In this document: in pieces, positions 1-64,000 of the stretch | How the letters are laid out: every line of letters begins with the position of its first letter | Numbering within the stretch: position 1 is the first letter of the stretch | DNA from: Ensifer adhaerens | GTDB taxonomy: Bacteria; Pseudomonadota; Alphaproteobacteria; Rhizobiales; Rhizobiaceae | Direction of reading: 5' to 3' | Assembly (NCBI RefSeq): GCF_000697965.2 | Contig: NZ_CP015881.1 | Coordinates: 434,001 to 498,000, forward strand | Length of the DNA stretch: 64,000 nucleotides | The notes under the pieces: generated by a model | The model's input: the letters and a program-made list of their open reading frames with translations, nothing else | Database searches by the model: none | Told to the model about the DNA's origin: nothing | Translations under genes and position numbers: made by a program

Positions 1-1504
1 TGACGGCGACGGTGGCGCCGAGACCCTCTTCATAGGAAACGATCGTGCCATTGCCGCGCGAAAGGTTGAGCAGGCTCGCCAGCCGATCCGACGGCACGAT
101 GACGGCGATCAGCACGGTGAGGGTGCCGAGAGCCGGTGCGAGTAGCCGCCGGCCCATCCAGCCGCCCTGTCCGCGACTGACGGCGACGAGCCCGATTGCG
201 GCTGCGGCAATGGCGAGGACGGAAAAACTTCTGACGATACCGAGAGACGGGATCAGCACAAAGCCGGTCAGAAGCGTGCCGAAAATGCCGCCGAGCGTGT
301 TCAAGGCAAGAACCCGGCCGGTGTCGCGGCCGGCGTGTTCAGGGTCGACGGCGAGCCCGAGGGCGACCGGGAAGGCGGCGCCGAGGATCAGCGTCGGGAT
401 AAAGACGATCGTCAGTGCGGCGACGAGGAAGCGCGCGCACATGCCGGCAAAGATGCTACCGGTGACGTCGGCGACGGCGGCCTCAGCGCTGGTCTGCAGC
501 GCCGTCAGCCAGGGGCCAAGCAGCGCAAGTTCGGCGAGCGCCACCAGGCCGGCGAGCGTGATCAACAAGCCGAAGGCCCCCCAGGGGTCGGACAGGCGCT
601 CGCTCCGGCGCGCAAAAAGGGCGGCGCCGAGGGCAAGGCCAGAAAGATAGGTGGCAAGCACCACGGAAAAGGCGAAGGAGCGGGTGGAGATGAACTGCAC
701 GATCGCCTGCGACCAGGCCACTTCATAGCCAAGGGCGATACCGCCGGCGATGGCATAGAGGACAAGCGCCAGCCGCGAACCGTTAGCGCTACGCGTTTCC
801 CCAGGGAGTGTCCCTTGAACAGGTTCCCGGGCGATAGGCACATTCAGGGAAAGCGCGATCGCTGCGGCGACAAGGCCGAGCCCCGCTGCCGCAAGCCCTG
901 TCGCCTGAACGCCGAGGGCGGGAATGAGAACGAAAGAGACCGCCAGGCACCCGGCGATCGCGCCGAGCGTATTGGCGGCATAGAGCCTGCCGCCCTTCGC
1001 GGCGACGCTGCCTGCTGAGGCGTTTAGCGCCCGCAGCAGGACCGGCAGGGTGCCACCCATCAGGAAGGCTGGCGTCGCCACGATCAGGACCAGCAGGGCC
1101 CAGGCGGCGAGCGGGCTGGTGCCCTCAATCGCGACGAAGACCGGCGCGATTCTGGAAAGTATGAAGGTGACGCCGGCGCCGAGTATGGCGACCCCGGTTT
1201 CAAGCAGGGCATAGAGGCGGAGCGGCTGGCGGGAACGGTCGCCGGCACGGCCAAGGACAAAACTGCCGAGCGCAAGGCCGAGGAAGAAGGCGCTGACCCC
1301 GGTGCTGACCGCATAGACATCGACGCCGGTGACCAGCGAAAGCTGCTTGATCCAGAGAACTTGGAAGACCAGAGCGGCGGTGCCGGAGAGGAAGAGCAGG
1401 AATGCCGCGGCTGCCGGAGCGATGTGCGTCCGCTTTGCCGCCGAGGTGCCCTCATTCGACTCCTCGAAAATTACCGATCGAGCGGGCGGAACGGTCTTCG
1501 TCAT
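1..1504 (-). CDS. Fused MFS-like / spermidine synthase-like membrane protein (3' end cut by window edge)
   Basis: Partial gene: the frame is open from an ATG at 1504 to the left edge. The translation begins MTKTVPPARSVIFEESNEG and then runs through many hydrophobic segments (for example AAFLLFLSGTAALVFQVLW and WALLVLIVATPAFLMGG), typical of the membrane half of bacterial fused spermidine synthase-like proteins. The last residues before the edge, VSYEEGLGATVAV, match the start of the aminopropyltransferase-like domain, so the catalytic half lies outside. It follows the sulfatase gene by 68 bp on the same strand and probably shares its promoter. Whether such fused proteins make polyamines is unclear; the substrate cannot be told from this part. 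Confidence 0.8.
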   Translation of the reverse strand, partial: MTKTVPPARSVIFEESNEGTSAAKRTHIAPAAAAFLLFLSGTAALVFQVLWIKQLSLVTGVDVYAVSTGVSAFFLGLALGSFVLGRAGDRSRQPLRLYALLETGVAILGAGVTFILSRIAPVFVAIEGTSPLAAWALLVLIVATPAFLMGGTLPVLLRALNASAGSVAAKGGRLYAANTLGAIAGCLAVSFVLIPALGVQATGLAAAGLGLVAAAIALSLNVPIAREPVQGTLPGETRSANGSRLALVLYAIAGGIALGYEVAWSQAIVQFISTRSFAFSVVLATYLSGLALGAALFARRSERLSDPWGAFGLLITLAGLVALAELALLGPWLTALQTSAEAAVADVTGSIFAGMCARFLVAALTIVFIPTLILGAAFPVALGLAVDPEHAGRDTGRVLALNTLGGIFGTLLTGFVLIPSLGIVRSFSVLAIAAAAIGLVAVSRGQGGWMGRRLLAPALGTLTVLIAVIVPSDRLASLLNLSRGNGTIVSYEEGLGATVAV

Positions 1505-1572
1505 TGCGGCACGCCATCTCTTAACAAAGGCAGGAAGAGAAGGCGGCACACCAGGCGCCGCCTTCGAGAGTG

Positions 1573-3216
1573 TTATTGGGCAGGTTGGGACTTCGCCAGG
1601 ATCTCGTCGATCTTCTGGTGCACGCTTTCTTCGATCTGATCGACCGAGAAGCTTGCCGGCTTCTGGCTTGGCGGATACTCGATGAAGGTTTCGAGGAACG
1701 CGGCGGATTTCCCGACCGCTTGGGCGAAGAGATAGGCATTTTTCGTTCGCCAGTCGTTGTATTGATCGGAGACGATGTCCGCCCGCTCATAGGGGTCCAT
1801 CCGCAGGTTGAAGATCTTCGGTGCGCGCAGGCAGGTGAAGGGATCCTGCCAGACGTCGAAACCTCCCGGCTTGCGCATTTCGCAGTAGACGGCTTTCCAG
1901 TTGTCCCAGCGCATGCCGACGAGCTTGGCGTCGTCGTTGAAGTAGAAGAACTCCTTGCGTGCGCTCTTTGGCTGCTCGCCGGTGAGGTAGGGCAACTGGT
2001 TGTAGCCGTCGAGATGAACCTTGAATGTCTTGCCGTCGAGGTCGGTACCCTTCAGCAGACGTTCCTTGATGTCCTTGTCGCCGGCGGCAGCCAAAAGCGT
2101 CGGGAACCAGTCGAGACCCGAGAACATCTCGTTGGAAACGCCCGGCTTGATCTTGCCGGGCCAGCGGATCATTGCCGGTACCCGGAAGGCGCCTTCCCAG
2201 TTCGAGTCCTTTTCGCTGCGGAACGGCGTGGTCGCCGCATCCGGCCAGGAGAACTGGTTGGGGCCGTTGTCGGTCGTGTAGACGACGATGGTGTTGTCGG
2301 CGATCTTGAGCTCGTCGAGCAGGTCCAGCAGTTTGCCGACGTCCCCGTCATGCTCGATCATGCCGTCGGCATAGTCGTTGCCGGGCATTCCGCTCTGGCC
2401 CTTGTACTGGTCGCGCACATGGGTGAACAGATGCATGCGTGTCGTGTTCATCCAGGTGAAGAACGGCTTCTTTGCTTCCGTCTGCTTCTTGATGAAGTCC
2501 ATTGCCGCCGCGGTCGTCTCGTCGTCGATGGTCTCCATGCGCTTGGAATTGAGCGCTCCGGTGTCCTCGACCTTGCCGTCGGCGAAGGAGTGCAGCACGC
2601 CGCGTGGGGCATAGGACTTGAGGAAAGCCGGATCGTCCTTCGGCCAGTATGGGCGTTCCGGTTCTTCTTCGGCATTCAGGTGATAAAGGTTGCCGAAGAA
2701 CTCGTCGAAGCCGTGTGCCGTCGGCAGGAAACGGTCCTGGTCGCCGAGGTGGTTCTTGCCGAACTGACCGGTGGCATAACCCTGGGCTTTCAGCGCCTGG
2801 GCGATCGTCACGTCGCGGTCCTGGAGTCCGACCGGAGCGCCGGGAACGCCCACCTTGGACATGCCGGTGCGCAGCACGGTCTGGCCGGTGATGAAGGTAG
2901 AGCGGCCGGCGGTGCAGCTGTTTTCGGCGTAGTAATCGGTGAACATCATGCCGTCGTGCGCGATCCGGTCGATGTTCGGGGTCTTGTATCCGACAACGCC
3001 GAAGGAGTAGGCGCTGATATTGGTCTGGCCGATATCGTCGCCAAAGATGACGAGGATGTTGGGCTTGGCGGCATCCTGCGCGAAGGCCGGCAGCGCGGAG
3101 GCGGAAATCGACGACATAAGCACGGTGCCGGCGAGCGCCAGCGCTTTCGGTTTCGCGGCATGCCCGATGGTACACGCGGCGAGCCGGCCAAGCCGGTTTT
3201 TCAGATCGATACTCAT
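1573..3216 (-). CDS. Periplasmic sulfatase (arylsulfatase family), 547 aa
   Basis: Hydrolyses a sulfate ester. After the signal peptide (about residues 24-47, ending AFAQ) comes the metal-binding start PNILVIFGDD (residues 52-61) and the sulfatase motif CTAGR (Cys101 to Arg105), in which Cys must be oxidised to formylglycine. Later family features are KNHLGDQD and TDNGPN. The frame extends upstream to 3264, but the ATG at 3216 follows GGGAG and directly begins the signal peptide region, so I use it. The matching FGE gene is 7 kb away at 10078 and carries the same 17-bp upstream sequence. The natural substrate is unknown; there is no clear choline-sulfatase signature. Confidence 0.93.
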   Translation of the reverse strand: MSIDLKNRLGRLAACTIGHAAKPKALALAGTVLMSSISASALPAFAQDAAKPNILVIFGDDIGQTNISAYSFGVVGYKTPNIDRIAHDGMMFTDYYAENSCTAGRSTFITGQTVLRTGMSKVGVPGAPVGLQDRDVTIAQALKAQGYATGQFGKNHLGDQDRFLPTAHGFDEFFGNLYHLNAEEEPERPYWPKDDPAFLKSYAPRGVLHSFADGKVEDTGALNSKRMETIDDETTAAAMDFIKKQTEAKKPFFTWMNTTRMHLFTHVRDQYKGQSGMPGNDYADGMIEHDGDVGKLLDLLDELKIADNTIVVYTTDNGPNQFSWPDAATTPFRSEKDSNWEGAFRVPAMIRWPGKIKPGVSNEMFSGLDWFPTLLAAAGDKDIKERLLKGTDLDGKTFKVHLDGYNQLPYLTGEQPKSARKEFFYFNDDAKLVGMRWDNWKAVYCEMRKPGGFDVWQDPFTCLRAPKIFNLRMDPYERADIVSDQYNDWRTKNAYLFAQAVGKSAAFLETFIEYPPSQKPASFSVDQIEESVHQKIDEILAKSQPAQ

Positions 3217-3311
3217 CTCATGTCTCCCTGAGGCAGCAAGCAATCGCTCTCGGAATGCAGGCAAAGTTTCGGATTTACCGATTCAACTTCTACCGGCGGG
3301 TGTCCGCGGGT

Positions 3312-3328
3312 AAGTACGTAACAGTTAC
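3312..3328 (-). promoter_or_regulatory. 17-bp shared operator-like site, copy 1 (sulfatase)
   Basis: Reads GTAACTGTTACGTACTT on the minus strand, 95 bp before the sulfatase ATG. It is one of five near-identical copies in the window (others at 9890, 9979, 12412, 24200). This copy contains the perfect palindrome GTAAC-T-GTTAC. It lies just past the batD stop codon, so it marks a promoter internal to the island. Confidence 0.75.
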
Positions 3329-3351
3329 GAAGGTCGGCGACGGCGGGTAAA

Positions 3352-4740
3352 TCAGGTCCGGCCCACGGCTCCGAAGCGCCTTGGCGGCGCGGCCTCCAGA
3401 CCGGGATTAAGATCGGGCAAGTCCGATGTCGGGCCGCCGCCATCGGCGGAGGTTTCCGCCAGCCAGCGCTGTCTCGCCACGTTCAGACCGCTGCGTAACC
3501 GCAGGAGATCTGGCCCGCCCTGATGGGAGCTGCTGCTGCCATAGCGGCTGCGGCGATAATCGGCAAAAGCGTCTGCCGTCGCCGGGTCGGCGAAGCTGTC
3601 GAGCCAGCGCGAGAGCGGCGTGTTGCCAGTCCGGCGTGACCAATGGTCGAGCGCCGTCTCCAGCCGCGTGGGGTCGTGATCCCGACAGGCGTCGAGCACG
3701 TGGCGAAATGCCGTGGCCTCGGATTGCGCCCTCTGCTCGAGCGCGGTTTCCAGCCAGGTTTCGAGGCGACCGAACAGATTGGCGGCCAACTGGATAAGCG
3801 CCGCGAGAGCGGCGATCGATGCCGCGACGCCGAGCCACCACAACCAGTCGAAAGGTTCCTCAGCGGGCGGCGGCGCAGGCGGGGCGAGTGCGGGCGCAGC
3901 CGTTGGGGCAGCGTTGACGTTAACGGTCACTCTGGCCGCCTCGGCCGTCTGCATCGATCCGCTCGCCGGGTCGAACCAGGGCAGGCTGATCGCTGGAAGC
4001 GCGTAGGTGCCGGGCTTTGCAAAGACGTAGGTTGCCACGTCCTTGCGCAGTCCCGCCGTGATATCCCCGCGTGACGTGCGCTCCTCCGAAAGCACCGGAT
4101 CGTGCCGGTAAAGCTGCACGTCCGCCGGGGCGTCGAAGGTCGGTTCGGGGATCATCATCGGCGCCAGGCCGGCGGCGCGGATGGTGATGGTCCGCACCAG
4201 GGCATCGCCTGCCTTTAGCCCCGCGGGATCCCGGTCGAAAGACTGCGTGAGGGTGATTTCTCCGGCGGTGACGCCGGCCTCTCCACCTGCGCCTTGCGGA
4301 ACGGCTTCGACCGTGAACTTGAGCGAAGGCAACGTCACCTGACCCTTGCTCATCTGGCCGGGTACGGCGGCATAGCCGAACGGAATGACGGCGGGCGGCA
4401 GCACGTAGTCGCCTGCCGCCTGCGGGGTGATCGCGTAGGTTTTGCGGATGCCTGAGAAGGCCTCGCCGTTGACGGTCTCGTTGAGGTTCATGCCGCGTTC
4501 GTCGGGCATGGTGACAACAGTGCCGGGAAGATCGAACAGAGGAAACTGCGGCGGCGAAAGGAAGTAGTTCGGCACGAAGACGTCGACGTCGACCTCGATC
4601 TGCTGGCCGGCATAAATCGGCGCCTTGGTCGTGAGCGTCGCGCGGGCAAAGGGATTGGCGGCGAAGGCCGTGCCTGCAAGCCAAAGCGACAGGCCGAGGA
4701 GCCAGATGATCAGCCGCGGCAGGGCGGCGAGGGCTGTCAC
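3352..4740 (-). CDS. BatD-like protein, 462 aa
   Basis: Membrane-anchored beta-rich protein of the BatD (oxygen tolerance) family, normally partnered with BatA/BatB. Residues 1-28 form a signal peptide (hydrophobic IIWLLGLSLWLAGTAFA). An extracytoplasmic part of about 280 residues follows, then a Pro/Ala-rich linker, a membrane segment WLWWLGVAASIAALAALI and a cytoplasmic tail. The frame is open to 4818, but the GTG at 4740 overlaps the batB stop (GTGA) and starts exactly before the signal peptide. It is the last gene of the MoxR-to-BatD operon. The biochemical role of BatD is not established in the family. Confidence 0.85.
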   Translation of the reverse strand: MTALAALPRLIIWLLGLSLWLAGTAFAANPFARATLTTKAPIYAGQQIEVDVDVFVPNYFLSPPQFPLFDLPGTVVTMPDERGMNLNETVNGEAFSGIRKTYAITPQAAGDYVLPPAVIPFGYAAVPGQMSKGQVTLPSLKFTVEAVPQGAGGEAGVTAGEITLTQSFDRDPAGLKAGDALVRTITIRAAGLAPMMIPEPTFDAPADVQLYRHDPVLSEERTSRGDITAGLRKDVATYVFAKPGTYALPAISLPWFDPASGSMQTAEAARVTVNVNAAPTAAPALAPPAPPPAEEPFDWLWWLGVAASIAALAALIQLAANLFGRLETWLETALEQRAQSEATAFRHVLDACRDHDPTRLETALDHWSRRTGNTPLSRWLDSFADPATADAFADYRRSRYGSSSSHQGGPDLLRLRSGLNVARQRWLAETSADGGGPTSDLPDLNPGLEAAPPRRFGAVGRT

Positions 4741-6308
4741 GGGGCCGCCTCCTTTGCTTCGATCGCAAATTTTCGTGCCAGCAGGTCGGCCGGCGACACC
4801 TGGATGTTGCGCATCCACATGTCGGCCGTCTGCGGTCCGCCCTGAACGGTCGCTTCCGTTCCCTTCTTGCCCTTGTCGTCGAACTGGGCCTGGTCCGGGT
4901 CAATGCCCGCCTGTTCCTGCTGTGCGTCCTGTTCCTGCTTGTCCTTGTCGGCCTTGCGCTTTTTGGCGATCTCGAGGTTCTTTTGGGCGTCGGTCCAGTC
5001 GGGGCGGCGCTTTAGCGCCTGCTCGTAGGCGGCGATCGCCTCCTCGGCCTTGTCGAGGTGCAGGAGGGCATTGCCCTGATTGTAGTAGCTTTCCGCCGTA
5101 TCGCTCTCGGCAAAGGCGTCGATCGCATCCTGGAAACGGCCGGCGCGGTAGAGCGCTGCGCCGCGCCAGGCGGGATCCGCGAACGTTTCAGAGGCCCCCT
5201 GGAAATCGCCCTGTTCGAAGGCGCGACGGCCCTGCTGGTCCGGAGTGAGCCAGAGGTCGATAAAGCGATTGTCCGCCGCCTCCACCCGTTCGCTGCCCAT
5301 GAGCGAAGTGGCCGCGAGCAGATAGACCGCCCAGCGTATGGTCCAGCCGCGTCGGAACCAGAAGAGGCCGAAGACGGCAATCGGAATCGTCAGCCACCAG
5401 CCGAGATCGTGCCAGCGCGTCAGCCCTTCGGCCGTCTTCGCTGCAAAATTCGTCTGGATGCGCCTGATGATCCAGCTGACGTCGGCGTCATCGGATGTCA
5501 CCGACGCCACCTCGGCCTTGGATGCGGACTGCAGCGCCTTGAGGCCGTCGACATCGAGCTTCGCCCTGACATGCGCGCCGGTGGCGTCGGTCAGGAACCC
5601 GCCGTCCGCCGTCTTGACCGGACCGCCTTCTGCCGTGCCGATGCCGAGCACCATCAGCGAGTTGCGCCCCTGATACCCACCGAAGGCCGGGAAGGCGGAA
5701 CGCTCGACGCCGTCGGTCATGAACAGGATGGTGCCAGGCACCGTTTCGTTGGCGAGCGCTTTTTCGACCTCCTGCAAGGCCTTGGCTGTGTCCTTACCCT
5801 CAACGGGCATGATCTGCGGCGACAGCGCGGCGAGGTAGGATTTGACCAGCGCGGCATCGTCGCTGAGCGGCAGCACCATGTGGGCGGAGCCGGCATAGGC
5901 GAACAACGCGGTGCGCGAGCCTTTCCTCCTGTCGAGAATGTCCTGGACCTTCAATTTGGCGCGTTCGAGCCGCGTCGGCGAAACATCGGTCGCGTTCATC
6001 GTCGGGTTGAGGTCAATGGCGATTGCCAGAGGTGCGGTGTCCTCGACGAAGGGCGGCCGTTCACGCTGCCAGGTCGGGCCAGCGGCTGCGATCGCCGCAA
6101 CGGCGATCAGTGCGGCGGTGACGTGCACCGGCTGGAAACGCCGTTTCCCGCCCTTGTCGATCAGCAGGTGATCGAGCAGGTGCGGTGCGATCATGTCCTG
6201 CCACTGCGAGCGGACATCGCCGCGCCGGGTAACGAGGTAGATCAGCAGCGGGACGGCGGCGAGCGCCAGCAGCCACAGCGGCCGCAGAAAGTGAAAATCC
6301 GCGATCAT
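4737..6308 (-). CDS. BatB-like VWA-TPR membrane protein, 523 aa
   Basis: N-terminal membrane segments (PLWLLALAAVPLLIYLV; VTAALIAVAAIAAAG) lead into a von Willebrand A domain (about residues 85-290). A further membrane pair follows, then a C-terminal TPR region (SYYNQGNALLHLDKAEEAI). It ends in a charged K/Q-rich tail. The ATG at 6308 overlaps the batA stop by 4 bp; the in-frame ATG at 6359 lies inside batA and is rejected. The MIDAS motif is altered: DLNPT where DxSxS is expected, while MTDG is retained. It works with BatA, BatD and a MoxR ATPase; the client protein is unknown. Confidence 0.87.
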   Translation of the reverse strand: MIADFHFLRPLWLLALAAVPLLIYLVTRRGDVRSQWQDMIAPHLLDHLLIDKGGKRRFQPVHVTAALIAVAAIAAAGPTWQRERPPFVEDTAPLAIAIDLNPTMNATDVSPTRLERAKLKVQDILDRRKGSRTALFAYAGSAHMVLPLSDDAALVKSYLAALSPQIMPVEGKDTAKALQEVEKALANETVPGTILFMTDGVERSAFPAFGGYQGRNSLMVLGIGTAEGGPVKTADGGFLTDATGAHVRAKLDVDGLKALQSASKAEVASVTSDDADVSWIIRRIQTNFAAKTAEGLTRWHDLGWWLTIPIAVFGLFWFRRGWTIRWAVYLLAATSLMGSERVEAADNRFIDLWLTPDQQGRRAFEQGDFQGASETFADPAWRGAALYRAGRFQDAIDAFAESDTAESYYNQGNALLHLDKAEEAIAAYEQALKRRPDWTDAQKNLEIAKKRKADKDKQEQDAQQEQAGIDPDQAQFDDKGKKGTEATVQGGPQTADMWMRNIQVSPADLLARKFAIEAKEAAP

Positions 6309-7309
6309 GGCGCTGCCTCCCGGCGCTGACGCCGGTCGCCGAGCGAGGATAGGAGCCACATGACGGCGTGATAGGCGAGCACCAGCAGGAGTGCCGCACC
6401 CAGCGGATAGTAGAACAGCTCGATGCGCGGCCGCCAGGAGAGCGTCTTCTGGTTTGCCGGCGTCAACTGGTCGAGCAATTGGTAGATGTTCTGCAGACCG
6501 GCCTGATCCTGGCCGAAGAAGTAGCGCCCCTTCGTCGCTTCGGCGATCTGCTGGAGTGCCGCCGTGTCGAGCTTCTGTTCTCCTTGAGCATTGGGATCGC
6601 CGATGCCGACCGTGTGGATCACCACCTTTCGCTCGGCGGCGATGCCGGCGGCCTTGTCGGGCGGCATCTTACTGGCGGTGTCGTTGCCGTCGGTCAAGAG
6701 GATCATCACCTTGTCCGGCGCGGTGCTGGCGTCGAACATTTTGATCGCCAGCCCGATCGCATCGCCGACGGCGGTGCGGGGACCGGCCATGCCCGGCAGG
6801 CTGTCGGCCAGCATCAGCTTGACGGTCTTGTGGTCGAGCGTGAACGGTACCAGCGGATAGGGCGCATCGCCGAAGGCGATCAGGCCCAGCCGGTCATTGG
6901 GCCGCCGGTCGATGAAGTCGGCGACCACCGCGTGCACCGCTTCGGCGCGGGTCTGCAGGTTGCCGGCGGGATCGCGAAAGTCGCGCGTGTCCATCGACTG
7001 TGACAGATCGATCGCCAACATCAGGTCGCGCTGCGGTTCGACCTTTTCGATCGGCGGCTCGACATATTGCGGCCGCGCCAGCGCCAGCACGATCAGCGTC
7101 CAGCAGATGGGTGCGATCACCTTCTGGCCGAGATTGGTTCTCGGAACGACGGAGCCTTCGGTCGGACCGAGATTGGCCGCCGCGGTGATGTCCTTGAAGA
7201 ACGGCACCCTGACGGCGGCCGACTGCTCGCGGTATGGCGGAAGCAGCCACCAGACAAGGAAGGGCAACGGCAGAAGGATCAGTGCCCAGGCGTGGTCAAG
7301 CACGTACAT
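6305..7309 (-). CDS. BatA-like VWA membrane protein, 334 aa
   Basis: Aerotolerance-type VWA protein. A first membrane segment near residues 8-26 (ALILLPLPFLVWWLLP) and another near 60-75 precede the VWA domain. The domain has an intact MIDAS: DLSQSMDT and LLTDGNDT. A C-terminal membrane segment (YYPLGAALLLVLAYHAVMW) follows. The frame is open to 7498, but the ATG at 7309 gives the usual family length and overlaps the DUF4381 gene end by 14 bp. The intact metal site contrasts with that of BatB next door. Confidence 0.88.
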   Translation of the reverse strand: MYVLDHAWALILLPLPFLVWWLLPPYREQSAAVRVPFFKDITAAANLGPTEGSVVPRTNLGQKVIAPICWTLIVLALARPQYVEPPIEKVEPQRDLMLAIDLSQSMDTRDFRDPAGNLQTRAEAVHAVVADFIDRRPNDRLGLIAFGDAPYPLVPFTLDHKTVKLMLADSLPGMAGPRTAVGDAIGLAIKMFDASTAPDKVMILLTDGNDTASKMPPDKAAGIAAERKVVIHTVGIGDPNAQGEQKLDTAALQQIAEATKGRYFFGQDQAGLQNIYQLLDQLTPANQKTLSWRPRIELFYYPLGAALLLVLAYHAVMWLLSSLGDRRQRREAAP

Positions 7310-7826
7310 GATGCGCCTCGATCCAGTGCCGCGCTGCCGCGATGTAGGCCTTTGCCTCAGCCTCCGGAACCGCGGCGAGCGCCTGGCTGCCACGATACTC
7401 GGCTTCCTCGAAAAAACGCGCAGAGGCGATCGGAAAGACGGGACCGCCGGAATGAGCGTCGAGATATTTGGTCCAGCCGGTGCCGTGCAGGCCGGCAATG
7501 GCTTCGCGTGGCCAGATCGAGAGCGCGGTCCGCTTCAAAAGGACAGGCAGGGCCGCGAGCGCCTCGCCACGCGATCCGGTGGCGGCCAATCCGGCTTCTA
7601 TCTTCCTGAGGTCGGCGAGCGCCTCGCGGCGGTAGCTGTTGGCCTCCCAGCGCCGGTACCAGCGCCAGCAGGCAAAGGCCGCCATGAGAAGGATAATGCA
7701 GCCGAGCACCGCCCACGCCTTGGTCTGGGGCATCATCGAGACAGGCTGCGGCAAGGCGATATCCGCGAGCTGCCGAAGGGCGGCGTCGAGCATCGGATCT
7801 CTCGCAGGTGCCGCCGTCGCCATCAT
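7296..7826 (-). CDS. DUF4381 family protein, 176 aa
   Basis: Short protein with one membrane segment near residues 38-55 (WAVLGCIILLMAAFACW) and a charged cytoplasmic C-terminal part. DUF4381 genes usually sit between DUF58 and BatA genes, exactly as here. The ATG at 7826 overlaps the DUF58 stop codon (stop at 7823). The family has no assigned activity. Confidence 0.82.
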   Translation of the reverse strand: MMATAAPARDPMLDAALRQLADIALPQPVSMMPQTKAWAVLGCIILLMAAFACWRWYRRWEANSYRREALADLRKIEAGLAATGSRGEALAALPVLLKRTALSIWPREAIAGLHGTGWTKYLDAHSGGPVFPIASARFFEEAEYRGSQALAAVPEAEAKAYIAAARHWIEAHHVRA

Positions 7827-8818
7827 CGCCTCCGCTGCCGGCTGGCGAGTTGGCCGAGCATGGTGCGCAGCTGCGGCGCCACCTCTTCCGCCGCAGAGAT
7901 CGGCAGCATGGGCAGGCCGAGCTCCTCCTGCCAGGCGCGCAGCGCTCGCCCGCGCTTGCGGGCAAAGCTGTCGATCGCCTCGCGCACATTGCCATGGCCG
8001 AACTGCACTTCGGCCTGAAGCAGCCCGCCGCTAAAGACGATATCGCCCTTGCGCGGCAGTTCGAGCAGGAAGGGATCGTAGATCAGAACGCAGATCACAT
8101 CGTTGTGGGCCGAAAGCTTCAAAAGCATGTCGCGGGTTTCGAGGCTGTAGCCGTCGAAGTCGCTGACGACGATGATCAGGTGATCGTGCCGGGCGATGTT
8201 GGCGACGGTCGTCAGCACGACGTCGAGCTGCTCGGCTCCATGCGGCGCCTGCGAACCGGCCTGCAGTGCGGTATTGTGGCGAACGATGCTGTCGGCGAGC
8301 CGGATCACCGCTTCGCGGCTGCGGTATGGGCGCGTTTCGGTCACCTCCTCGTCGCCGAAGACGAAGCCGCCGACACGGTCGCCAAGGGCCAGCACGCGCC
8401 AGGCGGAGAGCGCTGCCACTTCCGCCGCGGCGACCGACTTCATCGCGCGGCGGCTGCCGAAGAACATGTTGATGCGCTGGTCGACGAGGATGAGGGCCGG
8501 CCGGTCCTTCTCTTCGTCATAGACGCGGACGACCGGCTTGCCGGTGCGCGCCGTCACGCGCCAGTCGATGGCGCGGATGTCGTCGCCGGGCAGGTAGTTG
8601 CGTAGTTCCTCGAACGAAAGTCCGCGGCCGCGCATGCGTGATTCGTGACGGCCGGCAAGCAGGCGGCGCACCGGCGCCTTGCGCAGGAACGTCAGATCGC
8701 GGGCCATCGCTTCGAGACCGACAAGTGCGTCCACTGAGGTGTAGACGCCGGTGGCGTCGGCGGTGCGTGGCTTTATGATGCCGCGTGAGCGGGCGAGGGC
8801 CGGCAGGGATATGGCCAT
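7823..8818 (-). CDS. DUF58 domain protein, 331 aa
   Basis: Soluble DUF58 protein, the usual companion of MoxR ATPases. The diagnostic block is GRGLSFEELRNYLPGDDIR followed by AIDWRVTART, near residues 65-92. The C-terminal half is a degenerate VWA-like fold (ALILVDQ; LIIVVSDFDG). It begins 16 bp after the MoxR gene ends. Its cellular role is inferred only from the MoxR/BatABD partnership. Confidence 0.88.
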   Translation of the reverse strand: MAISLPALARSRGIIKPRTADATGVYTSVDALVGLEAMARDLTFLRKAPVRRLLAGRHESRMRGRGLSFEELRNYLPGDDIRAIDWRVTARTGKPVVRVYDEEKDRPALILVDQRINMFFGSRRAMKSVAAAEVAALSAWRVLALGDRVGGFVFGDEEVTETRPYRSREAVIRLADSIVRHNTALQAGSQAPHGAEQLDVVLTTVANIARHDHLIIVVSDFDGYSLETRDMLLKLSAHNDVICVLIYDPFLLELPRKGDIVFSGGLLQAEVQFGHGNVREAIDSFARKRGRALRAWQEELGLPMLPISAAEEVAPQLRTMLGQLASRQRRR

Positions 8819-8834
8819 CGGCGAACCTCCATCC

Positions 8835-9848
8835 TCAGGCGACCGCGACGAGCTCGACGATGCGGTCGATCACCTGGTTGGCGGTGGTGCCGCCGGCATG
8901 CGCTTCGTAAGAAAGCACCAGGCGATGGCGAAAGACATTGTGCACGGTCGCCTGCACATCGTCGGGCGTGACGAAATCGCGGCCGTTCAGCCAGGCGTGC
9001 GCCCGCGAAACCTTATCGAGGCCGATGACGCCGCGCGGGCTCACGCCGACCTGAAGCCACTTGGCCAGATCCTTGTCGACCTTGTCGGGATAGCGCGTCG
9101 CCATCACCAGCGCGACGATGTAGTTCTCGATCGCTTCGGAAACGGTGATCGCCGATATTTCCTTGCGTGCGGCAAAGACCGCGTCCTGGGCAAGCTTTTC
9201 CGTCGCATGATTGTTGGATTTGGCGTTGGTTTCCTCCGAGCGCACGAGCCGCATGATGTCTGCCTCTGAGGCTGCGTCCGGATAATCCACCTGGATGTGC
9301 ATGAGGAAGCGGTCCAGTTGCGCTTCGGGCAGCGGATAGGTGCCTTCCTGCTCGATCGGGTTCTGGGTCGCCATGACCAGGAACAGATCGGGCAGCACAT
9401 GGCTCTTGCCGCCGATCGTGACCTGGCGTTCCTCCATCGCCTCGAGCAGCGCCGATTGCACCTTGGCCGGCGCCCGGTTCACCTCGTCGGCGAGGATGAG
9501 ATTGGCGAAGATCGGCCCTTCCTGGAACTGGAACGCGCCCTTGCCGCCCTCGGAAAAATAGATCTCGGACCCCGTGATGTCGGCGGGCAAGAGGTCGGGT
9601 GTGAACTGGATGCGCGAAAGCTCCGCATCGAGGTTTTTGGCCATGCTCTTGATCGCTCGGGTTTTCGCAAGTCCGGGCAGGCCCTCGACCAGCAGATGGC
9701 CGTTGCTGAGCAGCCCCAGCAGCAAGCGCTCGATCATGCCCTCCTGGCCGATGATCGCTTCGCCGATGCGCTTGCCGAGTTGCTGGATATCGTCGCGTGC
9801 ACCCATGAAGTCCTGCTCCCTTGCCCCGCCGGCAACATCAGTCGTCAT
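8835..9848 (-). CDS. MoxR-type AAA+ ATPase, 337 aa
   Basis: ATP-driven chaperone-like protein that acts with VWA proteins in maturing other proteins or complexes. Walker A is GLPGLAKT (residues 56-63) and Walker B is LILADEVNR (about 117-125); sensor ATQNP and the MoxR lid region are present. It is the first gene of the operon. The ATG at 9848 lies 41 bp after copy 2 of the 17-bp site. The intergenic region to the divergent FGE gene holds both promoters. Confidence 0.93.
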   Translation of the reverse strand: MTTDVAGGAREQDFMGARDDIQQLGKRIGEAIIGQEGMIERLLLGLLSNGHLLVEGLPGLAKTRAIKSMAKNLDAELSRIQFTPDLLPADITGSEIYFSEGGKGAFQFQEGPIFANLILADEVNRAPAKVQSALLEAMEERQVTIGGKSHVLPDLFLVMATQNPIEQEGTYPLPEAQLDRFLMHIQVDYPDAASEADIMRLVRSEETNAKSNNHATEKLAQDAVFAARKEISAITVSEAIENYIVALVMATRYPDKVDKDLAKWLQVGVSPRGVIGLDKVSRAHAWLNGRDFVTPDDVQATVHNVFRHRLVLSYEAHAGGTTANQVIDRIVELVAVA

Positions 9849-9889
9849 GAACTTTCGCGAGAGCTTATTGTTAAATCAGGCCAATTGGA

Positions 9890-9906
9890 AAGAACGTAAC
9901 AGTAAC
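9890..9906 (-). promoter_or_regulatory. 17-bp shared operator-like site, copy 2 (MoxR operon)
   Basis: Reads GTTACTGTTACGTTCTT on the minus strand, 41 bp before the MoxR ATG. This copy has T instead of A at position 14. The core is a tandem GTTAC repeat with 6-bp period rather than a palindrome. Confidence 0.75.
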
Positions 9907-9978
9907 GAAGGCCTGAGCGGCGATGGCGGATACCTCTTGTGGCACGCGGCCTGCGCCCCGAGGGCTTTGGGCGATTGC

Positions 9979-9995
9979 GTAACGGTTACGTACTT
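9979..9995 (+). promoter_or_regulatory. 17-bp shared operator-like site, copy 3 (FGE)
   Basis: Reads GTAACGGTTACGTACTT on the plus strand, 82 bp before the FGE ATG. It contains the palindromic form GTAAC-G-GTTAC. Confidence 0.75.
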
Positions 9996-10077
9996 TGGGC
10001 AGCGGGCATTTGGCGCTAACGTGTGCAGACCGTCCGCGCGCGTGCTAGCCGACGGTGCCAAGGGAGATCAGAGCCAC

Positions 10078-11049
10078 ATGCAAATGTCCCCGAAAATGCC
10101 CCTTGTCGACGAAACGCCCGCGGCGATCAGCGCCCGCGAGCAAATCTGGATCGAGGGCGGGACCTTTCTCATGGGTTCGGACAAGCACTATCCGGAGGAA
10201 GCGCCGGCCCATCCGGTGAAAGTTGACGGCTTCTGGATCGACGTCACGCCCGTTACCAACCGGCAGTTCGCCGCCTTCGTCGAGGCGACCGGCTACGTGA
10301 CCGAGGCGGAGAAGACGCCCGATCCGAAGGACTATCCGGGCGCGCTTCCGGAAATGATGCGGGCGGGTTCAGTGATCTTCGACCCGCCGAAGCGGGTGAC
10401 CAGCAACAGTCCTTCGCAATGGTGGAACTTCAAGTTCGGCGCCGACTGGCGGCGGCCCTATGGGCGGCAGAGCAACATCCGCGGCAAACTCGACCATCCG
10501 GTGGTGCAGGTCTCCTACCTCGACGCCAAGGCCTATGCCGCCTGGGCGGGAAAGGACCTGCCGACGGAGGCCGAATGGGAGTTCGCCGCGAAAGGCGGGC
10601 TCGAAGGCGCGGAATTTGCCTGGGGGGACGAACTGGTGCCCGAGGGACGTTTCATGGCAAACACCTGGCACGGCATGTTTCCGACGGAAAACCTGAAGCC
10701 CGACGGCTTCGAGCGGACCTCGCCGGTCGCGAGCTTTCCCGCCAATGGCTACGGCCTCTACGACATGATCGGCAATACCTGGGAATGGACCAGCGACTAC
10801 TGGTCCACCCGCCACCCTGCGCCGGCGCAAAAGAGCTGCTGCATACCCGCCAATCCGCGGGGCGGGGACCGGGAAGCGAGTTTCGATCCGCGGCAGCCGA
10901 CGATCCATATCGCCCGTCGCGTCGTGAAGGGCGGATCCCATCTCTGCGCGCCTAACTATTGCCGTCGGTATCGTCCGGCGGCGCGTCACGCGCACGAGGA
11001 AAACGCGGCGACGACCCATATTGGGTTCCGTTGCATTCGGCGGCCCTGA
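10078..11049 (+). CDS. Formylglycine-generating enzyme (sulfatase-modifying factor), 323 aa
   Basis: Oxidises the motif cysteine of sulfatases to C-alpha-formylglycine using O2 and copper. The C-terminal block GGSHLCAPNYCRRYRPAAR contains Cys290 and Cys295. This C-x4-C spacing and the flanking YCxRYR-xAAR match the active-site pair of known aerobic FGE, so this is a catalytic enzyme and not just a fold relative. GGTFLMGSD (27-35) and GNTWEWTSDYW are family landmarks. The frame is open far upstream, but the ATG at 10078 follows AAGGGAG and the promoter-like site. No signal peptide is seen, so it acts in the cytoplasm before sulfatase export. Its likely client is the sulfatase at 1573-3216. Confidence 0.93.
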   Translation: MQMSPKMPLVDETPAAISAREQIWIEGGTFLMGSDKHYPEEAPAHPVKVDGFWIDVTPVTNRQFAAFVEATGYVTEAEKTPDPKDYPGALPEMMRAGSVIFDPPKRVTSNSPSQWWNFKFGADWRRPYGRQSNIRGKLDHPVVQVSYLDAKAYAAWAGKDLPTEAEWEFAAKGGLEGAEFAWGDELVPEGRFMANTWHGMFPTENLKPDGFERTSPVASFPANGYGLYDMIGNTWEWTSDYWSTRHPAPAQKSCCIPANPRGGDREASFDPRQPTIHIARRVVKGGSHLCAPNYCRRYRPAARHAHEENAATTHIGFRCIRRP

Positions 11050-11090
11050 TCCGGCCGGAGGACTTGAAAACCGTTCCGCCAGGAGGATGG

Positions 11091-12158
11091 ATGATGACGG
11101 CAACAGCGATGCGTTTGGGGTTCGTGATGGACGAAAGGGCTTGCAAACCGCGGCTTCGCGCAAGGCTCGCTGGCCTGCTGCTCGCGTTCGTTGCGGCCTT
11201 CGCCTCACCTGTTGCCCTTGTGGCGGCCGATGCGCCGGCCGACATTCTGCCCTCGTGGAACGATGGCGAGGCGAAAAACGAGATCGTCGATTTCGTCACA
11301 CGGGTCACCAGCGAGGGCAGCGCCGATTTCGTGGCGCCGGCAGAGCGGATCGCCGTCTTCGACAATGACGGCACGCTGTGGACCGAGCAGCCGAACTATT
11401 TCCAGGGCATGTTCGCCATCGACCGCGTCAAGGCGATGGCGCCCGAGCACCCCGAATGGAAGGACAAGGAGCCTTTCGCATCGCTGCTGAAGGGGGACAT
11501 GGCAGGCGTTGCCGCCGCCGGCGAAAAAGGCATCGTCGAGTTGGTCATGGCGACCCATGCCGGCATGACGACGGACGCGTTCACGAAAACGGTCACGGAT
11601 TGGTTCGCGACCGCCCGGCATCCGCGCTTCGATCGCCCCTATAACGAGATCACCTTTCTGCCGATGCGCGAGTTGCTCGATTATCTCAGGGCAAGCGGCT
11701 TCAAGACCTATATCGTCTCGGGCGGCGGCATCGAATTCATGCGGCCGATGACCGAACAGATGTATGGGATCCCACCCGAGCAGGTGGTCGGCAGCAGCAT
11801 CACGACGAAGTACGAACTCGACGGCGACGCGCCGGTGCTGATGCGGGAGCCCAAGATCGACTTCATCGACGACGGTGCCGGCAAGCCGGTCGGGATCAAC
11901 ACCTTTATCGGCCGCCGCCCGATCTTCGCTGCCGGTAATTCCGATGGCGACTATGAGATGCTGCGTTGGGTAACGGCGGGGTCCGGCCCGCGTTTCGGCA
12001 TGATCGTTCACCATACGGACGGGGAGCGCGAATGGGCCTATGATCGGCAATCGCCTGTCGGCAAGCTGGACAAGGCGATGACCGAGGCCGAGCAGCGGAA
12101 CTGGCTTCTGGTCGATATGAAGAACGACTGGCGCAAGATCTACGCCTTCGACAAATAG
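11091..12158 (+). CDS. Exported HAD-family phosphatase, 355 aa
   Basis: Haloacid dehalogenase superfamily hydrolase, phosphoserine-phosphatase-like. Motif I is DNDGTLW (residues 91-97) and motif II lies around YIVSGGG; AAGNSDGD supplies the acidic motif. A hydrophobic signal region (about 27-46, ending VALVAADAPA) predicts export or anchoring. ATG codons occur at 11091 and 11094, both after AGGAGG; the earlier one is used. It follows the FGE gene by 41 bp and probably shares its transcript. The substrate is unknown; a role in processing released phosphate or sulfate metabolites is only inference. Confidence 0.87.
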   Translation: MMTATAMRLGFVMDERACKPRLRARLAGLLLAFVAAFASPVALVAADAPADILPSWNDGEAKNEIVDFVTRVTSEGSADFVAPAERIAVFDNDGTLWTEQPNYFQGMFAIDRVKAMAPEHPEWKDKEPFASLLKGDMAGVAAAGEKGIVELVMATHAGMTTDAFTKTVTDWFATARHPRFDRPYNEITFLPMRELLDYLRASGFKTYIVSGGGIEFMRPMTEQMYGIPPEQVVGSSITTKYELDGDAPVLMREPKIDFIDDGAGKPVGINTFIGRRPIFAAGNSDGDYEMLRWVTAGSGPRFGMIVHHTDGEREWAYDRQSPVGKLDKAMTEAEQRNWLLVDMKNDWRKIYAFDK

Positions 12159-12605
12159 GTGGCTGCACGGCTGGCGCCGTGCGCCTCAGCGATCGATGTT
12201 GGGGCGAGGGCCGAGTGCCAAGCGCGACTTTAGCGCGGGGCCGTGGTCGACTATCGTCGCGCGGACGATGGTGCTCTTGCTCGTCTTTCCCGCCGCGGAA
12301 CATCTCTCAACACCGATCGCGATATCGCGTGTGCCGCCTGTGCGGCCGCTGACGGCCCGAATCATGGGATTCGAGGCGAAGATTGCCAAGGTGCCGGCAA
12401 TCCGGACCAATGTTACTGTTACGTACTTCCGAAAATCGGCGTTCGTGCCACTTTTCGCTCAGGGGAGAGGTAAGCGAGGGTCGGATTGGCCACAAGCACC
12501 GACCGGCGAGCCGGCCCCCCGACCGCAACGGTGTCTGGTCGTCGCTGACACCTTGGGGAATGCAAAGGCATGAGCATCGATTGTCGTTCAAACGGATGGT
12601 AAACC
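12159..12605. other. 447-bp stretch without a convincing gene
   Basis: Contains a hairpin with 7-bp arms at 12165-12182 (GCACGGC, loop TGGC, GCCGTGC) just after the phosphatase stop, possibly a terminator without a T-run. It also contains copy 4 of the 17-bp site. Open frames here have no RBS and no recognisable content. A small gene or RNA starting after 12430 cannot be excluded. Confidence 0.5.
12412..12428 (+). promoter_or_regulatory. 17-bp shared operator-like site, copy 4
   Basis: Reads GTTACTGTTACGTACTT on the plus strand, identical to copy 5. The next gene on that strand starts 177 bp later at 12606, the longest spacing of the five. Confidence 0.7.
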
Positions 12606-12866
12606 ATGCCCAGCGCAGCCTCTCAACGGGGACTACTGAAGCTTATGCTCAGGCTGCCGGCTCTGCGCGGCCAGTTGCAATTGCTCTGTGCCAAGAACCA
12701 GTCCCTGGCAAGCCTCTGCGAAGCCTATGAGGAAGCGAGCTCTATGCTTGACCGGCAAAGGCGTCTCGCCCCTCTGGATCATTCGATGATCTCGGAGTAT
12801 GAATTGATCTGTCGCGAGATCGAAGAAGAGGTCATTTCCGTCTGTATCGCCGATACGGGGACGTGA
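12606..12866 (+). CDS. Small conserved-type protein of unknown function, 86 aa
   Basis: I do not recognise a named family. The protein is short, soluble and helical, with a basic N-terminal part and an acidic C-terminal part (LASLCEAYEEASSMLDR; ICREIEEEVISVC). The amphipathic helices suggest a two-helix fold. The start ATG follows GGATGG. It is the first plus-strand gene after copy 4 of the 17-bp site. It might instead be a chance frame, but codon use and the helical pattern argue for coding. Confidence 0.6.
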   Translation: MPSAASQRGLLKLMLRLPALRGQLQLLCAKNQSLASLCEAYEEASSMLDRQRRLAPLDHSMISEYELICREIEEEVISVCIADTGT

Positions 12867-13099
12867 GCGTAGTCCGTTGTGATTAACAAATAGCTCGCTT
12901 GAGCTTGTCAGAGCGACGAAAACCCCACAAGAATTCTATGGGAATGATCGGGCGTTCCTGTTCCAACTTAAAATGATTCAATTCTTCGATGAAAATATTT
13001 TGTGACGGTGCGATATTCTTCTTTCCGCCACAGAAGCTCTCGTCTAGAGTTCGCCTCGCGTTGCACTCTCTTTGGGGTTGTGGCAGTTGGGAGCGCATC

Positions 13100-14866
13100 A
13101 TGGAAGCCAGCAGAAATGCGGGTCAAACGAACTGCATTGCCGTTGCAGAATGCGAGGCGCGAGCCGCCCTTGAGCGCATTCTTGCCGACAGCCAGTTTCA
13201 CGCGACCGAGCGTCATCGCAAGCTGTTGCGGTACGTGGTTGACGAGTTTTTCGCTGGCCGTTCGGGCCAGGTGAAAGCCTACACGATCGCCATTGACGTC
13301 TTCGGACGGCCCGCCTCCTTCGATCCTGCGACCGATCCGATCGTGCGTGTGGAAGCGTCGCGCCTGCGCGCGGCCCTGGCGCAATATTACGAGGCGCTCG
13401 GCGAAAGAGCGGAGCTTCGCATCGAGCTGCCGAAAGGCAATTACGTTCCGCAATTCGTGATCAGCGGTGAGCCTTTGAGAGGGGTGCTCGAGAGCACGAC
13501 GCCGGTTGCTGAGGCGGCAGCCGAGCAGCCCATCGAGCTCGCGATTGCGCCTGCCGTTCTTGCCCGCAAATGGCGCCCGCTTGCGGGCTTCGCGGCACTT
13601 GGAACCGGCGTGGCGGTCATGGCCGGGGCCTTCTACGTGTCCATTGCCGACCACCTTCCCTGGCAGCCGGTTTTCTCGGCCAAGCCGACGATCGTCGTTG
13701 ACGTGCCGACGCGGCAGGGTGCCGACGACGACGTGCAGAAGAAGGCGGGTGACTATCTGGTCCACGCACTCTCGCAGTTTTCCGCCGTCCGCACCCTTGC
13801 GCCGGTCTCGCCCGCGGGTGTCGACGTGGCGTCGATAACCGGGTGGGTTTCGTCCGCGCCGCCGGTCAAGCTGCAGGGCAGCAAGGAATACAGGCTTTCC
13901 ATCGCCTACAGCACCGACGAGCGCCGGCATGAGGTCTCCTGGCAGGTGATCGATGTGCAAAGCAACGAGGCGTTGAGGTCCGGCAGCTCGAAGGTGGCGC
14001 TCGACAGCGGCGACGCGCAGGAAATACAGGAAAAGCTGCTTTCTCGTCTGGCCCTTTCGCTTGCCGGCGAAGAGGGCGTCATTGTCAGTCTGGAGGCTGC
14101 GCGGCAACTGGTGACGCCGTCGATCGGCTTCGGCTGCGTGCTTCAGGCGGATGTGGCACTGGCGCGGATCGACCCTGAGGGACTGGTTTCGGCCCACGGC
14201 TGCCTTGAAAAATCCGTCGCCTACCAGGCCGCCGACGCCGATGTTTTGGCGAGCTTGGCGATGGTGTTGGTGGCAACCGGCGAAGCGAGCGCCGCGCCGA
14301 CGGTGGCTGAGCGTGCGCTGAAGCTCGCCGACAAGGCCGTTGCGCTGGCACCGCAATCGAGCCAGAGCTACGTCGCCCAGATGCAAGCGCGCTTTGCAGC
14401 CGGCGACAGGGAAGCGGCGTTCATTTCCGGCCGGCGCGCGGCGGCACTCAATCCGCTCGACGACGCCATTCCGGCGCGGCTAGGCCTGCTGCTTTTCGTC
14501 AGCGGCGCCTATTCGCAAGGGGTGAATCTGGCCCGTGTGGCGGATGCCGGCAGCGAGTATCTTCACCACGATGCCGCGCTGACCCTGGCGCTGGAAGACT
14601 ACCGCAGCGGCCGCTACCGCGAAGCGCTGAGGCGCGCACGCGAACTTGCCAATCCGGCGGACATGGCGGTCAATCTCCTGCGCGTGGCAGCGGCAGGCCA
14701 ACTCGGCCTGACGCGGGAAGCGACCAGCGCTTTGGACGGATTGCGCCTGAACGAAACGCGCGCGTCGCAGTCGTACGATACGGAATTGGTCGCTCGAGGC
14801 TACGCGCCGGACCTGATCGCGTTGCTTGATGACGGTCTCGCCAAGGCCGGCTTCGCCCAGCAGTAA
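13100..14866 (+). CDS. Membrane-anchored regulator-like protein with TPR region, 588 aa
   Basis: The N-terminal domain (about residues 18-120) carries FDPATDPIVRVEASRLR and IELPKGNYVPQF. This pattern occurs in the putative DNA-binding head of TPR and adenylate-cyclase-like regulators. A single membrane segment follows (about 160-182, FAALGTGVAVMAGAFYVSI), then an extracytoplasmic region ending in TPR-like helices (about 380-580). The frame is open to 12989, but the ATG at 13100 immediately precedes the domain. The layout suggests a CadC-like transmembrane sensor/regulator; this is inference. Confidence 0.75.
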   Translation: MEASRNAGQTNCIAVAECEARAALERILADSQFHATERHRKLLRYVVDEFFAGRSGQVKAYTIAIDVFGRPASFDPATDPIVRVEASRLRAALAQYYEALGERAELRIELPKGNYVPQFVISGEPLRGVLESTTPVAEAAAEQPIELAIAPAVLARKWRPLAGFAALGTGVAVMAGAFYVSIADHLPWQPVFSAKPTIVVDVPTRQGADDDVQKKAGDYLVHALSQFSAVRTLAPVSPAGVDVASITGWVSSAPPVKLQGSKEYRLSIAYSTDERRHEVSWQVIDVQSNEALRSGSSKVALDSGDAQEIQEKLLSRLALSLAGEEGVIVSLEAARQLVTPSIGFGCVLQADVALARIDPEGLVSAHGCLEKSVAYQAADADVLASLAMVLVATGEASAAPTVAERALKLADKAVALAPQSSQSYVAQMQARFAAGDREAAFISGRRAAALNPLDDAIPARLGLLLFVSGAYSQGVNLARVADAGSEYLHHDAALTLALEDYRSGRYREALRRARELANPADMAVNLLRVAAAGQLGLTREATSALDGLRLNETRASQSYDTELVARGYAPDLIALLDDGLAKAGFAQQ

Positions 14867-14885
14867 GGCCGGGCCCGAGCCCCTT

Positions 14886-15911
14886 TTAGTTTTCGGCGGC
14901 GACCCGGATCACCAGCTTGCCGAAATTGCGGCCGTCCAGCAGACCGATGAAGGCTTCCGGCGCATTCTCGAGCCCGTCGACGATGTCTTCGCGGTAGCGG
15001 ACTTCGCCGCTTTTGATCCAGCCGGCCATCTCCTGATAGAAGAGCGGCCTCTGATCGGCAAACTCGCGCTGGATGAAACCCCGGATGAGCAGGCTCCGGC
15101 TGAGCACTTCGCGCATGACGCCGGGCAACCGGTCGCTCCCGGCTTGCGCGCCTGCGGGCTGGTTGTAGTGCGCAATCAGGCCGCAGACGGGCACGCGAGC
15201 GAAGTCGTTCAACAGCGGGAACACCGCATCCCAGACATGACCGCCGACATTCTCGAAATAGACATCGATGCCTTTGGGGCAGGCGGCGGCGAGCTGTTCG
15301 GCGAAATCAGGTGCGCGATGATCGATCACCGCGTCGAAGCCGAGCGTGTCGCGAACGAAGGCGCATTTGTCCGCACCGCCGGCGATCCCGACTGCGCGCG
15401 CACCCTTGATGCGGGCAATCTGCCCGACCGCCGAGCCGACGGCGCCGCTTGCAGCCGCCACGACGACCGTTTCGCCCGGCAGCGGTTTGCCGATCGTCAG
15501 CAGCCCCGCATAGGCGGTGAAACCGGGCATGCCGAGAATGCCGAGTGCCGTCGAAAGAGGTGCGGCCGCCGGATCGAGCTTGCGCAAGTCAGTACCACGC
15601 GACAGCGCATAGCTTTGCCAGCCGGAGTGGGAAAGAACGAAATCGCCGTCGCTGAAATCCGGGTGACGCGAGCGGAGGACGCGGGCGACCGTGCCGCCCT
15701 CCATGACAGCGCCGATCTCCACCGGCTTGGCATAGGAGCGGCCGGCATTCATGCGGCCGCGCATATAGGGGTCGAGCGAAAGGTAGAGGATCTTCAGGAG
15801 AACCTCGCCTTCCGCCGGCTCCGGGATAGCCGTTTCGACGACGCGGAAATCGCTCGGCACCGGTTTTTCGGATGGCCGCGCGGCAAGCAGGACCTGGGTA
15901 TTCTTGCTCAT
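14886..15911 (-). CDS. NADPH-dependent MDR oxidoreductase, CurA/YncB type, 341 aa
   Basis: Zinc-independent medium-chain reductase acting on carbon-carbon double bonds of enones (leukotriene B4 dehydrogenase / curcumin reductase group). LDPYMRGRM near residues 47-55 is diagnostic. The nucleotide site is AAASGAVGSAVGQ followed by GIAGGADK, and FENVGG follows. The ATG at 15911 follows AGGAGG. It converges with the TPR regulator (19 bp between stops). The physiological substrate is unknown. Confidence 0.9.
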   Translation of the reverse strand: MSKNTQVLLAARPSEKPVPSDFRVVETAIPEPAEGEVLLKILYLSLDPYMRGRMNAGRSYAKPVEIGAVMEGGTVARVLRSRHPDFSDGDFVLSHSGWQSYALSRGTDLRKLDPAAAPLSTALGILGMPGFTAYAGLLTIGKPLPGETVVVAAASGAVGSAVGQIARIKGARAVGIAGGADKCAFVRDTLGFDAVIDHRAPDFAEQLAAACPKGIDVYFENVGGHVWDAVFPLLNDFARVPVCGLIAHYNQPAGAQAGSDRLPGVMREVLSRSLLIRGFIQREFADQRPLFYQEMAGWIKSGEVRYREDIVDGLENAPEAFIGLLDGRNFGKLVIRVAAEN

Positions 15912-16027
15912 AGTCTTTTCCTCCTGTGCGTGTCCCGATGCCCCGCGGCGGCTGACGCGCGACGAGAAGCTCTTTTCGCATGAAACGAAACAAAGGCCTA
16001 CAGACGAGTTTTGAGCCGCAAACGGCT

Positions 16028-16059
16028 CCGCGGGCTCGCCGCTGCGGACGAGCCCGCGG
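16028..16059 (-). terminator. Strong hairpin downstream of the sulfhydrylase gene
   Basis: Arms CCGCGGGCTCG (16028-16038) and CGAGCCCGCGG (16049-16059), 11 perfect pairs with a 10-nt loop, 22 bp after the stop codon at 16082. A second small hairpin (AGCCG-TTTG-CGGCT) follows. There is no clear T-run, so Rho-independent termination is likely but not certain. Confidence 0.6.
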
Positions 16060-16081
16060 AAAATGCGAAAGCGTCTTACGC

Positions 16082-17443
16082 TCAGGCGGCGTCGATCGCT
16101 TGTCTGAGATCGGCGATGATGTCGTCCGAATGTTCGATGCCGATCGAAAGCCTGACATAGCCGGGCGTCACCCCGGTCTTTAGCTGGTCGATCTCCGACA
16201 GCTGCGAGTGCGTCGTCGTGGCTGGATGGATGGCCAGTGAGCGGGCGTCGCCGATATTGGCGACATGGTAGAGCAGTTTCAGCCCGTCGATGAAACGCCG
16301 GCCCGCCTCGCGACCGTCCGTCAGCTCGAAGCCCACGAGCGCGCCATAGTGGCCGTTCAGCAGATATTTCCCGCCGCGTGCCTTCGCCTCGCCATCCTGG
16401 AACTTCGGGAAGATCACCCGCGCCACCTTCGGGTGGGTGCGGAGGAACTCGGCCACCTTGATGGCATTCTCGTTGTGCTGTCGGATCCGGAGCGGCAGCG
16501 TTTCCAGACCCTGGATGAACTGGAATGCGTTTAGCGGGCTGATCGCGGCGCCGAGGTCGCGCAACAGCACCGCGCGGGCGCGCAGGATATAGGGATGAAA
16601 CGCGATCGCGGCCGCTTTTTCGAGCCAGGTCTTGCCCTGGTAGCTCGGGTCAGGCTCGTGCAGGTTCGGATGGCGCGCCTCATGCTCGTGCCAGGGAAAC
16701 TGGCCGCTGTCGATGATCGCGCCGCCGATCGAGGTACCGTGCCCGCCGATGTATTTTGTCGTCGAATAGACGACTACCGCAGCGCCGTGGTCGAAGGGCC
16801 GGATCGTCAGCGGGGCCGCCGTGTTGTCGACGATCAGCGGAATGCCGAAGCGCTTGCCGATCTCGGCGACCTCGGCGATCGGAAAGACTTCGAGCTTCGG
16901 ATTCGGCAGGGACTCGGCATAGTAGGCACGTGTCCGGTCGTCCGTCGCCCGGGCAAACGCCTCGGGATCAGCCGCATCGACGAAACGAACCTCGATGCCG
17001 AAACTTTTCAGGGTGGCGGCAAACAGCGCCCAGGTACCGCCATAAAGGCCGGCGGCGCTGACGACGTTGTCGCCGGAGCGCGCAAGGTTCAGGAGCGCGA
17101 AGGCCGATGCCGCCTGGCCGGAGCCAAGTGCCAGCGCGGCTGCTCCCCCTTCGATCTCCGCCAGCCGCTGCTCAAACGCGTCTTGCGTCGGGTTGGAAAC
17201 GCGGGTGTAGAGATGCCCCGGCGCCTCCAGCGCAAAGAGCTTGTCGGCGCCGTCGGTGCCGGGCAGTTGATAGGAGGTCGTCTGGTAGATCGGCACGGCG
17301 ACGGCGCCGCTTGCCGGATCGAAACGATAGCTGCCGCCGTGGAGCGCCAGCGTTTCGGGATGCAACCGCCCGCCGGCTTCGCGCAGGCCGTTCGGCGTCT
17401 TGATCTCGACTGCCGGTTCTTCCGGCTTCTGATGGATCGTCAT
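16082..17443 (-). CDS. metY: O-acetylhomoserine sulfhydrylase (MetY type), 453 aa
   Basis: PLP enzyme that makes homocysteine or methionine from O-acetylhomoserine and a sulfide or thiol. The N-terminal ETLALHGG and PIYQTTSY, then HLYTRVSNPTQ, are typical. The PLP lysine is Lys230 in YSTTKYIGGHG. The C-terminal DARSLAIHPATTTHSQL is also diagnostic. ATG at 17443 follows AAGGAG. It lies 45 bp downstream of the oxygenase gene on the same strand and is probably cotranscribed, linking the oxygenase to sulfur metabolism. I could not find a SAM-II riboswitch upstream. Confidence 0.93.
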   Translation of the reverse strand: MTIHQKPEEPAVEIKTPNGLREAGGRLHPETLALHGGSYRFDPASGAVAVPIYQTTSYQLPGTDGADKLFALEAPGHLYTRVSNPTQDAFEQRLAEIEGGAAALALGSGQAASAFALLNLARSGDNVVSAAGLYGGTWALFAATLKSFGIEVRFVDAADPEAFARATDDRTRAYYAESLPNPKLEVFPIAEVAEIGKRFGIPLIVDNTAAPLTIRPFDHGAAVVVYSTTKYIGGHGTSIGGAIIDSGQFPWHEHEARHPNLHEPDPSYQGKTWLEKAAAIAFHPYILRARAVLLRDLGAAISPLNAFQFIQGLETLPLRIRQHNENAIKVAEFLRTHPKVARVIFPKFQDGEAKARGGKYLLNGHYGALVGFELTDGREAGRRFIDGLKLLYHVANIGDARSLAIHPATTTHSQLSEIDQLKTGVTPGYVRLSIGIEHSDDIIADLRQAIDAA

Positions 17444-17488
17444 GCCATTTCTCCTTGGCTCTCAGGTTGATCGGCGCTGTCCGGTTGA

Positions 17489-18526
17489 TCAGGCGGGCAC
17501 GGCCGCCTTTGGCTGTTCCAGCAGGTCTGCGTGGTGCGCGGCGGCGACATCGGGGTGCGAGCGCAGCCGGGATTTCAGCACGTTGCGGCCGACCTCGTGG
17601 AAGAGCGGGTTCTGCGGATCCTGGGTGACGCCGCGGACCTCGGCTGCAAGCTGTGGCGGGAGATCGAGCACCGGGATGGTCGAAGCGAGATTGGCGCCGA
17701 GGAAGAAGGCGACCGAGAGCCGATCGCCGCCAGCTGGCGGCGTTACCACCCGGTGGATGTTGGCGAGCAGATAGCCGTTCGATGCCAGTTCCAGGAGTTC
17801 GCCGACATTGATGACGAAGGTGCCGCGCTTCGGCGGTGCGTCGATCCAGCCGCCCTTGCCGTCGTCGACCTGCAGTCCGCCGACCACGTCCTGCAACAGG
17901 ATGGTGACGAAGCCGCCGTCCTTGTGGGCGCCGACGCCCTGATCGCTTTCGGTCTTGTCGCGGCCGGGATAGCGGATGATCTTCAGCAACTGGTTGGGGC
18001 CATCGCGATAGATCGGCCCGAAGACATCGGGCTTCTGCCCGAGCGCTTCGGAGAAAATCTCGATCAGCCGGATGCCGAGCCCGGTGACGGCTTCGATATA
18101 GCCAAGGATCGCAGGCTTCAGTTCCGGCAAGGCGTCCGGAAACTGGTTCGGGCCGACAAGCCGCTTCCACGGCGCATCGCCGGACGCGATATTGAGGCTC
18201 TGGCGCTCGGGACCAAAGTCGACCTGTTCGCGCCAGTCCTGCGTGCCGCGCGTGTATTCGAGGCCGGCGCGATTGTAGCCGCGGAAGTGCGGCGACTTGC
18301 GCATCTCGATCGCCAGCTTGTCGTCCTCCGGCAGCGCGAAGAAGCGGCGCGAAAGCGAGAGAATGCCGTCGATTTCGTCCTGCGGGATCCCGTGGCCCTC
18401 GAGATAAAAGAAGCCCACCGAGCGGGCAACGCTGCGCAACTCGTCGAGCGCTGCGGCCCGCTCGGGGTGGCCCGCCGCAAAGCGCGAAAGGTCAAGGACG
18501 GGCAGGGTTGGATTTGTCTGGCTCAA
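17489..18526 (-). CDS. 2-oxoglutarate/Fe(II) oxygenase, isopenicillin-N-synthase-like, 345 aa
   Basis: Non-haem iron dioxygenase of the IPNS-like superfamily. The N-terminal DIOX_N region includes GFFYLEGHGI. Iron ligands are seen as GAHKDGG (HxD) and the distal His in NIHRVV. RLSVAFF supplies the 2OG-binding R-x-S. A TTG at 18526 follows AAAGGGAG and gives the usual length; the longer GTG start at 18589 adds a Pro/Arg-rich tail with no family match. It is cotranscribed with metY. The substrate is unknown; an organosulfur compound is plausible from context only. Confidence 0.87.
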   Translation of the reverse strand: MSQTNPTLPVLDLSRFAAGHPERAAALDELRSVARSVGFFYLEGHGIPQDEIDGILSLSRRFFALPEDDKLAIEMRKSPHFRGYNRAGLEYTRGTQDWREQVDFGPERQSLNIASGDAPWKRLVGPNQFPDALPELKPAILGYIEAVTGLGIRLIEIFSEALGQKPDVFGPIYRDGPNQLLKIIRYPGRDKTESDQGVGAHKDGGFVTILLQDVVGGLQVDDGKGGWIDAPPKRGTFVINVGELLELASNGYLLANIHRVVTPPAGGDRLSVAFFLGANLASTIPVLDLPPQLAAEVRGVTQDPQNPLFHEVGRNVLKSRLRSHPDVAAAHHADLLEQPKAAVPA

Positions 18527-18962
18527 GCTGGTCTCCCTTTGTCGTTCAGGCGGTGGGCCAGTCGATAAGGGCCCTGCGCCGGTTCGCACATGATGGGAGA
18601 AGCCTAACCGGAGGTGGCTCGCTCACTCAATATTGTCTATGGAAATTATGGACTAAATTTCAACGAAAGCGTGAAGCGCGCTTTCGAACGGAACTGGTTT
18701 GCGGGGAATATCCGTCCCGGTCGTCTGTTTTACGGATTCCCTGAGCTGTCTCATGCGTGCGAGAGCAATGATCGTTCGGCGACGAAATCCGCTTGCGGCG
18801 AAGCGCGGGGAGCGGCAGACGCTAGGCCTAACAACGACCAAAACCCCGCTTCGCCTTCGGCCAAACGGGGCTATTTTCGTGTCATCGCTCAATCGCAAAG
18901 CCACCGGTCCGCGCAGGCGGACCAATCGCGGGATGACGGCAATCCCAAAAGCGGCGTGGAAC
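18527..18962. other. 436-bp region between the oxygenase start and the RiPP-like operon end
   Basis: Holds the oxygenase-metY promoter (AT-rich stretch near 18630-18665 on the minus strand) and a hairpin terminator at 18844-18870. Nothing that looks like a protein gene. A small RNA ending at the same hairpin on the plus strand is conceivable because the hairpin is followed by TATTTT there too. Confidence 0.5.
18844..18870 (-). terminator. Rho-independent terminator of the YcaO/TfuA operon
   Basis: Minus strand: CCCCGTTTGGCC, loop GAA, GGCGAAGCGGGG, followed by TTTT. The stem is about 12 pairs with one G-G mismatch and one wobble. It lies 92 bp past the stop codon of the 78-aa gene. The inverse strand also ends in TATTTT, so it may be bidirectional. 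Confidence 0.75.
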
Positions 18963-19199
18963 TCAGCAGCGGCCGAGGCTCGGGCGCGTCAGCAACTCGT
19001 TGGTCAGATGCGCTCTCTGGCTGCCGCAGTCCTCGGCCTCCTTGAGCAGCGATGCGAGCGCGAGTTCGAGACAGTATTGCACGCCTTCGACGTTGAGGGT
19101 CTTGGCGGAGTCGCGCGCATAGGTGACAAGACGAGCCAGTGCCAAGAGCTCCTTTTCCTTGTCTTCCGGTTCTACCGGCACAGCAAATGAAGATAGCAT
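18963..19199 (-). CDS. Small helical protein at the end of the YcaO/TfuA operon, 78 aa
   Basis: Not recognised as a named family. The predicted protein is mostly helical (ELLALARLVTYARDSAKTL; CLELALASLLKEAED) with two Cys outside the helices' core. The ATG at 19199 follows TGGGGA; an upstream in-frame extension to 19316 lacks an RBS. It is 119 bp after TfuA and lies before the operon terminator, so it is probably cotranscribed. It could be an accessory, immunity or regulatory protein, or unrelated; the sequence does not decide. Confidence 0.6.
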   Translation of the reverse strand: MLSSFAVPVEPEDKEKELLALARLVTYARDSAKTLNVEGVQYCLELALASLLKEAEDCGSQRAHLTNELLTRPSLGRC

Positions 19200-19318
19200 A
19201 ATTTTCCCCAGCTTCCTTTGGATCCGCAGATCCAGCCCACCGTGGCCAATCATAGCGTGACTTCGCGGCATTGCGCGTGACATGAGCGTGACACACGTTG
19301 TATGTGAAAACCACATCC

Positions 19319-20044
19319 TTAAGATGAAGCGTCAGGTTGACCGAACAACCTCTTCCACATGCTGGTAGAATTGAATTTCCAGCCTTGCGATGCAACCGTC
19401 CGTTGGGTTGGCGCGTGTCGCAGTGCGTCCAGTAAATGTCGCGCGTCGATGCCCTTCTGGTCGACATATTCGCTCGCGAGCAGCGCGGTGAGACGGGCGG
19501 GGTCCGTCCCCGCCGGCAGTGCAACGCGCGCGACGATGCCCGCCCAGTTGCGCTCCTTGTAGAACATGGCGGACGCCGTCGCGCCCATCGATGCGATGAG
19601 CGCTGGGTCAAGGGCTTGGGTCTGCGAGAGGCGCTTGAGCGTCGCATCGACGTTGACCAGCGGGAGTGTCAGCGGCAGATAGCCGAGTTCGGCCGGGCCG
19701 TGGATCAGCGCAACGTCGGCGTCGTCCACGCGGGCTCCTTCGGCGTATTGCCGGTAGATCTCGCCAATGCCGACCATGCCGAAGGGCGCGCATTCCACCG
19801 CGCGCAGCGCGCCCATGCTGGCCGCGCCGAAGACCTGCACGCCCAGCGACAGCGCATAGAGGATTTCCTTGTGCCAGACGGGCGCAACATTCTCGAAGTT
19901 GCCGTCGATAAGCCCGATCGCGGTTGCACCGCCCTCAACTGCGCGCAGGACGTCGCCCTGAACGGCAGGCGGGAGGATTAGGACGCTCTTGTCCGCCGCG
20001 TTTCGTGCGTCCGGCAGCGTCGGGCCAACAAAGACAACGTTCAT
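19319..20044 (-). CDS. tfuA: TfuA-like protein, 241 aa
   Basis: TfuA-domain protein, known as the partner of YcaO enzymes in backbone thioamide formation and in the trifolitoxin system. Family features include VFVGPTLPDAR at the N-terminus and the block VQVFGAASMGALRAVE (residues about 69-84), followed by GIGEIYRQY. ATG overlaps the YcaO stop by 4 bp (ATGA), showing translational coupling. In known systems TfuA is thought to help deliver sulfur to the YcaO reaction. No separate sulfur-donor gene is seen beside it. Confidence 0.9.
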   Translation of the reverse strand: MNVVFVGPTLPDARNAADKSVLILPPAVQGDVLRAVEGGATAIGLIDGNFENVAPVWHKEILYALSLGVQVFGAASMGALRAVECAPFGMVGIGEIYRQYAEGARVDDADVALIHGPAELGYLPLTLPLVNVDATLKRLSQTQALDPALIASMGATASAMFYKERNWAGIVARVALPAGTDPARLTALLASEYVDQKGIDARHLLDALRHAPTQRTVASQGWKFNSTSMWKRLFGQPDASS

Positions 20045-21288
20045 CCGGCCTCCAGAGCACGGGCGAGCGCGCGTTCTGCGAAGCGACGCTTGCGCAGGCC
20101 GTCGGGATTCTCGAGGGCCGGAACGATGACCTTGACCACCGAGAAAGGTGCAACGCCTTCCATCAGCGGAACGACGACAACCGTCCGGATGCCAGCCGCT
20201 TCAAGCCGCAGCAGTACGTAATCGAGCAGCGCCTGAGGCCCGGCCGGGGCATCGGGGGCCGCCACGCTTGTCCGGAGCGGCACGGCGGCAAACAGGCCTC
20301 GCGTTTCCTCGGGAAGGTCGCGGGTGAAGGTTTCCGGAAACACATCGTCGCGGGCGCCGCTGATATAGGTAAGCCGCGACTGGGCGGCCTCGGTCACGGC
20401 ACGGATGGCGGCGCGCCGCGCCACGGGGTGGGCACCGTGGCCGATCGTGACGTCGTGATAACGCGGATGCCTGGCCGAGAGAATGCCCGCTTCGGCGAGG
20501 GTTGCGGCATAACAGGGGATGCCGATGTCGCTGGTCATGTCGAACAGGCGCAACTCCAGACCTGAAGAGGCGATCCGTTCCGTAAGGGCATCGAGGACAG
20601 GATCCTCGAAACTTCCCGGATCGATGCAGCTTCGGTGCTTGCCGTTCAGCGGCAGCATTCGCCACAGCGTTTCGGCGTCGCGCTCGATGCGCTCGAGCAA
20701 GCCGTGCAGGGTCGCCTCGACCTCGGTGTTGCCCGAGGCCAGGCCATCGGAGGACTGCCAGTAACGATAACCGACGATCGTCCGGTCGAGGATTGTCGCT
20801 TCGCGCGGAACCCAGGTGGTTGCGCCGTCAAAGAGGTCGAAGCCACGGAGCCAGTCGATCGTTTCGTCGTCCTGAAGGTCCGCTTGCCCCGCCGAGATGA
20901 GCCCCGGCAGATGCAGCGTTCGACCGCCCGTTTCGGAAAGAGCCCGGCTGGTGGCCGTTCTTGTCGGGGCCGACGGCGCGCAGGCCACTGCCCGCTCGAT
21001 CGCCTCCATGGCCGCCGAAACCTTGGCGTCAACGTCGGTGATGCCTTTTCCCTGGTTGATGACGATCGATCGGGCGTTGGGCGACACGGCGCTCCACACG
21101 GGAATGCCGAGCCGGTCGAGGCCGGTCAGCCGCGCAAGCCGGGTGACGCCGAGCGCCGGCAGGAATGCCTCGATCCGCCGGAACGTTTCTTCTGGCGGGC
21201 AGGCGCGATCGCTGTAGGAAAGCGGCTCGGCCGCCGGACGGCTGGAATGCTCGTCCGACGGCCGGCCAGTTTCAGCGGCTTGTGCCAC
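20041..21288 (-). CDS. YcaO-domain cyclodehydratase/thioamidase, about 415 aa
   Basis: ATP-dependent peptide-backbone-modifying enzyme. The YcaO nucleotide/Mg motifs are present: SAAMEAIER (residues 91-99, pattern SxxxExxER), ExxxxxxxE at Glu191/Glu199 within EATLHGLLER, and QSRLTYISGARDD (QxxR-type). The frame is open to 21486, but that part overlaps the peptide gene in another frame. A GTG at 21288, 7 bp after the peptide stop, gives a normal family length. It sits between the peptide and TfuA genes, so the peptide is the probable substrate. No E1-like partner or SagB dehydrogenase is present, which favours thioamidation over azole formation. Confidence 0.9.
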   Translation of the reverse strand: MAQAAETGRPSDEHSSRPAAEPLSYSDRACPPEETFRRIEAFLPALGVTRLARLTGLDRLGIPVWSAVSPNARSIVINQGKGITDVDAKVSAAMEAIERAVACAPSAPTRTATSRALSETGGRTLHLPGLISAGQADLQDDETIDWLRGFDLFDGATTWVPREATILDRTIVGYRYWQSSDGLASGNTEVEATLHGLLERIERDAETLWRMLPLNGKHRSCIDPGSFEDPVLDALTERIASSGLELRLFDMTSDIGIPCYAATLAEAGILSARHPRYHDVTIGHGAHPVARRAAIRAVTEAAQSRLTYISGARDDVFPETFTRDLPEETRGLFAAVPLRTSVAAPDAPAGPQALLDYVLLRLEAAGIRTVVVVPLMEGVAPFSVVKVIVPALENPDGLRKRRFAERALARALEAG

Positions 21289-21295
21289 GCGTGGA

Positions 21296-21517
21296 CTAGC
21301 CGTCCATGAACCCGCCGGAAACGGAGCCGGACGAGGCCGCAACCACGGCGAGATTGACGCCCTTGTGCACCATTGCCCCGCTGTTGTTACGCAGGTCGTT
21401 GGCCGCAGCCAGCGGCCCCTGCGTCGGCGTTGCGATCTGCGAGACCGTGCCCGCATCCAGATCCGCAACCCAAAGCCGGTTGTCACCCGCCAAACCGATC
21501 ACCACTACTTTTGCCAT
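21296..21517 (-). CDS. Candidate RiPP precursor peptide, 73 aa
   Basis: Short protein beginning MAKVVVIGLAGDNRLWVADL and ending SSGSVSGGFMDG. A strong RBS (AGGAGG) sits 6 bp before the ATG at 21517. It lies 32 bp after the BTAD regulator and 7 bp before YcaO. The N-terminal half could be a leader (charged, WVADLDAGTV). The C-terminal half has Asn/Gly/Ser/Ala-rich composition (NDLRNNSGAM; AASSGSVSGG). There is no Cys, so thiazoles are impossible, whereas backbone thioamides or Ser/Thr azolines are possible. No leader cleavage site (double Gly before a core) stands out. I know of no characterised peptide that resembles it. Confidence 0.75.
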   Translation of the reverse strand: MAKVVVIGLAGDNRLWVADLDAGTVSQIATPTQGPLAAANDLRNNSGAMVHKGVNLAVVAASSGSVSGGFMDG

Positions 21518-21549
21518 TTTCCCCTCCTGGCCGTTGCTGATGTGAGAAA

Positions 21550-23421
21550 TCAGAAGCCCGCCTTGCGCAGGCCCTCGCAATAATGAACGCGCTGCCATTC
21601 TTCCCTAAAGGGAACGATGGTCATCCACTTGTCGAGATCAAAGTCCGGATGCACGTCGAAAGTCTTACGGACGAACTGGCGCGCTTTTTTCCGGTTGCCG
21701 AGCATGCCCCAACTTGCCGCCGACAGCCGGTCGGCAGGGGTCGGATCGCGCATGCGCTCGATATAGGCGATCGCCTGCTCATACTGGCCAAGCGAGTAAC
21801 TGGCGCCGGCCGCGGTCCAGAAATATTCGTCCGGCGCAATCGGGTTGAGATCGATTGCTGCCTGGATCTTGCGCAGGCCACCCTCGGGGCGCGAAGCTTG
21901 CACCAGCGTGTCGGCGTAGCTCGCGATCACGTTGGCGTGCTGAGGGCTCAGCGCCTCCGCCTTGTCATGGTATTCCATGCTCTCGTCGAACTGTCTCAAG
22001 TAGAGCTTGACGACGCCAAGCTCGCGATAGCCCGTTGCCAGCGTGTCGTCGGCCACCACCGCATCGCGCGCATGCCGTTCCGCAAGCGCCAGCAGCTCTG
22101 CGTCGCCGCGGGCTGTCAGCAGCCACTCGAAAAAATAGCTGCGGGCGAGCCCGCTCATCGCCGGCGCAAAGCCGGAGTTCTCATAGAGCGACTGGCGGAA
22201 ACTCTTGCGCGCGCGCCGCAGCTCCGGAAGGTTGAGCTGCTTGAGATAGCGCTGTCCGAGCAGGAAGCTGCGGTAGGAGCCGACATTGGTCTCGTAGGTC
22301 TGGCGATGGGTCTCGTTACGCTCCACCTGGTTGGCGATCGCCAGTGCGATCTGGCGGGCAATTTCCCGCCGTGAGGCCATCAGCCCGTCGCCATCGAGAT
22401 TGAAACGGTCGGCCCAGATCACTTCGTCATTGCCAAAGAAGATCAGTTGCGTGAAGAGCGTCAGCCGGCTGCCTTCGTCGGTCAGGCGCGTGTCGAGAAT
22501 GTAGCTGATGGCGTGCTTCTGGTAGGTGCTGGCCTTGTCTGCCTGCAGGCTGATCTGTGCGGCCGTGTAGGGCGCGATCACCGAAACCGAGCGAAGCGCG
22601 CAAAGCCCGATCGTCACGTCCTCGATCAGGGCGCTTGCAAATTGTGTTGCCGGACTGTCGACCGCGCCGTTGTTCGGCGGCAGAAGGACGACGCGCGGCG
22701 GGCGCGAGTCGGCAGCCGACTCCGACGTCGGCGCGATTATCGTCGAGATCGACCGCAATTCCGGCCTGCTGATCGCGATCGCGCCGCCGCCATTCGAGAC
22801 AGCCCGCGCTTCCAGATGGTAGCCCTCAAGCTGAAACGCCTGGGTCAGGATCTTGCGCACGTCCTCGTCGAGCGGGTTGCGCTCGAGCAGCCGGGTCGCT
22901 GCCGCCTTGACCAGCTTGCGATGATTGTTCGTCGCCTCCGCTGCCGCGAGAAGCAGGCTTTCGCGCAGCAGCGCCATATGCTCGCCACGCTGCCGCTCGA
23001 TCCAGCCATGCAGCGCCTGCCCCTGGGACTTCAAGTCCTTGAGGAAGTCTTCCTGGAAGGTTTCGACGGCCCACTGGAGACGGGAAAGTGGATCGCCCGC
23101 CTCACGCCCGATGGTATCGAGGTCGCTCTTGAGCCGGCTGGCGTCGAGGCGCACGGCCGACGGCGAGAAACACAGGAAGTGACAGCCGAGTTCTTCCTGG
23201 CGCGCGCTGATGCGGGAGATCGTCTTGCGCAGATTGACGAAGGCCTGGCTCGGGACGATCTCGTCCCAAAGGAGCTTGGCGACATCGTTTCTGGACTTCT
23301 CGCTATGGCCGCCGACGATCAGATGACACAGGATCAGCAGACCCTTTTCGGGAAACGCTACCTCACGCCCGCCGTTATCGACGAGCCGCAAGCGCCCGAG
23401 GGTCTGCAGTCTGAATGTCAT
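21550..23421 (-). CDS. BTAD-type transcriptional regulator with TPR region, 623 aa
   Basis: SARP/AfsR-like head: a winged-helix DNA-binding domain (about residues 1-95, LQTLGRLRLVDNGGREV) and a bacterial transcriptional activation domain (about 100-215). A middle region resembling adenylate-cyclase-associated domains follows (VVLLPPNNGAVDSPATQFA; ALIEDVTIGLCALRSVSVI). TPR-like helices fill the C-terminal half (about 390-600). No membrane segment is seen. It directly precedes the peptide gene by 32 bp on the same strand, so it is a likely pathway-specific activator or sensor of the YcaO/TfuA operon. Confidence 0.85.
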   Translation of the reverse strand: MTFRLQTLGRLRLVDNGGREVAFPEKGLLILCHLIVGGHSEKSRNDVAKLLWDEIVPSQAFVNLRKTISRISARQEELGCHFLCFSPSAVRLDASRLKSDLDTIGREAGDPLSRLQWAVETFQEDFLKDLKSQGQALHGWIERQRGEHMALLRESLLLAAAEATNNHRKLVKAAATRLLERNPLDEDVRKILTQAFQLEGYHLEARAVSNGGGAIAISRPELRSISTIIAPTSESAADSRPPRVVLLPPNNGAVDSPATQFASALIEDVTIGLCALRSVSVIAPYTAAQISLQADKASTYQKHAISYILDTRLTDEGSRLTLFTQLIFFGNDEVIWADRFNLDGDGLMASRREIARQIALAIANQVERNETHRQTYETNVGSYRSFLLGQRYLKQLNLPELRRARKSFRQSLYENSGFAPAMSGLARSYFFEWLLTARGDAELLALAERHARDAVVADDTLATGYRELGVVKLYLRQFDESMEYHDKAEALSPQHANVIASYADTLVQASRPEGGLRKIQAAIDLNPIAPDEYFWTAAGASYSLGQYEQAIAYIERMRDPTPADRLSAASWGMLGNRKKARQFVRKTFDVHPDFDLDKWMTIVPFREEWQRVHYCEGLRKAGF

Positions 23422-23448
23422 CCGGTCATTCCTGTCGGGCGCGGGTGC

Positions 23449-23898
23449 TTAGCCGTGCAGGTCCTGAGCGTGGCTCGTGCTTGAGCGGACGGTCTCGGTC
23501 TCCGGCGTCTGGGCAACGGCGGCGACCAGCGAGATGATCTTCTTGCGCAGCACCGGGTCCGTGATCTTCAGGAAAGCGCGGTTGAGCGCGATCCCTTCCT
23601 TCGACGAAACGAAGGACGAGATTTCGCTCGGCTCGCGTGTTGTGTCGCCGTTGCGTGCGCCGGCAGGGTCTTCACCCTCCTGGAAGAAGAAGCTCGGGTG
23701 CACGCCGAGGATATCGGCGATCGCCTGCAGACGGCTCGCGCCGATGCGGTTGGTGCCTTTTTCGTACTTCTGTACCTGCTGGAATGTGATCCCGAGACCG
23801 TCGGCCAGCTTCTCCTGGCTCAGTCCGGCCATCAACCGACGCATCCTGACGCGGGAACCGACAAAGACATCGATCTGGCTGGGGGCTTTCGTGTTCAC
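23449..23898 (-). CDS. XRE-family transcriptional regulator, 149 aa
   Basis: Cro/C1-type HTH at about residues 12-70 (VGSRVRMRRLMAGLSQEKLA; GITFQQVQKYEKGTNRI). A longer acidic C-terminal tail follows, as in common rhizobial XRE regulators. The GTG start at 23898 follows GCGGAGGA. It is 27 bp ahead of the BTAD regulator and may head the six-gene operon. The 12-bp palindrome at 23931-23942, just upstream, could be its own operator. Confidence 0.88.
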   Translation of the reverse strand: MNTKAPSQIDVFVGSRVRMRRLMAGLSQEKLADGLGITFQQVQKYEKGTNRIGASRLQAIADILGVHPSFFFQEGEDPAGARNGDTTREPSEISSFVSSKEGIALNRAFLKITDPVLRKKIISLVAAVAQTPETETVRSSTSHAQDLHG

Positions 23899-23930
23899 TT
23901 GTATTTCCTCCGCACGTAGGAGTGGTCAAA

Positions 23931-23942
23931 TCATACATATGA
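23931..23942 (-). promoter_or_regulatory. Palindromic candidate operator TCATA-CA-TATGA
   Basis: Perfect 5-bp arms with a 2-bp centre, 32 bp upstream of the GTG start of the XRE gene, inside an AT-rich stretch that probably holds its promoter. Phage-repressor-like regulators commonly bind such sites; binding here is inference. Confidence 0.4.
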
Positions 23943-24199
23943 GTTTGCTTGAATAAATGACTCTATGCAATCACTACGGGCTAAAACACAAAGATTTGCG
24001 ACGCTTTAATGAATTTGCCCGGGGAGACGGGATAGCGACCGTCGCGATCGGGACAGAAGCGGGCAACCTGAAGGACCGGGGAGGGGCGGTGAAACGGCAT
24101 GCGCCCCTGCGGCGCTCCGAATCGTTCCGGTATCCGGCATTTGCTGCGGCACGTTCCGCTCCGTTGTGTCTAACTTCTCGGTGACCCGTTACGGTCGCC

Positions 24200-24216
24200 G
24201 TTACTGTTACGTACTT
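24200..24216 (+). promoter_or_regulatory. 17-bp shared operator-like site, copy 5 (SH3 protein)
   Basis: Reads GTTACTGTTACGTACTT, identical to copy 4, 109 bp before the SH3-protein ATG. A third GTTAC lies 12 bp further upstream at 24188-24192, so half-sites recur with 6- and 12-bp period. Confidence 0.75.
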
Positions 24217-24325
24217 GCGCTGTGGCGATGGGCAAAGATGTCTATGGCTCAATCAGTTCCGGTGCCAGCTTCGGCTTCAGTCGTTGCGGGCGCGGGTCGG
24301 CCGCCCGGGATCTCGGAGAACCGTA

Positions 24326-26917
24326 ATGCGCAGACTGACACTCGCCTTCACCCTCCTCGCGATTGCCGCGGTTCCGGCGCAGGCCGGGCCGGCAACGACG
24401 AGCGCCTCAGTCAATTTCCGGGAAGGACCGGGAACCGGCTTCAACAGTCTGGGGACGATCGCCGAGGGAACCGAGGTCGATGTCAAGGAATGCGACGATG
24501 CGGGCACCTGGTGCGCGGTAAGCTTCAATGGCCAGAACGGCTTCGTGAGCGGCAAGTACCTGAACGATGCCGATCCCAAGGGGCTCGGTTGGCCGCGCGC
24601 CTACAAGACCGATAGTGGCGCGACCATCACGCTCTATCAGCCGCAGATCAACGCCTGGAAGGATTTCACCGAACTCGATGCGCTGATCGCCGCCGAATAC
24701 AAGCAGTCCGACGACGCCAAGCCGATCTTCGGCGTGGTTGGCGTTACCGGCAAGACCGATGCCGACAGCGCCTCCGGCCAGGTCGTCGTTTCTGATATCA
24801 AGATGACCGAGATCAACTTCTCCGTCCTCGACCGGAAGGAACTGGCGGATCTGACGCTCGAGGTCGGCAAGCTGATGCCGGTCGGGACGATCACCATTTC
24901 GGAGGACAAGCTGACGGCGAGCCTCGCCGACTACCAGCGGCTCGGCAATGTCGAGGGGTTGAAGGCCGACGCGCCGCCGATCTTTATCAGCAAGAAGCCG
25001 GCGATCCTGGTGCAGACCGACGGCAAGGCCGTGTTTGCCCCGGTCAAGGGCGTCGAGGGGCTCTCCTTCACGGTCAACACCAATTGGGATCTGTTCAAGG
25101 TCGAGGCTGACGCCACTTATTACCTGCGCAACGACAAGTCATGGCTGCAATCGAAGGATCTCGCCTCGGGATGGCAGTCCGCCTCGTCGCTTCCCGACAT
25201 ACTCAGCAAACTGCCGGACGACGACAACTGGAAGGATGCCAAGGCGGCGATCCCGCCGCAGGCGGACAAGGTGATCGTGCCCGACGTGATCTATTCGGAC
25301 AAGCCGTCGGAACTGCTCGCCTTCGACGGTGAGCCGAAACTCGAACAGGTGCCGGGCACCGGTCTCAAGGTTGCGACCAACACCGAGAGCGACGCCTTTT
25401 ACCGTGACGCTGACTCAAGCTGGTACATCCTCGTATCCGGTCGCTGGTTCGCGAGCACCGCGCTCGACGGCCCCTGGACCTTCGCGACGCCCAAGCTGCC
25501 GCAGGACTTCCAGAACATTCCGCAGGATGCCGCCTATTACATGGTGCGCGCGTCCGTTCCCGGTACCTCCGAAAACGCAGAGGCGCGGCTGAAGGCGAGC
25601 ATCCCCGAAAAGGCGCGTGTCTCGCTCGATGGCTCCGTCACGGTGGACGTCGCCTATAGCGGCGACCCGAAGTTCGAAACGATCGACGGGACGTCCCTGA
25701 CCTACGCGGTCAACACCAACGAGACCGTCATCAAGGTCGGCGACAAGTATTTCGTGCTGAAGGACGGGGTCTGGTTCGTCGGCGATGCACCGACCGGGCC
25801 GTTCGCTGTGGCAAAGGCGGTGCCGGACGAGATCTATACCATCCCGCCGTCGTCGCCGATCTACAATGCCACCTATGTGCGCATCTACGATACCGAGCCC
25901 GACGCGGTCTGGTTCGGCTATACGATGGGTTACCTGGGTGCCTATCTCGCCTGGGACACCTTCGTCTACGGCACCGGCTGGTACTATGACGACTATTGGG
26001 ATTACGGCTGGGCCGGTGGCGGTTACTGGCCCTATTATCCACGCCCGGTAACCTATGGCGTCGGCGCCTTCTATAATCCGGCCATCGGTACGTTCGGCCG
26101 CTATGGATATGCCTACGGGCCCTATCGCGGCATTGCTGCCGGTGCGGCCTACAATCCGCGCACGGGCACCTATGTTCGCGGCGTGGCCGGCTACGGACCG
26201 AACGGAGACCGCGGCTTCGTCGCCGCCTACAATCCACGCACAGGCAACGCGGCGATCGCTCGCGGCGGACATAACGTCTACGGAAGCTGGGGCACCGCGT
26301 CCGTCAAGCACGGATCCGATTTTGCCCGCATCAGCGGCGGCTCGACCGCCAATGGCGCCGGCGTCAATTGGCGCACGTCGGACGGGAACCATGGCTTTGT
26401 CGCCGGCGGCAAGGGCGGCGACGTCTATGCCGGCCGTGACGGAAACGTGTATCGTCGTGACGACGGACGATGGCAAAAGCATACGCCCGACGGTTGGCAG
26501 CCAGTCCAGAAGCCTTTGATCCAGGATAGGACCAAGGCGGGCGAGCAATTCTCCGCCAATCATCCGGATGCAGCGGAGAACATCAACCAGAGGATCGAGA
26601 CGCGGCAGCAGGCCGGCCAAGGTGTGGCGCAGGCTGCCCGCGAGCGTGCCCCCGACCATCTGGCGATCGACAATATCGGCCGGCAGCTCGGCAACCAGCG
26701 CAGCTTCGAGCGGCAGTCGTTCGATCAGCGGCCGCTGAATTTCCCGACCGGTGGCGGTGGCGGCTTTGACCGCCCGGGCGGCTTCGGGGGCGGCGGCTTT
26801 GACGGCGGCGGTTTCCAGGGTGGTGGTGGATTTGGCGGTGGGGGTGGCTTCCATGGTGGAGGCGGTTTCCACGGAGGCGGTGGGTTCCACGGTGGCGGTG
26901 GCTTCCGTCGCCGCTGA
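24326..26917 (+). CDS. Exported SH3-domain protein with Gly/Tyr-rich tail, 863 aa
   Basis: Signal peptide (residues 1-20, LAFTLLAIAAVPAQA) is followed by a bacterial SH3 domain (about 22-80, VNFREGPGTGFNSLGTI), which usually binds cell wall. The middle part repeats beta-rich segments (about 230-530). A Tyr/Trp/Gly-rich region follows (about 560-660, with two AAYNPRTG repeats), and the C-terminus is Gly-rich with hexads GGGGFH. The in-frame upstream extension to 24215 lacks a signal peptide start, so the ATG at 24326 after GGAG is used. It heads the plus-strand group with MscS and MltF. Function unknown; an envelope-structural role is inferred. Confidence 0.83.
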   Translation: MRRLTLAFTLLAIAAVPAQAGPATTSASVNFREGPGTGFNSLGTIAEGTEVDVKECDDAGTWCAVSFNGQNGFVSGKYLNDADPKGLGWPRAYKTDSGATITLYQPQINAWKDFTELDALIAAEYKQSDDAKPIFGVVGVTGKTDADSASGQVVVSDIKMTEINFSVLDRKELADLTLEVGKLMPVGTITISEDKLTASLADYQRLGNVEGLKADAPPIFISKKPAILVQTDGKAVFAPVKGVEGLSFTVNTNWDLFKVEADATYYLRNDKSWLQSKDLASGWQSASSLPDILSKLPDDDNWKDAKAAIPPQADKVIVPDVIYSDKPSELLAFDGEPKLEQVPGTGLKVATNTESDAFYRDADSSWYILVSGRWFASTALDGPWTFATPKLPQDFQNIPQDAAYYMVRASVPGTSENAEARLKASIPEKARVSLDGSVTVDVAYSGDPKFETIDGTSLTYAVNTNETVIKVGDKYFVLKDGVWFVGDAPTGPFAVAKAVPDEIYTIPPSSPIYNATYVRIYDTEPDAVWFGYTMGYLGAYLAWDTFVYGTGWYYDDYWDYGWAGGGYWPYYPRPVTYGVGAFYNPAIGTFGRYGYAYGPYRGIAAGAAYNPRTGTYVRGVAGYGPNGDRGFVAAYNPRTGNAAIARGGHNVYGSWGTASVKHGSDFARISGGSTANGAGVNWRTSDGNHGFVAGGKGGDVYAGRDGNVYRRDDGRWQKHTPDGWQPVQKPLIQDRTKAGEQFSANHPDAAENINQRIETRQQAGQGVAQAARERAPDHLAIDNIGRQLGNQRSFERQSFDQRPLNFPTGGGGGFDRPGGFGGGGFDGGGFQGGGGFGGGGGFHGGGGFHGGGGFHGGGGFRRR
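26839..26910 (+). repeat. Tandem 18-bp repeats encoding Gly-rich hexads
   Basis: About four degenerate copies of an 18-bp unit of the form GGTGGTTTCCAYGGWGGN encode (GGGGFH)n at the end of the SH3 protein. Such repeats are prone to copy-number change in-frame. Confidence 0.65.
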
Positions 26918-27019
26918 CCGCGTCGCATTTGGCGTTGACGCAACAGCCCGGTGGTATGTTAGCCTTTGTAAAGATTGGGAGTCGTGCCGGTCGGGGGACG
27001 GGCATGTTCGTCGGGGGTG

Positions 27020-29161
27020 ATGAGAATGGGCTGTGTCGGGTCGTCGGGTCGCTTGCTTATGGGGCCGCTCTTTGGTCTCCTTGCTTTTCTTTCCGCTGTT
27101 TTCGGGCTGGTTTCGCCAGGGCTGGCGCAGGAAGCCGCGCCGGCGGCTCCGCCCGCAAAGGTCCAGCAGCTGATCCAGCTTCTCGATGATCCGGAAGTGA
27201 AACAGTGGCTGTCGACGAAACAGGCCCCGCCCGCCACTGCGGCCGAAGCTCCGGCCGGAACGCCCGCAACCGGTGTCGTGGCGCGTTGGACCGCCGAAAT
27301 CAGGCGTCATCTGACCGGCATCGGCAACGCCGTGCCGCGTGTCCTTCCGGAAATGCAGGCGGCGCGCCAGCGCCTTTCCGGCGACATGGAGAGCCATGGC
27401 GCCGCTCCCATCCTCAAAGGGTTTTTCCTGATCCTGGCGATCGGCTACGGCGCCGAATATCTCCTGCGCTGGCTGCTCGGACGCAGCCTGAAGGGGGCGG
27501 TGCTGACGGGGCCGGCCCGCACCATGCTCACACGGCTTCTGCCGCTTATCGTTTTTGCGGCTGCCAGCATGTCGGTGCTGGCGATCGCCGACTGGCCGAC
27601 GCGGCTGGAAACGACGATCGCGCCGCTGCTCGGCGCCTGGATCGGAGCACGCCTTTTGATGATCATCGCCTCGGCGGTCCTGACGGGGGGACCGGTCAAC
27701 GAGGGGAATGCGGACGGGCGAGGCGGTTACCTCTCGCTCACGCCCGATGAGGCCAGCTTCTGGCACCGGCATGCCCTATGGCTGATCGGTGGCGGGGCGC
27801 TCGTCTGGGGTGTCGGCGACGCGATGAGCGCGTTGTCGATTTCCGCGGACGTGCGCAATCTCATCACCGCGCTTCTTGGGCTCGTGGTCCTCGCGCTCGG
27901 GATCCTCACAGTCGTGCGGCGTCCGGTGGGGGCCGTTGTCGGTTCGCGCCGTATCGTCGGCAACGTGTTCCTGGTTGCGTTCCTGATCGTGCTTTGGCTG
28001 CTTTGGGTCGCCGGCATGGACGTGCTGTTCTGGATCGGCCTTTACGTGATCGGCTTGCCGCCGCTGCTGCGTTTCACGAGCGCCTTTACCAAGACGATGC
28101 TGGATAGCTCGGCAGAGGACGATGCGCGCGTGGTGCGCAACATCTTCATCGAGCGCGGGGCACGGCTGCTGGTCATCGCGCTTGCCGCCGGCTGGCTGGC
28201 GCTCGTCTTCAAGGTCAGCGCCACGTCTATGATGCAGGACGACGCCTTCAATCGGGTGTTCCGCGGCGTCCTGGCGGGTATCGTCATCCTGCTGGCTGCA
28301 GATCTGGTCTGGCAGCTCGTCAAGGGTTTCATCAACCTGCGCGTCAAGCAGGCCAATCACGCGACCGAGGATCCGGCCGAGCGCGCCCGCAACACCCGCC
28401 TGATGACGTTGCTGCCGATCCTGCGTAACTTTCTGGCAGCCTTCATCGCGATCGTGGCCGTGCTGATGGTGCTCTCCGGCCTTGGGGTGGAAATCGGCCC
28501 GCTGATTGCCGGCGCCGGTGTCTTCGGCGTGGCGATCGGCTTCGGCTCGCAGACGCTGGTCAAGGACGTCATCAGCGGCATCTTCTATATGATGGACGAT
28601 GCCTTCCGCATCGGCGAATACATCCAGAGCGGCAGCTACAAGGGCACGGTCGAATCCTTCAGCATTCGCTCGGTCAAGCTCCGGCATCATCGCGGTCCCG
28701 TGTTCACGGTGCCTTTCGGCTCGCTCGGCGCGGTGCAGAACATGAGCCGCGACTGGGTGATCGACAAGTTCCTGATCAACGTTTCCTTCGATGCCGACGT
28801 CGCCAAGGTGAAGAAACTGGTGAAGGGCATCGGCGCCAAGCTGCTCGAAGATCCGGATATCGGGCCGCTGATCCTGGAAACGGTCAAGATGAAGGGTGTC
28901 GAGAACTTTGGCGACTACGGCATGACCTTGAGTTTCGCCATGAAGACGAAGCCGGGGGCACAGACCCAGGTCCGGCGCCGGGCGCAGGTGATGATCAAGG
29001 AATCCTTCAAGGAAAACGGCATCAACTTCGCCTCGCCGACCGTGCAGGTGGCGGGCGACGAGCAGCAGCAATCCGTCGCCGCGGCCGCCGCGACCCGCGA
29101 CGCCATCGCCAAGAAGAATGCGGCCGCCGCGCTTGGCGAAGGCGGTCCGCCGCAGGAATAG
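27020..29161 (+). CDS. Mechanosensitive ion channel, MscS family with long N-terminal region, 713 aa
   Basis: Opens under membrane tension. A signal-like segment (ending GLVSPGLAQ) and a periplasmic region come first, then multiple membrane helices (about residues 135-480). The MscS core is unmistakable: PLIAGAGVFGVAIGFGSQTL and VKDVISGIFYMMDD, then the beta domain VPFGSLGAVQN. The frame is open to 26975; the ATG at 27020 follows GGGGGTG. It resembles large YbdG/KefA-like members rather than compact MscS. It lies 102 bp after the SH3 protein and 36 bp before MltF-like. Confidence 0.9.
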   Translation: MRMGCVGSSGRLLMGPLFGLLAFLSAVFGLVSPGLAQEAAPAAPPAKVQQLIQLLDDPEVKQWLSTKQAPPATAAEAPAGTPATGVVARWTAEIRRHLTGIGNAVPRVLPEMQAARQRLSGDMESHGAAPILKGFFLILAIGYGAEYLLRWLLGRSLKGAVLTGPARTMLTRLLPLIVFAAASMSVLAIADWPTRLETTIAPLLGAWIGARLLMIIASAVLTGGPVNEGNADGRGGYLSLTPDEASFWHRHALWLIGGGALVWGVGDAMSALSISADVRNLITALLGLVVLALGILTVVRRPVGAVVGSRRIVGNVFLVAFLIVLWLLWVAGMDVLFWIGLYVIGLPPLLRFTSAFTKTMLDSSAEDDARVVRNIFIERGARLLVIALAAGWLALVFKVSATSMMQDDAFNRVFRGVLAGIVILLAADLVWQLVKGFINLRVKQANHATEDPAERARNTRLMTLLPILRNFLAAFIAIVAVLMVLSGLGVEIGPLIAGAGVFGVAIGFGSQTLVKDVISGIFYMMDDAFRIGEYIQSGSYKGTVESFSIRSVKLRHHRGPVFTVPFGSLGAVQNMSRDWVIDKFLINVSFDADVAKVKKLVKGIGAKLLEDPDIGPLILETVKMKGVENFGDYGMTLSFAMKTKPGAQTQVRRRAQVMIKESFKENGINFASPTVQVAGDEQQQSVAAAAATRDAIAKKNAAAALGEGGPPQE

Positions 29162-29197
29162 CATTTCGGCAACAGGGTTCTCGGGCTGGGGGCTGAC

Positions 29198-30652
29198 ATG
29201 AAACGCGTTCTCTTGGGGCTGCTGCTTCTCGTGTTCTTCACGGGAAGCGGCGCCTTGGCACAGTCGAATGAGCAATTCCTTCGCTCGATGTTCGTCCCCC
29301 ACAAGGACGACTTCGACGGCATGGAAAAGCGGCGCGTGATCCGCATCATCGTGCCTTTCAGCAAGACCATCTATTTCCTCGATCGTGGCCAGCAATTTGG
29401 CACGGCCGTCGACTTCGGAACGGCGCTCGAAAACGAACTCAACAAGGGGAAGAAGAAGCAGATCGACAAGATCCGCGTCGGGTTCCTGCCGATGCCGCGG
29501 GCGCGTCTGCTCTCGGCGCTCGAAGAAGGGCTTGGCGATATCGTCATGGCCAATCTGACGATAACCGAGACGCGGCTTGCAAAGGTCGATTTCACCGCGC
29601 CGCTGTTCGACGAAGCCAAGGAGGTGCTGGTCACCGGCCCTTCGGCGCCGGCGATCACAAGCGTCGACGATTTGAGCGGGCAGGAACTGCATGTGCGCCG
29701 ATCGAGCAGTTATTACGAGCACCTGGCGGCGCTCAGCGCCGGCTTCGAAGAGGCCGGTCGCGCGCCGATCACGCTGAAGGACATGGATGAGAACCTCGAG
29801 GACGAAGACGTCCTGGAGATGATCAATGCCGGCCTGCTGCCCTGGACGGTCGTCGACAAATACAAGGCGGACATCTGGGTGAAGGTGTTCACCGACCTCG
29901 AGGTGCGCGACGACATCGTCGTTTCCGACCACGGGGAGATCGCCTGGGCGATCCGCAAGGGCAGCCCCAAGCTTAAAGGTGTGCTCGACGACTTCGTCAA
30001 GACCCACAAGGTCGGGACGACCTTCGGCAACATCCTGAGGAGCACCTATTACAAGGGCGACAAGATGCTGAAGCGCGCCTATGCGCCAGCCGATGTCGAA
30101 CGTTTCAAGCAGCTCGTGGAAATCTTCCGCACGCACGGGAAGACCTATTCCTTCGACCACCTGATGCTGATGGCGCAGGGCTACCAGGAGTCGCAGCTTG
30201 ATCAGTCCCGCCGCAGCCACAGGGGCGCGGTCGGCATCATGCAGTTGCTGCCATCGACCGCTGCGGACAAGGCCGTCAACATTCGCGGCATCGATAAGGA
30301 CGAGAACCTCAACGTCGAAGCGGGCTCGAAATATCTGCGCTACCTTGTCGATACCTACATCGACGACCCGGCCGTCACGCCGAAAAACCAGATGCTGTTT
30401 GCCTTCGCGGCCTACAATGCCGGACCGGGGAACCTGCGCAAGTTCAGGGCCAAGGCCAAGGATATGGGGCTCGACCCGAACCTCTGGTTCGGCAATGTCG
30501 AGAATGCGGCGGCGGCGATCGTTGGGCGCGAGACGGTGCAATACGTCAGCAATATCTACAAATACTATGTCGCCTATAGCCTGCTCTCGGAGCATGATAC
30601 GGAAACCACGGTCGAGAAGGCCGGCAGCACAGGGGTGGCTGCAACGCCTTAG
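29198..30652 (+). CDS. MltF-like lytic transglycosylase with solute-binding domain, 484 aa
   Basis: Cleaves peptidoglycan. A signal peptide (residues 1-21, ending GALA) precedes a family-3 solute-binding domain (about 45-280) and a C-terminal SLT domain (about 318-470). The catalytic Glu is Glu331 in AQGYQESQLDQS. RGAVGIMQLLPST and AAYNAGPGNL are hallmark SLT motifs. The domain order equals that of E. coli MltF. It follows the MscS gene by 36 bp. Confidence 0.92.
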   Translation: MKRVLLGLLLLVFFTGSGALAQSNEQFLRSMFVPHKDDFDGMEKRRVIRIIVPFSKTIYFLDRGQQFGTAVDFGTALENELNKGKKKQIDKIRVGFLPMPRARLLSALEEGLGDIVMANLTITETRLAKVDFTAPLFDEAKEVLVTGPSAPAITSVDDLSGQELHVRRSSSYYEHLAALSAGFEEAGRAPITLKDMDENLEDEDVLEMINAGLLPWTVVDKYKADIWVKVFTDLEVRDDIVVSDHGEIAWAIRKGSPKLKGVLDDFVKTHKVGTTFGNILRSTYYKGDKMLKRAYAPADVERFKQLVEIFRTHGKTYSFDHLMLMAQGYQESQLDQSRRSHRGAVGIMQLLPSTAADKAVNIRGIDKDENLNVEAGSKYLRYLVDTYIDDPAVTPKNQMLFAFAAYNAGPGNLRKFRAKAKDMGLDPNLWFGNVENAAAAIVGRETVQYVSNIYKYYVAYSLLSEHDTETTVEKAGSTGVAATP

Positions 30653-30755
30653 CGAACGCGGCGGCGCGATCTGGCCGCGCTGGAAGAAGAGAAACGAAAC
30701 AAGGAGTGGCAGGCACGGAGCGGTCCACGGACGGCGATGGGGCTGCCAGGTGATC

Positions 30756-31037
30756 ATGGTGAAAAACATCCGCAGCCTTGGCGGGCTGTTTGGCCTGCTT
30801 GCTCTGTCCGCGGTGACGCTTGCGGGCTGCACGACGCCGGACCTGGAGCCGATCCCCGGCAGCATCACCTATGGCGGGCAGCCGCGCACGAAGCTGACGA
30901 AGGCGCCCGTCGGCAGCATCGTCCCGCACCGCTTCACGAGCGGCAACAGCTTCGTTCAGGAAACCTATGTCATCGAGCCGGACCGTTCGCTGAAACTGAT
31001 CCGCCGGGACTACTACGATTTGCCGATCGACCGATGA
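30756..31037 (+). CDS. Small lipoprotein, 93 aa
   Basis: Signal peptide with lipobox VTLAGC (Cys25) is followed by a short polar region (PGSITYGGQPRTKL; SFVQETYVIEPDRSLKLI). The only in-frame ATG with a plausible RBS (AGGTGAT) is at 30756. It sits 103 bp after the transglycosylase gene. The family is not recognised; lipoproteins of this size next to a transglycosylase may help envelope remodelling, which is inference. Confidence 0.75.
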   Translation: MVKNIRSLGGLFGLLALSAVTLAGCTTPDLEPIPGSITYGGQPRTKLTKAPVGSIVPHRFTSGNSFVQETYVIEPDRSLKLIRRDYYDLPIDR

Positions 31038-31184
31038 ACCGCTGGCGGTCGGGCCTGGTATCCCCTTGGCTGCAGATGGCGGCGCGGACGCATGCTTTCC
31101 TCTCCCGCGATCCCACCGGAATGCGGCAAGCTCCCGGCGCGGTCGGTTGACAGGCCGCCGCGGAGAAACGATAGCTCGCTGCGG

Positions 31185-32282
31185 ATGAAGATCGCCTTTT
31201 ACGCACCGCTGAAATCCCCTGACCATCCCGTGCCTTCGGGTGATCGCTTGATGGCGCGCATGCTGGTTGCAGCACTCCGTGCGGGAGGGCACGAGGTCGC
31301 GGTCGTCTCGGACCTGCGCAGCTTCATGGCGGCCGCGTCGGACGTAGATTTTCGTGAACTGGAGCAAGCGGCGGCAGGTGAGATCACCCGCCTCCGGCAG
31401 GGCTGGATGCGCGACGGCGCCCCCGATCTATGGTTCTGCTACCATCCCTACTACAAGGCGCCGGACCTGCTCGGCCCTTCGCTTTCCGCCGAATTCACCA
31501 TCCCCTACGTAACGGCAGAAGCCTCCTACTCGGCGCGGCGAAACGAGGGCGTGCGCGCGATCGCCCAACGCCACGTGCTCCAGGCCATCGAGCAGGCGGC
31601 AGTCAACATCTGCATGACGCGCCGGGACCGGGATGGCCTGCTGGAGGCCGCGCCCGACTGCCGCCACGCGATGCTTGCACCCTTCATCGATGCGGCCCCT
31701 TTCGTGCCGGGCGGCGGAAGCACGGATGACCTCTGCCGCATGGTCGTAGTCGCCATGATGCGCAGCGGCGACAAGCTGGACAGCTACCGCATGCTGGCGC
31801 AATCGCTGACACACATCGCCGATAGCCGCTGGACCCTGACGATCGTCGGCGACGGTCCGTGCCGCGACGAGGTGCAACAGGCCTTCTCGGCCTTGCCGTC
31901 CGACCGGCTGGACTGGCGCGGCGAAAGGAGCGCTGCCGATCTGCCGGCTATCCTTGCCGGCAGCGACCTCTACGTTTGGCCGGGCTGCGGCGAGGCCTAT
32001 GGGCTTGCCTATCTCGAAGCTCAGGCGGCGGGCCTGCCAGTCGTTGCGCAGAATACCGCCGGCGTGCCGGAAGTGGTCAGGGACGGCGAGACAGGGATCC
32101 TTACGCCCGACGGCGATGCCACCGCCTTTGCGGCGGCGATGCGCGCGCTGATAGAGGATCCGGTCCTTCGGCGGAGATTGGGTACGGCTGCCGGACGGTT
32201 CGTCCACGACGAACGTTCCTTCCCTGCCGCGGCGCGGCGGCTGCGCACGATATTTGACGAGCATCTGGAGGCGACGGCATGA
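31185..32282 (+). CDS. Glycosyltransferase, GT4 fold, 365 aa
   Basis: GT-B glycosyltransferase. Early residues KIAFYAPLKSPDHPVPSGD form the N-terminal Rossmann half; C-terminal signatures include LTIVGDGP and GEAYGLAYLEAQAAGLPVV, the E-x7-E nucleotide-sugar site region. The frame is open to 31092; the ATG at 31185 begins the domain. The stop overlaps the next ATG (ATGA). It marks the start of the polysaccharide-like region. The sugar donor is unknown. Confidence 0.88.
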   Translation: MKIAFYAPLKSPDHPVPSGDRLMARMLVAALRAGGHEVAVVSDLRSFMAAASDVDFRELEQAAAGEITRLRQGWMRDGAPDLWFCYHPYYKAPDLLGPSLSAEFTIPYVTAEASYSARRNEGVRAIAQRHVLQAIEQAAVNICMTRRDRDGLLEAAPDCRHAMLAPFIDAAPFVPGGGSTDDLCRMVVVAMMRSGDKLDSYRMLAQSLTHIADSRWTLTIVGDGPCRDEVQQAFSALPSDRLDWRGERSAADLPAILAGSDLYVWPGCGEAYGLAYLEAQAAGLPVVAQNTAGVPEVVRDGETGILTPDGDATAFAAAMRALIEDPVLRRRLGTAAGRFVHDERSFPAAARRLRTIFDEHLEATA

Positions 32283-33043
32283 GACGACCCCATTGGCAGC
32301 AGCTTGCCGTCGCGCTCGACCGCGTGGCCGCGTCCGGTCGACAGGTTGATTTCTGGCTGCGGGACGACGACGCCGCCGAGCCGACGGCAGGTCTCGACCG
32401 CCTGTTGTCGCTGGTTGACAAGCACCTGGTTCCGGTGGTCATCGCCGTGCCGCCCGCGCTGACGGGCGAGGCGCTTGCGCGCCGCCTCGATGGACATGCC
32501 GGCGTCAGCGTCGCGGTGCACGGCTGGGCGCACCGCAACCATGCTCCGCCCGAGGAAAAGAAACAGGAACTCGGCGCGCACCGGCCACGCTCAACGGTTC
32601 TCGATGAACTCACGGAGGGTTACGCGCGTCTCCAGGCGCTGTTTCCGCGCAGCTTTGTGCCGATGCTGGTGCCGCCGTGGAACCGGATCGACGGCGCGCT
32701 TCTGGATGACCTGCCCGGGGTCGGTTTTGCGGCGCTGTCGGTCTTCGGTCCGGAAAAACCCTCGCTCTTCAAGCTCGTCAACACCCATGCCGATGTGATG
32801 GATTGGCAGGGAACACGCGGCTGCCGCGAGCACGCGGCGATTGTAGCAGACATCATCGCCAGGCTAAGGCAGATCTGCGGTGACGATGAAAAGAGGCGGG
32901 ATCAGGCCGGGCGAACCATCGGAGTGCTCACCCATCATCTGGTTCACGACGCCGGCGTTTGGTCCTTCATGGAGGAGCTCTTCACGCTTACGGCCGCGCA
33001 TCCGGCCTGTCGCTGGCGGACCGGAGCCGATCTCATAGCTTAA
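32279..33043 (+). CDS. Polysaccharide deacetylase-family protein, 254 aa
   Basis: NodB-like/CE4-related fold, as judged from the first motif RDDDA (residues 28-32) and the metal His cluster HGWAHRNH (His81, His85, His88). VPPWNR and VLTHHLVHD provide later family motifs. It overlaps the glycosyltransferase stop by 4 bp. The likely function is N-deacetylation of a glycan; the exact substrate is unknown. Confidence 0.82.
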   Translation: MRRPHWQQLAVALDRVAASGRQVDFWLRDDDAAEPTAGLDRLLSLVDKHLVPVVIAVPPALTGEALARRLDGHAGVSVAVHGWAHRNHAPPEEKKQELGAHRPRSTVLDELTEGYARLQALFPRSFVPMLVPPWNRIDGALLDDLPGVGFAALSVFGPEKPSLFKLVNTHADVMDWQGTRGCREHAAIVADIIARLRQICGDDEKRRDQAGRTIGVLTHHLVHDAGVWSFMEELFTLTAAHPACRWRTGADLIA

Positions 33044-33168
33044 TGATCCTTTCGCTGGCGGAAGCGTAGTTTGGCCAGCTGCCGCGACAAACAGTAGGGA
33101 CGCTTGCCGCCATGTCAGGGAGGCGCGGCCGTCGGATGCGACGGCCCATGTTTTGCTGGAACACCACC

Positions 33169-33351
33169 TCAGCCGCTACCGGGTACGACAGTGTCGTCAT
33201 CGTTGTCCGGCAGCAACCCTGAGCCGGGGGTCTTGGTCTTGTCGGTCAGTCGATCCTTTGCATGAGGACCTGCGGTTGGAAGATGCTGCCCACCCGACGG
33301 ATCCTTGCCGGTTTCCTCGATCGCCTGCTGGGCCTTCTTGTCCTTGCTCAT
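33169..33351 (-). CDS. Small hydrophilic protein under a stress-type promoter, 60 aa
   Basis: Highly polar peptide rich in Lys, Asp and Gly (MSKDKKAQQAIEETGKDPSG), likely disordered. The ATG at 33351 follows AAGGAG by 7 bp. A longer in-frame start at 33384 is unsupported. Similar small hydrophilic stress proteins are common in rhizobia. The upstream GGAAC-N18-TT element fits general-stress control. Confidence 0.75.
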   Translation of the reverse strand: MSKDKKAQQAIEETGKDPSGGQHLPTAGPHAKDRLTDKTKTPGSGLLPDNDDDTVVPGSG

Positions 33352-33377
33352 GCGGTGCTCCTTCTTTGGAAAGAAGG

Positions 33378-33402
33378 AATCCACGAGGCGTGAAATAGTT
33401 CC
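33378..33402 (-). promoter_or_regulatory. Candidate EcfG/RpoE2 general-stress promoter
   Basis: Minus strand: GGAAC (33402-33398), 18-bp spacer, TT (33379-33378). This equals the consensus spacing described for the alphaproteobacterial ECF sigma factor RpoE2/EcfG. The expected transcription start would be about 20 bp before the ATG at 33351. Confidence 0.55.
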
Positions 33403-33447
33403 GGCCCGAATTTCGGGTAAAGGACATCCCGACGCGATTTCAGATGC

Positions 33448-34281
33448 TCAATCGAGCTCGACGATCTGTCCGTCGCGGGCGGCAAAGGCGCCGGGGAATG
33501 TCGCCTGGACATCGCGTTCCATGGCGGCCAACGCCTCATCGGTGCGCGACGGATCGTGGTGGAACATGGCGAGCTGCTTGACGCCGGCGGCCATCGCCAG
33601 TCGTGCGCCATGCATGCCGGTCGAGTGTCCGTAACCCTGAAAATGCTCCATCTCGCTTTCGAGATAGGTGCAGTCGTAGACGAACAGGTCGGCCCCGGCG
33701 ATCAGTTCGAGCACGCCGGGATCGAGGACGCCCGGCTCGTGCTCGGTATCGTAGACGAGAGCGACGGCGCGGCCGTTCCATTCGATCCGATAGCCGACGC
33801 AGCCACCGGGATGGTTGAGGCTCGTCGTGCGGATGGTGACGCCGGCACGCGGGGTCAGCACGTCACCGGGTTTGAAGTCCATGCCGTCGAGGCTCGCTTG
33901 ACAGATGTCGGGATCGACCGGGAACCATGGTGGGCGCATGAAATCGCGGATCATCTCCCGCGTGGTCATGGTGCCGTGCAGATGGCCAGACCAGAAGCGC
34001 ACCGAATTGCGACATTTGTAGATGGGTTTGAAATAGGGAAGACCGATAATGTGGTCGTAGTGGCTGTGAGTGAAGAACAGATCGAACTCTTCGACGCCTT
34101 CGTCGATCAGCGCATAGCCAGCCTCGCGCAGGCCAGAGCCGGCATCGAACAGCAATACGTCCTTGCCGCATCGAATTTCGATGCAGGATGTATTTCCCCC
34201 ATAGGCGACGTATTGTTGGCCGGAGACCGGCAAACTTCCTCTTACGCCCCAGAACCGCACTCGAAAGTTGTCGTCACGCAT
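33448..34281 (-). CDS. MBL-fold metallo-hydrolase, 277 aa
   Basis: Metallo-beta-lactamase fold hydrolase. The zinc motif is HSHYDH (His72, His74, Asp76, His77). Further ligands are likely LNHPGG and DTEHEPG, and the late GHSTG. The N-terminal FWGVRGSLPVSG and YGGNTSCIE place it in the group of RNase Z-like phosphodiesterases that occur next to cyclic-nucleotide proteins. The divergent DUF3095 and the class III cyclase nearby make a phosphodiesterase role attractive, but this is inference. Confidence 0.87.
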   Translation of the reverse strand: MRDDNFRVRFWGVRGSLPVSGQQYVAYGGNTSCIEIRCGKDVLLFDAGSGLREAGYALIDEGVEEFDLFFTHSHYDHIIGLPYFKPIYKCRNSVRFWSGHLHGTMTTREMIRDFMRPPWFPVDPDICQASLDGMDFKPGDVLTPRAGVTIRTTSLNHPGGCVGYRIEWNGRAVALVYDTEHEPGVLDPGVLELIAGADLFVYDCTYLESEMEHFQGYGHSTGMHGARLAMAAGVKQLAMFHHDPSRTDEALAAMERDVQATFPGAFAARDGQIVELD

Positions 34282-34560
34282 TCAGTTTCGGCTTCACTAC
34301 GCACGCTTGGACCATTTTGATCCTTGTGTGACTGTTAAACAAGCACAGATGGCCACACCCCTGCAATGCCATGGGTTATTATTTGGAAACTAACCATCGC
34401 GTCGCCAAGTCCCCCTCCGGCCAAATCCGCTCCTCGCCTATCTTCTAGGCTGCAGAAACGGACTGAGGTGTCTCCTTGGTAACAGCCAATGAAACTTTTT
34501 GTTGCGCTCCCGCGTGAATTATCTGACGAACGTTAAGGGCGAGCGAAGATCGAGGCGCTG

Positions 34561-35754
34561 ATGGCTGAGGCAATGGAAGGCCGATTTTACGATAGCGTGC
34601 CGTTGTTCGACGCCTTCGAAGGCGTCGCGGACGAAGCGAATTACCGGCCGTTGCCGGATGGCTGGCTGCTGGCCGTGGCCGATATCGTCAACTCGACCGG
34701 TGCGATTGCCGACGGCCGCTACAAGACGGTCAACATGGCCGGCGCCAGCGTCATATCCGCCCTGATGAACGTGCTCGAAGAAAAGACGATGCCCTTCGTA
34801 TTCGGGGGGGATGGCGCCTTGGCGGCGCTGCCGGCATCAATGGCCGACAGGGCCCGCGACGCGCTGGCCGCGGTGAAGACCTGGGTGGCGGAGGAACTTG
34901 ACCTTGAGTTGCGGACCGCGCTCGTTCCGGTCAGCGACATCCGCCAGCACGGGCTCGACATGCGTGTCGCCCGCTTCAAGGCCAGCGACGAGGTTTCCTA
35001 CGCGATGTTTGCGGGCGGCGGGGCAAGCTGGGCCGAGGCGGCAATGAAGGCCGGGCGCTATCACGTCGCGGCAGCGCCTGCCGGCAGCCGGCCGGACCTG
35101 ACCGGCCTTTCATGTCGCTGGAACTCGATCGAGTCCTGCCACGGCACGATCGCCTCGATCATCGCGGTGCCGGGGGCGAAGGGCAACGGACCGGAGTTCC
35201 AGGCGCTGATCGCCGACATCGTCGCGCTTGCCGACGAGGAAGATCGCGGCGGGCACCCCGTTCCCGAGCTTGGGCCGACCGCGCGGCTCTCGTTCCAGGG
35301 GATCGACATCGAGACGCGTGCGGCCGCTCCGCGAGGGCGACGTTTCCTGAAACGTTGCATTATCACCGTGCAGACGCTGGCACTTTTCGTCTGCCTTCGC
35401 ATGGGCTGGAACTTCGGTCCTTTCGATACGAACCGGTATCGCCGCGACCTTGCCGACAACACCGACTTCCGTAAATTCGACGACGGCCTGAAAATGACGA
35501 TCGATATCAGTGCCCCGTGCCTCGAACGGATCGAGGTGCGGCTGCAGCGGGCAGAGGCAGAGGGCGTCGGACACTATGGCCTGCACCGGCAGGATTCGGC
35601 GCTGATGACCTGCATCGTGCCGACGCCGATGACCCGCGACCACATACACTTCGTCGACGGCGCCTCTGGAGGCTATGCGGTGGCGGCGAGCAATCTCAAG
35701 GCCGCGCTGGCGCGCAACAAGGCTACTCAACCCTTTGCGGGTGGCGCCGGCTAG
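34561..35754 (+). CDS. DUF3095 family protein, 397 aa
   Basis: DUF3095 proteins resemble nucleotide cyclases in their central part. Visible features: LLAVADIVNSTGAI near residues 36-49 (cyclase-like metal region) and MPFVFGGDGALAALP near 76-90. The spacing matches the two-Asp pattern of class III cyclases. A second conserved part follows (FGPFDTNRYRRDLADNTDFR). ATG after GAGG. It shares no strand with the MBL gene (divergent, 279-bp gap). Whether it makes a cyclic nucleotide is unknown. Confidence 0.85.
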   Translation: MAEAMEGRFYDSVPLFDAFEGVADEANYRPLPDGWLLAVADIVNSTGAIADGRYKTVNMAGASVISALMNVLEEKTMPFVFGGDGALAALPASMADRARDALAAVKTWVAEELDLELRTALVPVSDIRQHGLDMRVARFKASDEVSYAMFAGGGASWAEAAMKAGRYHVAAAPAGSRPDLTGLSCRWNSIESCHGTIASIIAVPGAKGNGPEFQALIADIVALADEEDRGGHPVPELGPTARLSFQGIDIETRAAAPRGRRFLKRCIITVQTLALFVCLRMGWNFGPFDTNRYRRDLADNTDFRKFDDGLKMTIDISAPCLERIEVRLQRAEAEGVGHYGLHRQDSALMTCIVPTPMTRDHIHFVDGASGGYAVAASNLKAALARNKATQPFAGGAG

Positions 35755-35789
35755 CTGTTGTGGCCACAGGGATGCGCACGACCGTTGCG

Positions 35790-37127
35790 CTATGCCTTGA
35801 TAATGTGGCTGCCCGTCAGGCCGTTTCGATGGAAGACGTTGCGGGTATCGACGACGAGCGGCGCCCACTTGGCGAGGGCTGCGTAGTCCACCTGGTCGTG
35901 GTCGGTGGCGATCAGCACGGCGTCGAACGCCGCCACCGTGGGCTCGTCGAGCGTCACTGAACTCCGGCCCTTCAGAGCGGCATATTCGCGCGTCGGCGGG
36001 ATCTCGGTAACGTAGGGGTCGTGATAGGCGGTGTGGCCGCCGCGCTCCTCGATCAGTTCGATCAGGCGCAACGATGGGCTCTCGCGAATATCGGGAACGT
36101 TCTTCTTGTAGGCGAGGCCGATGACGAGAACGGTGGAGCGGCTGAGCGCCTTGCCGGCGTGCCGGTCCAGCGCCTCGGCCAGTCGGCTGACGACGTGGCG
36201 CGGCATGGCCGAGTTGATCTCGCCGGCAAGCTCGATGAAACGCGTCGGCAGTTCGTATTCGCGCGACTTCCAGGTGAGGTAAAAAGGGTCGATCGGAATA
36301 CAGTGGCCGCCGAGGCCGGGGCCGGGATAGAACGGCATATAGCCGAACGGCTTGGTTTTGGCGGCCTCGATCACTTCCCAGACGTCGATGCCCATCGCCT
36401 CGTAGACAATCTTCAATTCGTTGACGAGCGCGATGTTGACCGAGCGGAAGATGTTTTCGGTGAGTTTCACGGCTTCCGCCGTGGCGTTGGACGAGACCGG
36501 AACGACCGTCTTGACCACGGAAGCGTAGAACGCCTCCATCAGCTTTGCCGCCTCGGGGCCGTCGCCGGCGACGACCTTCGGAATGCTCACGGTCTCATAG
36601 ACCGGGTTGCCCGGGTCTTCGCGCTCGGGTGAAAAGCCGACGAAAAATTCGGCGCCGGACTTGAACCCGGTTTCCTCGAGGATGCTGCGCACGATGCCAT
36701 CGGTCGTACCGGGGTAGGTGGTCGATTCCAGGACGATGAGCTGCGCGGGACGCAGGGTTGCGGCGATCGCGCGCGACGTCTTTTCGACAAAGGAAAGGTC
36801 CGGGTCGCGATATTTGGTCAGGGGCGTCGGCACGCAGATGATGATGACGTCGCAGCCGGACAGTTCGAGGAAATCCGTCGTGGAACGGAAACGGCCAGCA
36901 CCGCTCTCCCGGGCAAGGACAGCGTCCGAGACCGCCCCGATGTAGGACTTGCCCGCATCGAGCGCGACGATCTTGCCGGGATCAATGTCGAAACCGATGA
37001 CGGAATAGCCCGCGCGCGCTGCCGCAATCGCCAATGGCAGGCCGACATAGCCGAGCCCGATGACGCCGGCCTTGGCGCTCCGGGCGGAGATGGACGACAG
37101 CAGGCTTTCGAAATGAGGTGAGGTCAA
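35790..37127 (-). CDS. Nucleotide sugar dehydrogenase (UDP-GlcNAc/UDP-glucose DH family), 445 aa
   Basis: NAD-dependent oxidation of a nucleotide sugar to the uronic acid, a precursor step for acidic polysaccharides. The Rossmann motif is GVIGLGYVGLP. The catalytic Cys is in GGHCIPIDP. KLTENIFRSVNIALVNEL is the central helix. The WbpA/UDP-N-acetyl-D-glucosamine 6-dehydrogenase branch is most similar by eye (PTPLTKYRDPDLS). No ATG is in frame near the domain; TTG at 37127 is chosen because it leaves about 20 residues before the Rossmann fold. A TTG at 37211 would extend it. Confidence 0.88.
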   Translation of the reverse strand: MTSPHFESLLSSISARSAKAGVIGLGYVGLPLAIAAARAGYSVIGFDIDPGKIVALDAGKSYIGAVSDAVLARESGAGRFRSTTDFLELSGCDVIIICVPTPLTKYRDPDLSFVEKTSRAIAATLRPAQLIVLESTTYPGTTDGIVRSILEETGFKSGAEFFVGFSPEREDPGNPVYETVSIPKVVAGDGPEAAKLMEAFYASVVKTVVPVSSNATAEAVKLTENIFRSVNIALVNELKIVYEAMGIDVWEVIEAAKTKPFGYMPFYPGPGLGGHCIPIDPFYLTWKSREYELPTRFIELAGEINSAMPRHVVSRLAEALDRHAGKALSRSTVLVIGLAYKKNVPDIRESPSLRLIELIEERGGHTAYHDPYVTEIPPTREYAALKGRSSVTLDEPTVAAFDAVLIATDHDQVDYAALAKWAPLVVDTRNVFHRNGLTGSHIIKA

Positions 37128-37509
37128 GTTTCGGTTCCGGATCTCGTGGACAGACAGGCGCGGCGCGCGAACATGTCGTGGTTTGTTGGAGAGAAACAAG
37201 CCCCAAGTCAAGCGAGGCCCGGCACCAGGGCCGCTGGCAGGCCGTTGAGCCGGCTATCAAATCTTCATGCTGCAACAGGTCGGAAAAATCTTCGTTCGCC
37301 TCTGGAAATTGGCGGCGCGCGTGAATATCTGCAACATATAAGTGCCGCATTCCGGGTGCCTGCACGTCATCGACGCCGGAATCGGTTGGAGCATTTTCTT
37401 AACGGGCACGGCTCATCATCATCCACCGCGAACATGAACCGGCAAATTGCCGGGGCGTTCGCCGTCTCCGGATGCTGACGCGGGACGGTCTGTCATGCGA
37501 GGACGCGAA
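37128..37509. other. 382-bp divergent region before the cyclase gene
   Basis: Lies between the dehydrogenase start (minus) and the cyclase start (plus). It has AT-rich patches at about 37255-37345 and 37390-37420, likely promoters. No protein gene, repeat or known operator is evident. Confidence 0.5.
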
Positions 37510-38859
37510 ATGGGCCCGACGAACGACAACGTATCCGAAATCCTCATCGACAAGGTCGCCGACTGGCTGATGCGCACATCGCTGAGCGACGCGCCGCTGG
37601 AGACGATCGTCAAAGGCTTCTGCGAGCGGCTGGCGGCCGCCGGCTTGCCGCTGATGCGCGTCCATCTTTCCTTCTCGATGCTGCACCCGCTTTACGATGC
37701 TCTGGGCTTCACCTGGGTGCGCGGCAAGGGCGTGGAGGTCAGCGGCCTTCGGCACGAGGAACTGGCGCTTAATCCCGAGCGGTTCCTGCAGAGCCCCTAC
37801 TATTACCTGCTCAACAACAATCTCGAGCATGTCCGCCGGCGCATCTACCAGGATACGCCGTCCGAGTTCCCGATCTTCGACGACCTCAAGGAAATGGGGG
37901 CGACGGACTATCTGGCCTTCATGCAGTCGCTCGGCGCCGATTCCGGCCATGGCATGGTCGGGTCCTGGACGACGGATCGCCATGGCGGCTTCACGGACGA
38001 TGTCATTGGCGCGCTTTTGAAGCTGCAATATCATCTGGCAGTCGCGGCGAAGATGGCGGTGCTCGGTAAACTCGCCGACAACATGCTGACCACCTATCTC
38101 GGCTCCAGCGCTGGCCGGCGTGTGATGAGCGGCCAGGTTCGCCGCGGCGACGGCGAGACCGTGCGCGCCGTCCTCGTCATGGGCGACATGCGCCGCTCGA
38201 CGATGCTGGCAGAAAAGGAAGGGCGTCAGTCCTATATCGAGACCCTGAACACCTATTTCGATGCGATCGCAGCCCCCTTCAATCGCAACGGTGGCCATAT
38301 TCTGAGCTTCGTCGGTGACGGCTTCATCGCCGTCTATCCCTGTGGGCGCCACAAGGAGCCCTCGGAATTTGCCGCCCGCGAGGCCTTTGCCGCCGTGCGC
38401 GCGGCAACCGCACGCATGGACATGCTGAACGGCGAGCGGCGCAAGCAGGCACGCGATCCGATCGGCTACGGCATCGGTCTGCATGTAGGCAACGTGATGT
38501 TCGGCAATGTGGGCCTGCGCGACCGGCTGACGTTCTCGGCCTTCGGCTCGGCCGTCAACGAAGTCCAGAGGTTGCAGAACCTGACCAAGAAATACGCCCA
38601 CAGCGTCGTCGCGAGCGAAGCCTTCGTCAATTATTGCGGCGGCGACTGGACGGCCCTCGGCCAGGAAAAGCTCCGCGGCGTGCGGCAGAAATTCACGATC
38701 CTCTACCCCAACGACGCTGCCTTGCTCGCAAGGGCCGATGAACGCTTCGACGACGTGTTGCAGGATGGACTTTCCGAGGCGGAGCATGTCATGCTGCTTC
38801 ATCGCAATACGCGTCCGCTCCAGCCGCCGCGCGGCCTTATCGACAAGATGCTTCAATAG
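37510..38859 (+). CDS. Class III adenylate/guanylate cyclase, 449 aa
   Basis: Makes a cyclic nucleotide from ATP or GTP. The catalytic domain covers about residues 215-400. Metal Asp residues are Asp226 (VLVMGDMRRST) and Asp270 (SFVGDGFIAVY); GIGLHVGNVMFGNVG is the typical dimer-edge motif. An N-terminal regulatory domain of about 200 residues (RVHLSFSMLHPLYDALGF) is of the type found in rhizobial cyclases. There is no membrane segment. ATG at 37510 follows GAGG; an ATG at 37495 is an alternative. Nearby possible partners are the cNMP-binding protein at 55099 and the MBL hydrolase. Confidence 0.9.
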   Translation: MGPTNDNVSEILIDKVADWLMRTSLSDAPLETIVKGFCERLAAAGLPLMRVHLSFSMLHPLYDALGFTWVRGKGVEVSGLRHEELALNPERFLQSPYYYLLNNNLEHVRRRIYQDTPSEFPIFDDLKEMGATDYLAFMQSLGADSGHGMVGSWTTDRHGGFTDDVIGALLKLQYHLAVAAKMAVLGKLADNMLTTYLGSSAGRRVMSGQVRRGDGETVRAVLVMGDMRRSTMLAEKEGRQSYIETLNTYFDAIAAPFNRNGGHILSFVGDGFIAVYPCGRHKEPSEFAAREAFAAVRAATARMDMLNGERRKQARDPIGYGIGLHVGNVMFGNVGLRDRLTFSAFGSAVNEVQRLQNLTKKYAHSVVASEAFVNYCGGDWTALGQEKLRGVRQKFTILYPNDAALLARADERFDDVLQDGLSEAEHVMLLHRNTRPLQPPRGLIDKMLQ

Positions 38860-38867
38860 GGGGAAGA

Positions 38868-39818
38868 ATGTTTCGCACCGTCCTTTTCGTCGCTTCCATC
38901 GTCATGGCCGGGAGCGCGATGGCGCAGCCATGGGAAACCAAGCTTTCCGACGACTTCGAGGGGCGGGGTTTTGCGCCTGAGGGCGGGCTCTACTATCGCG
39001 AGAACTTCGAGCAGACCGCCGGCACGGTGGAGTTTCAGAACGAGGTCAAGCATAACGGTAATGGCGCGCTCAAGCTGAGCGTCGTTCCGACCTGTCCCGA
39101 TTCGCTCGACGGTTGCAGCGAGCGGGCAGAGATCTGGGAAAAGACGGCGCTGCGCGTGCCATACGACCAGGGCGTCTGGTATGGTTTCGCGGTCAAGTTT
39201 GCCGACCCGATCCCGAATGAGGACCATCGTTATCTGATCGCCCAGTGGAAGCGCGAGATCGATCCGGGTGCCGAGGGCGATTTCAGCCCGTTCCTTGCCT
39301 TGAGGCTCGAGGCCGGCAAACTTTTCGCCACTGTGGAAACGAACTATATCGCGCCGCTCTGGGCCGGTCCTGAGGGGAAGCCGGCGAGCTGCAAACCGGG
39401 CGAGATCCCCGTATGGGGGCGGCCGGGCGTCAACCAGATGCGCATGCTGGTCGCCGCAGACAGCAACTGGGAGCTGATCGACGGCAGTCTCTTCAATGCA
39501 TGCACCGATGCGATCAAGGTGACGAACCACGGCAATCCGTTGCCCGACCCGAAGTCCGGCTGGATCGATTTCGCGATCTACACGCTGCCGGGAGCCAATG
39601 GCACGGGTCGCATCGAACTCTTCGCCAACGACAAGCCGATCATCACGGTGACGGGCCATATCGGTCACGACGACAAGGGGCTCGGCAAGAACCAGTACTT
39701 CAAGTTCGGCCCCTACCGGGCGGCCGATAAAACCGACTGGACGCTGTTTTACGACGACTTCCGACGCTCGGCCAATTGCGCCGACGTGTTGAAGGGCGGT
39801 GCCTGCCCTTCGTTCTAA
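38868..39818 (+). CDS. Secreted polysaccharide lyase (heparin-lyase-I-like fold), 316 aa
   Basis: Signal peptide (1-19, VLFVASIVMAGSAMA) precedes a beta-jelly-roll lyase of the Polysacc_lyase type. Landmarks are RENFEQTAGTVEFQ near 38-51, CSERAEIWEK near 84-93, YLIAQWKREI near 121-130 and the C-terminal QYFKFGPYRA. It starts 8 bp after the cyclase stop. It probably cuts an acidic glycan; the presence of a nucleotide-sugar dehydrogenase nearby supports an acidic surface polysaccharide. Confidence 0.8.
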   Translation: MFRTVLFVASIVMAGSAMAQPWETKLSDDFEGRGFAPEGGLYYRENFEQTAGTVEFQNEVKHNGNGALKLSVVPTCPDSLDGCSERAEIWEKTALRVPYDQGVWYGFAVKFADPIPNEDHRYLIAQWKREIDPGAEGDFSPFLALRLEAGKLFATVETNYIAPLWAGPEGKPASCKPGEIPVWGRPGVNQMRMLVAADSNWELIDGSLFNACTDAIKVTNHGNPLPDPKSGWIDFAIYTLPGANGTGRIELFANDKPIITVTGHIGHDDKGLGKNQYFKFGPYRAADKTDWTLFYDDFRRSANCADVLKGGACPSF

Positions 39819-39941
39819 CCATCTGAAGATGCAGGTGGGTAGAGCCTCGTCTGCAACCGGGTGTGCTGGACAGCCCTTGGAAGCTGCGCTAGTCTTTTTT
39901 TAGAGGCGGCGGATAAAAAGCAATGAGGGAAGCGTGCTGCT

Positions 39942-41834
39942 ATGACATCTGGGGCGGACCTGCTTCGAGTTGAAGGTCTGCGGATCACATTCTCGGTGCT
40001 CGGCGGCGAAGTTCAAGCCGTCAATAACGCGAATTTCAGAATTTTGCCCGGCAAGGTGACGGCGCTCGTCGGCGAGTCCGGATCGGGGAAATCCGCAATC
40101 AGCCAGGCGGTGATGGGCATCTTGCCCAACGTCGCCAAGGTTGGTGGCAAAATTTTGTTCAACGACCCGACGACGGCTGCAAAGCCGATCGACCTGCTCT
40201 CGCTGGAGCGGGAAGGGGAGGAGATCCGCAGCCTGCGCGGCACGCGCATCAGCAAGATCTTCCAGGAGCCGATGACATCGCTGTCGCCGCTCCACACGAT
40301 CGGAAACCAGATTTCCGAAGTGCTGAAGATCCACACCGACGCGGAAAAGGCGGAACGTCGGGCGCGAACGGAAGAGCTGCTCGGCTATGTGGGCTTTGCC
40401 AATCCGAAGCGCGCCTACGACATGTATCCGTTCGAGCTTTCCGGCGGCATGCGGCAACGCGCGATGATTGCCATGGCATTGATCTGCCGGCCGGCGCTGT
40501 TGATCGCCGACGAGCCGACGACAGCGCTCGACGTGACCGTTCAGGCGCAGATCCTGAAACTCCTGCGCGAGCTTCAGGTCAAGCTCAACATGGCCATGCT
40601 TCTGATCACCCATGACCTTGGCGTCGTCGCCAACATGGCCGACGAGGTTGTGGTGATCTATCACGGCCAGATCGTCGAGGCGGGTCCGGTCGAGGCGATC
40701 TTCCGCAACCCGCAGCATCCCTATCTCAAGGGCCTGATGGCCGCGGTTCCGCATTTCGACATGAAGCCCGGCGAGCGGCTGAAGGCACTGCGCGAAGTGC
40801 CGGTCAAGGCTGGAACGCTGCTCGGGACTTCGGCCGCCGACCGGCGCACCGGTCCCGACGTGCTTTTGTCCGTCCGCAATGTCTCGAAGACCTATGGAAC
40901 GCGCAAATCGTCCTGGTTCGGTGGTGGCGAAGATACGCTGCATCGCGCCGTCGACGATGTCAGCTTCGACATCCGCCGTGGCGAGTGCCTCGGCCTCGTC
41001 GGGGAAAGCGGCTGCGGCAAGACCACCGTCAGCAAGATCCTGATGCGGGCCGTCACGCCCGACCAGGGCTCGGTGATCTTCGACAATGGCGAGGGGTCGG
41101 TCGATGTGCTGAAAGTGCAGGGCGACGACCTTAAGGCCATGCGGTCCAAGATCCAGATGGTCTTCCAGGATCCGGTCTCCTCCCTCTCGCCGCGCATGAC
41201 GGTCAAGAACATCCTCAGCGAGCCACTCGAGATCCACGGGCGCGGAACGGGCAAATCGCGCGAAGAAACGGTGCGTTCGCTGCTGCAGGCCGTCGGTCTC
41301 GACCAGCGCTTCATTAATCGGTACCCGCACAGCTTCTCCGGTGGTCAACGCCAGCGCATCGGGATCGCGCGGGCTCTCGCGCTGGTGCCGGAGCTGCTGA
41401 TCTGCGACGAGCCGGTTTCCGCGCTCGACGTCTCCGTCCAGGCGCAGATCCTCAACCTGCTGAAGGACCTGCAGAAGGAACTGGGACTGACCTGCCTGTT
41501 CATCTCGCACAATCTGGCTGTCGTCGACTATATGGCCGACCGCATCGCCGTGATGTGCGCCGGGCGTATCGTCGAGCTGGCACCGCGCGAGGTGCTGATG
41601 CGCAATCCTGTTCATCCCTATACCAAGTCGCTGCTGGCGGCGGTTCCTTATCCGGATCTCGACCGGCCGCTGGATTTCGAACTGCTGAAGGACAGCGAAG
41701 GTTCGGACATGCGGCGCTGGGGACCGCAGTTCCGGGACGATGATGCCGGCGACGCGCTGATCCCCGCGGATCTCGGTGGTGACCACATCGTGCTGGCGCG
41801 CCGGTCCGTGGATGCAAGGGAGTTGCGGCCATGA
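39942..41834 (+). CDS. ABC importer ATPase, two nucleotide-binding domains fused (DppDF/YejF type), 630 aa
   Basis: Powers an oligopeptide-type ABC uptake system. NBD1 has Walker A GESGSGKS (44-51) and signature [11 protein letters not shown]2 has GESGCGKTT (about 353-361) and FSGGQRQR. Both have complete Walker B blocks ([24 protein letters not shown]), so both sites look active. The C-terminal [14 protein letters not shown] is the usual tail of peptide transporters. The stop overlaps the SBP ATG (ATGA). It heads a four-gene operon. Confidence 0.93.
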
Positions 41835-43732
41835 TCACCCGCCGAACTGTACTGGCATTGCTTGCGACCGTGGCTCTGCCGACGCGGCTCTTTGCAGCTG
41901 CAGGCGAGCCCGCATTCTGGGAAAAGCAGATTGCCGACGGCAAGCTGCCGCCGCTTGCCGAGCGCCTGCCGAAGACGCCGCGTGTCATCAACGTCGCGGC
42001 CATGGGGCGCCAGCCCGGCAAGTACGGCGGCGAGGTGCGGATGCTGATCGGCAGCGCCAAGGACATCCGCCTGATGACGATCTACGGCTATGCCCGTCTG
42101 GTCGGCTTCGACGAAGCGTTGAAGATCGAAGCGGACGTTCTCGAAAGCTTCGAAACGGTCGAGGACCGCATCTTCACCTTCCACATCCGTGAAGGCCACA
42201 AGTGGTCCGACGGCACGCCGCTGACGTCGGAGGATTTCCGCTATTGCTGGGACGACGTTCTCAATAACGAGAAGCTGAGCCCGGCCGGGCTGCCGACGGC
42301 GCTGGTCATGGATGGCGAGGCCGCCAAGTTCGAGATCATCGACGAACGCACGGTGCGCTATTCCTGGTCGACACCCAATCCTGACTTCCTGCAGAAGCTC
42401 GCCGGCGCCCAGCCGATGGTGGTGGTGATGCCGTCGACCTACCTGAAACAGTTCCATGAGAAATATCAGGAAGAAGACAAGCTCAAGGCCCTGATGAAGG
42501 AGGAACGGGTCAAGAAATGGAGCCAGCTGCACATGCGCATGGCCCGTTCCTACCGCCCGGAAAACCCGGACCTGCCGACGCTGGACCCCTGGCGCAACAC
42601 GACGCCGCTTCCGGCCGAACAATTCGTCTTCGAGCGCAATCCCTACTATCATCGCGTCGACGAGAACGGCCTGCAGTTACCCTATATCGACAAGTTCGTG
42701 CTCAGCGTCAGCTCGTCTGCGCTAATCCCGGCCAAGACCGGCACCGGCGAAAGCGACCTGCAGGCGACCGGTATCGACTTCGTCGACTACACCTTCCTCA
42801 AGGATTCCGAGAAGCGCTATCCGGCGAAAGTGCTGCTGTGGAAGAAGACGCAGGGCTCGCGCCTGGCGCTGCTTCCCAACCTCAACTGCTCGGATGCGGT
42901 CTGGCGGGCACTGCTGCAGGATGTGCGCGTTCGCCGCGCCCTGTCGCTTGCCATCGACCGCACCGAAATCAACAAGGCGGTGTTCTACGGGCTGACGAAG
43001 GAGAGCGCCGACACGGTGCTGCCCGAGAGCCCGCTCTTCCGGCCCGAGTTCGCCAATGCCTGGGTCGCCCACGATCCGGAACAGGCCAATGCGCTGCTCG
43101 ACGAAGCGGGCCTGACCAAGAAGGACAGCGACGGCATCCGCATTCTCTCCGACGGCCGCGCGGCGCAGATCGTCGTGGAAACGGCCGGGGAAAGCACACT
43201 CGAGACGGACGTGCTGCAGCTCATCACCGACTACTGGCAGAAGGTCGGGATATCGCTCTTCATCCGGACCTCGCAACGCGACACGTTCCGCAGCCGCGCC
43301 GTCGGTGGCGAGATCATCATGTCGATGTGGTTCGGCATAGACAACGGCGTGCCGACGGCCAGCATGAACCCCGGCCAGCTTGCGCCGACCGCGGACGACC
43401 AGCTGCAATGGCCGGTCTGGGGGCTGAATTATCTTTCCCACGGCGAAATGGGCCAGGCCCCGGACCTTCCGGCAGCCGTGGAACTGACGGAACTGCTGCA
43501 GCGCTGGCGGCATTCGGCCGAAGACGCCGAGCGGACGGAGATTTGGAGCCGGATGCTCTCGATCTACACCGACCAGGTGTTCTCGATCGGCATCGTCAAC
43601 GCCTCGCTCCAGCCGATCCTCGTGGCAAAGAAGCTGAGGAACGTGCCCGACACTGCGCTCTACGGCTTCGACCCCACGTGCTATTTCGGTGTCTACAAAC
43701 CCGACACCTTCTGGATCGAACAGGAAGCCTGA
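41831..43732 (+). CDS. ABC solute-binding protein, family 5 (oligopeptide/dipeptide type), 633 aa
   Basis: Periplasmic receptor of the importer. A twin-Arg-type export signal is visible ([21 protein letters not shown]). The family-5 fold features FHIREGHKWSDGTPLTSEDF near residues 116-135 and PLSLAIDRTEI-like RRALSLAIDRTEINKAV. The ligand cannot be read from the sequence; family-5 proteins also bind oligosaccharides and glycosides, and glycosyltransferases flank the operon. Confidence 0.92.
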   Translation: MITRRTVLALLATVALPTRLFAAAGEPAFWEKQIADGKLPPLAERLPKTPRVINVAAMGRQPGKYGGEVRMLIGSAKDIRLMTIYGYARLVGFDEALKIEADVLESFETVEDRIFTFHIREGHKWSDGTPLTSEDFRYCWDDVLNNEKLSPAGLPTALVMDGEAAKFEIIDERTVRYSWSTPNPDFLQKLAGAQPMVVVMPSTYLKQFHEKYQEEDKLKALMKEERVKKWSQLHMRMARSYRPENPDLPTLDPWRNTTPLPAEQFVFERNPYYHRVDENGLQLPYIDKFVLSVSSSALIPAKTGTGESDLQATGIDFVDYTFLKDSEKRYPAKVLLWKKTQGSRLALLPNLNCSDAVWRALLQDVRVRRALSLAIDRTEINKAVFYGLTKESADTVLPESPLFRPEFANAWVAHDPEQANALLDEAGLTKKDSDGIRILSDGRAAQIVVETAGESTLETDVLQLITDYWQKVGISLFIRTSQRDTFRSRAVGGEIIMSMWFGIDNGVPTASMNPGQLAPTADDQLQWPVWGLNYLSHGEMGQAPDLPAAVELTELLQRWRHSAEDAERTEIWSRMLSIYTDQVFSIGIVNASLQPILVAKKLRNVPDTALYGFDPTCYFGVYKPDTFWIEQEA

Positions 43733-43733
43733 C

Positions 43734-44732
43734 ATGCTGCGATATATTCTCTGGCGTATCGCGGCGATGGCTCCGACCCTCCTCATCATTTCCGCTCTTG
43801 TCTTCACCATCATCGAACTGCCGCCAGGAGATTACTTCGAGAGCTATGTTGCCGAGATCAAGGCGCAGGGCGAAGGCGTCGACATGGAGCAGATCGAGGC
43901 GCTCCGGAAGGAGTACGGCTTCGATCAGCCGCCGGTGCTGCGCTACGTCTACTGGCTCGGCGGCATGCTGCAGGGCGATTTCGGCTATTCCTTCGAATAC
44001 GAGCTTCCGGTGAGCGCCGTCGTCGGCGACCGCCTGTGGCTGACGATCCTCGTTTCCTTCGTCACCATCATCTTCACCTGGCTGATCGCTTTCCCGATCG
44101 GCATCTACTCGGCGACCCATCAGTACAGCTGGGGCGACTATGGCCTGTCGCTGATGGGCCTGATCGGCATCGCCATCCCCAACTTCATGCTGGCGCTGAT
44201 CCTGATGTACTTCGCCAATATCTGGTTCGGGATTTCCATCGGCCACCTGATGGACCAGAAATATCTCGCTGAACCCATGAGTTGGGAAAAGGCGAAATCG
44301 ATCCTCGAACACATCTGGATTCCGGTCATCATCGTCGGCGCGGCGGGAACCGCCGGCATGATCCGGCGCCTGCGCGCCAACCTGCTTGACGAGTTGCAGA
44401 AACAGTATGTGGTGACGGCACGCGCCAAGGGGCTTTCGCCGATGCGCACGCTGGTGAAATATCCGCTGCGCATGGCGCTGAACTTCTTCATCTCGGATAT
44501 CGGTTCGATCCTGCCGGCGATCATCTCCGGCGCGGAAATCACCGCGATCGTGCTTTCGCTCGAGACCACCGGCCCGATGTTGATCAAGGCGTTGCAGAGC
44601 CAGGACATGTATCTTGCCGGGTCGTTCCTGATGTTCCTGGCCTTCCTGACGGTGATCGGCGTGTTGATCTCCGACATCGCGCTCGCCATTCTTGATCCTC
44701 GAATTCGGCTGCAAGGCAGGAGCACCAAGTGA
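43734..44732 (+). CDS. ABC transporter permease (DppB-type), 332 aa
   Basis: Integral membrane subunit with six hydrophobic segments, beginning MLRYILWRIAAMAPTLLIIS. The cytoplasmic EAA-like loop is NLLDELQKQYVVTARAKGLS. The ATG at 43734 follows the SBP stop by one base; an earlier in-frame ATG at 43689 lies inside the SBP gene and is rejected. Confidence 0.92.
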   Translation: MLRYILWRIAAMAPTLLIISALVFTIIELPPGDYFESYVAEIKAQGEGVDMEQIEALRKEYGFDQPPVLRYVYWLGGMLQGDFGYSFEYELPVSAVVGDRLWLTILVSFVTIIFTWLIAFPIGIYSATHQYSWGDYGLSLMGLIGIAIPNFMLALILMYFANIWFGISIGHLMDQKYLAEPMSWEKAKSILEHIWIPVIIVGAAGTAGMIRRLRANLLDELQKQYVVTARAKGLSPMRTLVKYPLRMALNFFISDIGSILPAIISGAEITAIVLSLETTGPMLIKALQSQDMYLAGSFLMFLAFLTVIGVLISDIALAILDPRIRLQGRSTK

Positions 44733-45904
44733 CGTCATTTCTTCCGGCGCCCGGCGAGCCCATGCCGCACTACGTATCTACGGCTCCGTTCGACCCCTAT
44801 TCCGTCGAGGCGATGACGGACGAGCAGGTGCGCGTCAACCAGGCTTCGCAGCTGCGGCTGATGTGGTGGAAATTCCGCCGTCACAAGCTGGCGCTTGCGT
44901 CCGGCGTTTTTCTCGTCGTGCTCTACCTGATGATCGTCGTCTGCGAGTTTCTGGCGCCCTATAACCTGCATACCCGGAATATGGACTATATCTATGCGCC
45001 GCCGCAGGCGGTGCATCTCTTCCATGAGGGCAAGTTCGTCGGTCCCTTCGTCTACGGCCGCACGATGACGCTGGACATGGATACGCTGAAGCGCAACTAC
45101 GCCGACGATACCAACGATGTGCAGCCGCTTCGCTTCTTCTGCCGCGGCGACGGCTATCGCTTCTGGGGGCTGTTTGAAAGCAACGTGCATTTCGTCTGCC
45201 CGGCAACGGGCGGCGAGGCCTTCTTCCTCGGAACGGACCGCCTCGGGCGCGACGTGCTGTCGCGCATCATCTATGGCGCGCGGATTTCGCTGACGATCGG
45301 CCTTCTCGGCATTACCGTCAGCTTCGTGCTCGGCATCGTCATCGGCGGTCTTGCCGGCTACCACGGCGGCGTCTTCGATCTCATCGTCCAGCGTGTCATC
45401 GAGGTGCTGCAATCGATCCCCAGCATCCCGCTCTGGCTGTCGCTGGCGGCGATCATGCCGGCGACCTGGAGTCCAATCTTCATTTATCTGGCGATCACGA
45501 TCATCCTCGGCCTGCTCGATTGGACCGGGCTTGCGCGCGCTGTCCGCTCGAAGCTGCTGGCCTTGCGTGAAGAAGACTATGTGCTTGCGGCCCAGCTCAT
45601 GGGTGCAAGGAGCAGCCGCATCATCGGCCGGCACCTCGTGCCCGGTTTCATGTCGCATCTGATCGCCACCGCGACCATCTCTATTCCCGGCATGATCCTC
45701 GGGGAAACGGCGCTCAGCTTCCTTGGCCTCGGTCTCAGGCCGCCGATCACCAGCTGGGGCATTCTGCTGACGGAGGCGAAAAGCGTCAGCGTCATTGCCT
45801 TCTATCCCTGGCTCCTATTTCCCACAATTCCGGTCATTCTTGTGATTTTGGCGTTCAACTTCTTGGGAGATGGGTTGCGTGACGCGGCGGATCCCTACAA
45901 ATGA
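44729..45904 (+). CDS. ABC transporter permease (DppC/YejE-type), 391 aa
   Basis: Second permease subunit. The GTG at 44729 overlaps the previous stop (GTGA). Between its first two membrane segments there is an insert of about 95 residues, which YejE-like permeases also have; it contains FFCRGDGYRFWG and FLGTDRLGRD. The EAA-like loop is RSKLLALREEDYVLAAQLMG. The insert is longer than in DppC, pointing to a YejABEF-like relative. Confidence 0.92.
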   Translation: MTSFLPAPGEPMPHYVSTAPFDPYSVEAMTDEQVRVNQASQLRLMWWKFRRHKLALASGVFLVVLYLMIVVCEFLAPYNLHTRNMDYIYAPPQAVHLFHEGKFVGPFVYGRTMTLDMDTLKRNYADDTNDVQPLRFFCRGDGYRFWGLFESNVHFVCPATGGEAFFLGTDRLGRDVLSRIIYGARISLTIGLLGITVSFVLGIVIGGLAGYHGGVFDLIVQRVIEVLQSIPSIPLWLSLAAIMPATWSPIFIYLAITIILGLLDWTGLARAVRSKLLALREEDYVLAAQLMGARSSRIIGRHLVPGFMSHLIATATISIPGMILGETALSFLGLGLRPPITSWGILLTEAKSVSVIAFYPWLLFPTIPVILVILAFNFLGDGLRDAADPYK

Positions 45905-45974
45905 AGCCCGGTTTGACGCAGCCATACGGCCCGCGTGAAACGGTTCATCGTACCCTGAGTGAAAGGTTTCTTGC

Positions 45975-47192
45975 ATGATGCGGCGTTTTGAAGATGCCCG
46001 GATCCTCATGTATAGCCATGACACGTTCGGGCTCGGACACCTCAGGCGCTGCCGCACGATCGCGCATTCGCTGGTGGAAGACTATCGCGGCTTGAACATC
46101 CTGATCATTTCCGGGGCGACGATTGCCGGCGCGTTCGACTATCGCGCGCGCGTGGATTTCGTGAAGATCCCGAGCGTGATCAAGCTGCATAATGGCGACT
46201 ACACCTCGCTCGACCGCCATATCGAACTCGATGAAACGCTGAAGATGCGCCAGGCGATCATTCGCCATACGGCAGAGACCTTCAAGCCGGACATCTTCAT
46301 CGTCGACAAGGAGCCGATGGGCCTGCGCGGCGAGGTCGAGGAAACGCTGACCTATCTGAAAGCGCACGGCACGACGCTCGTCCTCGGCCTGCGTGAGGTC
46401 ATGGATGCGCCGCACCTGCTCGAGGCAGAGTGGAAGCGGCGCGATACCATGCGCAAGATCGAGCAGTACTACGACACGATTTGGGTCTACGGCCCGCCTG
46501 ATTTCTACGACCCCCTGACCGAACTCGACGTGCCGCCCGCGGTGCGCGAGCGCATGAACTTCGTCGGTTTTCTGCAGCGCAGCGTCCCGCGCGAGGAATT
46601 GCCGGGTCATAAGCCTCAGGGCGACTACATCCTCGTCACCACTGGCGGCGGCGGAGATGGGGCGGACCTGATCCACGACGTCATCCATGCCTATCAGCAG
46701 GATCCGGAGCTCACGCACAAGGCGCTGATCGTGCTAGGACCCTACATGCCGGTCAAGAAGCGGGAAAAGCTGATCCGCAAGGGCAGCAAGATCCCCTATA
46801 TCAAGATCATCGAGTTCGACAATCGCATGGAAGAGCTCATTGCCGGCGCCAAGGGCGTCGTCGCCATGGGCGGCTACAACACCTATTGCGAAATCCTCTC
46901 CTTCGACAAGCCGGCGCTGATCGTGCCGCGCATCCAGCCGCGCGAGGAGCAACTGATCCGCGCGCGCCGGGCTGCCGAGCTGGGGCTGATCGAGATGCTT
47001 CTGCCGGACGAGGCGGAGGATCCGTTGCGGCTGGCGGCGGCGCTGAGGGCGCTGCCTTATCGTGAGCCACCGTCGAAAAGCGGCGCCAACGGCCTGCGGC
47101 TGGAAGGCCTCGTGCACATCTCCGAGATCGTCGGCAGATGGCTCGATCGGCCGTCGAGCGACCACCTGAACATCGTGAAGAAATCGAGCTGA
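45975..47192 (+). CDS. MurG-like glycosyltransferase (GT28-related), 405 aa
   Basis: Begins with the motif YSHDTFGLGHLRRC, the glycine-rich donor loop of a MurG-like N-terminal half. The C-terminal half has LVTTGGGGDG and GGYNTYCEILSF, the acceptor/donor-binding block. The 405-residue length equals that of bacterial members found in polysaccharide clusters. It starts 70 bp after the transporter operon. Confidence 0.8.
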   Translation: MMRRFEDARILMYSHDTFGLGHLRRCRTIAHSLVEDYRGLNILIISGATIAGAFDYRARVDFVKIPSVIKLHNGDYTSLDRHIELDETLKMRQAIIRHTAETFKPDIFIVDKEPMGLRGEVEETLTYLKAHGTTLVLGLREVMDAPHLLEAEWKRRDTMRKIEQYYDTIWVYGPPDFYDPLTELDVPPAVRERMNFVGFLQRSVPREELPGHKPQGDYILVTTGGGGDGADLIHDVIHAYQQDPELTHKALIVLGPYMPVKKREKLIRKGSKIPYIKIIEFDNRMEELIAGAKGVVAMGGYNTYCEILSFDKPALIVPRIQPREEQLIRARRAAELGLIEMLLPDEAEDPLRLAAALRALPYREPPSKSGANGLRLEGLVHISEIVGRWLDRPSSDHLNIVKKSS

Positions 47193-47196
47193 AGCA

Positions 47197-48441
47197 TTGC
47201 CGACAGACCGCAAGATTGCAGTCGTGCTGAAGGGCTACCCGCGTCTTTCGGAAACATTCATCGCCCAGGAACTGCTTGGCCTCGAGCGCGCCGGGATAGA
47301 ACTCGTCCTGATCTCGCTTCGGCGTCCAACGGACGGCAAGCGCCACCCGGTGCATGACGAAATCCGCGCCGACGTCCACTATCTGCCGGAATATCTGCAT
47401 GAGGAGCCGCTAAGGGTTCTGCGCGGGCTCGTGCGCTGTCTGCCGAAACCCGGATTCTGGCGCGTCCTGGGTCTGTTCCTCAAGGACCTGCCGCGCGATT
47501 TCAGCCGCAACCGCTTTCGCCGGCTCGGCCAGGCGCTGGTGCTCGCCTCCGAATGGCCTGGACAGCCGCGCTGGCTGCACGCGCACTTCATCCATACCCC
47601 TGCTTCGGTGACGGCCTATGCCAGCGTGATCGCTGGCACGCCCTGGACCTGTTCGGCGCATGCAAAGGACATCTGGACCTCGCCCGACTGGGAACTGTCC
47701 GAAAAGCTCGGCCTTGCGCGCTGGACCGTGACCTGCACACGCATGGGGTACGAGCATCTCCGCAGCCTTGCCAGCGACAAATCGAGAGTACATCTGAGCT
47801 ATCATGGCCTCGACCTCGACCGCTTCCCGCATTTCGACGGCACGCATTCCAATCGCACCGGTTCCGATCCGGCCGATCCCGTCCGCATCGTCAGCGTCGG
47901 CCGTGCCGTTGGAAAAAAGGGCTACGACGTGTTGCTGAAGGCGCTGGCCAAGCTGCCGGCAGAGCTTCATTGGCGGTTCGAGCATATCGGCGCCGGCGAA
48001 CTGACCGGCCAATTGAAGACGCTCGCCACGGAGCTCGGCGTCTCCGACCGTATTGTCTGGAAGGGCGCGCTCGACCAGACCGATGTGCTTGCGCACTATC
48101 GGGCAAGCGACATCTTTGCGCTCGCCTGCCGGATCACCGCGGACGGCGATCGGGACGGGTTGCCGAACGTGCTTGTCGAAGCATCGAGCCAGCGGCTGGC
48201 CTGCGTCTCGACGGCGATATCCGGCGTTCCGGAACTCCTCGAGGACGGCGAAAACGGCCGTGTCGTTCCGTCGGAGGATCCGCAGGCACTTGCGGCCGCG
48301 CTTGAGGAACTGATCCGCAATCCGGCACTTCGCCACAGGTTCGGCGATGCGGCCGAGCGGAAGGTTCGCGGCCAGTTCGACCACCACACCAGCATCGAAC
48401 AACTCGCCGGCCTGTTCGCCAGCGAATGGAGAGCCGCCTGA
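47197..48441 (+). CDS. GT4 glycosyltransferase, 414 aa
   Basis: Glycosyltransferase of the WcaL/colanic-acid-like type. KGYPRLSETFIAQELLGLE near residues 13-31 is diagnostic. The C-terminal RIVSVGRAVGKKGYDVLLKA and GLPNVLVEASS are donor-site features. A TTG at 47197 is used because it follows the previous stop by 4 bp and fits the family start MPTDRKIAVV. The next gene overlaps (TGATG). Confidence 0.9.
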   Translation: MPTDRKIAVVLKGYPRLSETFIAQELLGLERAGIELVLISLRRPTDGKRHPVHDEIRADVHYLPEYLHEEPLRVLRGLVRCLPKPGFWRVLGLFLKDLPRDFSRNRFRRLGQALVLASEWPGQPRWLHAHFIHTPASVTAYASVIAGTPWTCSAHAKDIWTSPDWELSEKLGLARWTVTCTRMGYEHLRSLASDKSRVHLSYHGLDLDRFPHFDGTHSNRTGSDPADPVRIVSVGRAVGKKGYDVLLKALAKLPAELHWRFEHIGAGELTGQLKTLATELGVSDRIVWKGALDQTDVLAHYRASDIFALACRITADGDRDGLPNVLVEASSQRLACVSTAISGVPELLEDGENGRVVPSEDPQALAAALEELIRNPALRHRFGDAAERKVRGQFDHHTSIEQLAGLFASEWRAA

Positions 48442-49577
48442 TGTCCGCACGTCGCGTCTTCTTCTACGTACAGCACCTGCTCGGCATCGGTCACCTGGCG
48501 CGGGCAAGCCGGATCGCGAGCGCCTTGGCGGCCAAAGGCTATGACGTGACCGTCGTGACGGGCGGCAGCCCGGTGCCGGGGTTCCCCGCAAACGATGTGA
48601 AACACGTGGCCCTGCCGCCGGTGCTGGCTGGCGACAAGGGGTTTAGCGGACTTGCCGATGGCGAGGGAAACCCGGTCAGCGAGGCTTTCAAGCAAGAGCG
48701 CCGCGACCTGCTGATCGAGGCATTTCTTGCCTGCAAGCCTGACATCGTCATCTTCGAAGCCTTCCCCTTTGGCCGCCGCCAGATGCGTTTCGAGTTGATG
48801 CCGCTGCTGGAGGTGATCGAGAAGCAGGAGCCGCGGCCCCTCGTTGCCGCATCGCTGCGCGATATCCTGCAGGAGCGGACGAAGCCCGGGCGCGCCGAAG
48901 AAACCCTCGACGTTGTCAGGGCGCATTTCGACCTCGTGCTCGTGCATGGCGATCCTGCCTTTGCGCGGCTAGAGGAGACCTATCCGTATACGGCGGAGAT
49001 CGAAGACAAGATCGTCTATACCGGTCTTGTCGCCGGCCATGCCCCTGAACCTCCGGCTGAAAGGTTCGACGTGCTTGTTTCGGCTGGCGGCGGCGCGGTC
49101 GGCAAGGAGCTGATCGGCGCGGCACTACAGGCGGCCGGGCTGCTTGCGGGCGACCTGAAATGGTGCCTGATCACCGGGCCGAACCTGCCGCAGGACGACT
49201 ATGATGGCTTTGCCGCCGCAGCGCCCGCAAACGTGCATCTGTTCCGCTTCCGCAAGGATTTTGCGAGCCTTCTGTCGGGTGCGCGGCTCTCGGTTTCCCA
49301 GGCCGGCTACAACACCGTCTGCGATATCTTCCGTGCCGGCTGTGCGTCGCTGCTCATTCCCTTCGTCGCCGGCGGCGAGACCGAGCAGTCGACGCGCGCC
49401 GAAAGGCTCGAAAAGCTCGGCCTTGCCGGCGTTCTGCCAGAAGCGGACGTGACACCGGAGAGGCTGGCCCGCGACGTCGAGACGATGCTGGCGCGGCCAA
49501 GGCCGGAGATCCCACCACTCGACCTGAACGGCGCCGCTAGAACGGCGGAGATACTTGGGCTTCAGACGGTCCGCTAG
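48441..49577 (+). CDS. MurG-like glycosyltransferase, 378 aa
   Basis: Same family as the gene at 45975: N-terminal YVQHLLGIGHLARASRI (compare YSHDTFGLGHLRRC) and C-terminal SQAGYNTVCDIF and IPFVAGGETEQS. The ATG at 48441 overlaps the previous stop (TGATG), so the two genes are translationally coupled. The pair suggests a two-sugar step in glycan assembly. Confidence 0.83.
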   Translation: MSARRVFFYVQHLLGIGHLARASRIASALAAKGYDVTVVTGGSPVPGFPANDVKHVALPPVLAGDKGFSGLADGEGNPVSEAFKQERRDLLIEAFLACKPDIVIFEAFPFGRRQMRFELMPLLEVIEKQEPRPLVAASLRDILQERTKPGRAEETLDVVRAHFDLVLVHGDPAFARLEETYPYTAEIEDKIVYTGLVAGHAPEPPAERFDVLVSAGGGAVGKELIGAALQAAGLLAGDLKWCLITGPNLPQDDYDGFAAAAPANVHLFRFRKDFASLLSGARLSVSQAGYNTVCDIFRAGCASLLIPFVAGGETEQSTRAERLEKLGLAGVLPEADVTPERLARDVETMLARPRPEIPPLDLNGAARTAEILGLQTVR

Positions 49578-50074
49578 CCGTAGTCGGTGGTGCCCATCGG
49601 TCTCCGCTGAAGGCCGCCCTTGAGCGGAACCACCGAAATAGAAAAGTCGCTCGGCAAACCAATGGTCGGGCGACCATTCGACTATCTGCCAGTATGTACG
49701 GAGCCTGGATATTTTCCTCGCGTTCTGCGTGTCCCGGCTGGCTGTCTCCGGAATGGTATGTTAGTGAAATCAATAATACTGATTCTGAATATACGCAGTG
49801 CATTTCCACCGAACGATAACCTGGGTTCCTGTGTGCACTAAACTCAAGGTCTTGCCAGGACTGGGTCATACTCTTGGCGAAGAGTTTCCCGTACGGCTTT
49901 CCTGCCTTGTCTACCTCTCCAACATCCGCCGGCCTCTCGCGCACGGCATCGCCTGTGCGCTGCAGCGGCGCCGGCTGGCGAGCGTAGAGGCAGCGGGGCA
50001 CCCGCGATGAACGGCGGCCGCAGAGCAATGCAAGGGGATTTCGGCGCGTCGAGCGCGTAAGGCAGGAGGGGCAG
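49578..50074. other. 497-bp stretch without a convincing gene
   Basis: Contains an AT-rich region at about 49755-49810, probably a promoter. Open frames here lack RBS and family content. The longest one (minus, 49537-50187) has unstructured Ser/Arg/Pro-rich composition and is treated as spurious. Confidence 0.5.
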
Positions 50075-51241
50075 TTGAGAAATCTGATCGCGCTGTTGAT
50101 CTCAGTGACCTTGGCATTGGGGGCCGGGGAGGTAATGCTGCGCATGTTCACGCCGTTTCCGATCGGAACGCAGTCGCACCGAAGCATCGACGAAAAGTAT
50201 GGCTATCGTCTCGATCCTACCCTTTCCGGCGTTGACGAGGACGGCTTCCGCGACCCGGCAGGCGCACGGCAGGGCTTTCAAGTCGCCGCAATCGGCGACT
50301 CGATGACCTATGGCAACAACGTCGAAAGCGGTCAGACCTGGCCGGCCGTCTTCCAGGCCATCACCGGCGAACACACCTACAATTTTGGTGTCGGAAGTTA
50401 CGGCATCTACACCTACCACGCGATCGTCCACGATGCGCTGGCAAATGGAGCCAAAGGCGCGATCGTCGCCATTTTCCCAGGCAACGACTTCGCGATCGTT
50501 TTTTCGGCATGCGATATCATGAACGCGCGTTCCGACTTCTGGCTTGCAGAGCAGGCACGGCTTCACCTGCAGGCTCTCTTCAGTCCGACCGGAAGCCATA
50601 CGCAATGCACCAAGGCGCGATCGGCGAGCATCAAGACGAAGCTGTTCGAGAACGTCGCGCTTCTGAGCGCTTATCAATATGCGATAAAGGACCGTGTGAC
50701 GAGCTTGTATGCGCGCTTCCTTGGCACGGGCAGCGATGAAGCGTCCGAATATTACCGGTTCCTGGACGGGATCCCACCGGTGTCGAGGCGCTATGTGGAT
50801 GATGCCGGTCGCATGAGCGATTTGGCCTCGTCCGAGACAGCGGCGATGTTTGCGGACTTTGAACGTTTTGCGGCCGACTGGGCCGCGCAGGGACGGGGAC
50901 GGGTAGGACTGTTGCTGATTCCGTCCAAGGAGCGTGTGGTTTTCGAACACCTTCGGCGCGGTGGCCAGCTGGCGGTTGCCGATCCCGCCTTCATCCGCAG
51001 TGTCGAGCGTCAGATCGCACTCGAGGACAAAATTCGGGAGGTCGCCGGCCGGCTTGATCTGCCGTATCGTAGTGCGGTGGATGCAACGACTGACGCCTTG
51101 CGGGATGCGATCCTGGCCGGGCAGCGCTTTTATCCTGATAACGACGGACATCCGTTTGAGGCAGGCTACAAGGCGTTCGCAGGAACCGCGTCGTCGCTCT
51201 GGAACGAGATGAAATCAAGGGTCGCCGAGACGCATGACTGA
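50075..51241 (+). CDS. SGNH-hydrolase-like exported protein, 388 aa
   Basis: GDSL/SGNH fold esterase or O-acetyl-transfer domain. A signal anchor (residues 1-19, LIALLISVTLALGAGE) is followed by the catalytic block AIGDSMTYG (Asp75-Ser76). The C-terminal DNDGHPFEAG carries the D-x-x-H dyad. This combination resembles AlgX/AlgJ-type glycan O-acetylation enzymes or carbohydrate esterases. The TTG at 50075 follows AGGAGG closely and is chosen. It is separated from the glycosyltransferases by 497 bp. Confidence 0.78.
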   Translation: MRNLIALLISVTLALGAGEVMLRMFTPFPIGTQSHRSIDEKYGYRLDPTLSGVDEDGFRDPAGARQGFQVAAIGDSMTYGNNVESGQTWPAVFQAITGEHTYNFGVGSYGIYTYHAIVHDALANGAKGAIVAIFPGNDFAIVFSACDIMNARSDFWLAEQARLHLQALFSPTGSHTQCTKARSASIKTKLFENVALLSAYQYAIKDRVTSLYARFLGTGSDEASEYYRFLDGIPPVSRRYVDDAGRMSDLASSETAAMFADFERFAADWAAQGRGRVGLLLIPSKERVVFEHLRRGGQLAVADPAFIRSVERQIALEDKIREVAGRLDLPYRSAVDATTDALRDAILAGQRFYPDNDGHPFEAGYKAFAGTASSLWNEMKSRVAETHD

Positions 51242-51339
51242 ACGTCGGGGGGGCGGCGGTACCCGTGGAGGCCGACGACAGACAACGGTGCCGGAGCGCA
51301 CGGGTGCTGTCCCGGCAAACAAGTGCGATCTCGATCGGT

Positions 51340-52014
51340 TCAGACCGTGCCGATCAGCATGAAGCGGGTGTATTTTTTGGTCGGCAGCGCGCCGGCGAAC
51401 TCCACGGTCGTCAGTGCCGCCTGCTTGGCGAATTCTTCGACCGAGGCCACGCAGTTGATATGCGTCGGCTCGCTGAAATAGTCGTTGGACTGGAGCAGCA
51501 CCCGCGTACCGGCCGGAATGCGATCGAGCCATGCCTTGAGGTCTGCGATATGCTCGCAGCTCGTATTGATCACCACGTCTGCCGCGAGCGCCGCGTAGTC
51601 GATCGCATACATGTCCGCCGTCACGGCATGAAACTTGTCCGGAAAGGCCGCGTTCAGCGTCCGCGCCACCGCTTCGACGTCCGGATCGATGTCGAAGCTG
51701 TCGACTGCCGCCACATCGAAGCGCTGGTCTTCCAGCAGCATGGCGCCGAGAATGCCGTACCAGCCGCCGAGGATGGCGATCTTGCCGTAGGAGGGGCCGG
51801 CCACCTCAAAGAGCGTATCGCGCGCCCAGACCTTGCAGGCAACCTGCTTGTGGTTGAAGGCATTGGCGATGTGGGCGTCTGGATGTTTGGCGATCACCCG
51901 GCCGATCCCTTCGATCAGCGGACTGCGCGTATAGGCGGCGATGCCACGCGCGAGATCGAAGGCATGCTCGTACCAATCGTTGGATTGGCAGGGGGGATGG
52001 CTGGTTTGTTTCAT
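51340..52014 (-). CDS. SAM-dependent methyltransferase-like protein, 224 aa
   Basis: A class I SAM fold is suggested by IAILGGWYGILGAMLLED near residues 78-95, VAAVDSFDIDPDVEAVA and DVVINTSCEHI. The motif-I glycines are fewer than in typical methyltransferases (GGWYG), so the activity is less certain. Minus-strand, divergent from the pseudo-ABC gene. Confidence 0.7.
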   Translation of the reverse strand: MKQTSHPPCQSNDWYEHAFDLARGIAAYTRSPLIEGIGRVIAKHPDAHIANAFNHKQVACKVWARDTLFEVAGPSYGKIAILGGWYGILGAMLLEDQRFDVAAVDSFDIDPDVEAVARTLNAAFPDKFHAVTADMYAIDYAALAADVVINTSCEHIADLKAWLDRIPAGTRVLLQSNDYFSEPTHINCVASVEEFAKQAALTTVEFAGALPTKKYTRFMLIGTV

Positions 52015-52316
52015 GCGGTCGTTGTAAGCTGCGCATCGAGCGAGTGCAATAACGGCGTGTGCTTTCGGGAGCGTCGACCTCTGCCGGTTGACTTCAAGGC
52101 CGCCTGTTGGAAACCGCGTCCATTGCAGATTTCCCTCGCACCTGCATAATCGATCAACCGGATTCGGCGCCGGGCGGAATATGCAGGCGTCCCTTCAGGA
52201 GCGTGCCTTAGGGTACCCGTCCGGAGGTGTCGCCGAAGAGTGATGCGTGCTGGGGACATATGGCAACCCGGCCCGCCAGCAGCAGTCGTGTTCAATAAGG
52301 TCCTATCGCCAGTAAC
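52015..52316. other. 302-bp divergent intergenic region
   Basis: Between the methyltransferase and the ABC gene. No clear operator, hairpin or gene. Confidence 0.45.
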
Positions 52317-55007
52317 ATGGAACCACGCCTTTCCCGCTATATCTGGACCCACACGCGCAAGGACCAGCTTTGGATCCTGGTTGTCGTCGCGCTGTCGATG
52401 ATCCCTTACTTCCTGTCGTTCGATCTGCCGAAGCAGATCGTCAACGGGCCGATCCAGGGCGATGGCTTCGACAGTCCGGAGGCCACTCAGGCCTTCCTGC
52501 CGATATCCTTCGACCTGCCGTATTTGGGCACGTTCAACGTCTTTGACGGCTTCCAGCTCGGCCGCGAAGGCATGCTGCTCGCCCTCAGCCTGGTGTTCCT
52601 GGCGCTGGTGGTGGTCAACGGCCTCTTCAAATTCTACATCAACACGTTCAAGGGCCGGCTCGGCGAGCGGCTCTTGCGCCGCATCCGTTTCGAACTCGTC
52701 GACCGGGTCCTGCGTTTTCCGCCCAGCCATTTCAAGCGGGTGAAGCCCGCCGAAATCGCGACGATGATCAAGGACGAGGTCGAGCCGCTCGGTGGTTTCA
52801 CCGGTGATGCCTTCGTCTCGCCCGCCTTGCTCGGCGGCCAGGCCTTGACGGCGCTCGTGTTCATCCTGCTGCAGAGCTTCTGGCTCGGGCTGATCGCAAC
52901 GCTGATCGTCGCGGTTCAGGCGGTCATCATTCCGCGCATGCGCAAGCGGCTTCTCGTGCTTGGGCGCGAGCGGCAGTTGACGGCGCGCGAGCTTTCCGGC
53001 CGCGTCAGCGAAATCGTCGACGGTATCGGCGCGATCCGTGGCCACGATACGTCGAACTACGAGCGCGCCGACATCGCGGCGCGGCTCGGCCGGATCTTCA
53101 AGATCCGCTACGACCTCTACCAGTGGAAATTCCTCGTCAAGTTCATCAACAACTTCCTCGCACAGGTCACGCCCTTCCTGTTTTACGCGATCGGCGGCTA
53201 TTTCGCCCTGCAGGGTCGCCTCGACATCGGCCAGCTCGTCGCTGTCATCGGCGCCTACAAGGACCTGCCGGGTCCGCTGAAGGAACTGATCGACTGGGAC
53301 CAGGCCCGTCAGGACGTCCAGGTGAAATATGCGCAGGTGGTCGAGCAGTTCAGCGTCGACACGCTGCTCGATCCCAAGGTCCAGGCGGTGGCAACCACCG
53401 CTGCCGTGCCGCTCGCAGGCCCGCTTGCCGCCGTCAATCTGACGGTGATCGACGATGGCGGCTCGACGCTGCTTGACCACGTCTCGCTGCAGGTCCAGCC
53501 CGGCGAGAAGGTGGCGCTGATGGGTGGTGGCGAAGTGCTCGCCGAGGCCTTCGGCCGGCTCGTCTGGCCGGCAAGCGGCAAGGTGCTCGTCGGTGGCCAG
53601 GACATCTTGGAGCTGCCGGAATCGGTGACCGGCCGACGGATCGCCTACGCCTCGTCCGACGTCTACGTCTTCCAGGGCAGCCTCGGTGACAACATCCTTT
53701 ACGGGCTGAAGCATGCGCCGCTCACGGACGAGATCTATGAGGGCGAGCGTGCGACGCACCGCAAGTGGGAGGTGACCGAAGCCCGGCTGGCCGGAAACCC
53801 GTATCTCGACGTCAACAGCGACTGGATCGACTATGGATCCGCCGGGGCGAACGGACCGGACGATCTGCTCGTGCAGATCCGGCCAGTTCTCGACGCGGTG
53901 CTTTTGACCAACGACGTCATGGCGCTGGCCGTGCGCTCGACCATCGATCCCCACGAGCATGCGGAGTTCGCCGCAGGCATCGTCGAGATGCGCAGCGCGC
54001 TCCGGCAGCGTCTCGAAAAGGAAAAGCTCAGCGACCTCGTCGTGTTCTTCGAGCCCGGGACCTACAATGTCGAGGCGACGATCGGCGAAAACATGCTCTT
54101 CGGCACCATCACCGATCAGGTGATGTGGGCAGATGCGCTGGAGAACCATCCGTTCTTCAAGACGATCCTGCAGCGGGTCGGCCTGCGCGACACCTTTTAT
54201 GAGATGGGCATCGAGATCGCCGAGAACGTCGTCGAACTGTTCCGCGACTTGCCGCCGGATCACCCGTTCTTCCAACAGTTGACCTTCATGACCGCCGAGG
54301 AAATCCCGGTCTATGAGGCCATCCTCCAGAAGGTACGCACGAAGGGCAAGGGCGAGGTCTCCGAGGACGACCAGATCAAGGTGATCAGGCTGTGCTTCGA
54401 TTACATCGAGCCGCGGCACCGTTTCGGTCTTTTGACCGACGAGGTCATGGCGAAGATCGTCGCCGCCCGGCGCGAGTTCGACGAAGGCCTGCCGGCCGAT
54501 CTCGCCGGGATGATCGAGCACTACCGCCCGAACCGATTCATCGCGTCCGGCAGCATTATCGACAACGTGCTCTTTGGACGTATCGGTCACAAACACGCCG
54601 ACGGCTCGGAGAAAATCCGCGCGATCGTCCGGGATCTCTTCGAGGCGGGCGGTCTCTACAACGAAGTGCTTGCTTTCGGCTTCGACTTCAATGTCGGCGC
54701 CGGCGGCAAGCGGCTGACGGCCGCGCAGCGGCAGAAGCTCGACCTTGCGCGCGCGCTGATCCGCAATTGCGATTACTACATCTTCAATCAACCGCTCCTG
54801 GCGCTCGACCAGCGCGTCCAGGAACAGGTCGTCCGCAACGTCTTTGCGATGCTCGATCAGGGCGGGCGCGATCCGGCGGTCATCTGGGTTCTCGCCAATC
54901 CGGCGCTGGCGGACCTCTTCGATCGCGTCGCCCGGTTCGAAAACGGGCGCCTGCTGCACGACGCCAATGTGGATGAACGACCTGACTACAAGGAAATGGC
55001 ATCTTGA
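52317..55007 (+). CDS. ABC-exporter-like protein with fully degenerate ATPase domain, 896 aa
   Basis: The N-terminal membrane domain (about residues 15-345) resembles an ABC exporter (ABC_membrane type): LWILVVVALSMIPYF, LLALSLVFLALVVV and others. The C-terminal 500 residues look like a nucleotide-binding domain in which every key residue is changed: Walker A MGGGEVLAEAFG (402-413, no Lys or Ser/Thr), signature GGKRLTAAQRQ (797-807), Walker B YIFNQPLLALD (821-831, Asp to Asn and Glu to Gln), H-loop WVLANPAL (857-864, His to Asn). The domain is twice the normal length. It probably cannot hydrolyse ATP. A cNMP-binding protein follows directly. Confidence 0.85.
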   Translation: MEPRLSRYIWTHTRKDQLWILVVVALSMIPYFLSFDLPKQIVNGPIQGDGFDSPEATQAFLPISFDLPYLGTFNVFDGFQLGREGMLLALSLVFLALVVVNGLFKFYINTFKGRLGERLLRRIRFELVDRVLRFPPSHFKRVKPAEIATMIKDEVEPLGGFTGDAFVSPALLGGQALTALVFILLQSFWLGLIATLIVAVQAVIIPRMRKRLLVLGRERQLTARELSGRVSEIVDGIGAIRGHDTSNYERADIAARLGRIFKIRYDLYQWKFLVKFINNFLAQVTPFLFYAIGGYFALQGRLDIGQLVAVIGAYKDLPGPLKELIDWDQARQDVQVKYAQVVEQFSVDTLLDPKVQAVATTAAVPLAGPLAAVNLTVIDDGGSTLLDHVSLQVQPGEKVALMGGGEVLAEAFGRLVWPASGKVLVGGQDILELPESVTGRRIAYASSDVYVFQGSLGDNILYGLKHAPLTDEIYEGERATHRKWEVTEARLAGNPYLDVNSDWIDYGSAGANGPDDLLVQIRPVLDAVLLTNDVMALAVRSTIDPHEHAEFAAGIVEMRSALRQRLEKEKLSDLVVFFEPGTYNVEATIGENMLFGTITDQVMWADALENHPFFKTILQRVGLRDTFYEMGIEIAENVVELFRDLPPDHPFFQQLTFMTAEEIPVYEAILQKVRTKGKGEVSEDDQIKVIRLCFDYIEPRHRFGLLTDEVMAKIVAARREFDEGLPADLAGMIEHYRPNRFIASGSIIDNVLFGRIGHKHADGSEKIRAIVRDLFEAGGLYNEVLAFGFDFNVGAGGKRLTAAQRQKLDLARALIRNCDYYIFNQPLLALDQRVQEQVVRNVFAMLDQGGRDPAVIWVLANPALADLFDRVARFENGRLLHDANVDERPDYKEMAS

Positions 55008-55098
55008 TGTAATATTAATGTCAGGGCACGAGCATATGGTCCCGCCGCGATGCGGGAGGCAAGTTGCCCCCGACGGGAACTCGGAGACACGGATTGTG

Positions 55099-55563
55099 AT
55101 GTTGCTCAAAGATGAAGTCGAAATGCTGCGCCGAATAACCCTGTTCTCGGGATTGCCGCCGGCAAAGCTGAAACTTCTGGCCTTCACGTCCGACAGGGTC
55201 ATGTACAGCGCCGGCGAAGCGCTGTTCTATCAGGGTGACATCGGCGACGCGGCCTATGTCATTCTTTCCGGCAAGGCGGAGGTGCTCATCAATACGGCGG
55301 GTGGGCCTTTCAAGATCGCCGAAGTCGAGCAGAATTCGATCGTCGGCGAAATCGCCATTCTCTGCAACACGCCACGCACCGCGACGGTGCGCACCAGCAC
55401 GCCGCTCGAGGCCCTGCGCATCCGCAAGGACGATTTCCTCAAGCTTCTGGCCGACTTCCCCGAGATGGCGGTGGAAATCATGCGCGTTCTCGCCGACCGC
55501 CTCGCGCAAACGACGGCGGAGCTCAGCGAGGCCCGCGGTTCGATGGAGCCGGTGGACGCCTGA
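55099..55563 (+). CDS. Cyclic-nucleotide-binding domain protein, 154 aa
   Basis: Single CAP/cNMP-binding domain. The phosphate-binding cassette is GEIAILCNTPRTATV (residues 83-97) with the conserved Glu and Arg, so the binding site looks intact. AAYVILSGKAEVLI is the beta-roll. There is no HTH. The ATG at 55099 is used; a GTG at 55096 is possible. It sits 92 bp after the pseudo-ABC gene and probably senses cAMP or cGMP from the class III cyclase in this region. Confidence 0.86.
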   Translation: MLLKDEVEMLRRITLFSGLPPAKLKLLAFTSDRVMYSAGEALFYQGDIGDAAYVILSGKAEVLINTAGGPFKIAEVEQNSIVGEIAILCNTPRTATVRTSTPLEALRIRKDDFLKLLADFPEMAVEIMRVLADRLAQTTAELSEARGSMEPVDA

Positions 55564-55700
55564 CGGCGGCACCTCCTTTGTACGGGCGAACCTTCCCGAA
55601 AATGCAGGCGGCGATGTGCCGGGGCAGCCATTCGCCTCGGTCATATGAGCCCTTCGCAAAATCCATTCCGCTTCGTCCGGATATGGGTTAGAGAAACGCC

Positions 55701-56462
55701 ATGCGTTCGATCACCTATTTCCACAAGACCGTTCAGTTTCCCGACAAGCCGGAAAAGAAGCGCTTTTTCGCGCGGCTGCAGAACGGCGACTGGGAGCCTT
55801 GCACGTTCCAGAACATCGCGCGCCTGGTCGACGCCAAGACGACTTTCATCGACATCGGCGGCTGGATCGGCGTGACGCCCTATTGGGCGGCGCAGATTGC
55901 CGACAACGTCATCACGGTCGAGCCCGATCCTGTCTGTTTCGGCATCCTCAAGGAAATGCAGCCGGAGAATTGCGGCGAAGTGCGGGTCATCAATGCAGCG
56001 CTATCGGAGGATGACGTTCTCGTGCTGCATTCCGTCGGTGGCGGTTTCGGCAGCTCCGAAACATCGGCCCTGATCGCCGACGACGACGGCGAGGCGATCC
56101 GTGCGCGCACCGTGACGATCGCAGCCCTTCAGGACATGGCGCGGACCGAAAGGCTCTGTTTCAAGATCGACATCGAAGGTTACGAGTATCGCGCGCTGGA
56201 CCAGTTCCGCACGATCGATCGGATGCGGACGGCCGGCGTGCTGCTGGCGGTTCATCCGCAGATCCTGTTTGCGTCGCTGACGGGCTCCAGGCTGTCGCGC
56301 GTCCTTCGCACCATGACCGCCACTATCGGATTGATCCGTAGTCTGAAGGGCTTCCGCCTCGACAATCCCTCGGCAATCTGGACGGCGCTACGCAAATCGA
56401 TCGCGCGCCGGGAGTTTCGCGGTTTCGACCTGCTGTTCGTGGCGCGCGAGGGTAGCCGCTAA
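55701..56462 (+). CDS. FkbM-family methyltransferase, 253 aa
   Basis: SAM-dependent O-methyltransferase of the FkbM type. The SAM motif is FIDIGGWIGVTPYWAAQ (residues about 49-65), then VEPDPVCFGIL. ERLCFKIDIEGYEY and the C-terminal FDLLFVAREG are family hallmarks. Such enzymes often methylate sugars in surface glycans, which fits the region. Confidence 0.88.
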   Translation: MRSITYFHKTVQFPDKPEKKRFFARLQNGDWEPCTFQNIARLVDAKTTFIDIGGWIGVTPYWAAQIADNVITVEPDPVCFGILKEMQPENCGEVRVINAALSEDDVLVLHSVGGGFGSSETSALIADDDGEAIRARTVTIAALQDMARTERLCFKIDIEGYEYRALDQFRTIDRMRTAGVLLAVHPQILFASLTGSRLSRVLRTMTATIGLIRSLKGFRLDNPSAIWTALRKSIARREFRGFDLLFVAREGSR

Positions 56463-56670
56463 GGAGCCTTTGGCGGCTCAAGTCCTTTCATGCATGAGGA
56501 CAAGGACGGTAATGTCCGGGCATCCGCCGAGAACCGAAACGATCCTCGGTTCGGTTAACCATGCCCCCGCTTAAAGTTAACTCTTCGTTTCAAAATGTTA
56601 CTTCCGGTGGTATAGGTTCGCTGCTGCTATTTCCTGGTTTTGGTTGTGGCGCGTCGCGGAGGGCGGTTGC

Positions 56671-56874
56671 ATGTCCTGGTTATACGTTGCCGGTGTCGCC
56701 TATGGCCTGACGGCGTTTTTTCTCGTGGGGATGACCTACCTTGAAGGATTGCAGGCGCATGCACCTTGGAACATGTACCGCGTGGCCGGGCTTCTGGTCT
56801 GCGTTTTCTGGCCGATTCTGTTTCTGTATCTGATGCTCAGGATGGCATCGAAAAGACGAATTCCGGAGCGCTGA
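56671..56874 (+). CDS. Small membrane protein with two helices, 67 aa
   Basis: Two hydrophobic segments (VAGVAYGLTAFFLVGMTYL; VAGLLVCVFWPILFLYLMLR) joined by a short polar loop and ending in a basic tail. ATG at 56671 follows GGAGGG by 7 bp. Not recognised as a named family. Stands alone between FkbM and AsnB. Confidence 0.7.
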   Translation: MSWLYVAGVAYGLTAFFLVGMTYLEGLQAHAPWNMYRVAGLLVCVFWPILFLYLMLRMASKRRIPER

Positions 56875-57020
56875 CGGCAAGGGCCAGCGGCGCTTATCCT
56901 CAACGCGGCGCCTGAACGGCGGTATTTACCATACAACTAGAAAATGCCGGAGATTAACCCATGATTCCGTCATGCGGTTTATGGTCCGGCAGTGATCGAA
57001 CGGTGTGAAAGTATCTCGGC

Positions 57021-58958
57021 ATGTGCGGTTACGGTGGCTATTTCGGGTCGGTCCCGGATGCGGAAATCCTTCTCAAAAGGATGGCCTCTGCGATCGCGCA
57101 TCGTGGCCCGGACGAAAACGGCGTTTTTGCCGCACCGGAGGCCGGGCTCGCCCATGTAAGGCTGTCGATCGTCGGTCTCGGCGACGGCCAGCAGCCGATG
57201 TCCGACGAAACCGGCGACCTTTCGATCGCCTTCAACGGCGAGATCTTCAACTACGTCGAATTGCGCGAGGAACTGCGCGCCAAGGGGCGGCGGTTCCGCA
57301 CCGCGAGCGACACCGAGGTCATCCTGCATCTCTACGCCGTGATGGGTGAGGACTGCCTGTCCGTCCTCAACGGCGATTTCTCCTTCGCGATCTGGGATAG
57401 ACGCCGTCAGCGCATGGTGTTGGCGCGCGACCGCATGGGCGTGCGCCCGTTGTTTTACACGACCCATGCCGGGACATTCTATTTCGCCTCCGAAATCAAG
57501 GCGCTGCTCCAGGTTCCCGGCATTTCCGCCGAACTCGATCCCGTTGCGCTCGACCAGATTTTTACCCTTTGGGCGCCGATCGCGCCGCGGACCGGCTTTC
57601 GTGGCATTCACGAGCTCGAGCCGGCTCACCTGATGATCGTCGAGAAGGGCAAGACGTCGATCCGCCCCTATTGGCAACTCGACTATCCGGGCCACGACGC
57701 GCCGCCGCTGTTTGCCGATGAGCGCAGCGCGGCCGAGGAACTACGCGCCCTTCTTACCGATGCGACCCGGATCCGCATGCGGGCCGACGTGACCGTCGGA
57801 TCCTATCTCTCGGGCGGGCTCGACAGCTCCATCGTCTCGGCGCTTGCAGCCGGAATGGCGCCGCAGGGTCTGCGCACGTTTTCCGTGACGTTTGATAGCG
57901 TCGAACACGACGAGAGCGCCTTCCAGATGGAAATGGCGAAGGCGCTCGGCACGCATCATAGCGCGGTCGCCTGTCGTGCCGGCGACATCGCGAAGGTCTT
58001 TCCGCAGGTCGTCCGTTTCGCCGAACGTCCGATTATCCGCACGGCACCCGCCCCGCTTTACCAGCTCTCGGGTCTCGTGCGCGAGCAGGGATTGAAGGTC
58101 GTGCTGACGGGCGAGGGCGCCGACGAGGTCTTCGCCGGATACGATATCTTCAAGGAGGCGCGGGTGCGCCGCTTCTGTGGCCGCCAGCCCGGCTCGCGAA
58201 TCCGGCCGCACCTGTTCCGCAAGCTCTACCCCTATCTGCCGGGCCTGCAGCAGCAATCGGCGGAATATCTCGCCGCTTTCTTCGGCGCCGGCGACGTGCC
58301 GCTCAACGACCCGCTGTTCTCGCACCGCCCGCGGTTCAAAAGCACGGCCGCGACCAAGATCTTCTTTTCTCCTGACCTGCGCGCCACGCTGAAGGACTAC
58401 GACGCGGCCGAAGATCTGGCGAGCCGGCTTCCCGCTGCCTTCGGTCGCTGGCATCCGCTGCACCAGGCGCAGTATCTCGAAAGCCGTTTCCTTCTGCCCG
58501 GCTACATTCTCTCCAGCCAGGGCGACCGCATGGCCATGGCGCACGGGATCGAAGGACGCTTCCCGTTCCTGGACCACCGCCTCGTCGAGTTCGCGACGCG
58601 CCTGCCGCCGGAAATGAAACTGAAGGGGCTGGTGGAAAAACACATCCTGCGCGAAGCGACGAAGGACCTGCTTCCGCCGACCATCGGTCAGCGCACCAAG
58701 CAGCCCTACCGCGCGCCCGACAGCCATTCCTTCACCGGCGCCGGCGAACTGGAATACGTTCGCGATGCCATGAGCGAGACACGCATCGGCGACAGCGGTC
58801 TGTTCAATGCCAAGGCCGTCAGCAAGCTCTACGAGAAATGCCAGTCGCAACCGACTACCGGCTTTAGGGACAATGCCGCCTTCGTCGGCATCCTGTCGAC
58901 GCAGCTCTGGCTCCAGACCTTTACCGGCACCAGCATCCGCGCCGCTCAAGCGGCCTGA
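57021..58958 (+). CDS. Asparagine synthase-type glutamine amidotransferase, 645 aa
   Basis: AsnB-like: N-terminal Ntn-glutaminase with Cys2 (MCGYGG), AFNGEIFNY near 70-78, and C-terminal ATP-pyrophosphatase SGGLDSS (264-270). The full length exceeds the 550 residues of E. coli AsnB because of an extended C-terminal part. It heads a plus-strand cassette with ACP, acyl ligase and NadE-like protein, so it more likely forms an amide in a lipid, sugar or peptide product than free Asn. Confidence 0.9.
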   Translation: MCGYGGYFGSVPDAEILLKRMASAIAHRGPDENGVFAAPEAGLAHVRLSIVGLGDGQQPMSDETGDLSIAFNGEIFNYVELREELRAKGRRFRTASDTEVILHLYAVMGEDCLSVLNGDFSFAIWDRRRQRMVLARDRMGVRPLFYTTHAGTFYFASEIKALLQVPGISAELDPVALDQIFTLWAPIAPRTGFRGIHELEPAHLMIVEKGKTSIRPYWQLDYPGHDAPPLFADERSAAEELRALLTDATRIRMRADVTVGSYLSGGLDSSIVSALAAGMAPQGLRTFSVTFDSVEHDESAFQMEMAKALGTHHSAVACRAGDIAKVFPQVVRFAERPIIRTAPAPLYQLSGLVREQGLKVVLTGEGADEVFAGYDIFKEARVRRFCGRQPGSRIRPHLFRKLYPYLPGLQQQSAEYLAAFFGAGDVPLNDPLFSHRPRFKSTAATKIFFSPDLRATLKDYDAAEDLASRLPAAFGRWHPLHQAQYLESRFLLPGYILSSQGDRMAMAHGIEGRFPFLDHRLVEFATRLPPEMKLKGLVEKHILREATKDLLPPTIGQRTKQPYRAPDSHSFTGAGELEYVRDAMSETRIGDSGLFNAKAVSKLYEKCQSQPTTGFRDNAAFVGILSTQLWLQTFTGTSIRAAQAA

Positions 58959-58981
58959 AACCCATTGGGAAAGGAAATGAA

Positions 58982-59248
58982 ATGACGGAAACCATCAAGG
59001 ACAAGGTCAGGGCCTTTGTCATCGAGAACTTCCTGTTTGGCGATACCTCGTACGATCTCGCCGACGGCGCCTCTCTGATCGAGAACGATATCATCGACTC
59101 GACCGGCGTTCTCGAACTCGTCGCCTTTATCGAAGACCAGTTCGGCATCGCCATGGCCGACGCAGACATCGTGCCGGCGAACCTCGATTCGCTCGCGCGC
59201 ATCTCGGCCTTCATCGAGGCAAAGGCCGGAGTGCCGGCCACGGCCTAA
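58982..59248 (+). CDS. Acyl carrier protein, 88 aa
   Basis: Phosphopantetheine carrier. The attachment serine is Ser40 in IENDIIDSTGVLEL, which has the usual DS-x-G/x-L context. ATG follows AAAGGAAA. It carries the acyl or aminoacyl unit probably loaded by the ligase 20 bp downstream. It is not the housekeeping AcpP. Confidence 0.92.
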   Translation: MTETIKDKVRAFVIENFLFGDTSYDLADGASLIENDIIDSTGVLELVAFIEDQFGIAMADADIVPANLDSLARISAFIEAKAGVPATA

Positions 59249-59268
59249 CCAAGACCCGAGGGCGTTCC

Positions 59269-60819
59269 ATGCGGTTCGAGCAGTTTCTCATCGGCAATGC
59301 GGCAAGGCATGCGGCCAAGACGGCGCTGGTCACCGATCGCAAGCGCCTCAGCTACGGCGAGTTCGACGATCTGTCGAGCCGGCTGGCGGCCGCGTTGGCA
59401 AAGGCAGGCGTCAAGCGCAACGACCGCGTCCTCGTGTTCATGGACAATTGCTGGGAGGCGGCCGTCTCGATCTTTGCGATCCTGAAGGCGGGCGCGACCT
59501 TCAGTCCGATCAACGCCTCGACCAAGGCCGACAAGCTCGCCTACATCATCGACGACTGCGAGGCGGCTGCGATCCTGACGCAGGCCAAGTTGATGCCGGT
59601 GGTGGCGGACGCCCGGGCGCAGAGCAGCGGCAAGGCGGATATCTTCGTCGCATCGACCGCGGCGCCCAATGGCCAGTCGCCTGCCGGAGCGGTGCCCTTC
59701 GAGGGCTGCCTGTCGGCGGAGGCGACGCCGGTGCCGCATGGCGGCATTGACGTCGATCTGGCGATGCTCATCTACACATCGGGGTCGACCGGCCGCCCGA
59801 AGGGCGTGATGATGACCCACCGCAACATCGATGCGGCGTCGGAATCGATCACCACCTATCTGCGCAACGAGCACGACGATATCATCCTCAACGTGCTGCC
59901 GCTCGCCTTCGACTATGGGCTCTACCAGTTGCTGATGGCGATCAGGCTCGGGGCGACGCTGGTGCTCGAAAAGTCCTTCGCGTTCCCGCATGCGATCTTC
60001 GAGCGTATTCGCGAGGAGGGCGTCACCGGCTTCCCGCTGGTGCCGACGATGGCGGCGATGATCCTGCAGATGCGCGACCTTGAGCCGGGTTTCCTGCCGA
60101 GCCTGCGCTACCTCTCCAACACCGCCGCCGCCCTGCCGCCGCCGCATATCGCCCGCCTGCGCGAGCTTTTCCCGGGCGCACGACTCTATTCGATGTACGG
60201 GCTGACAGAGTGCAAGCGCTGTACCTACCTGCCGCCGGAGGAACTGGATCGCCGGCCGGGCTCCGTCGGCATTGCCATCCCCAACACGGAAGCCTTCGTC
60301 GTCAACGACGAGGGCAGCCGCGTGCCGCCGGGCGTTCCCGGCGAACTCGTCATCCGCGGGCCGCATGTAATGCAGGGCTACTGGCGCAACGACGTGGCGA
60401 CCGAGCGCATGCTGCGGCCCGGGCCGAACCCTTGGGAGAAGGTGCTCTATACGGGCGACCTTTTCCAGACGGACGAAGAGGGCTTTCTCTATTTCGTCGG
60501 CCGCAAGGACGATATCATCAAGACCCGCGGCGAGAAGGTCGCGCCCAAGGAAGTCGAGACCGTGCTCCATGCCCATCCCGGCATTGCCGAGGCCGTCGTC
60601 ATCGGCATGCCGGATCCGGTTCTCGGCCACGCGATCGCTGCCCTTGTGGTGCGCACGGATCCTGACTTGACCGACAAGGACATCATCCGCCACTGCACCC
60701 GCCACCTCGAAGATTTCATGGTGCCGAAGATCATCGAATTCCGCACCGAACTGCCGAAGACGGATACCGGCAAGGTCAGCCGCCGACTTGCCGCCGAGAC
60801 GATGGAGCCTGCACAATGA
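59269..60819 (+). CDS. Acyl-CoA/acyl-ACP ligase (AMP-forming), 516 aa
   Basis: ANL superfamily adenylating enzyme. The P-loop is YTSGSTGRPKG (169-179); SMYGLTECKRCTYL and YTGDLFQTDEEGF follow, then the A10-like lysine in PKTDTGKVSRR. It probably loads the neighbouring ACP. It overlaps the NadE-like start (ATGA). Its layout with AsnB and ACP recalls exosortase-associated acyl ligase cassettes, but no exosortase is here. Confidence 0.9.
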   Translation: MRFEQFLIGNAARHAAKTALVTDRKRLSYGEFDDLSSRLAAALAKAGVKRNDRVLVFMDNCWEAAVSIFAILKAGATFSPINASTKADKLAYIIDDCEAAAILTQAKLMPVVADARAQSSGKADIFVASTAAPNGQSPAGAVPFEGCLSAEATPVPHGGIDVDLAMLIYTSGSTGRPKGVMMTHRNIDAASESITTYLRNEHDDIILNVLPLAFDYGLYQLLMAIRLGATLVLEKSFAFPHAIFERIREEGVTGFPLVPTMAAMILQMRDLEPGFLPSLRYLSNTAAALPPPHIARLRELFPGARLYSMYGLTECKRCTYLPPEELDRRPGSVGIAIPNTEAFVVNDEGSRVPPGVPGELVIRGPHVMQGYWRNDVATERMLRPGPNPWEKVLYTGDLFQTDEEGFLYFVGRKDDIIKTRGEKVAPKEVETVLHAHPGIAEAVVIGMPDPVLGHAIAALVVRTDPDLTDKDIIRHCTRHLEDFMVPKIIEFRTELPKTDTGKVSRRLAAETMEPAQ

Positions 60820-61826
60820 ACATCAGAACAACCGGGGGCAATGGCCCGTTTTCGGCCGAAACCCTGACAATCGACCACGCGGCCGAGACCGATCGCATCG
60901 TTTCCGCCTTGCGCGGACAGTTGCGCTCCATGAAGAAGCGCGGTCTGGTGCTCGGGCTTTCGGGCGGCATCGACTCCAGCGTTTCCGTGGCGCTTGCGGT
61001 GCGCGCGGTCGGCGCCAAGAACGTCTTCTGCCTGTTCATGCCGGAAAACGATTCCGATCCGGAAAGCCTGCGCTTCGGCCGGCTGGTCGCTGAAACCTTC
61101 GGCGTCGAGGCGATCGTCGAAGACATCGGGCCGATCCTCAAGGCCATGGGCTGCTACGAGCGCCGCGACGCCTTCATCCGGGAACTGGTTCCGGACTATG
61201 GCGACGGGTGGGCCTCGAAGGTCGTCATCGCCAACGCGCTTGAGGGAGAAGGCTACAACATCTCCTCGCTGGTCGTTCAGAGCCCGGAAGGCGTGCAATC
61301 GAAACATCGCATGCCGCCCTCGGTCTATCTCGGCGTCGTTGCGGCCACCAACATGAAGCAACGCACTCGCAAGCAGGTCGAGTACTATCATGCCGACCGG
61401 TTGAACTTTGCCGTACTCGGCACGCCCAACCGGCTGGAATACGACCAGGGATTCTTCGTCAAGAACGGCGACGGCGCCGCCGACGTAAAGCCGATCGCCC
61501 ATCTCTATAAGTCGCAGGTCTATGCGCTTGCCGCCCATCTCGGCGTTCCCGCGGAAGTTTGCCGTCGCCCGCCGACGACCGACACCTATTCGCTGGAACA
61601 GACGCAGGAGGAGTTCTATTTCTCCCTGCCTTACGACCGCATGGACCTCTGCCTTTATGGCCTCAATCACGGGATCGAGATCGAGGCCGTCGCCAAGGCG
61701 GCCGGCTTGACCGTGGTCCAGGTCGAAAGGGTCTGGGCGGATATCGCCGCCAAGCGCAAGGCGACGCGCTACCTGCATCTCGGGCCGCAACTGGTGCAGC
61801 CCGTGGAGGAAATTGCCGGCTATTGA
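60816..61826 (+). CDS. NAD synthase-like ATP-pyrophosphatase (NadE family), 336 aa
   Basis: NadE-type amide-forming enzyme without a glutaminase domain. The PP-loop is SGGIDSS (49-55), with LGTPNRLEYDQGFF and PTTDTYSLEQTQEEF as family features. Because it is embedded in the ACP/ligase cassette and lacks the nitrilase domain of the usual rhizobial NadE, it may act on a dedicated substrate; the catalytic NAD synthase role is the default by homology. Confidence 0.85.
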   Translation: MNIRTTGGNGPFSAETLTIDHAAETDRIVSALRGQLRSMKKRGLVLGLSGGIDSSVSVALAVRAVGAKNVFCLFMPENDSDPESLRFGRLVAETFGVEAIVEDIGPILKAMGCYERRDAFIRELVPDYGDGWASKVVIANALEGEGYNISSLVVQSPEGVQSKHRMPPSVYLGVVAATNMKQRTRKQVEYYHADRLNFAVLGTPNRLEYDQGFFVKNGDGAADVKPIAHLYKSQVYALAAHLGVPAEVCRRPPTTDTYSLEQTQEEFYFSLPYDRMDLCLYGLNHGIEIEAVAKAAGLTVVQVERVWADIAAKRKATRYLHLGPQLVQPVEEIAGY

Positions 61827-61851
61827 GGCCTGGCCGCACCGCCGCCCATCG

Positions 61852-62964
61852 TCAATCGAAGCTGCCGCCGATCAGCCGGCTCCAGTATTCGCCGGAAATG
61901 CCGTTGAAGAAGCCCTGTCCGTCGCGGCAGGCTTCGACGATGGTCTGGTCGCGCGAATGCACAACGGTCGAGGCGACGTGCACGAAGGCGATGCGTCGGC
62001 CGAGCATGGCTTCCATCAGCGCCGGTTGCGTGCGCCCGCGCAAACCCGCAAGCCCACGTCTCGACGCCTCGTCGACCAGGCAGTCAATGACCGGCCCGGC
62101 CTGCCCTGGCCGCGCCAGGATCTGCAGTACCCGACCGATTTCACCGGCTTTGACGTAGTAGGCGAATGCACCGACCACGGCGCCCGTGCGCGCCGTCACC
62201 AGCGCGTAGGCGAGTTCGCCCTGCTCGGGCTTCTTTTCGGCATCGGCAAGGATGTGGTCGAGCTGCCCGTCGCTCCATTCGGGGCGAAGCGGAAACGGCG
62301 CGGTGAACTGGTCGACGACGGCGGCAAAGCCGCTGCGGTCCGTCTCGGTCGCGGTGAAGCCGGCCGGTGCCGCCCCCGCCTCGGGCAGGGCGGACCAGCG
62401 CTGCTCGCCCTGGCCCATGCGCTTGCGATAGAACCTGTCGAGTGCGCGCGCGAAGGGGGCGGCGAGCCGGGCGGGCTTGATGCGGTTCGAGGCGACGCTC
62501 AGGCTAAAGGTCGCCGGACGGATGACGCGCACCCAGTCGAGGCTGTATTGCGGCAGGACCACGCCCCGAAGCCGCGTCCACATCTGCACAGAGACTTCGC
62601 TTGCTGTCTCACTGAAGGATAGATCCTGCGGACCGGCGAGGAAGGCCTTCATGAGGCGCGCTCCGGCCAAGGGGTCGCTTTCCCGGTCTTCCGCCATCAG
62701 CGATCCGCAGATCGCGGCGCGCAAGTGCCGGCCGTTCAGTGTCATCGGCAGCGCATTGACGCCGACGAAGCCGGTAATCCGACCCTCGTCGTTCACATGC
62801 ACGAGAGGTCTGATTTCCGGATCGCAGCCTGGCCCGTCGAGATAGAGTTGCCGCATATAGTCGGCAAGTGCTGGCGAAGCGGTCCGCTCGTCACGGAACA
62901 CCCGCTGGAACATTCCGGCGACCGCTGGAACGTCCGCGTGGTCTAGCGAACGGATTTCGCTCAT
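61852..62964 (-). CDS. GNAT-superfamily acyltransferase-like protein, 370 aa
   Basis: Two GNAT-like halves: the N-terminal one includes RITGFVGVNALPMTLNGR near 60-77 and the C-terminal one includes VTARTGAVVGAFAYYV. This layout occurs in FemAB-like and aminoacyl-transfer enzymes. It is convergent with the NadE-like gene and overlaps the PrmC-like gene start by 4 bp. The substrate is unknown; acyl transfer from the ACP is an attractive guess. Confidence 0.8.
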   Translation of the reverse strand: MSEIRSLDHADVPAVAGMFQRVFRDERTASPALADYMRQLYLDGPGCDPEIRPLVHVNDEGRITGFVGVNALPMTLNGRHLRAAICGSLMAEDRESDPLAGARLMKAFLAGPQDLSFSETASEVSVQMWTRLRGVVLPQYSLDWVRVIRPATFSLSVASNRIKPARLAAPFARALDRFYRKRMGQGEQRWSALPEAGAAPAGFTATETDRSGFAAVVDQFTAPFPLRPEWSDGQLDHILADAEKKPEQGELAYALVTARTGAVVGAFAYYVKAGEIGRVLQILARPGQAGPVIDCLVDEASRRGLAGLRGRTQPALMEAMLGRRIAFVHVASTVVHSRDQTIVEACRDGQGFFNGISGEYWSRLIGGSFD

Positions 62965-63701
62965 CGGGCCTGCTCTCCGGCGCCGGCCTCTGCCGGGCCG
63001 GCGATTTTCTGGACGATGGCGACGCGCGGCTTGCCGTCACGGTCGGATGCGAAGGTGACCGGTGCATAGGCTTTCGCCCGTGAGAGAAGTGCAGCCGCCT
63101 GCCGATCCTGGCCCTCGCCGAACTCGAACAACAGCCAGCCTCCCGGTTTCAGGAAGGCAAGGGCGTCCCGGATCAGGCGCTGGTGTATGGAAATGCCGTA
63201 GGGGCCTCCGTCGAATGCCTCGCGCGGCTCGTTGTCGAGCAGATGCGCGCGGTCCCCCTCCAGCCGGCCGGTCGAGATATAGGGTGGATTGCAGACCACC
63301 ATGTCGATCTTGCCCTGGAGATCGTCGCTTTCGAGCGCCGCAAAAAGATCGCCCTGCCGGACAAAGACGCGCGACCCGAGGCCGAGCCGATCGACGTTGC
63401 GGCGGGCAAGCGCCACGGTGCTGTCCGTCAGGTCAGCGCCCCAGACACGCGCCGACGGGATCTCTCTGGCGATACCAACGGCGAGGTTGCCGGAACCGCA
63501 GCACATGTCGATGATGGTGACGTCGAGGGGGGCGCCTTCAAGGATTGAGACGGCTCTTTTTCCAAGAAGCTCTGTTTCTTCCCGTGGAACCAGGACGTCG
63601 GGCGCAAGTTCCAGTTCGACACCCATGAAGCGGTGCAGTGTTGCGGCCCGGTCTTCGGTCGGTCGGTCGGTCTGATTGCTGTCGTTTTGCGCCACAGCCA
63701 C
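62961..63701 (-). CDS. PrmC/HemK-like SAM methyltransferase, 246 aa
   Basis: Class I methyltransferase with IIDMCCGSGNLAVGIARE near 63-80 and the NPPY motif (138-141) typical of N-methylation of amides such as protein glutamine. It lacks the N-terminal helical domain of full-length PrmC, so it is not the housekeeping release-factor enzyme. Its stop overlaps the GNAT start (ATGA). Confidence 0.86.
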   Translation of the reverse strand: MAVAQNDSNQTDRPTEDRAATLHRFMGVELELAPDVLVPREETELLGKRAVSILEGAPLDVTIIDMCCGSGNLAVGIAREIPSARVWGADLTDSTVALARRNVDRLGLGSRVFVRQGDLFAALESDDLQGKIDMVVCNPPYISTGRLEGDRAHLLDNEPREAFDGGPYGISIHQRLIRDALAFLKPGGWLLFEFGEGQDRQAAALLSRAKAYAPVTFASDRDGKPRVAIVQKIAGPAEAGAGEQAR

Positions 63702-63853
63702 TCCTCATGTCGCTGGAAAACTCTGTAGACGTGCGGACCGCAGCCTAGTGCAATTGAGTAAACGGAAGCTGAAATACAATTGCCGCGAGCACGTTAACCG
63801 CGCAATCATTTCTGCCTGTTACCGTGCGCGTGATCAGAAGGCGGGTGCTCGCT

Positions 63854-63885
63854 GTCATTGAACGCTTTTTGCGTGTAACAATGAC
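63854..63885. repeat. Inverted repeat GTCATTG-N18-CAATGAC
   Basis: Perfect 7-bp arms at 63854-63860 and 63879-63885, 25 bp before a start codon at 63911. Could be an operator or hairpin; no homologue is known to me. Confidence 0.35.
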
Positions 63886-63910
63886 GGGTTGAGGTCAAGG
63901 GCAGATCGGA

Positions 63911-64000
63911 ATGGCTTCGGAAGGTGTGAAGGAACGCGCGCACAAACCGTTCCTCTCGATGATCATATCCTATGCTGCATCCGGCGGCAGCCTTGTCATT
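63911..64000 (+). CDS. Start of an unidentified gene (cut by window edge)
   Basis: An ATG at 63911 opens a frame of 30 codons to the right edge, translating to MASEGVKERAHKPFLSMIIS and a following hydrophobic segment. Too little is visible to name it. The RBS (GGATCGGA) is weak. Confidence 0.4.
   Translation, partial: MASEGVKERAHKPFLSMIISYAASGGSLVI

Follow-up and report, generated by a model that had tools for sequence, protein, structure and literature searches.

Does the small cysteine-free peptide encoded directly ahead of a YcaO gene in Ensifer adhaerens serve as substrate for the YcaO and TfuA proteins encoded behind it, and what might the modified product do? The locus lies in a 64,000-nt window of contig NZ_CP015881.1, the whole stretch of DNA analyzed here, and all coordinates are positions within that window. 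A first-pass annotation had described six same-strand genes with short gaps ending at one strong terminator, and ORF coordinates bear this out: the minus strand encodes, in order, a 149-aa XRE-family regulator (23449..23898), a 623-aa BTAD/TPR regulator (21550..23421), a 73-aa candidate precursor peptide (21296..21517), YcaO (415 aa, 20041..21288), TfuA (241 aa, 19319..20044), and a 78-aa protein (18963..19199). The six-gene operon is real, with gaps of 27 bp between the XRE and BTAD/TPR regulators, 32 bp from there to the peptide, and 7 bp from the peptide to YcaO, followed by a 4-base YcaO/TfuA overlap and 119 bp ahead of the 78-aa ORF. Its proposed Rho-independent terminator is a minus-strand hairpin (18880–18836) with a folding energy of −22.5 kcal/mol and a z of −3.94, and none of 200 shuffles was equally stable. 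This terminator was missed on the minus strand by a simple consensus scan, which found no sigma-70-like promoter in the operon region either.

Both enzymes exceeded their Pfam cut-offs (211 bits for YcaO, PF02624; 138 bits for TfuA, PF07812), and their best NCBIfam models were those for McrA glycine thioamidation, TIGR03266 and NF033432, at 199.2 of 365 and 159.9 of 235.2 bits, i.e., below the equivalog cut-offs. The closest solved YcaO was MJ1094 (6pe3, E 1.3e-34), ahead of the azoline enzyme LynD (8.4e-16), and TfuA matched 6xp8 (E 1.1e-23). These matches suggest that YcaO and TfuA are thioamide-type enzymes. The start of YcaO is uncertain, because the GTG at 21288 has no clear ribosome-binding site and the alignment with the closest solved relative begins only at residue 26. 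Among YcaO-bearing loci, 65 of the 71 sampled ones and 16 of the 17 named ones have TfuA next after YcaO; in one genus (g46), TfuA was found elsewhere, not downstream of YcaO, in 6 of 7 peptide genomes. As first annotated, none of the six genes encodes an E1-like partner or dehydrogenase (Pfam, NCBIfam) or a protease (Pfam), and none is a sulfur-carrier gene. The most widespread gene families of the flanks also included no dedicated conserved exporter, protease, or sulfur-carrier, in a scan of ORFs of at least 120 aa (BLAST E 1e-15, 60 most widespread ORFs) that a short or variable gene could therefore escape.

A strong ribosome-binding site, AGGAGGGG, precedes the ATG of the peptide gene. Across all pairs of seven Ensifer-type copies, summed differences at codon positions 1, 2, and 3 were 124, 92, and 478, and changed codons were synonymous in 447 cases vs 173 nonsynonymous ones, the pairs in both counts not being independent; judged by this pattern, the gene evolves like coding DNA. 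The 73-aa product has no Pfam match and is Cys-free, as the initial annotation had it, with Cys in only 2 of 109 unique relatives. A core Cys is needed for the AviMeCys ring of thioviridamide-type thioamitides, and membership in that group was rejected on this count. The first ~50 residues, i.e., the putative leader, are the better conserved part of the peptide in family alignments and are predicted to form three strands and one helix (pLDDT 85–92 in 10-residue block means). No Sec-type secretion signal was evident from structure prediction and hydrophobicity windows, the most hydrophobic 12-residue window (mean 1.5) beginning at residue 56.

Beyond the leader, the tail ends in S67-G68-G69-F70-M71-D72-G73, and this SGGFMDG unit is our proposed core (residues 67–73 plus stop codon, 21296..21319, minus strand). 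Shinella-type relatives carry the core unit two to three times in tandem. Of 137 unique precursors, 24 showed tandem C-terminal repeats with periods of 7–28 residues, each matched by 0 of 500 shuffles, and the repeated units of several lineages differ in their letters (SGGFMDx, GGYMDx, FSGKLEx, xGLHEx, SGGFFEx, SDAASHIFYG, and others). Such tandemly repeated tails are the pattern expected of RiPP core peptides. In the Rhizobiaceae-based unique set, 101 of 109 tails have a G-x-x-[D/E] motif (shuffle mean 28.9, maximum 43), with Ser directly before Gly in 53 of these 101 cores, and G69 was the sole residue among positions 58–73 conserved in at least 90% of 65 alignment rows. However, 8 of the 109 tails have no GxxD/E, and Gly is absent from the SHYYYPSR and SERAFSF types found in relatives from other families, so that Gly cannot be a universal modification site.

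We next consider how the peptide and the enzymes are distributed. Among 394 Rhizobiaceae genomes, 78 encoded the peptide, 81 a YcaO of the same clade, and 78 both, with no genome having the peptide without this YcaO. This clade was thus found in 78/78 peptide genomes vs 3/316 others, and TfuA in 78/78 vs 45/316, counts that are inflated by shared descent and in which absences are not certain, since scoring was limited in most genomes to a few top first-look candidates (at most 15, 11, or 4, depending on the search). The three YcaO-only genomes carry a sister cassette with a different small peptide between regulator and YcaO. Six YcaO matches in the genome survey contain one in-frame stop. Of the 109 Rhizobiaceae genera sampled, 20 have the peptide, as do seven other families of Hyphomicrobiales, and a class-wide search of 385 genomes recovered it in its own genome alone; by sequence similarity, the precursor family is spread over Hyphomicrobiales and was not seen beyond this order at the search sensitivity used.

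Taken together, the co-occurrence, the tandem C-terminal cores, and the thioamide-type enzymes lend good support to the original proposal that YcaO and TfuA act on this peptide in a minimal, previously undescribed RiPP system. We consider it probable that the operon peptide is a RiPP precursor whose C-terminal unit is thioamidated by YcaO and TfuA, most likely at Gly69 of SGGFMDG. The locus has adjacent ycaO and tfuA genes and, 7 bp before YcaO, an encoded precursor that divides into a leader-like and a core-like part, as in YcaO-TfuA RiPP systems. The ~50-residue leader, with its predicted fold, would be recognized by YcaO/TfuA. By analogy with characterized relatives, YcaO would activate the backbone amide at the expense of ATP, and TfuA would free sulfide from a thiocarboxylated carrier, for an expected mass gain of +15.98 Da per core unit. 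Leader trimming would need no dedicated protease, as is reported for thiovarsolin (PMC6511847), and would be left to host peptidases.

Thiovarsolin (varA, varY, varT, and varO of Streptomyces varsoviensis) is also close in its make-up: precursor, YcaO, and TfuA are reported as the sufficient minimum, with no protease gene, and cores of that family range from non-repeating to five repeats, much like the rhizobial precursors (PMC6511847). It differs in phylum and in its APR/GPR core, thioamidated between Pro and Arg, and its VarO heme oxygenase, dispensable for thiovarsolin B (PMC6511847), has no counterpart among the six genes (Pfam); we accordingly rejected thiovarsolin membership for a tail reading SGGFMDG. 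The part of PMC6511847 drawn on here makes no mention of a paired BTAD/TPR regulator. Archaeal McrA thioglycine formation provides the nearest curated enzyme models and a modified Gly followed by Phe (LGFF-G-FDLQDQ; PMC5589413), but its substrate is an enzyme subunit rather than a dedicated small precursor. In the Std cluster of Streptomyces thermodiastaticus, YcaO-TfuA acts first and, as predicted here, targets a conserved C-terminal precursor motif, although there the thioamidated residue is Asn, the motif SNKEWQE, and the cluster includes an MNIO with its partner and a peptidase-carbamoyltransferase (PMC13174530).

What the first-pass annotation missed, besides the likely core being the C-terminal repeat unit, is that the invariant partner of the peptide is the regulator, not YcaO. 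The regulator gene lies immediately 5′ of the peptide gene in 37/37 named and 80/80 sampled loci, and the two form the invariant unit of the loci examined. The original "BTAD-TPR" label rests on relatives, with TPR also seen by fold search: among 45 homologues, TPR_19 was found in 35, Trans_reg_C in 3, and BTAD (PF03704) in 2 at E ≤ 0.01, whereas the window protein has TPR models just below the Pfam cut-off (best 23.9 of 25 bits). Structure prediction gave an N-terminal winged helix and BTAD, a CadC-like sensor fold, and a TPR solenoid, as in a sensor-type regulator. The best 50 PDB matches listed were TPR proteins of a generic kind, together with the sensor domain of CadC. Peptide–regulator co-evolution by mirror-tree was tried and set aside: peptide distances correlated alike with regulator (0.70) and YcaO (0.69) over 68 loci, and partial correlations (regulator 0.25, YcaO 0.15, TfuA −0.02, XRE 0.07) were too small to argue for it.

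No YcaO lies beside the peptide in 20/37 named and 9/80 sampled loci. Peptide homologues without YcaO/TfuA, which had been named as evidence against the proposal, thus do occur locally but not genome-wide, TfuA being found in 78/78 sampled and 21/21 named genomes tested and in all 20 named orphan-pair genomes. The locus type described here was found elsewhere in 17 of these 20, in 5 cases intact and in 12 split (L141, L142, L205–L213, and L218), i.e., with XRE-YcaO-TfuA kept and regulator and peptide lost, and regulator remnants persist at L141, L142, and L205. Rhizobium johnstonii 3841, for example, combines an intact locus (L216) with an orphan pair (L014). In the other three, the sole other YcaO-TfuA locus found was of the sister, 41-aa-peptide type. 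The XRE protein (HTH_3, 54.8 bits) belongs with YcaO and TfuA to an enzyme module, in most cases joined by the 78-aa gene, which is retained after regulator and peptide loss. The 78-aa protein has no Pfam or NCBIfam match, and a loose home-made model found relatives in 15/17 named and 51/71 sampled YcaO-bearing loci and in 11/12 split loci, suggesting that it travels with XRE/YcaO/TfuA. Where enzymes and peptide occupy separate loci, modification would occur in trans.

Since the peptide gene sits directly behind that of a predicted sensor-type regulator, the product may be a signal to the cell. We tentatively propose that the thioamidated peptide is an intracellular or re-imported signal, that the BTAD/TPR regulator and the precursor are a receptor–peptide pair, retained also when the YcaO/TfuA maturase is encoded at a different locus, and that one maturase may serve several such pairs in trans, the least certain step being action of the product inside the cell on the adjacent regulator. 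In the RRNPP systems of Firmicutes, the gene for a TPR receptor similarly adjoins that for a small propeptide, and the mature peptide usually consists of the last four to ten propeptide residues (PMC10075063). However, RRNPP propeptides have an N-terminal signal (short basic, then longer hydrophobic) with no evident equivalent here, and the rhizobial case differs in phylum, in its 623-aa BTAD/CadC-like/TPR regulator, and in the added modifying enzyme pair.

It is possible, if somewhat doubtful, that the product is instead a secreted antirhizobial or otherwise bioactive RiPP whose production the regulators merely govern: rhizobia are reported to make narrow-range azol(in)e-modified antibiotics (PMC10128002, PMC9670871), and known thioamidated RiPPs include antibiotic and cytotoxic ones (PMC8120280). 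Relatives of an ABC-type ATPase gene (identified by sequence) flank 26 of 71 sampled YcaO-bearing loci, so that export nearby is conceivable, but the superfamily of these ATPases is a very common one, the 60 most widespread flank ORFs gave no other family present in more than 12/71 loci, and orphan regulator–peptide pairs persist alone. We regard as unlikely a small, untrimmed modified protein in which leader and thioamidated tail act together, like McrA or uL16; the predicted fold and conservation of the leader and the lack of a protease gene would fit, yet many-copy repeat expansions in relatives better suit multi-core precursors, and thiovarsolin is trimmed despite having no dedicated protease (PMC6511847). 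Quite improbable is a purely regulatory role for the peptide as small anti-activator of the BTAD/TPR protein, with YcaO/TfuA acting on another target: the pair stayed adjacent in all 117 loci examined, and YcaO is missing next door in 29 of them, but none of the 78 sampled peptide genomes is without this YcaO clade, and the repeated tails are RiPP-like. Least probable of all is an azoline, an oxazoline at Ser67, or a macroamidine in place of the thioamide, for although other YcaO enzymes make azolines (PMC5589413) and amidines (PMC8442711) and Ser often precedes the core Gly, TfuA usually follows YcaO, the closest enzymes are thioglycine-type, and the six genes include neither a dehydrogenase nor the E1-like or ocin-ThiF partner of azoline YcaOs (PMC5589413), on which count a TOMM assignment was rejected.

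Malit et al. 2021 counted over 500 Rhizobium TfuA-related clusters (PMC8120280), and members of this family are thus probably within its tables; among the clusters that it describes are Sinorhizobium ones bearing a heme oxygenase, which is absent from the operon here. The part of its Results drawn on here holds no account of the precursor family, its repeats, the regulator pairing, or split loci, and the literature searched yielded no description of the family and no phenotype reports for such loci. Beyond the four YcaO-TfuA RiPP classes named in PMC13174530 and the one that it adds, the family would contribute a widespread class to a handful of known ones. It also offers a natural series of single- and multi-core precursors and natural cis/trans separations of enzymes and substrates. 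If the signal reading is true, these loci would represent an RRNPP-like architecture in Alphaproteobacteria with a ligand carrying a backbone thioamide. Through the fixed link between precursor and predicted sensor-type regulator, what thioamide peptides do in Gram-negative hosts becomes a question that can be tested directly in rhizobia, which are tractable organisms.

The operon was confirmed as a run of six same-strand genes, on the minus strand at 23898–18963, encoding in order an XRE protein (149 aa), a BTAD/TPR regulator (623 aa), the 73-aa peptide, YcaO (415 aa), TfuA (241 aa), and a 78-aa protein whose gene ends on the 18963 side. YcaO and TfuA score above their Pfam cut-offs, while neither the peptide nor the 78-aa protein matches any Pfam or NCBIfam model. 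The operon closes with a hairpin (−22.5 kcal/mol, z −3.94), in agreement with the strong terminator proposed in the first-pass annotation. The peptide ORF is a genuine gene, based on the presence of a ribosome-binding site, a bias of differences to the third codon position, and an excess of synonymous over non-synonymous codon changes (447 vs 173, summed over pairs of seven Ensifer-type copies). Just past the terminator lie genes for a Cys/Met-metabolism PLP enzyme (16082–17443) and a 2OG-Fe(II) oxygenase (17489–18589), and the divergent neighbor on the other side is a 900-aa ORF (24215–26917) that combines an SH3_3 domain with a tail rich in Gly.

Judged from its sequence, the peptide resembles a RiPP precursor. 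Protein searching (E ≤ 0.1) yielded 36 relatives and a profile search 164, and nearly all named relatives among the 120 of 164 matches listed are annotated as “hypothetical protein”. In alignments, the first half is conserved (MAKVVVIGxxGDxxLWVADLDAGTV), the middle varies, and the tail is short. The AlphaFold2 prediction (65 alignment rows) includes strands at residues 4–8, 15–19, and 24–28 and a helix at 34–46, with pLDDT (means of 10-residue blocks) of 85–92 over residues 1–50 and dropping to 56 at the end. The tail, SGGFMDG (residues 67–73), is single-copy in this peptide and present in two or three copies in Shinella-type relatives (SGGFMDA-SGGFMDP-SGGFMDK), other lineages carry different repeated tails (GGYMDx ×3, FSGKLEx ×4, GLHEx ×3, SGGFFEx ×4), and precursors from other families display long tail arrays, e.g., RSDAASHIFYGVDRAVAADT. 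Overall, 24 of 137 unique precursors included a C-terminal repeat, each matched by 0 of 500 shuffles. Seven fetched loci (L033, L036, L088, L143, L144, L150, and L151) encode a tandem pair of precursor genes ahead of YcaO, the second of which, in L143 and L144, carries arrays of a 13-residue unit, e.g., SDPSDRAFSFDGR.

The peptide co-occurs with both enzymes in sampled Rhizobiaceae. Among 394 Rhizobiaceae genomes, we detected the peptide in 78, TfuA in 123, and a YcaO of the operon’s clade (E ≤ 1e-60) in 81. TfuA was found in all 78 peptide genomes vs 45 of 316 others, and YcaO in all 78 vs 3 of 316; absences are soft, since scoring in each genome was limited to the top first-look candidates (at most 15 for the peptide, 11 for TfuA, and 4 for YcaO). 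The three YcaO-only genomes hold a sister cassette composed of a regulator, a 42-aa-type peptide, YcaO, and TfuA. In a Hyphomicrobiales sample, 33 of 397 genomes encoded the peptide, including seven families beyond Rhizobiaceae; at the places fetched, the regulator was upstream in 20/20 and YcaO downstream in 18/20, the remaining two stopping at contig ends. Within a class-wide sample of 385 genomes, the peptide was matched in its own genome only.

Listing the neighbors of peptide homologues, as the first-pass annotation had proposed, revealed the regulator adjoining 5′ in all 37 named and 80 sampled loci, on the same strand and with a median gap of ~30 bp (maximum 152), although the regulator was shortened or split in L111, L119, and L120. 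YcaO was found 3′ of the peptide in 17/37 named and 71/80 sampled loci, the remainder being orphan regulator-peptide pairs. Homologues lacking YcaO/TfuA, which would have counted against the proposed pathway, thus exist locally but not genome-wide: TfuA was present in all 21 genomes searched, i.e., the 20 named orphan-pair genomes and that of L035, in which YcaO is present and TfuA is not alongside. Five of these 20 carry an intact locus elsewhere, 12 carry XRE-YcaO-TfuA minus regulator and peptide (11 keeping the 78-aa gene), and three have a TfuA divergent from the pair along with a sister YcaO-TfuA locus. Regulator remnants were observed at L141, L142, and L205, and in one Rhizobiaceae genus (g46), TfuA was not 3′ of YcaO in 6/7 peptide genomes, though encoded elsewhere in the genome. 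The regulator and peptide, and the XRE, YcaO, TfuA, and 78-aa genes, therefore behave as two units kept within one genome but for which adjacency is dispensable, which argues for YcaO and TfuA working in trans. At L022 (9423–12673; relatives L031 and L037), genes for a class-V aminotransferase, a metallo-beta-lactamase-fold protein, and a TauE-type sulfite exporter come after an orphan pair whose TfuA is divergent (Pfam on L022 only), a possible tie to sulfur metabolism at these three loci.

The solved structure nearest to YcaO is MJ1094 (6pe3, E 1.3e-34), followed by two azoline enzymes, LynD (8.4e-16) and TruD (5e-15); for TfuA, it is 6xp8 (E 1.1e-23). For both proteins, models for McrA glycine thioamidation rank first in NCBIfam, with scores below both cut-offs. 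Based on these matches, our best guess is thioamide chemistry, outside the McrA-thioamidation equivalog. The leader (~residues 1–50) would keep the precursor docked on YcaO/TfuA, YcaO would use ATP for activating the tail amide, and TfuA would deliver sulfide out of a thiocarboxylated carrier, as reported for such systems (PMC13063428), for a mass gain of 15.98 Da per core. For thiovarsolin, precursor, YcaO, and TfuA are reported to be sufficient and a dedicated protease gene unnecessary (PMC6511847).

The thioamide site is likely G69, as predicted from conservation: it is the sole residue among positions 58–73 conserved at ≥90% (65-row alignment). G-x-x-[D/E] occurs in 101/109 tails of a Rhizobiaceae-based set (shuffles: mean 28.9, maximum 43), a description more than a test as these relatives share common descent. 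McrA is reportedly modified at the Gly preceding Phe (LGFF-G-FDLQDQ; PMC5589413). The Gly is missing from 8/109 tails and from far families, and residues besides Gly are usable according to the thioamides described on Pro in thiovarsolin (PMC6511847) and on Asn in Std (PMC13174530).

Scanning the 60 most widespread flank ORFs across 71 sampled YcaO-bearing loci, just two groups emerged: an ABC-type ATPase (26/71; label judged from sequence) and a Cys/Met-metabolism enzyme (12/71), the latter flanks including relatives of the PLP enzyme at 16082–17443. An exporter encoded nearby is therefore no more than possible.

The sister cassette (L217, L219, L222, L224, and L227–L229; identical gene order in L220 and L221) encodes a related regulator, a small peptide, YcaO, and TfuA, with the XRE on the opposite strand. 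This is another precursor type, served by a regulator and enzymes of like kind, its peptide being 41–45 aa (longer with an earlier start) with a C-terminus of NATSNIVHALKFR, NATSNIVHAVRFR, or near. In a third type (L145, L156, L158), a 142–158 aa protein, perhaps a far leader relative, lies between regulator and YcaO; the one in L145 begins MSSHFFIVGKKGFGVLFIRTTPLR. The operon’s own genome (3 contigs, 7.27 Mb), whose closest hits come from Ensifer, also encodes a second, divergent YcaO-TfuA pair (G000:C1:405296-407210; L140:9297-11211; YcaO Pfam 164 bits), beside which no precursor of the operon’s peptide family was found. There, TfuA adjoins a 403-aa protein that carries a HEMGH (HExxH-type) motif but matches no Pfam model, and YcaO adjoins a 995-aa cyclase/AAA protein.

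No description of the operon’s precursor family was found in the literature searched, mostly papers available without subscription. Since Malit et al. 2021 (PMC8120280) count >500 TfuA clusters in Rhizobium, members probably sit in its supplementary tables. YcaO-TfuA RiPPs are already known, and what appear to be new are the leader family, the cores, the regulator pairing, and the cis/trans split.

Structurally, the predicted regulator (mean pLDDT 84.7) is similar to TPR solenoids (E 7.5e-8) and also to the sensor domain of CadC (E 1.7e-6). RRNPP pairs are described as a TPR receptor gene beside a small propeptide gene (PMC10075063), and the operon similarly has a TPR sensor fixed next to a small precursor whose C-terminus is a short unit, repeated in some relatives. 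However, the 73-aa peptide has no evident Sec-type signal, the operon’s proteins are not RRNPP members, and distance correlations fail to single out the regulator as the peptide’s partner. By analogy, the thioamidated peptide might still act as a signal in an RRNPP-like pairing with its adjacent regulator, a role that we consider rather unlikely and propose tentatively.
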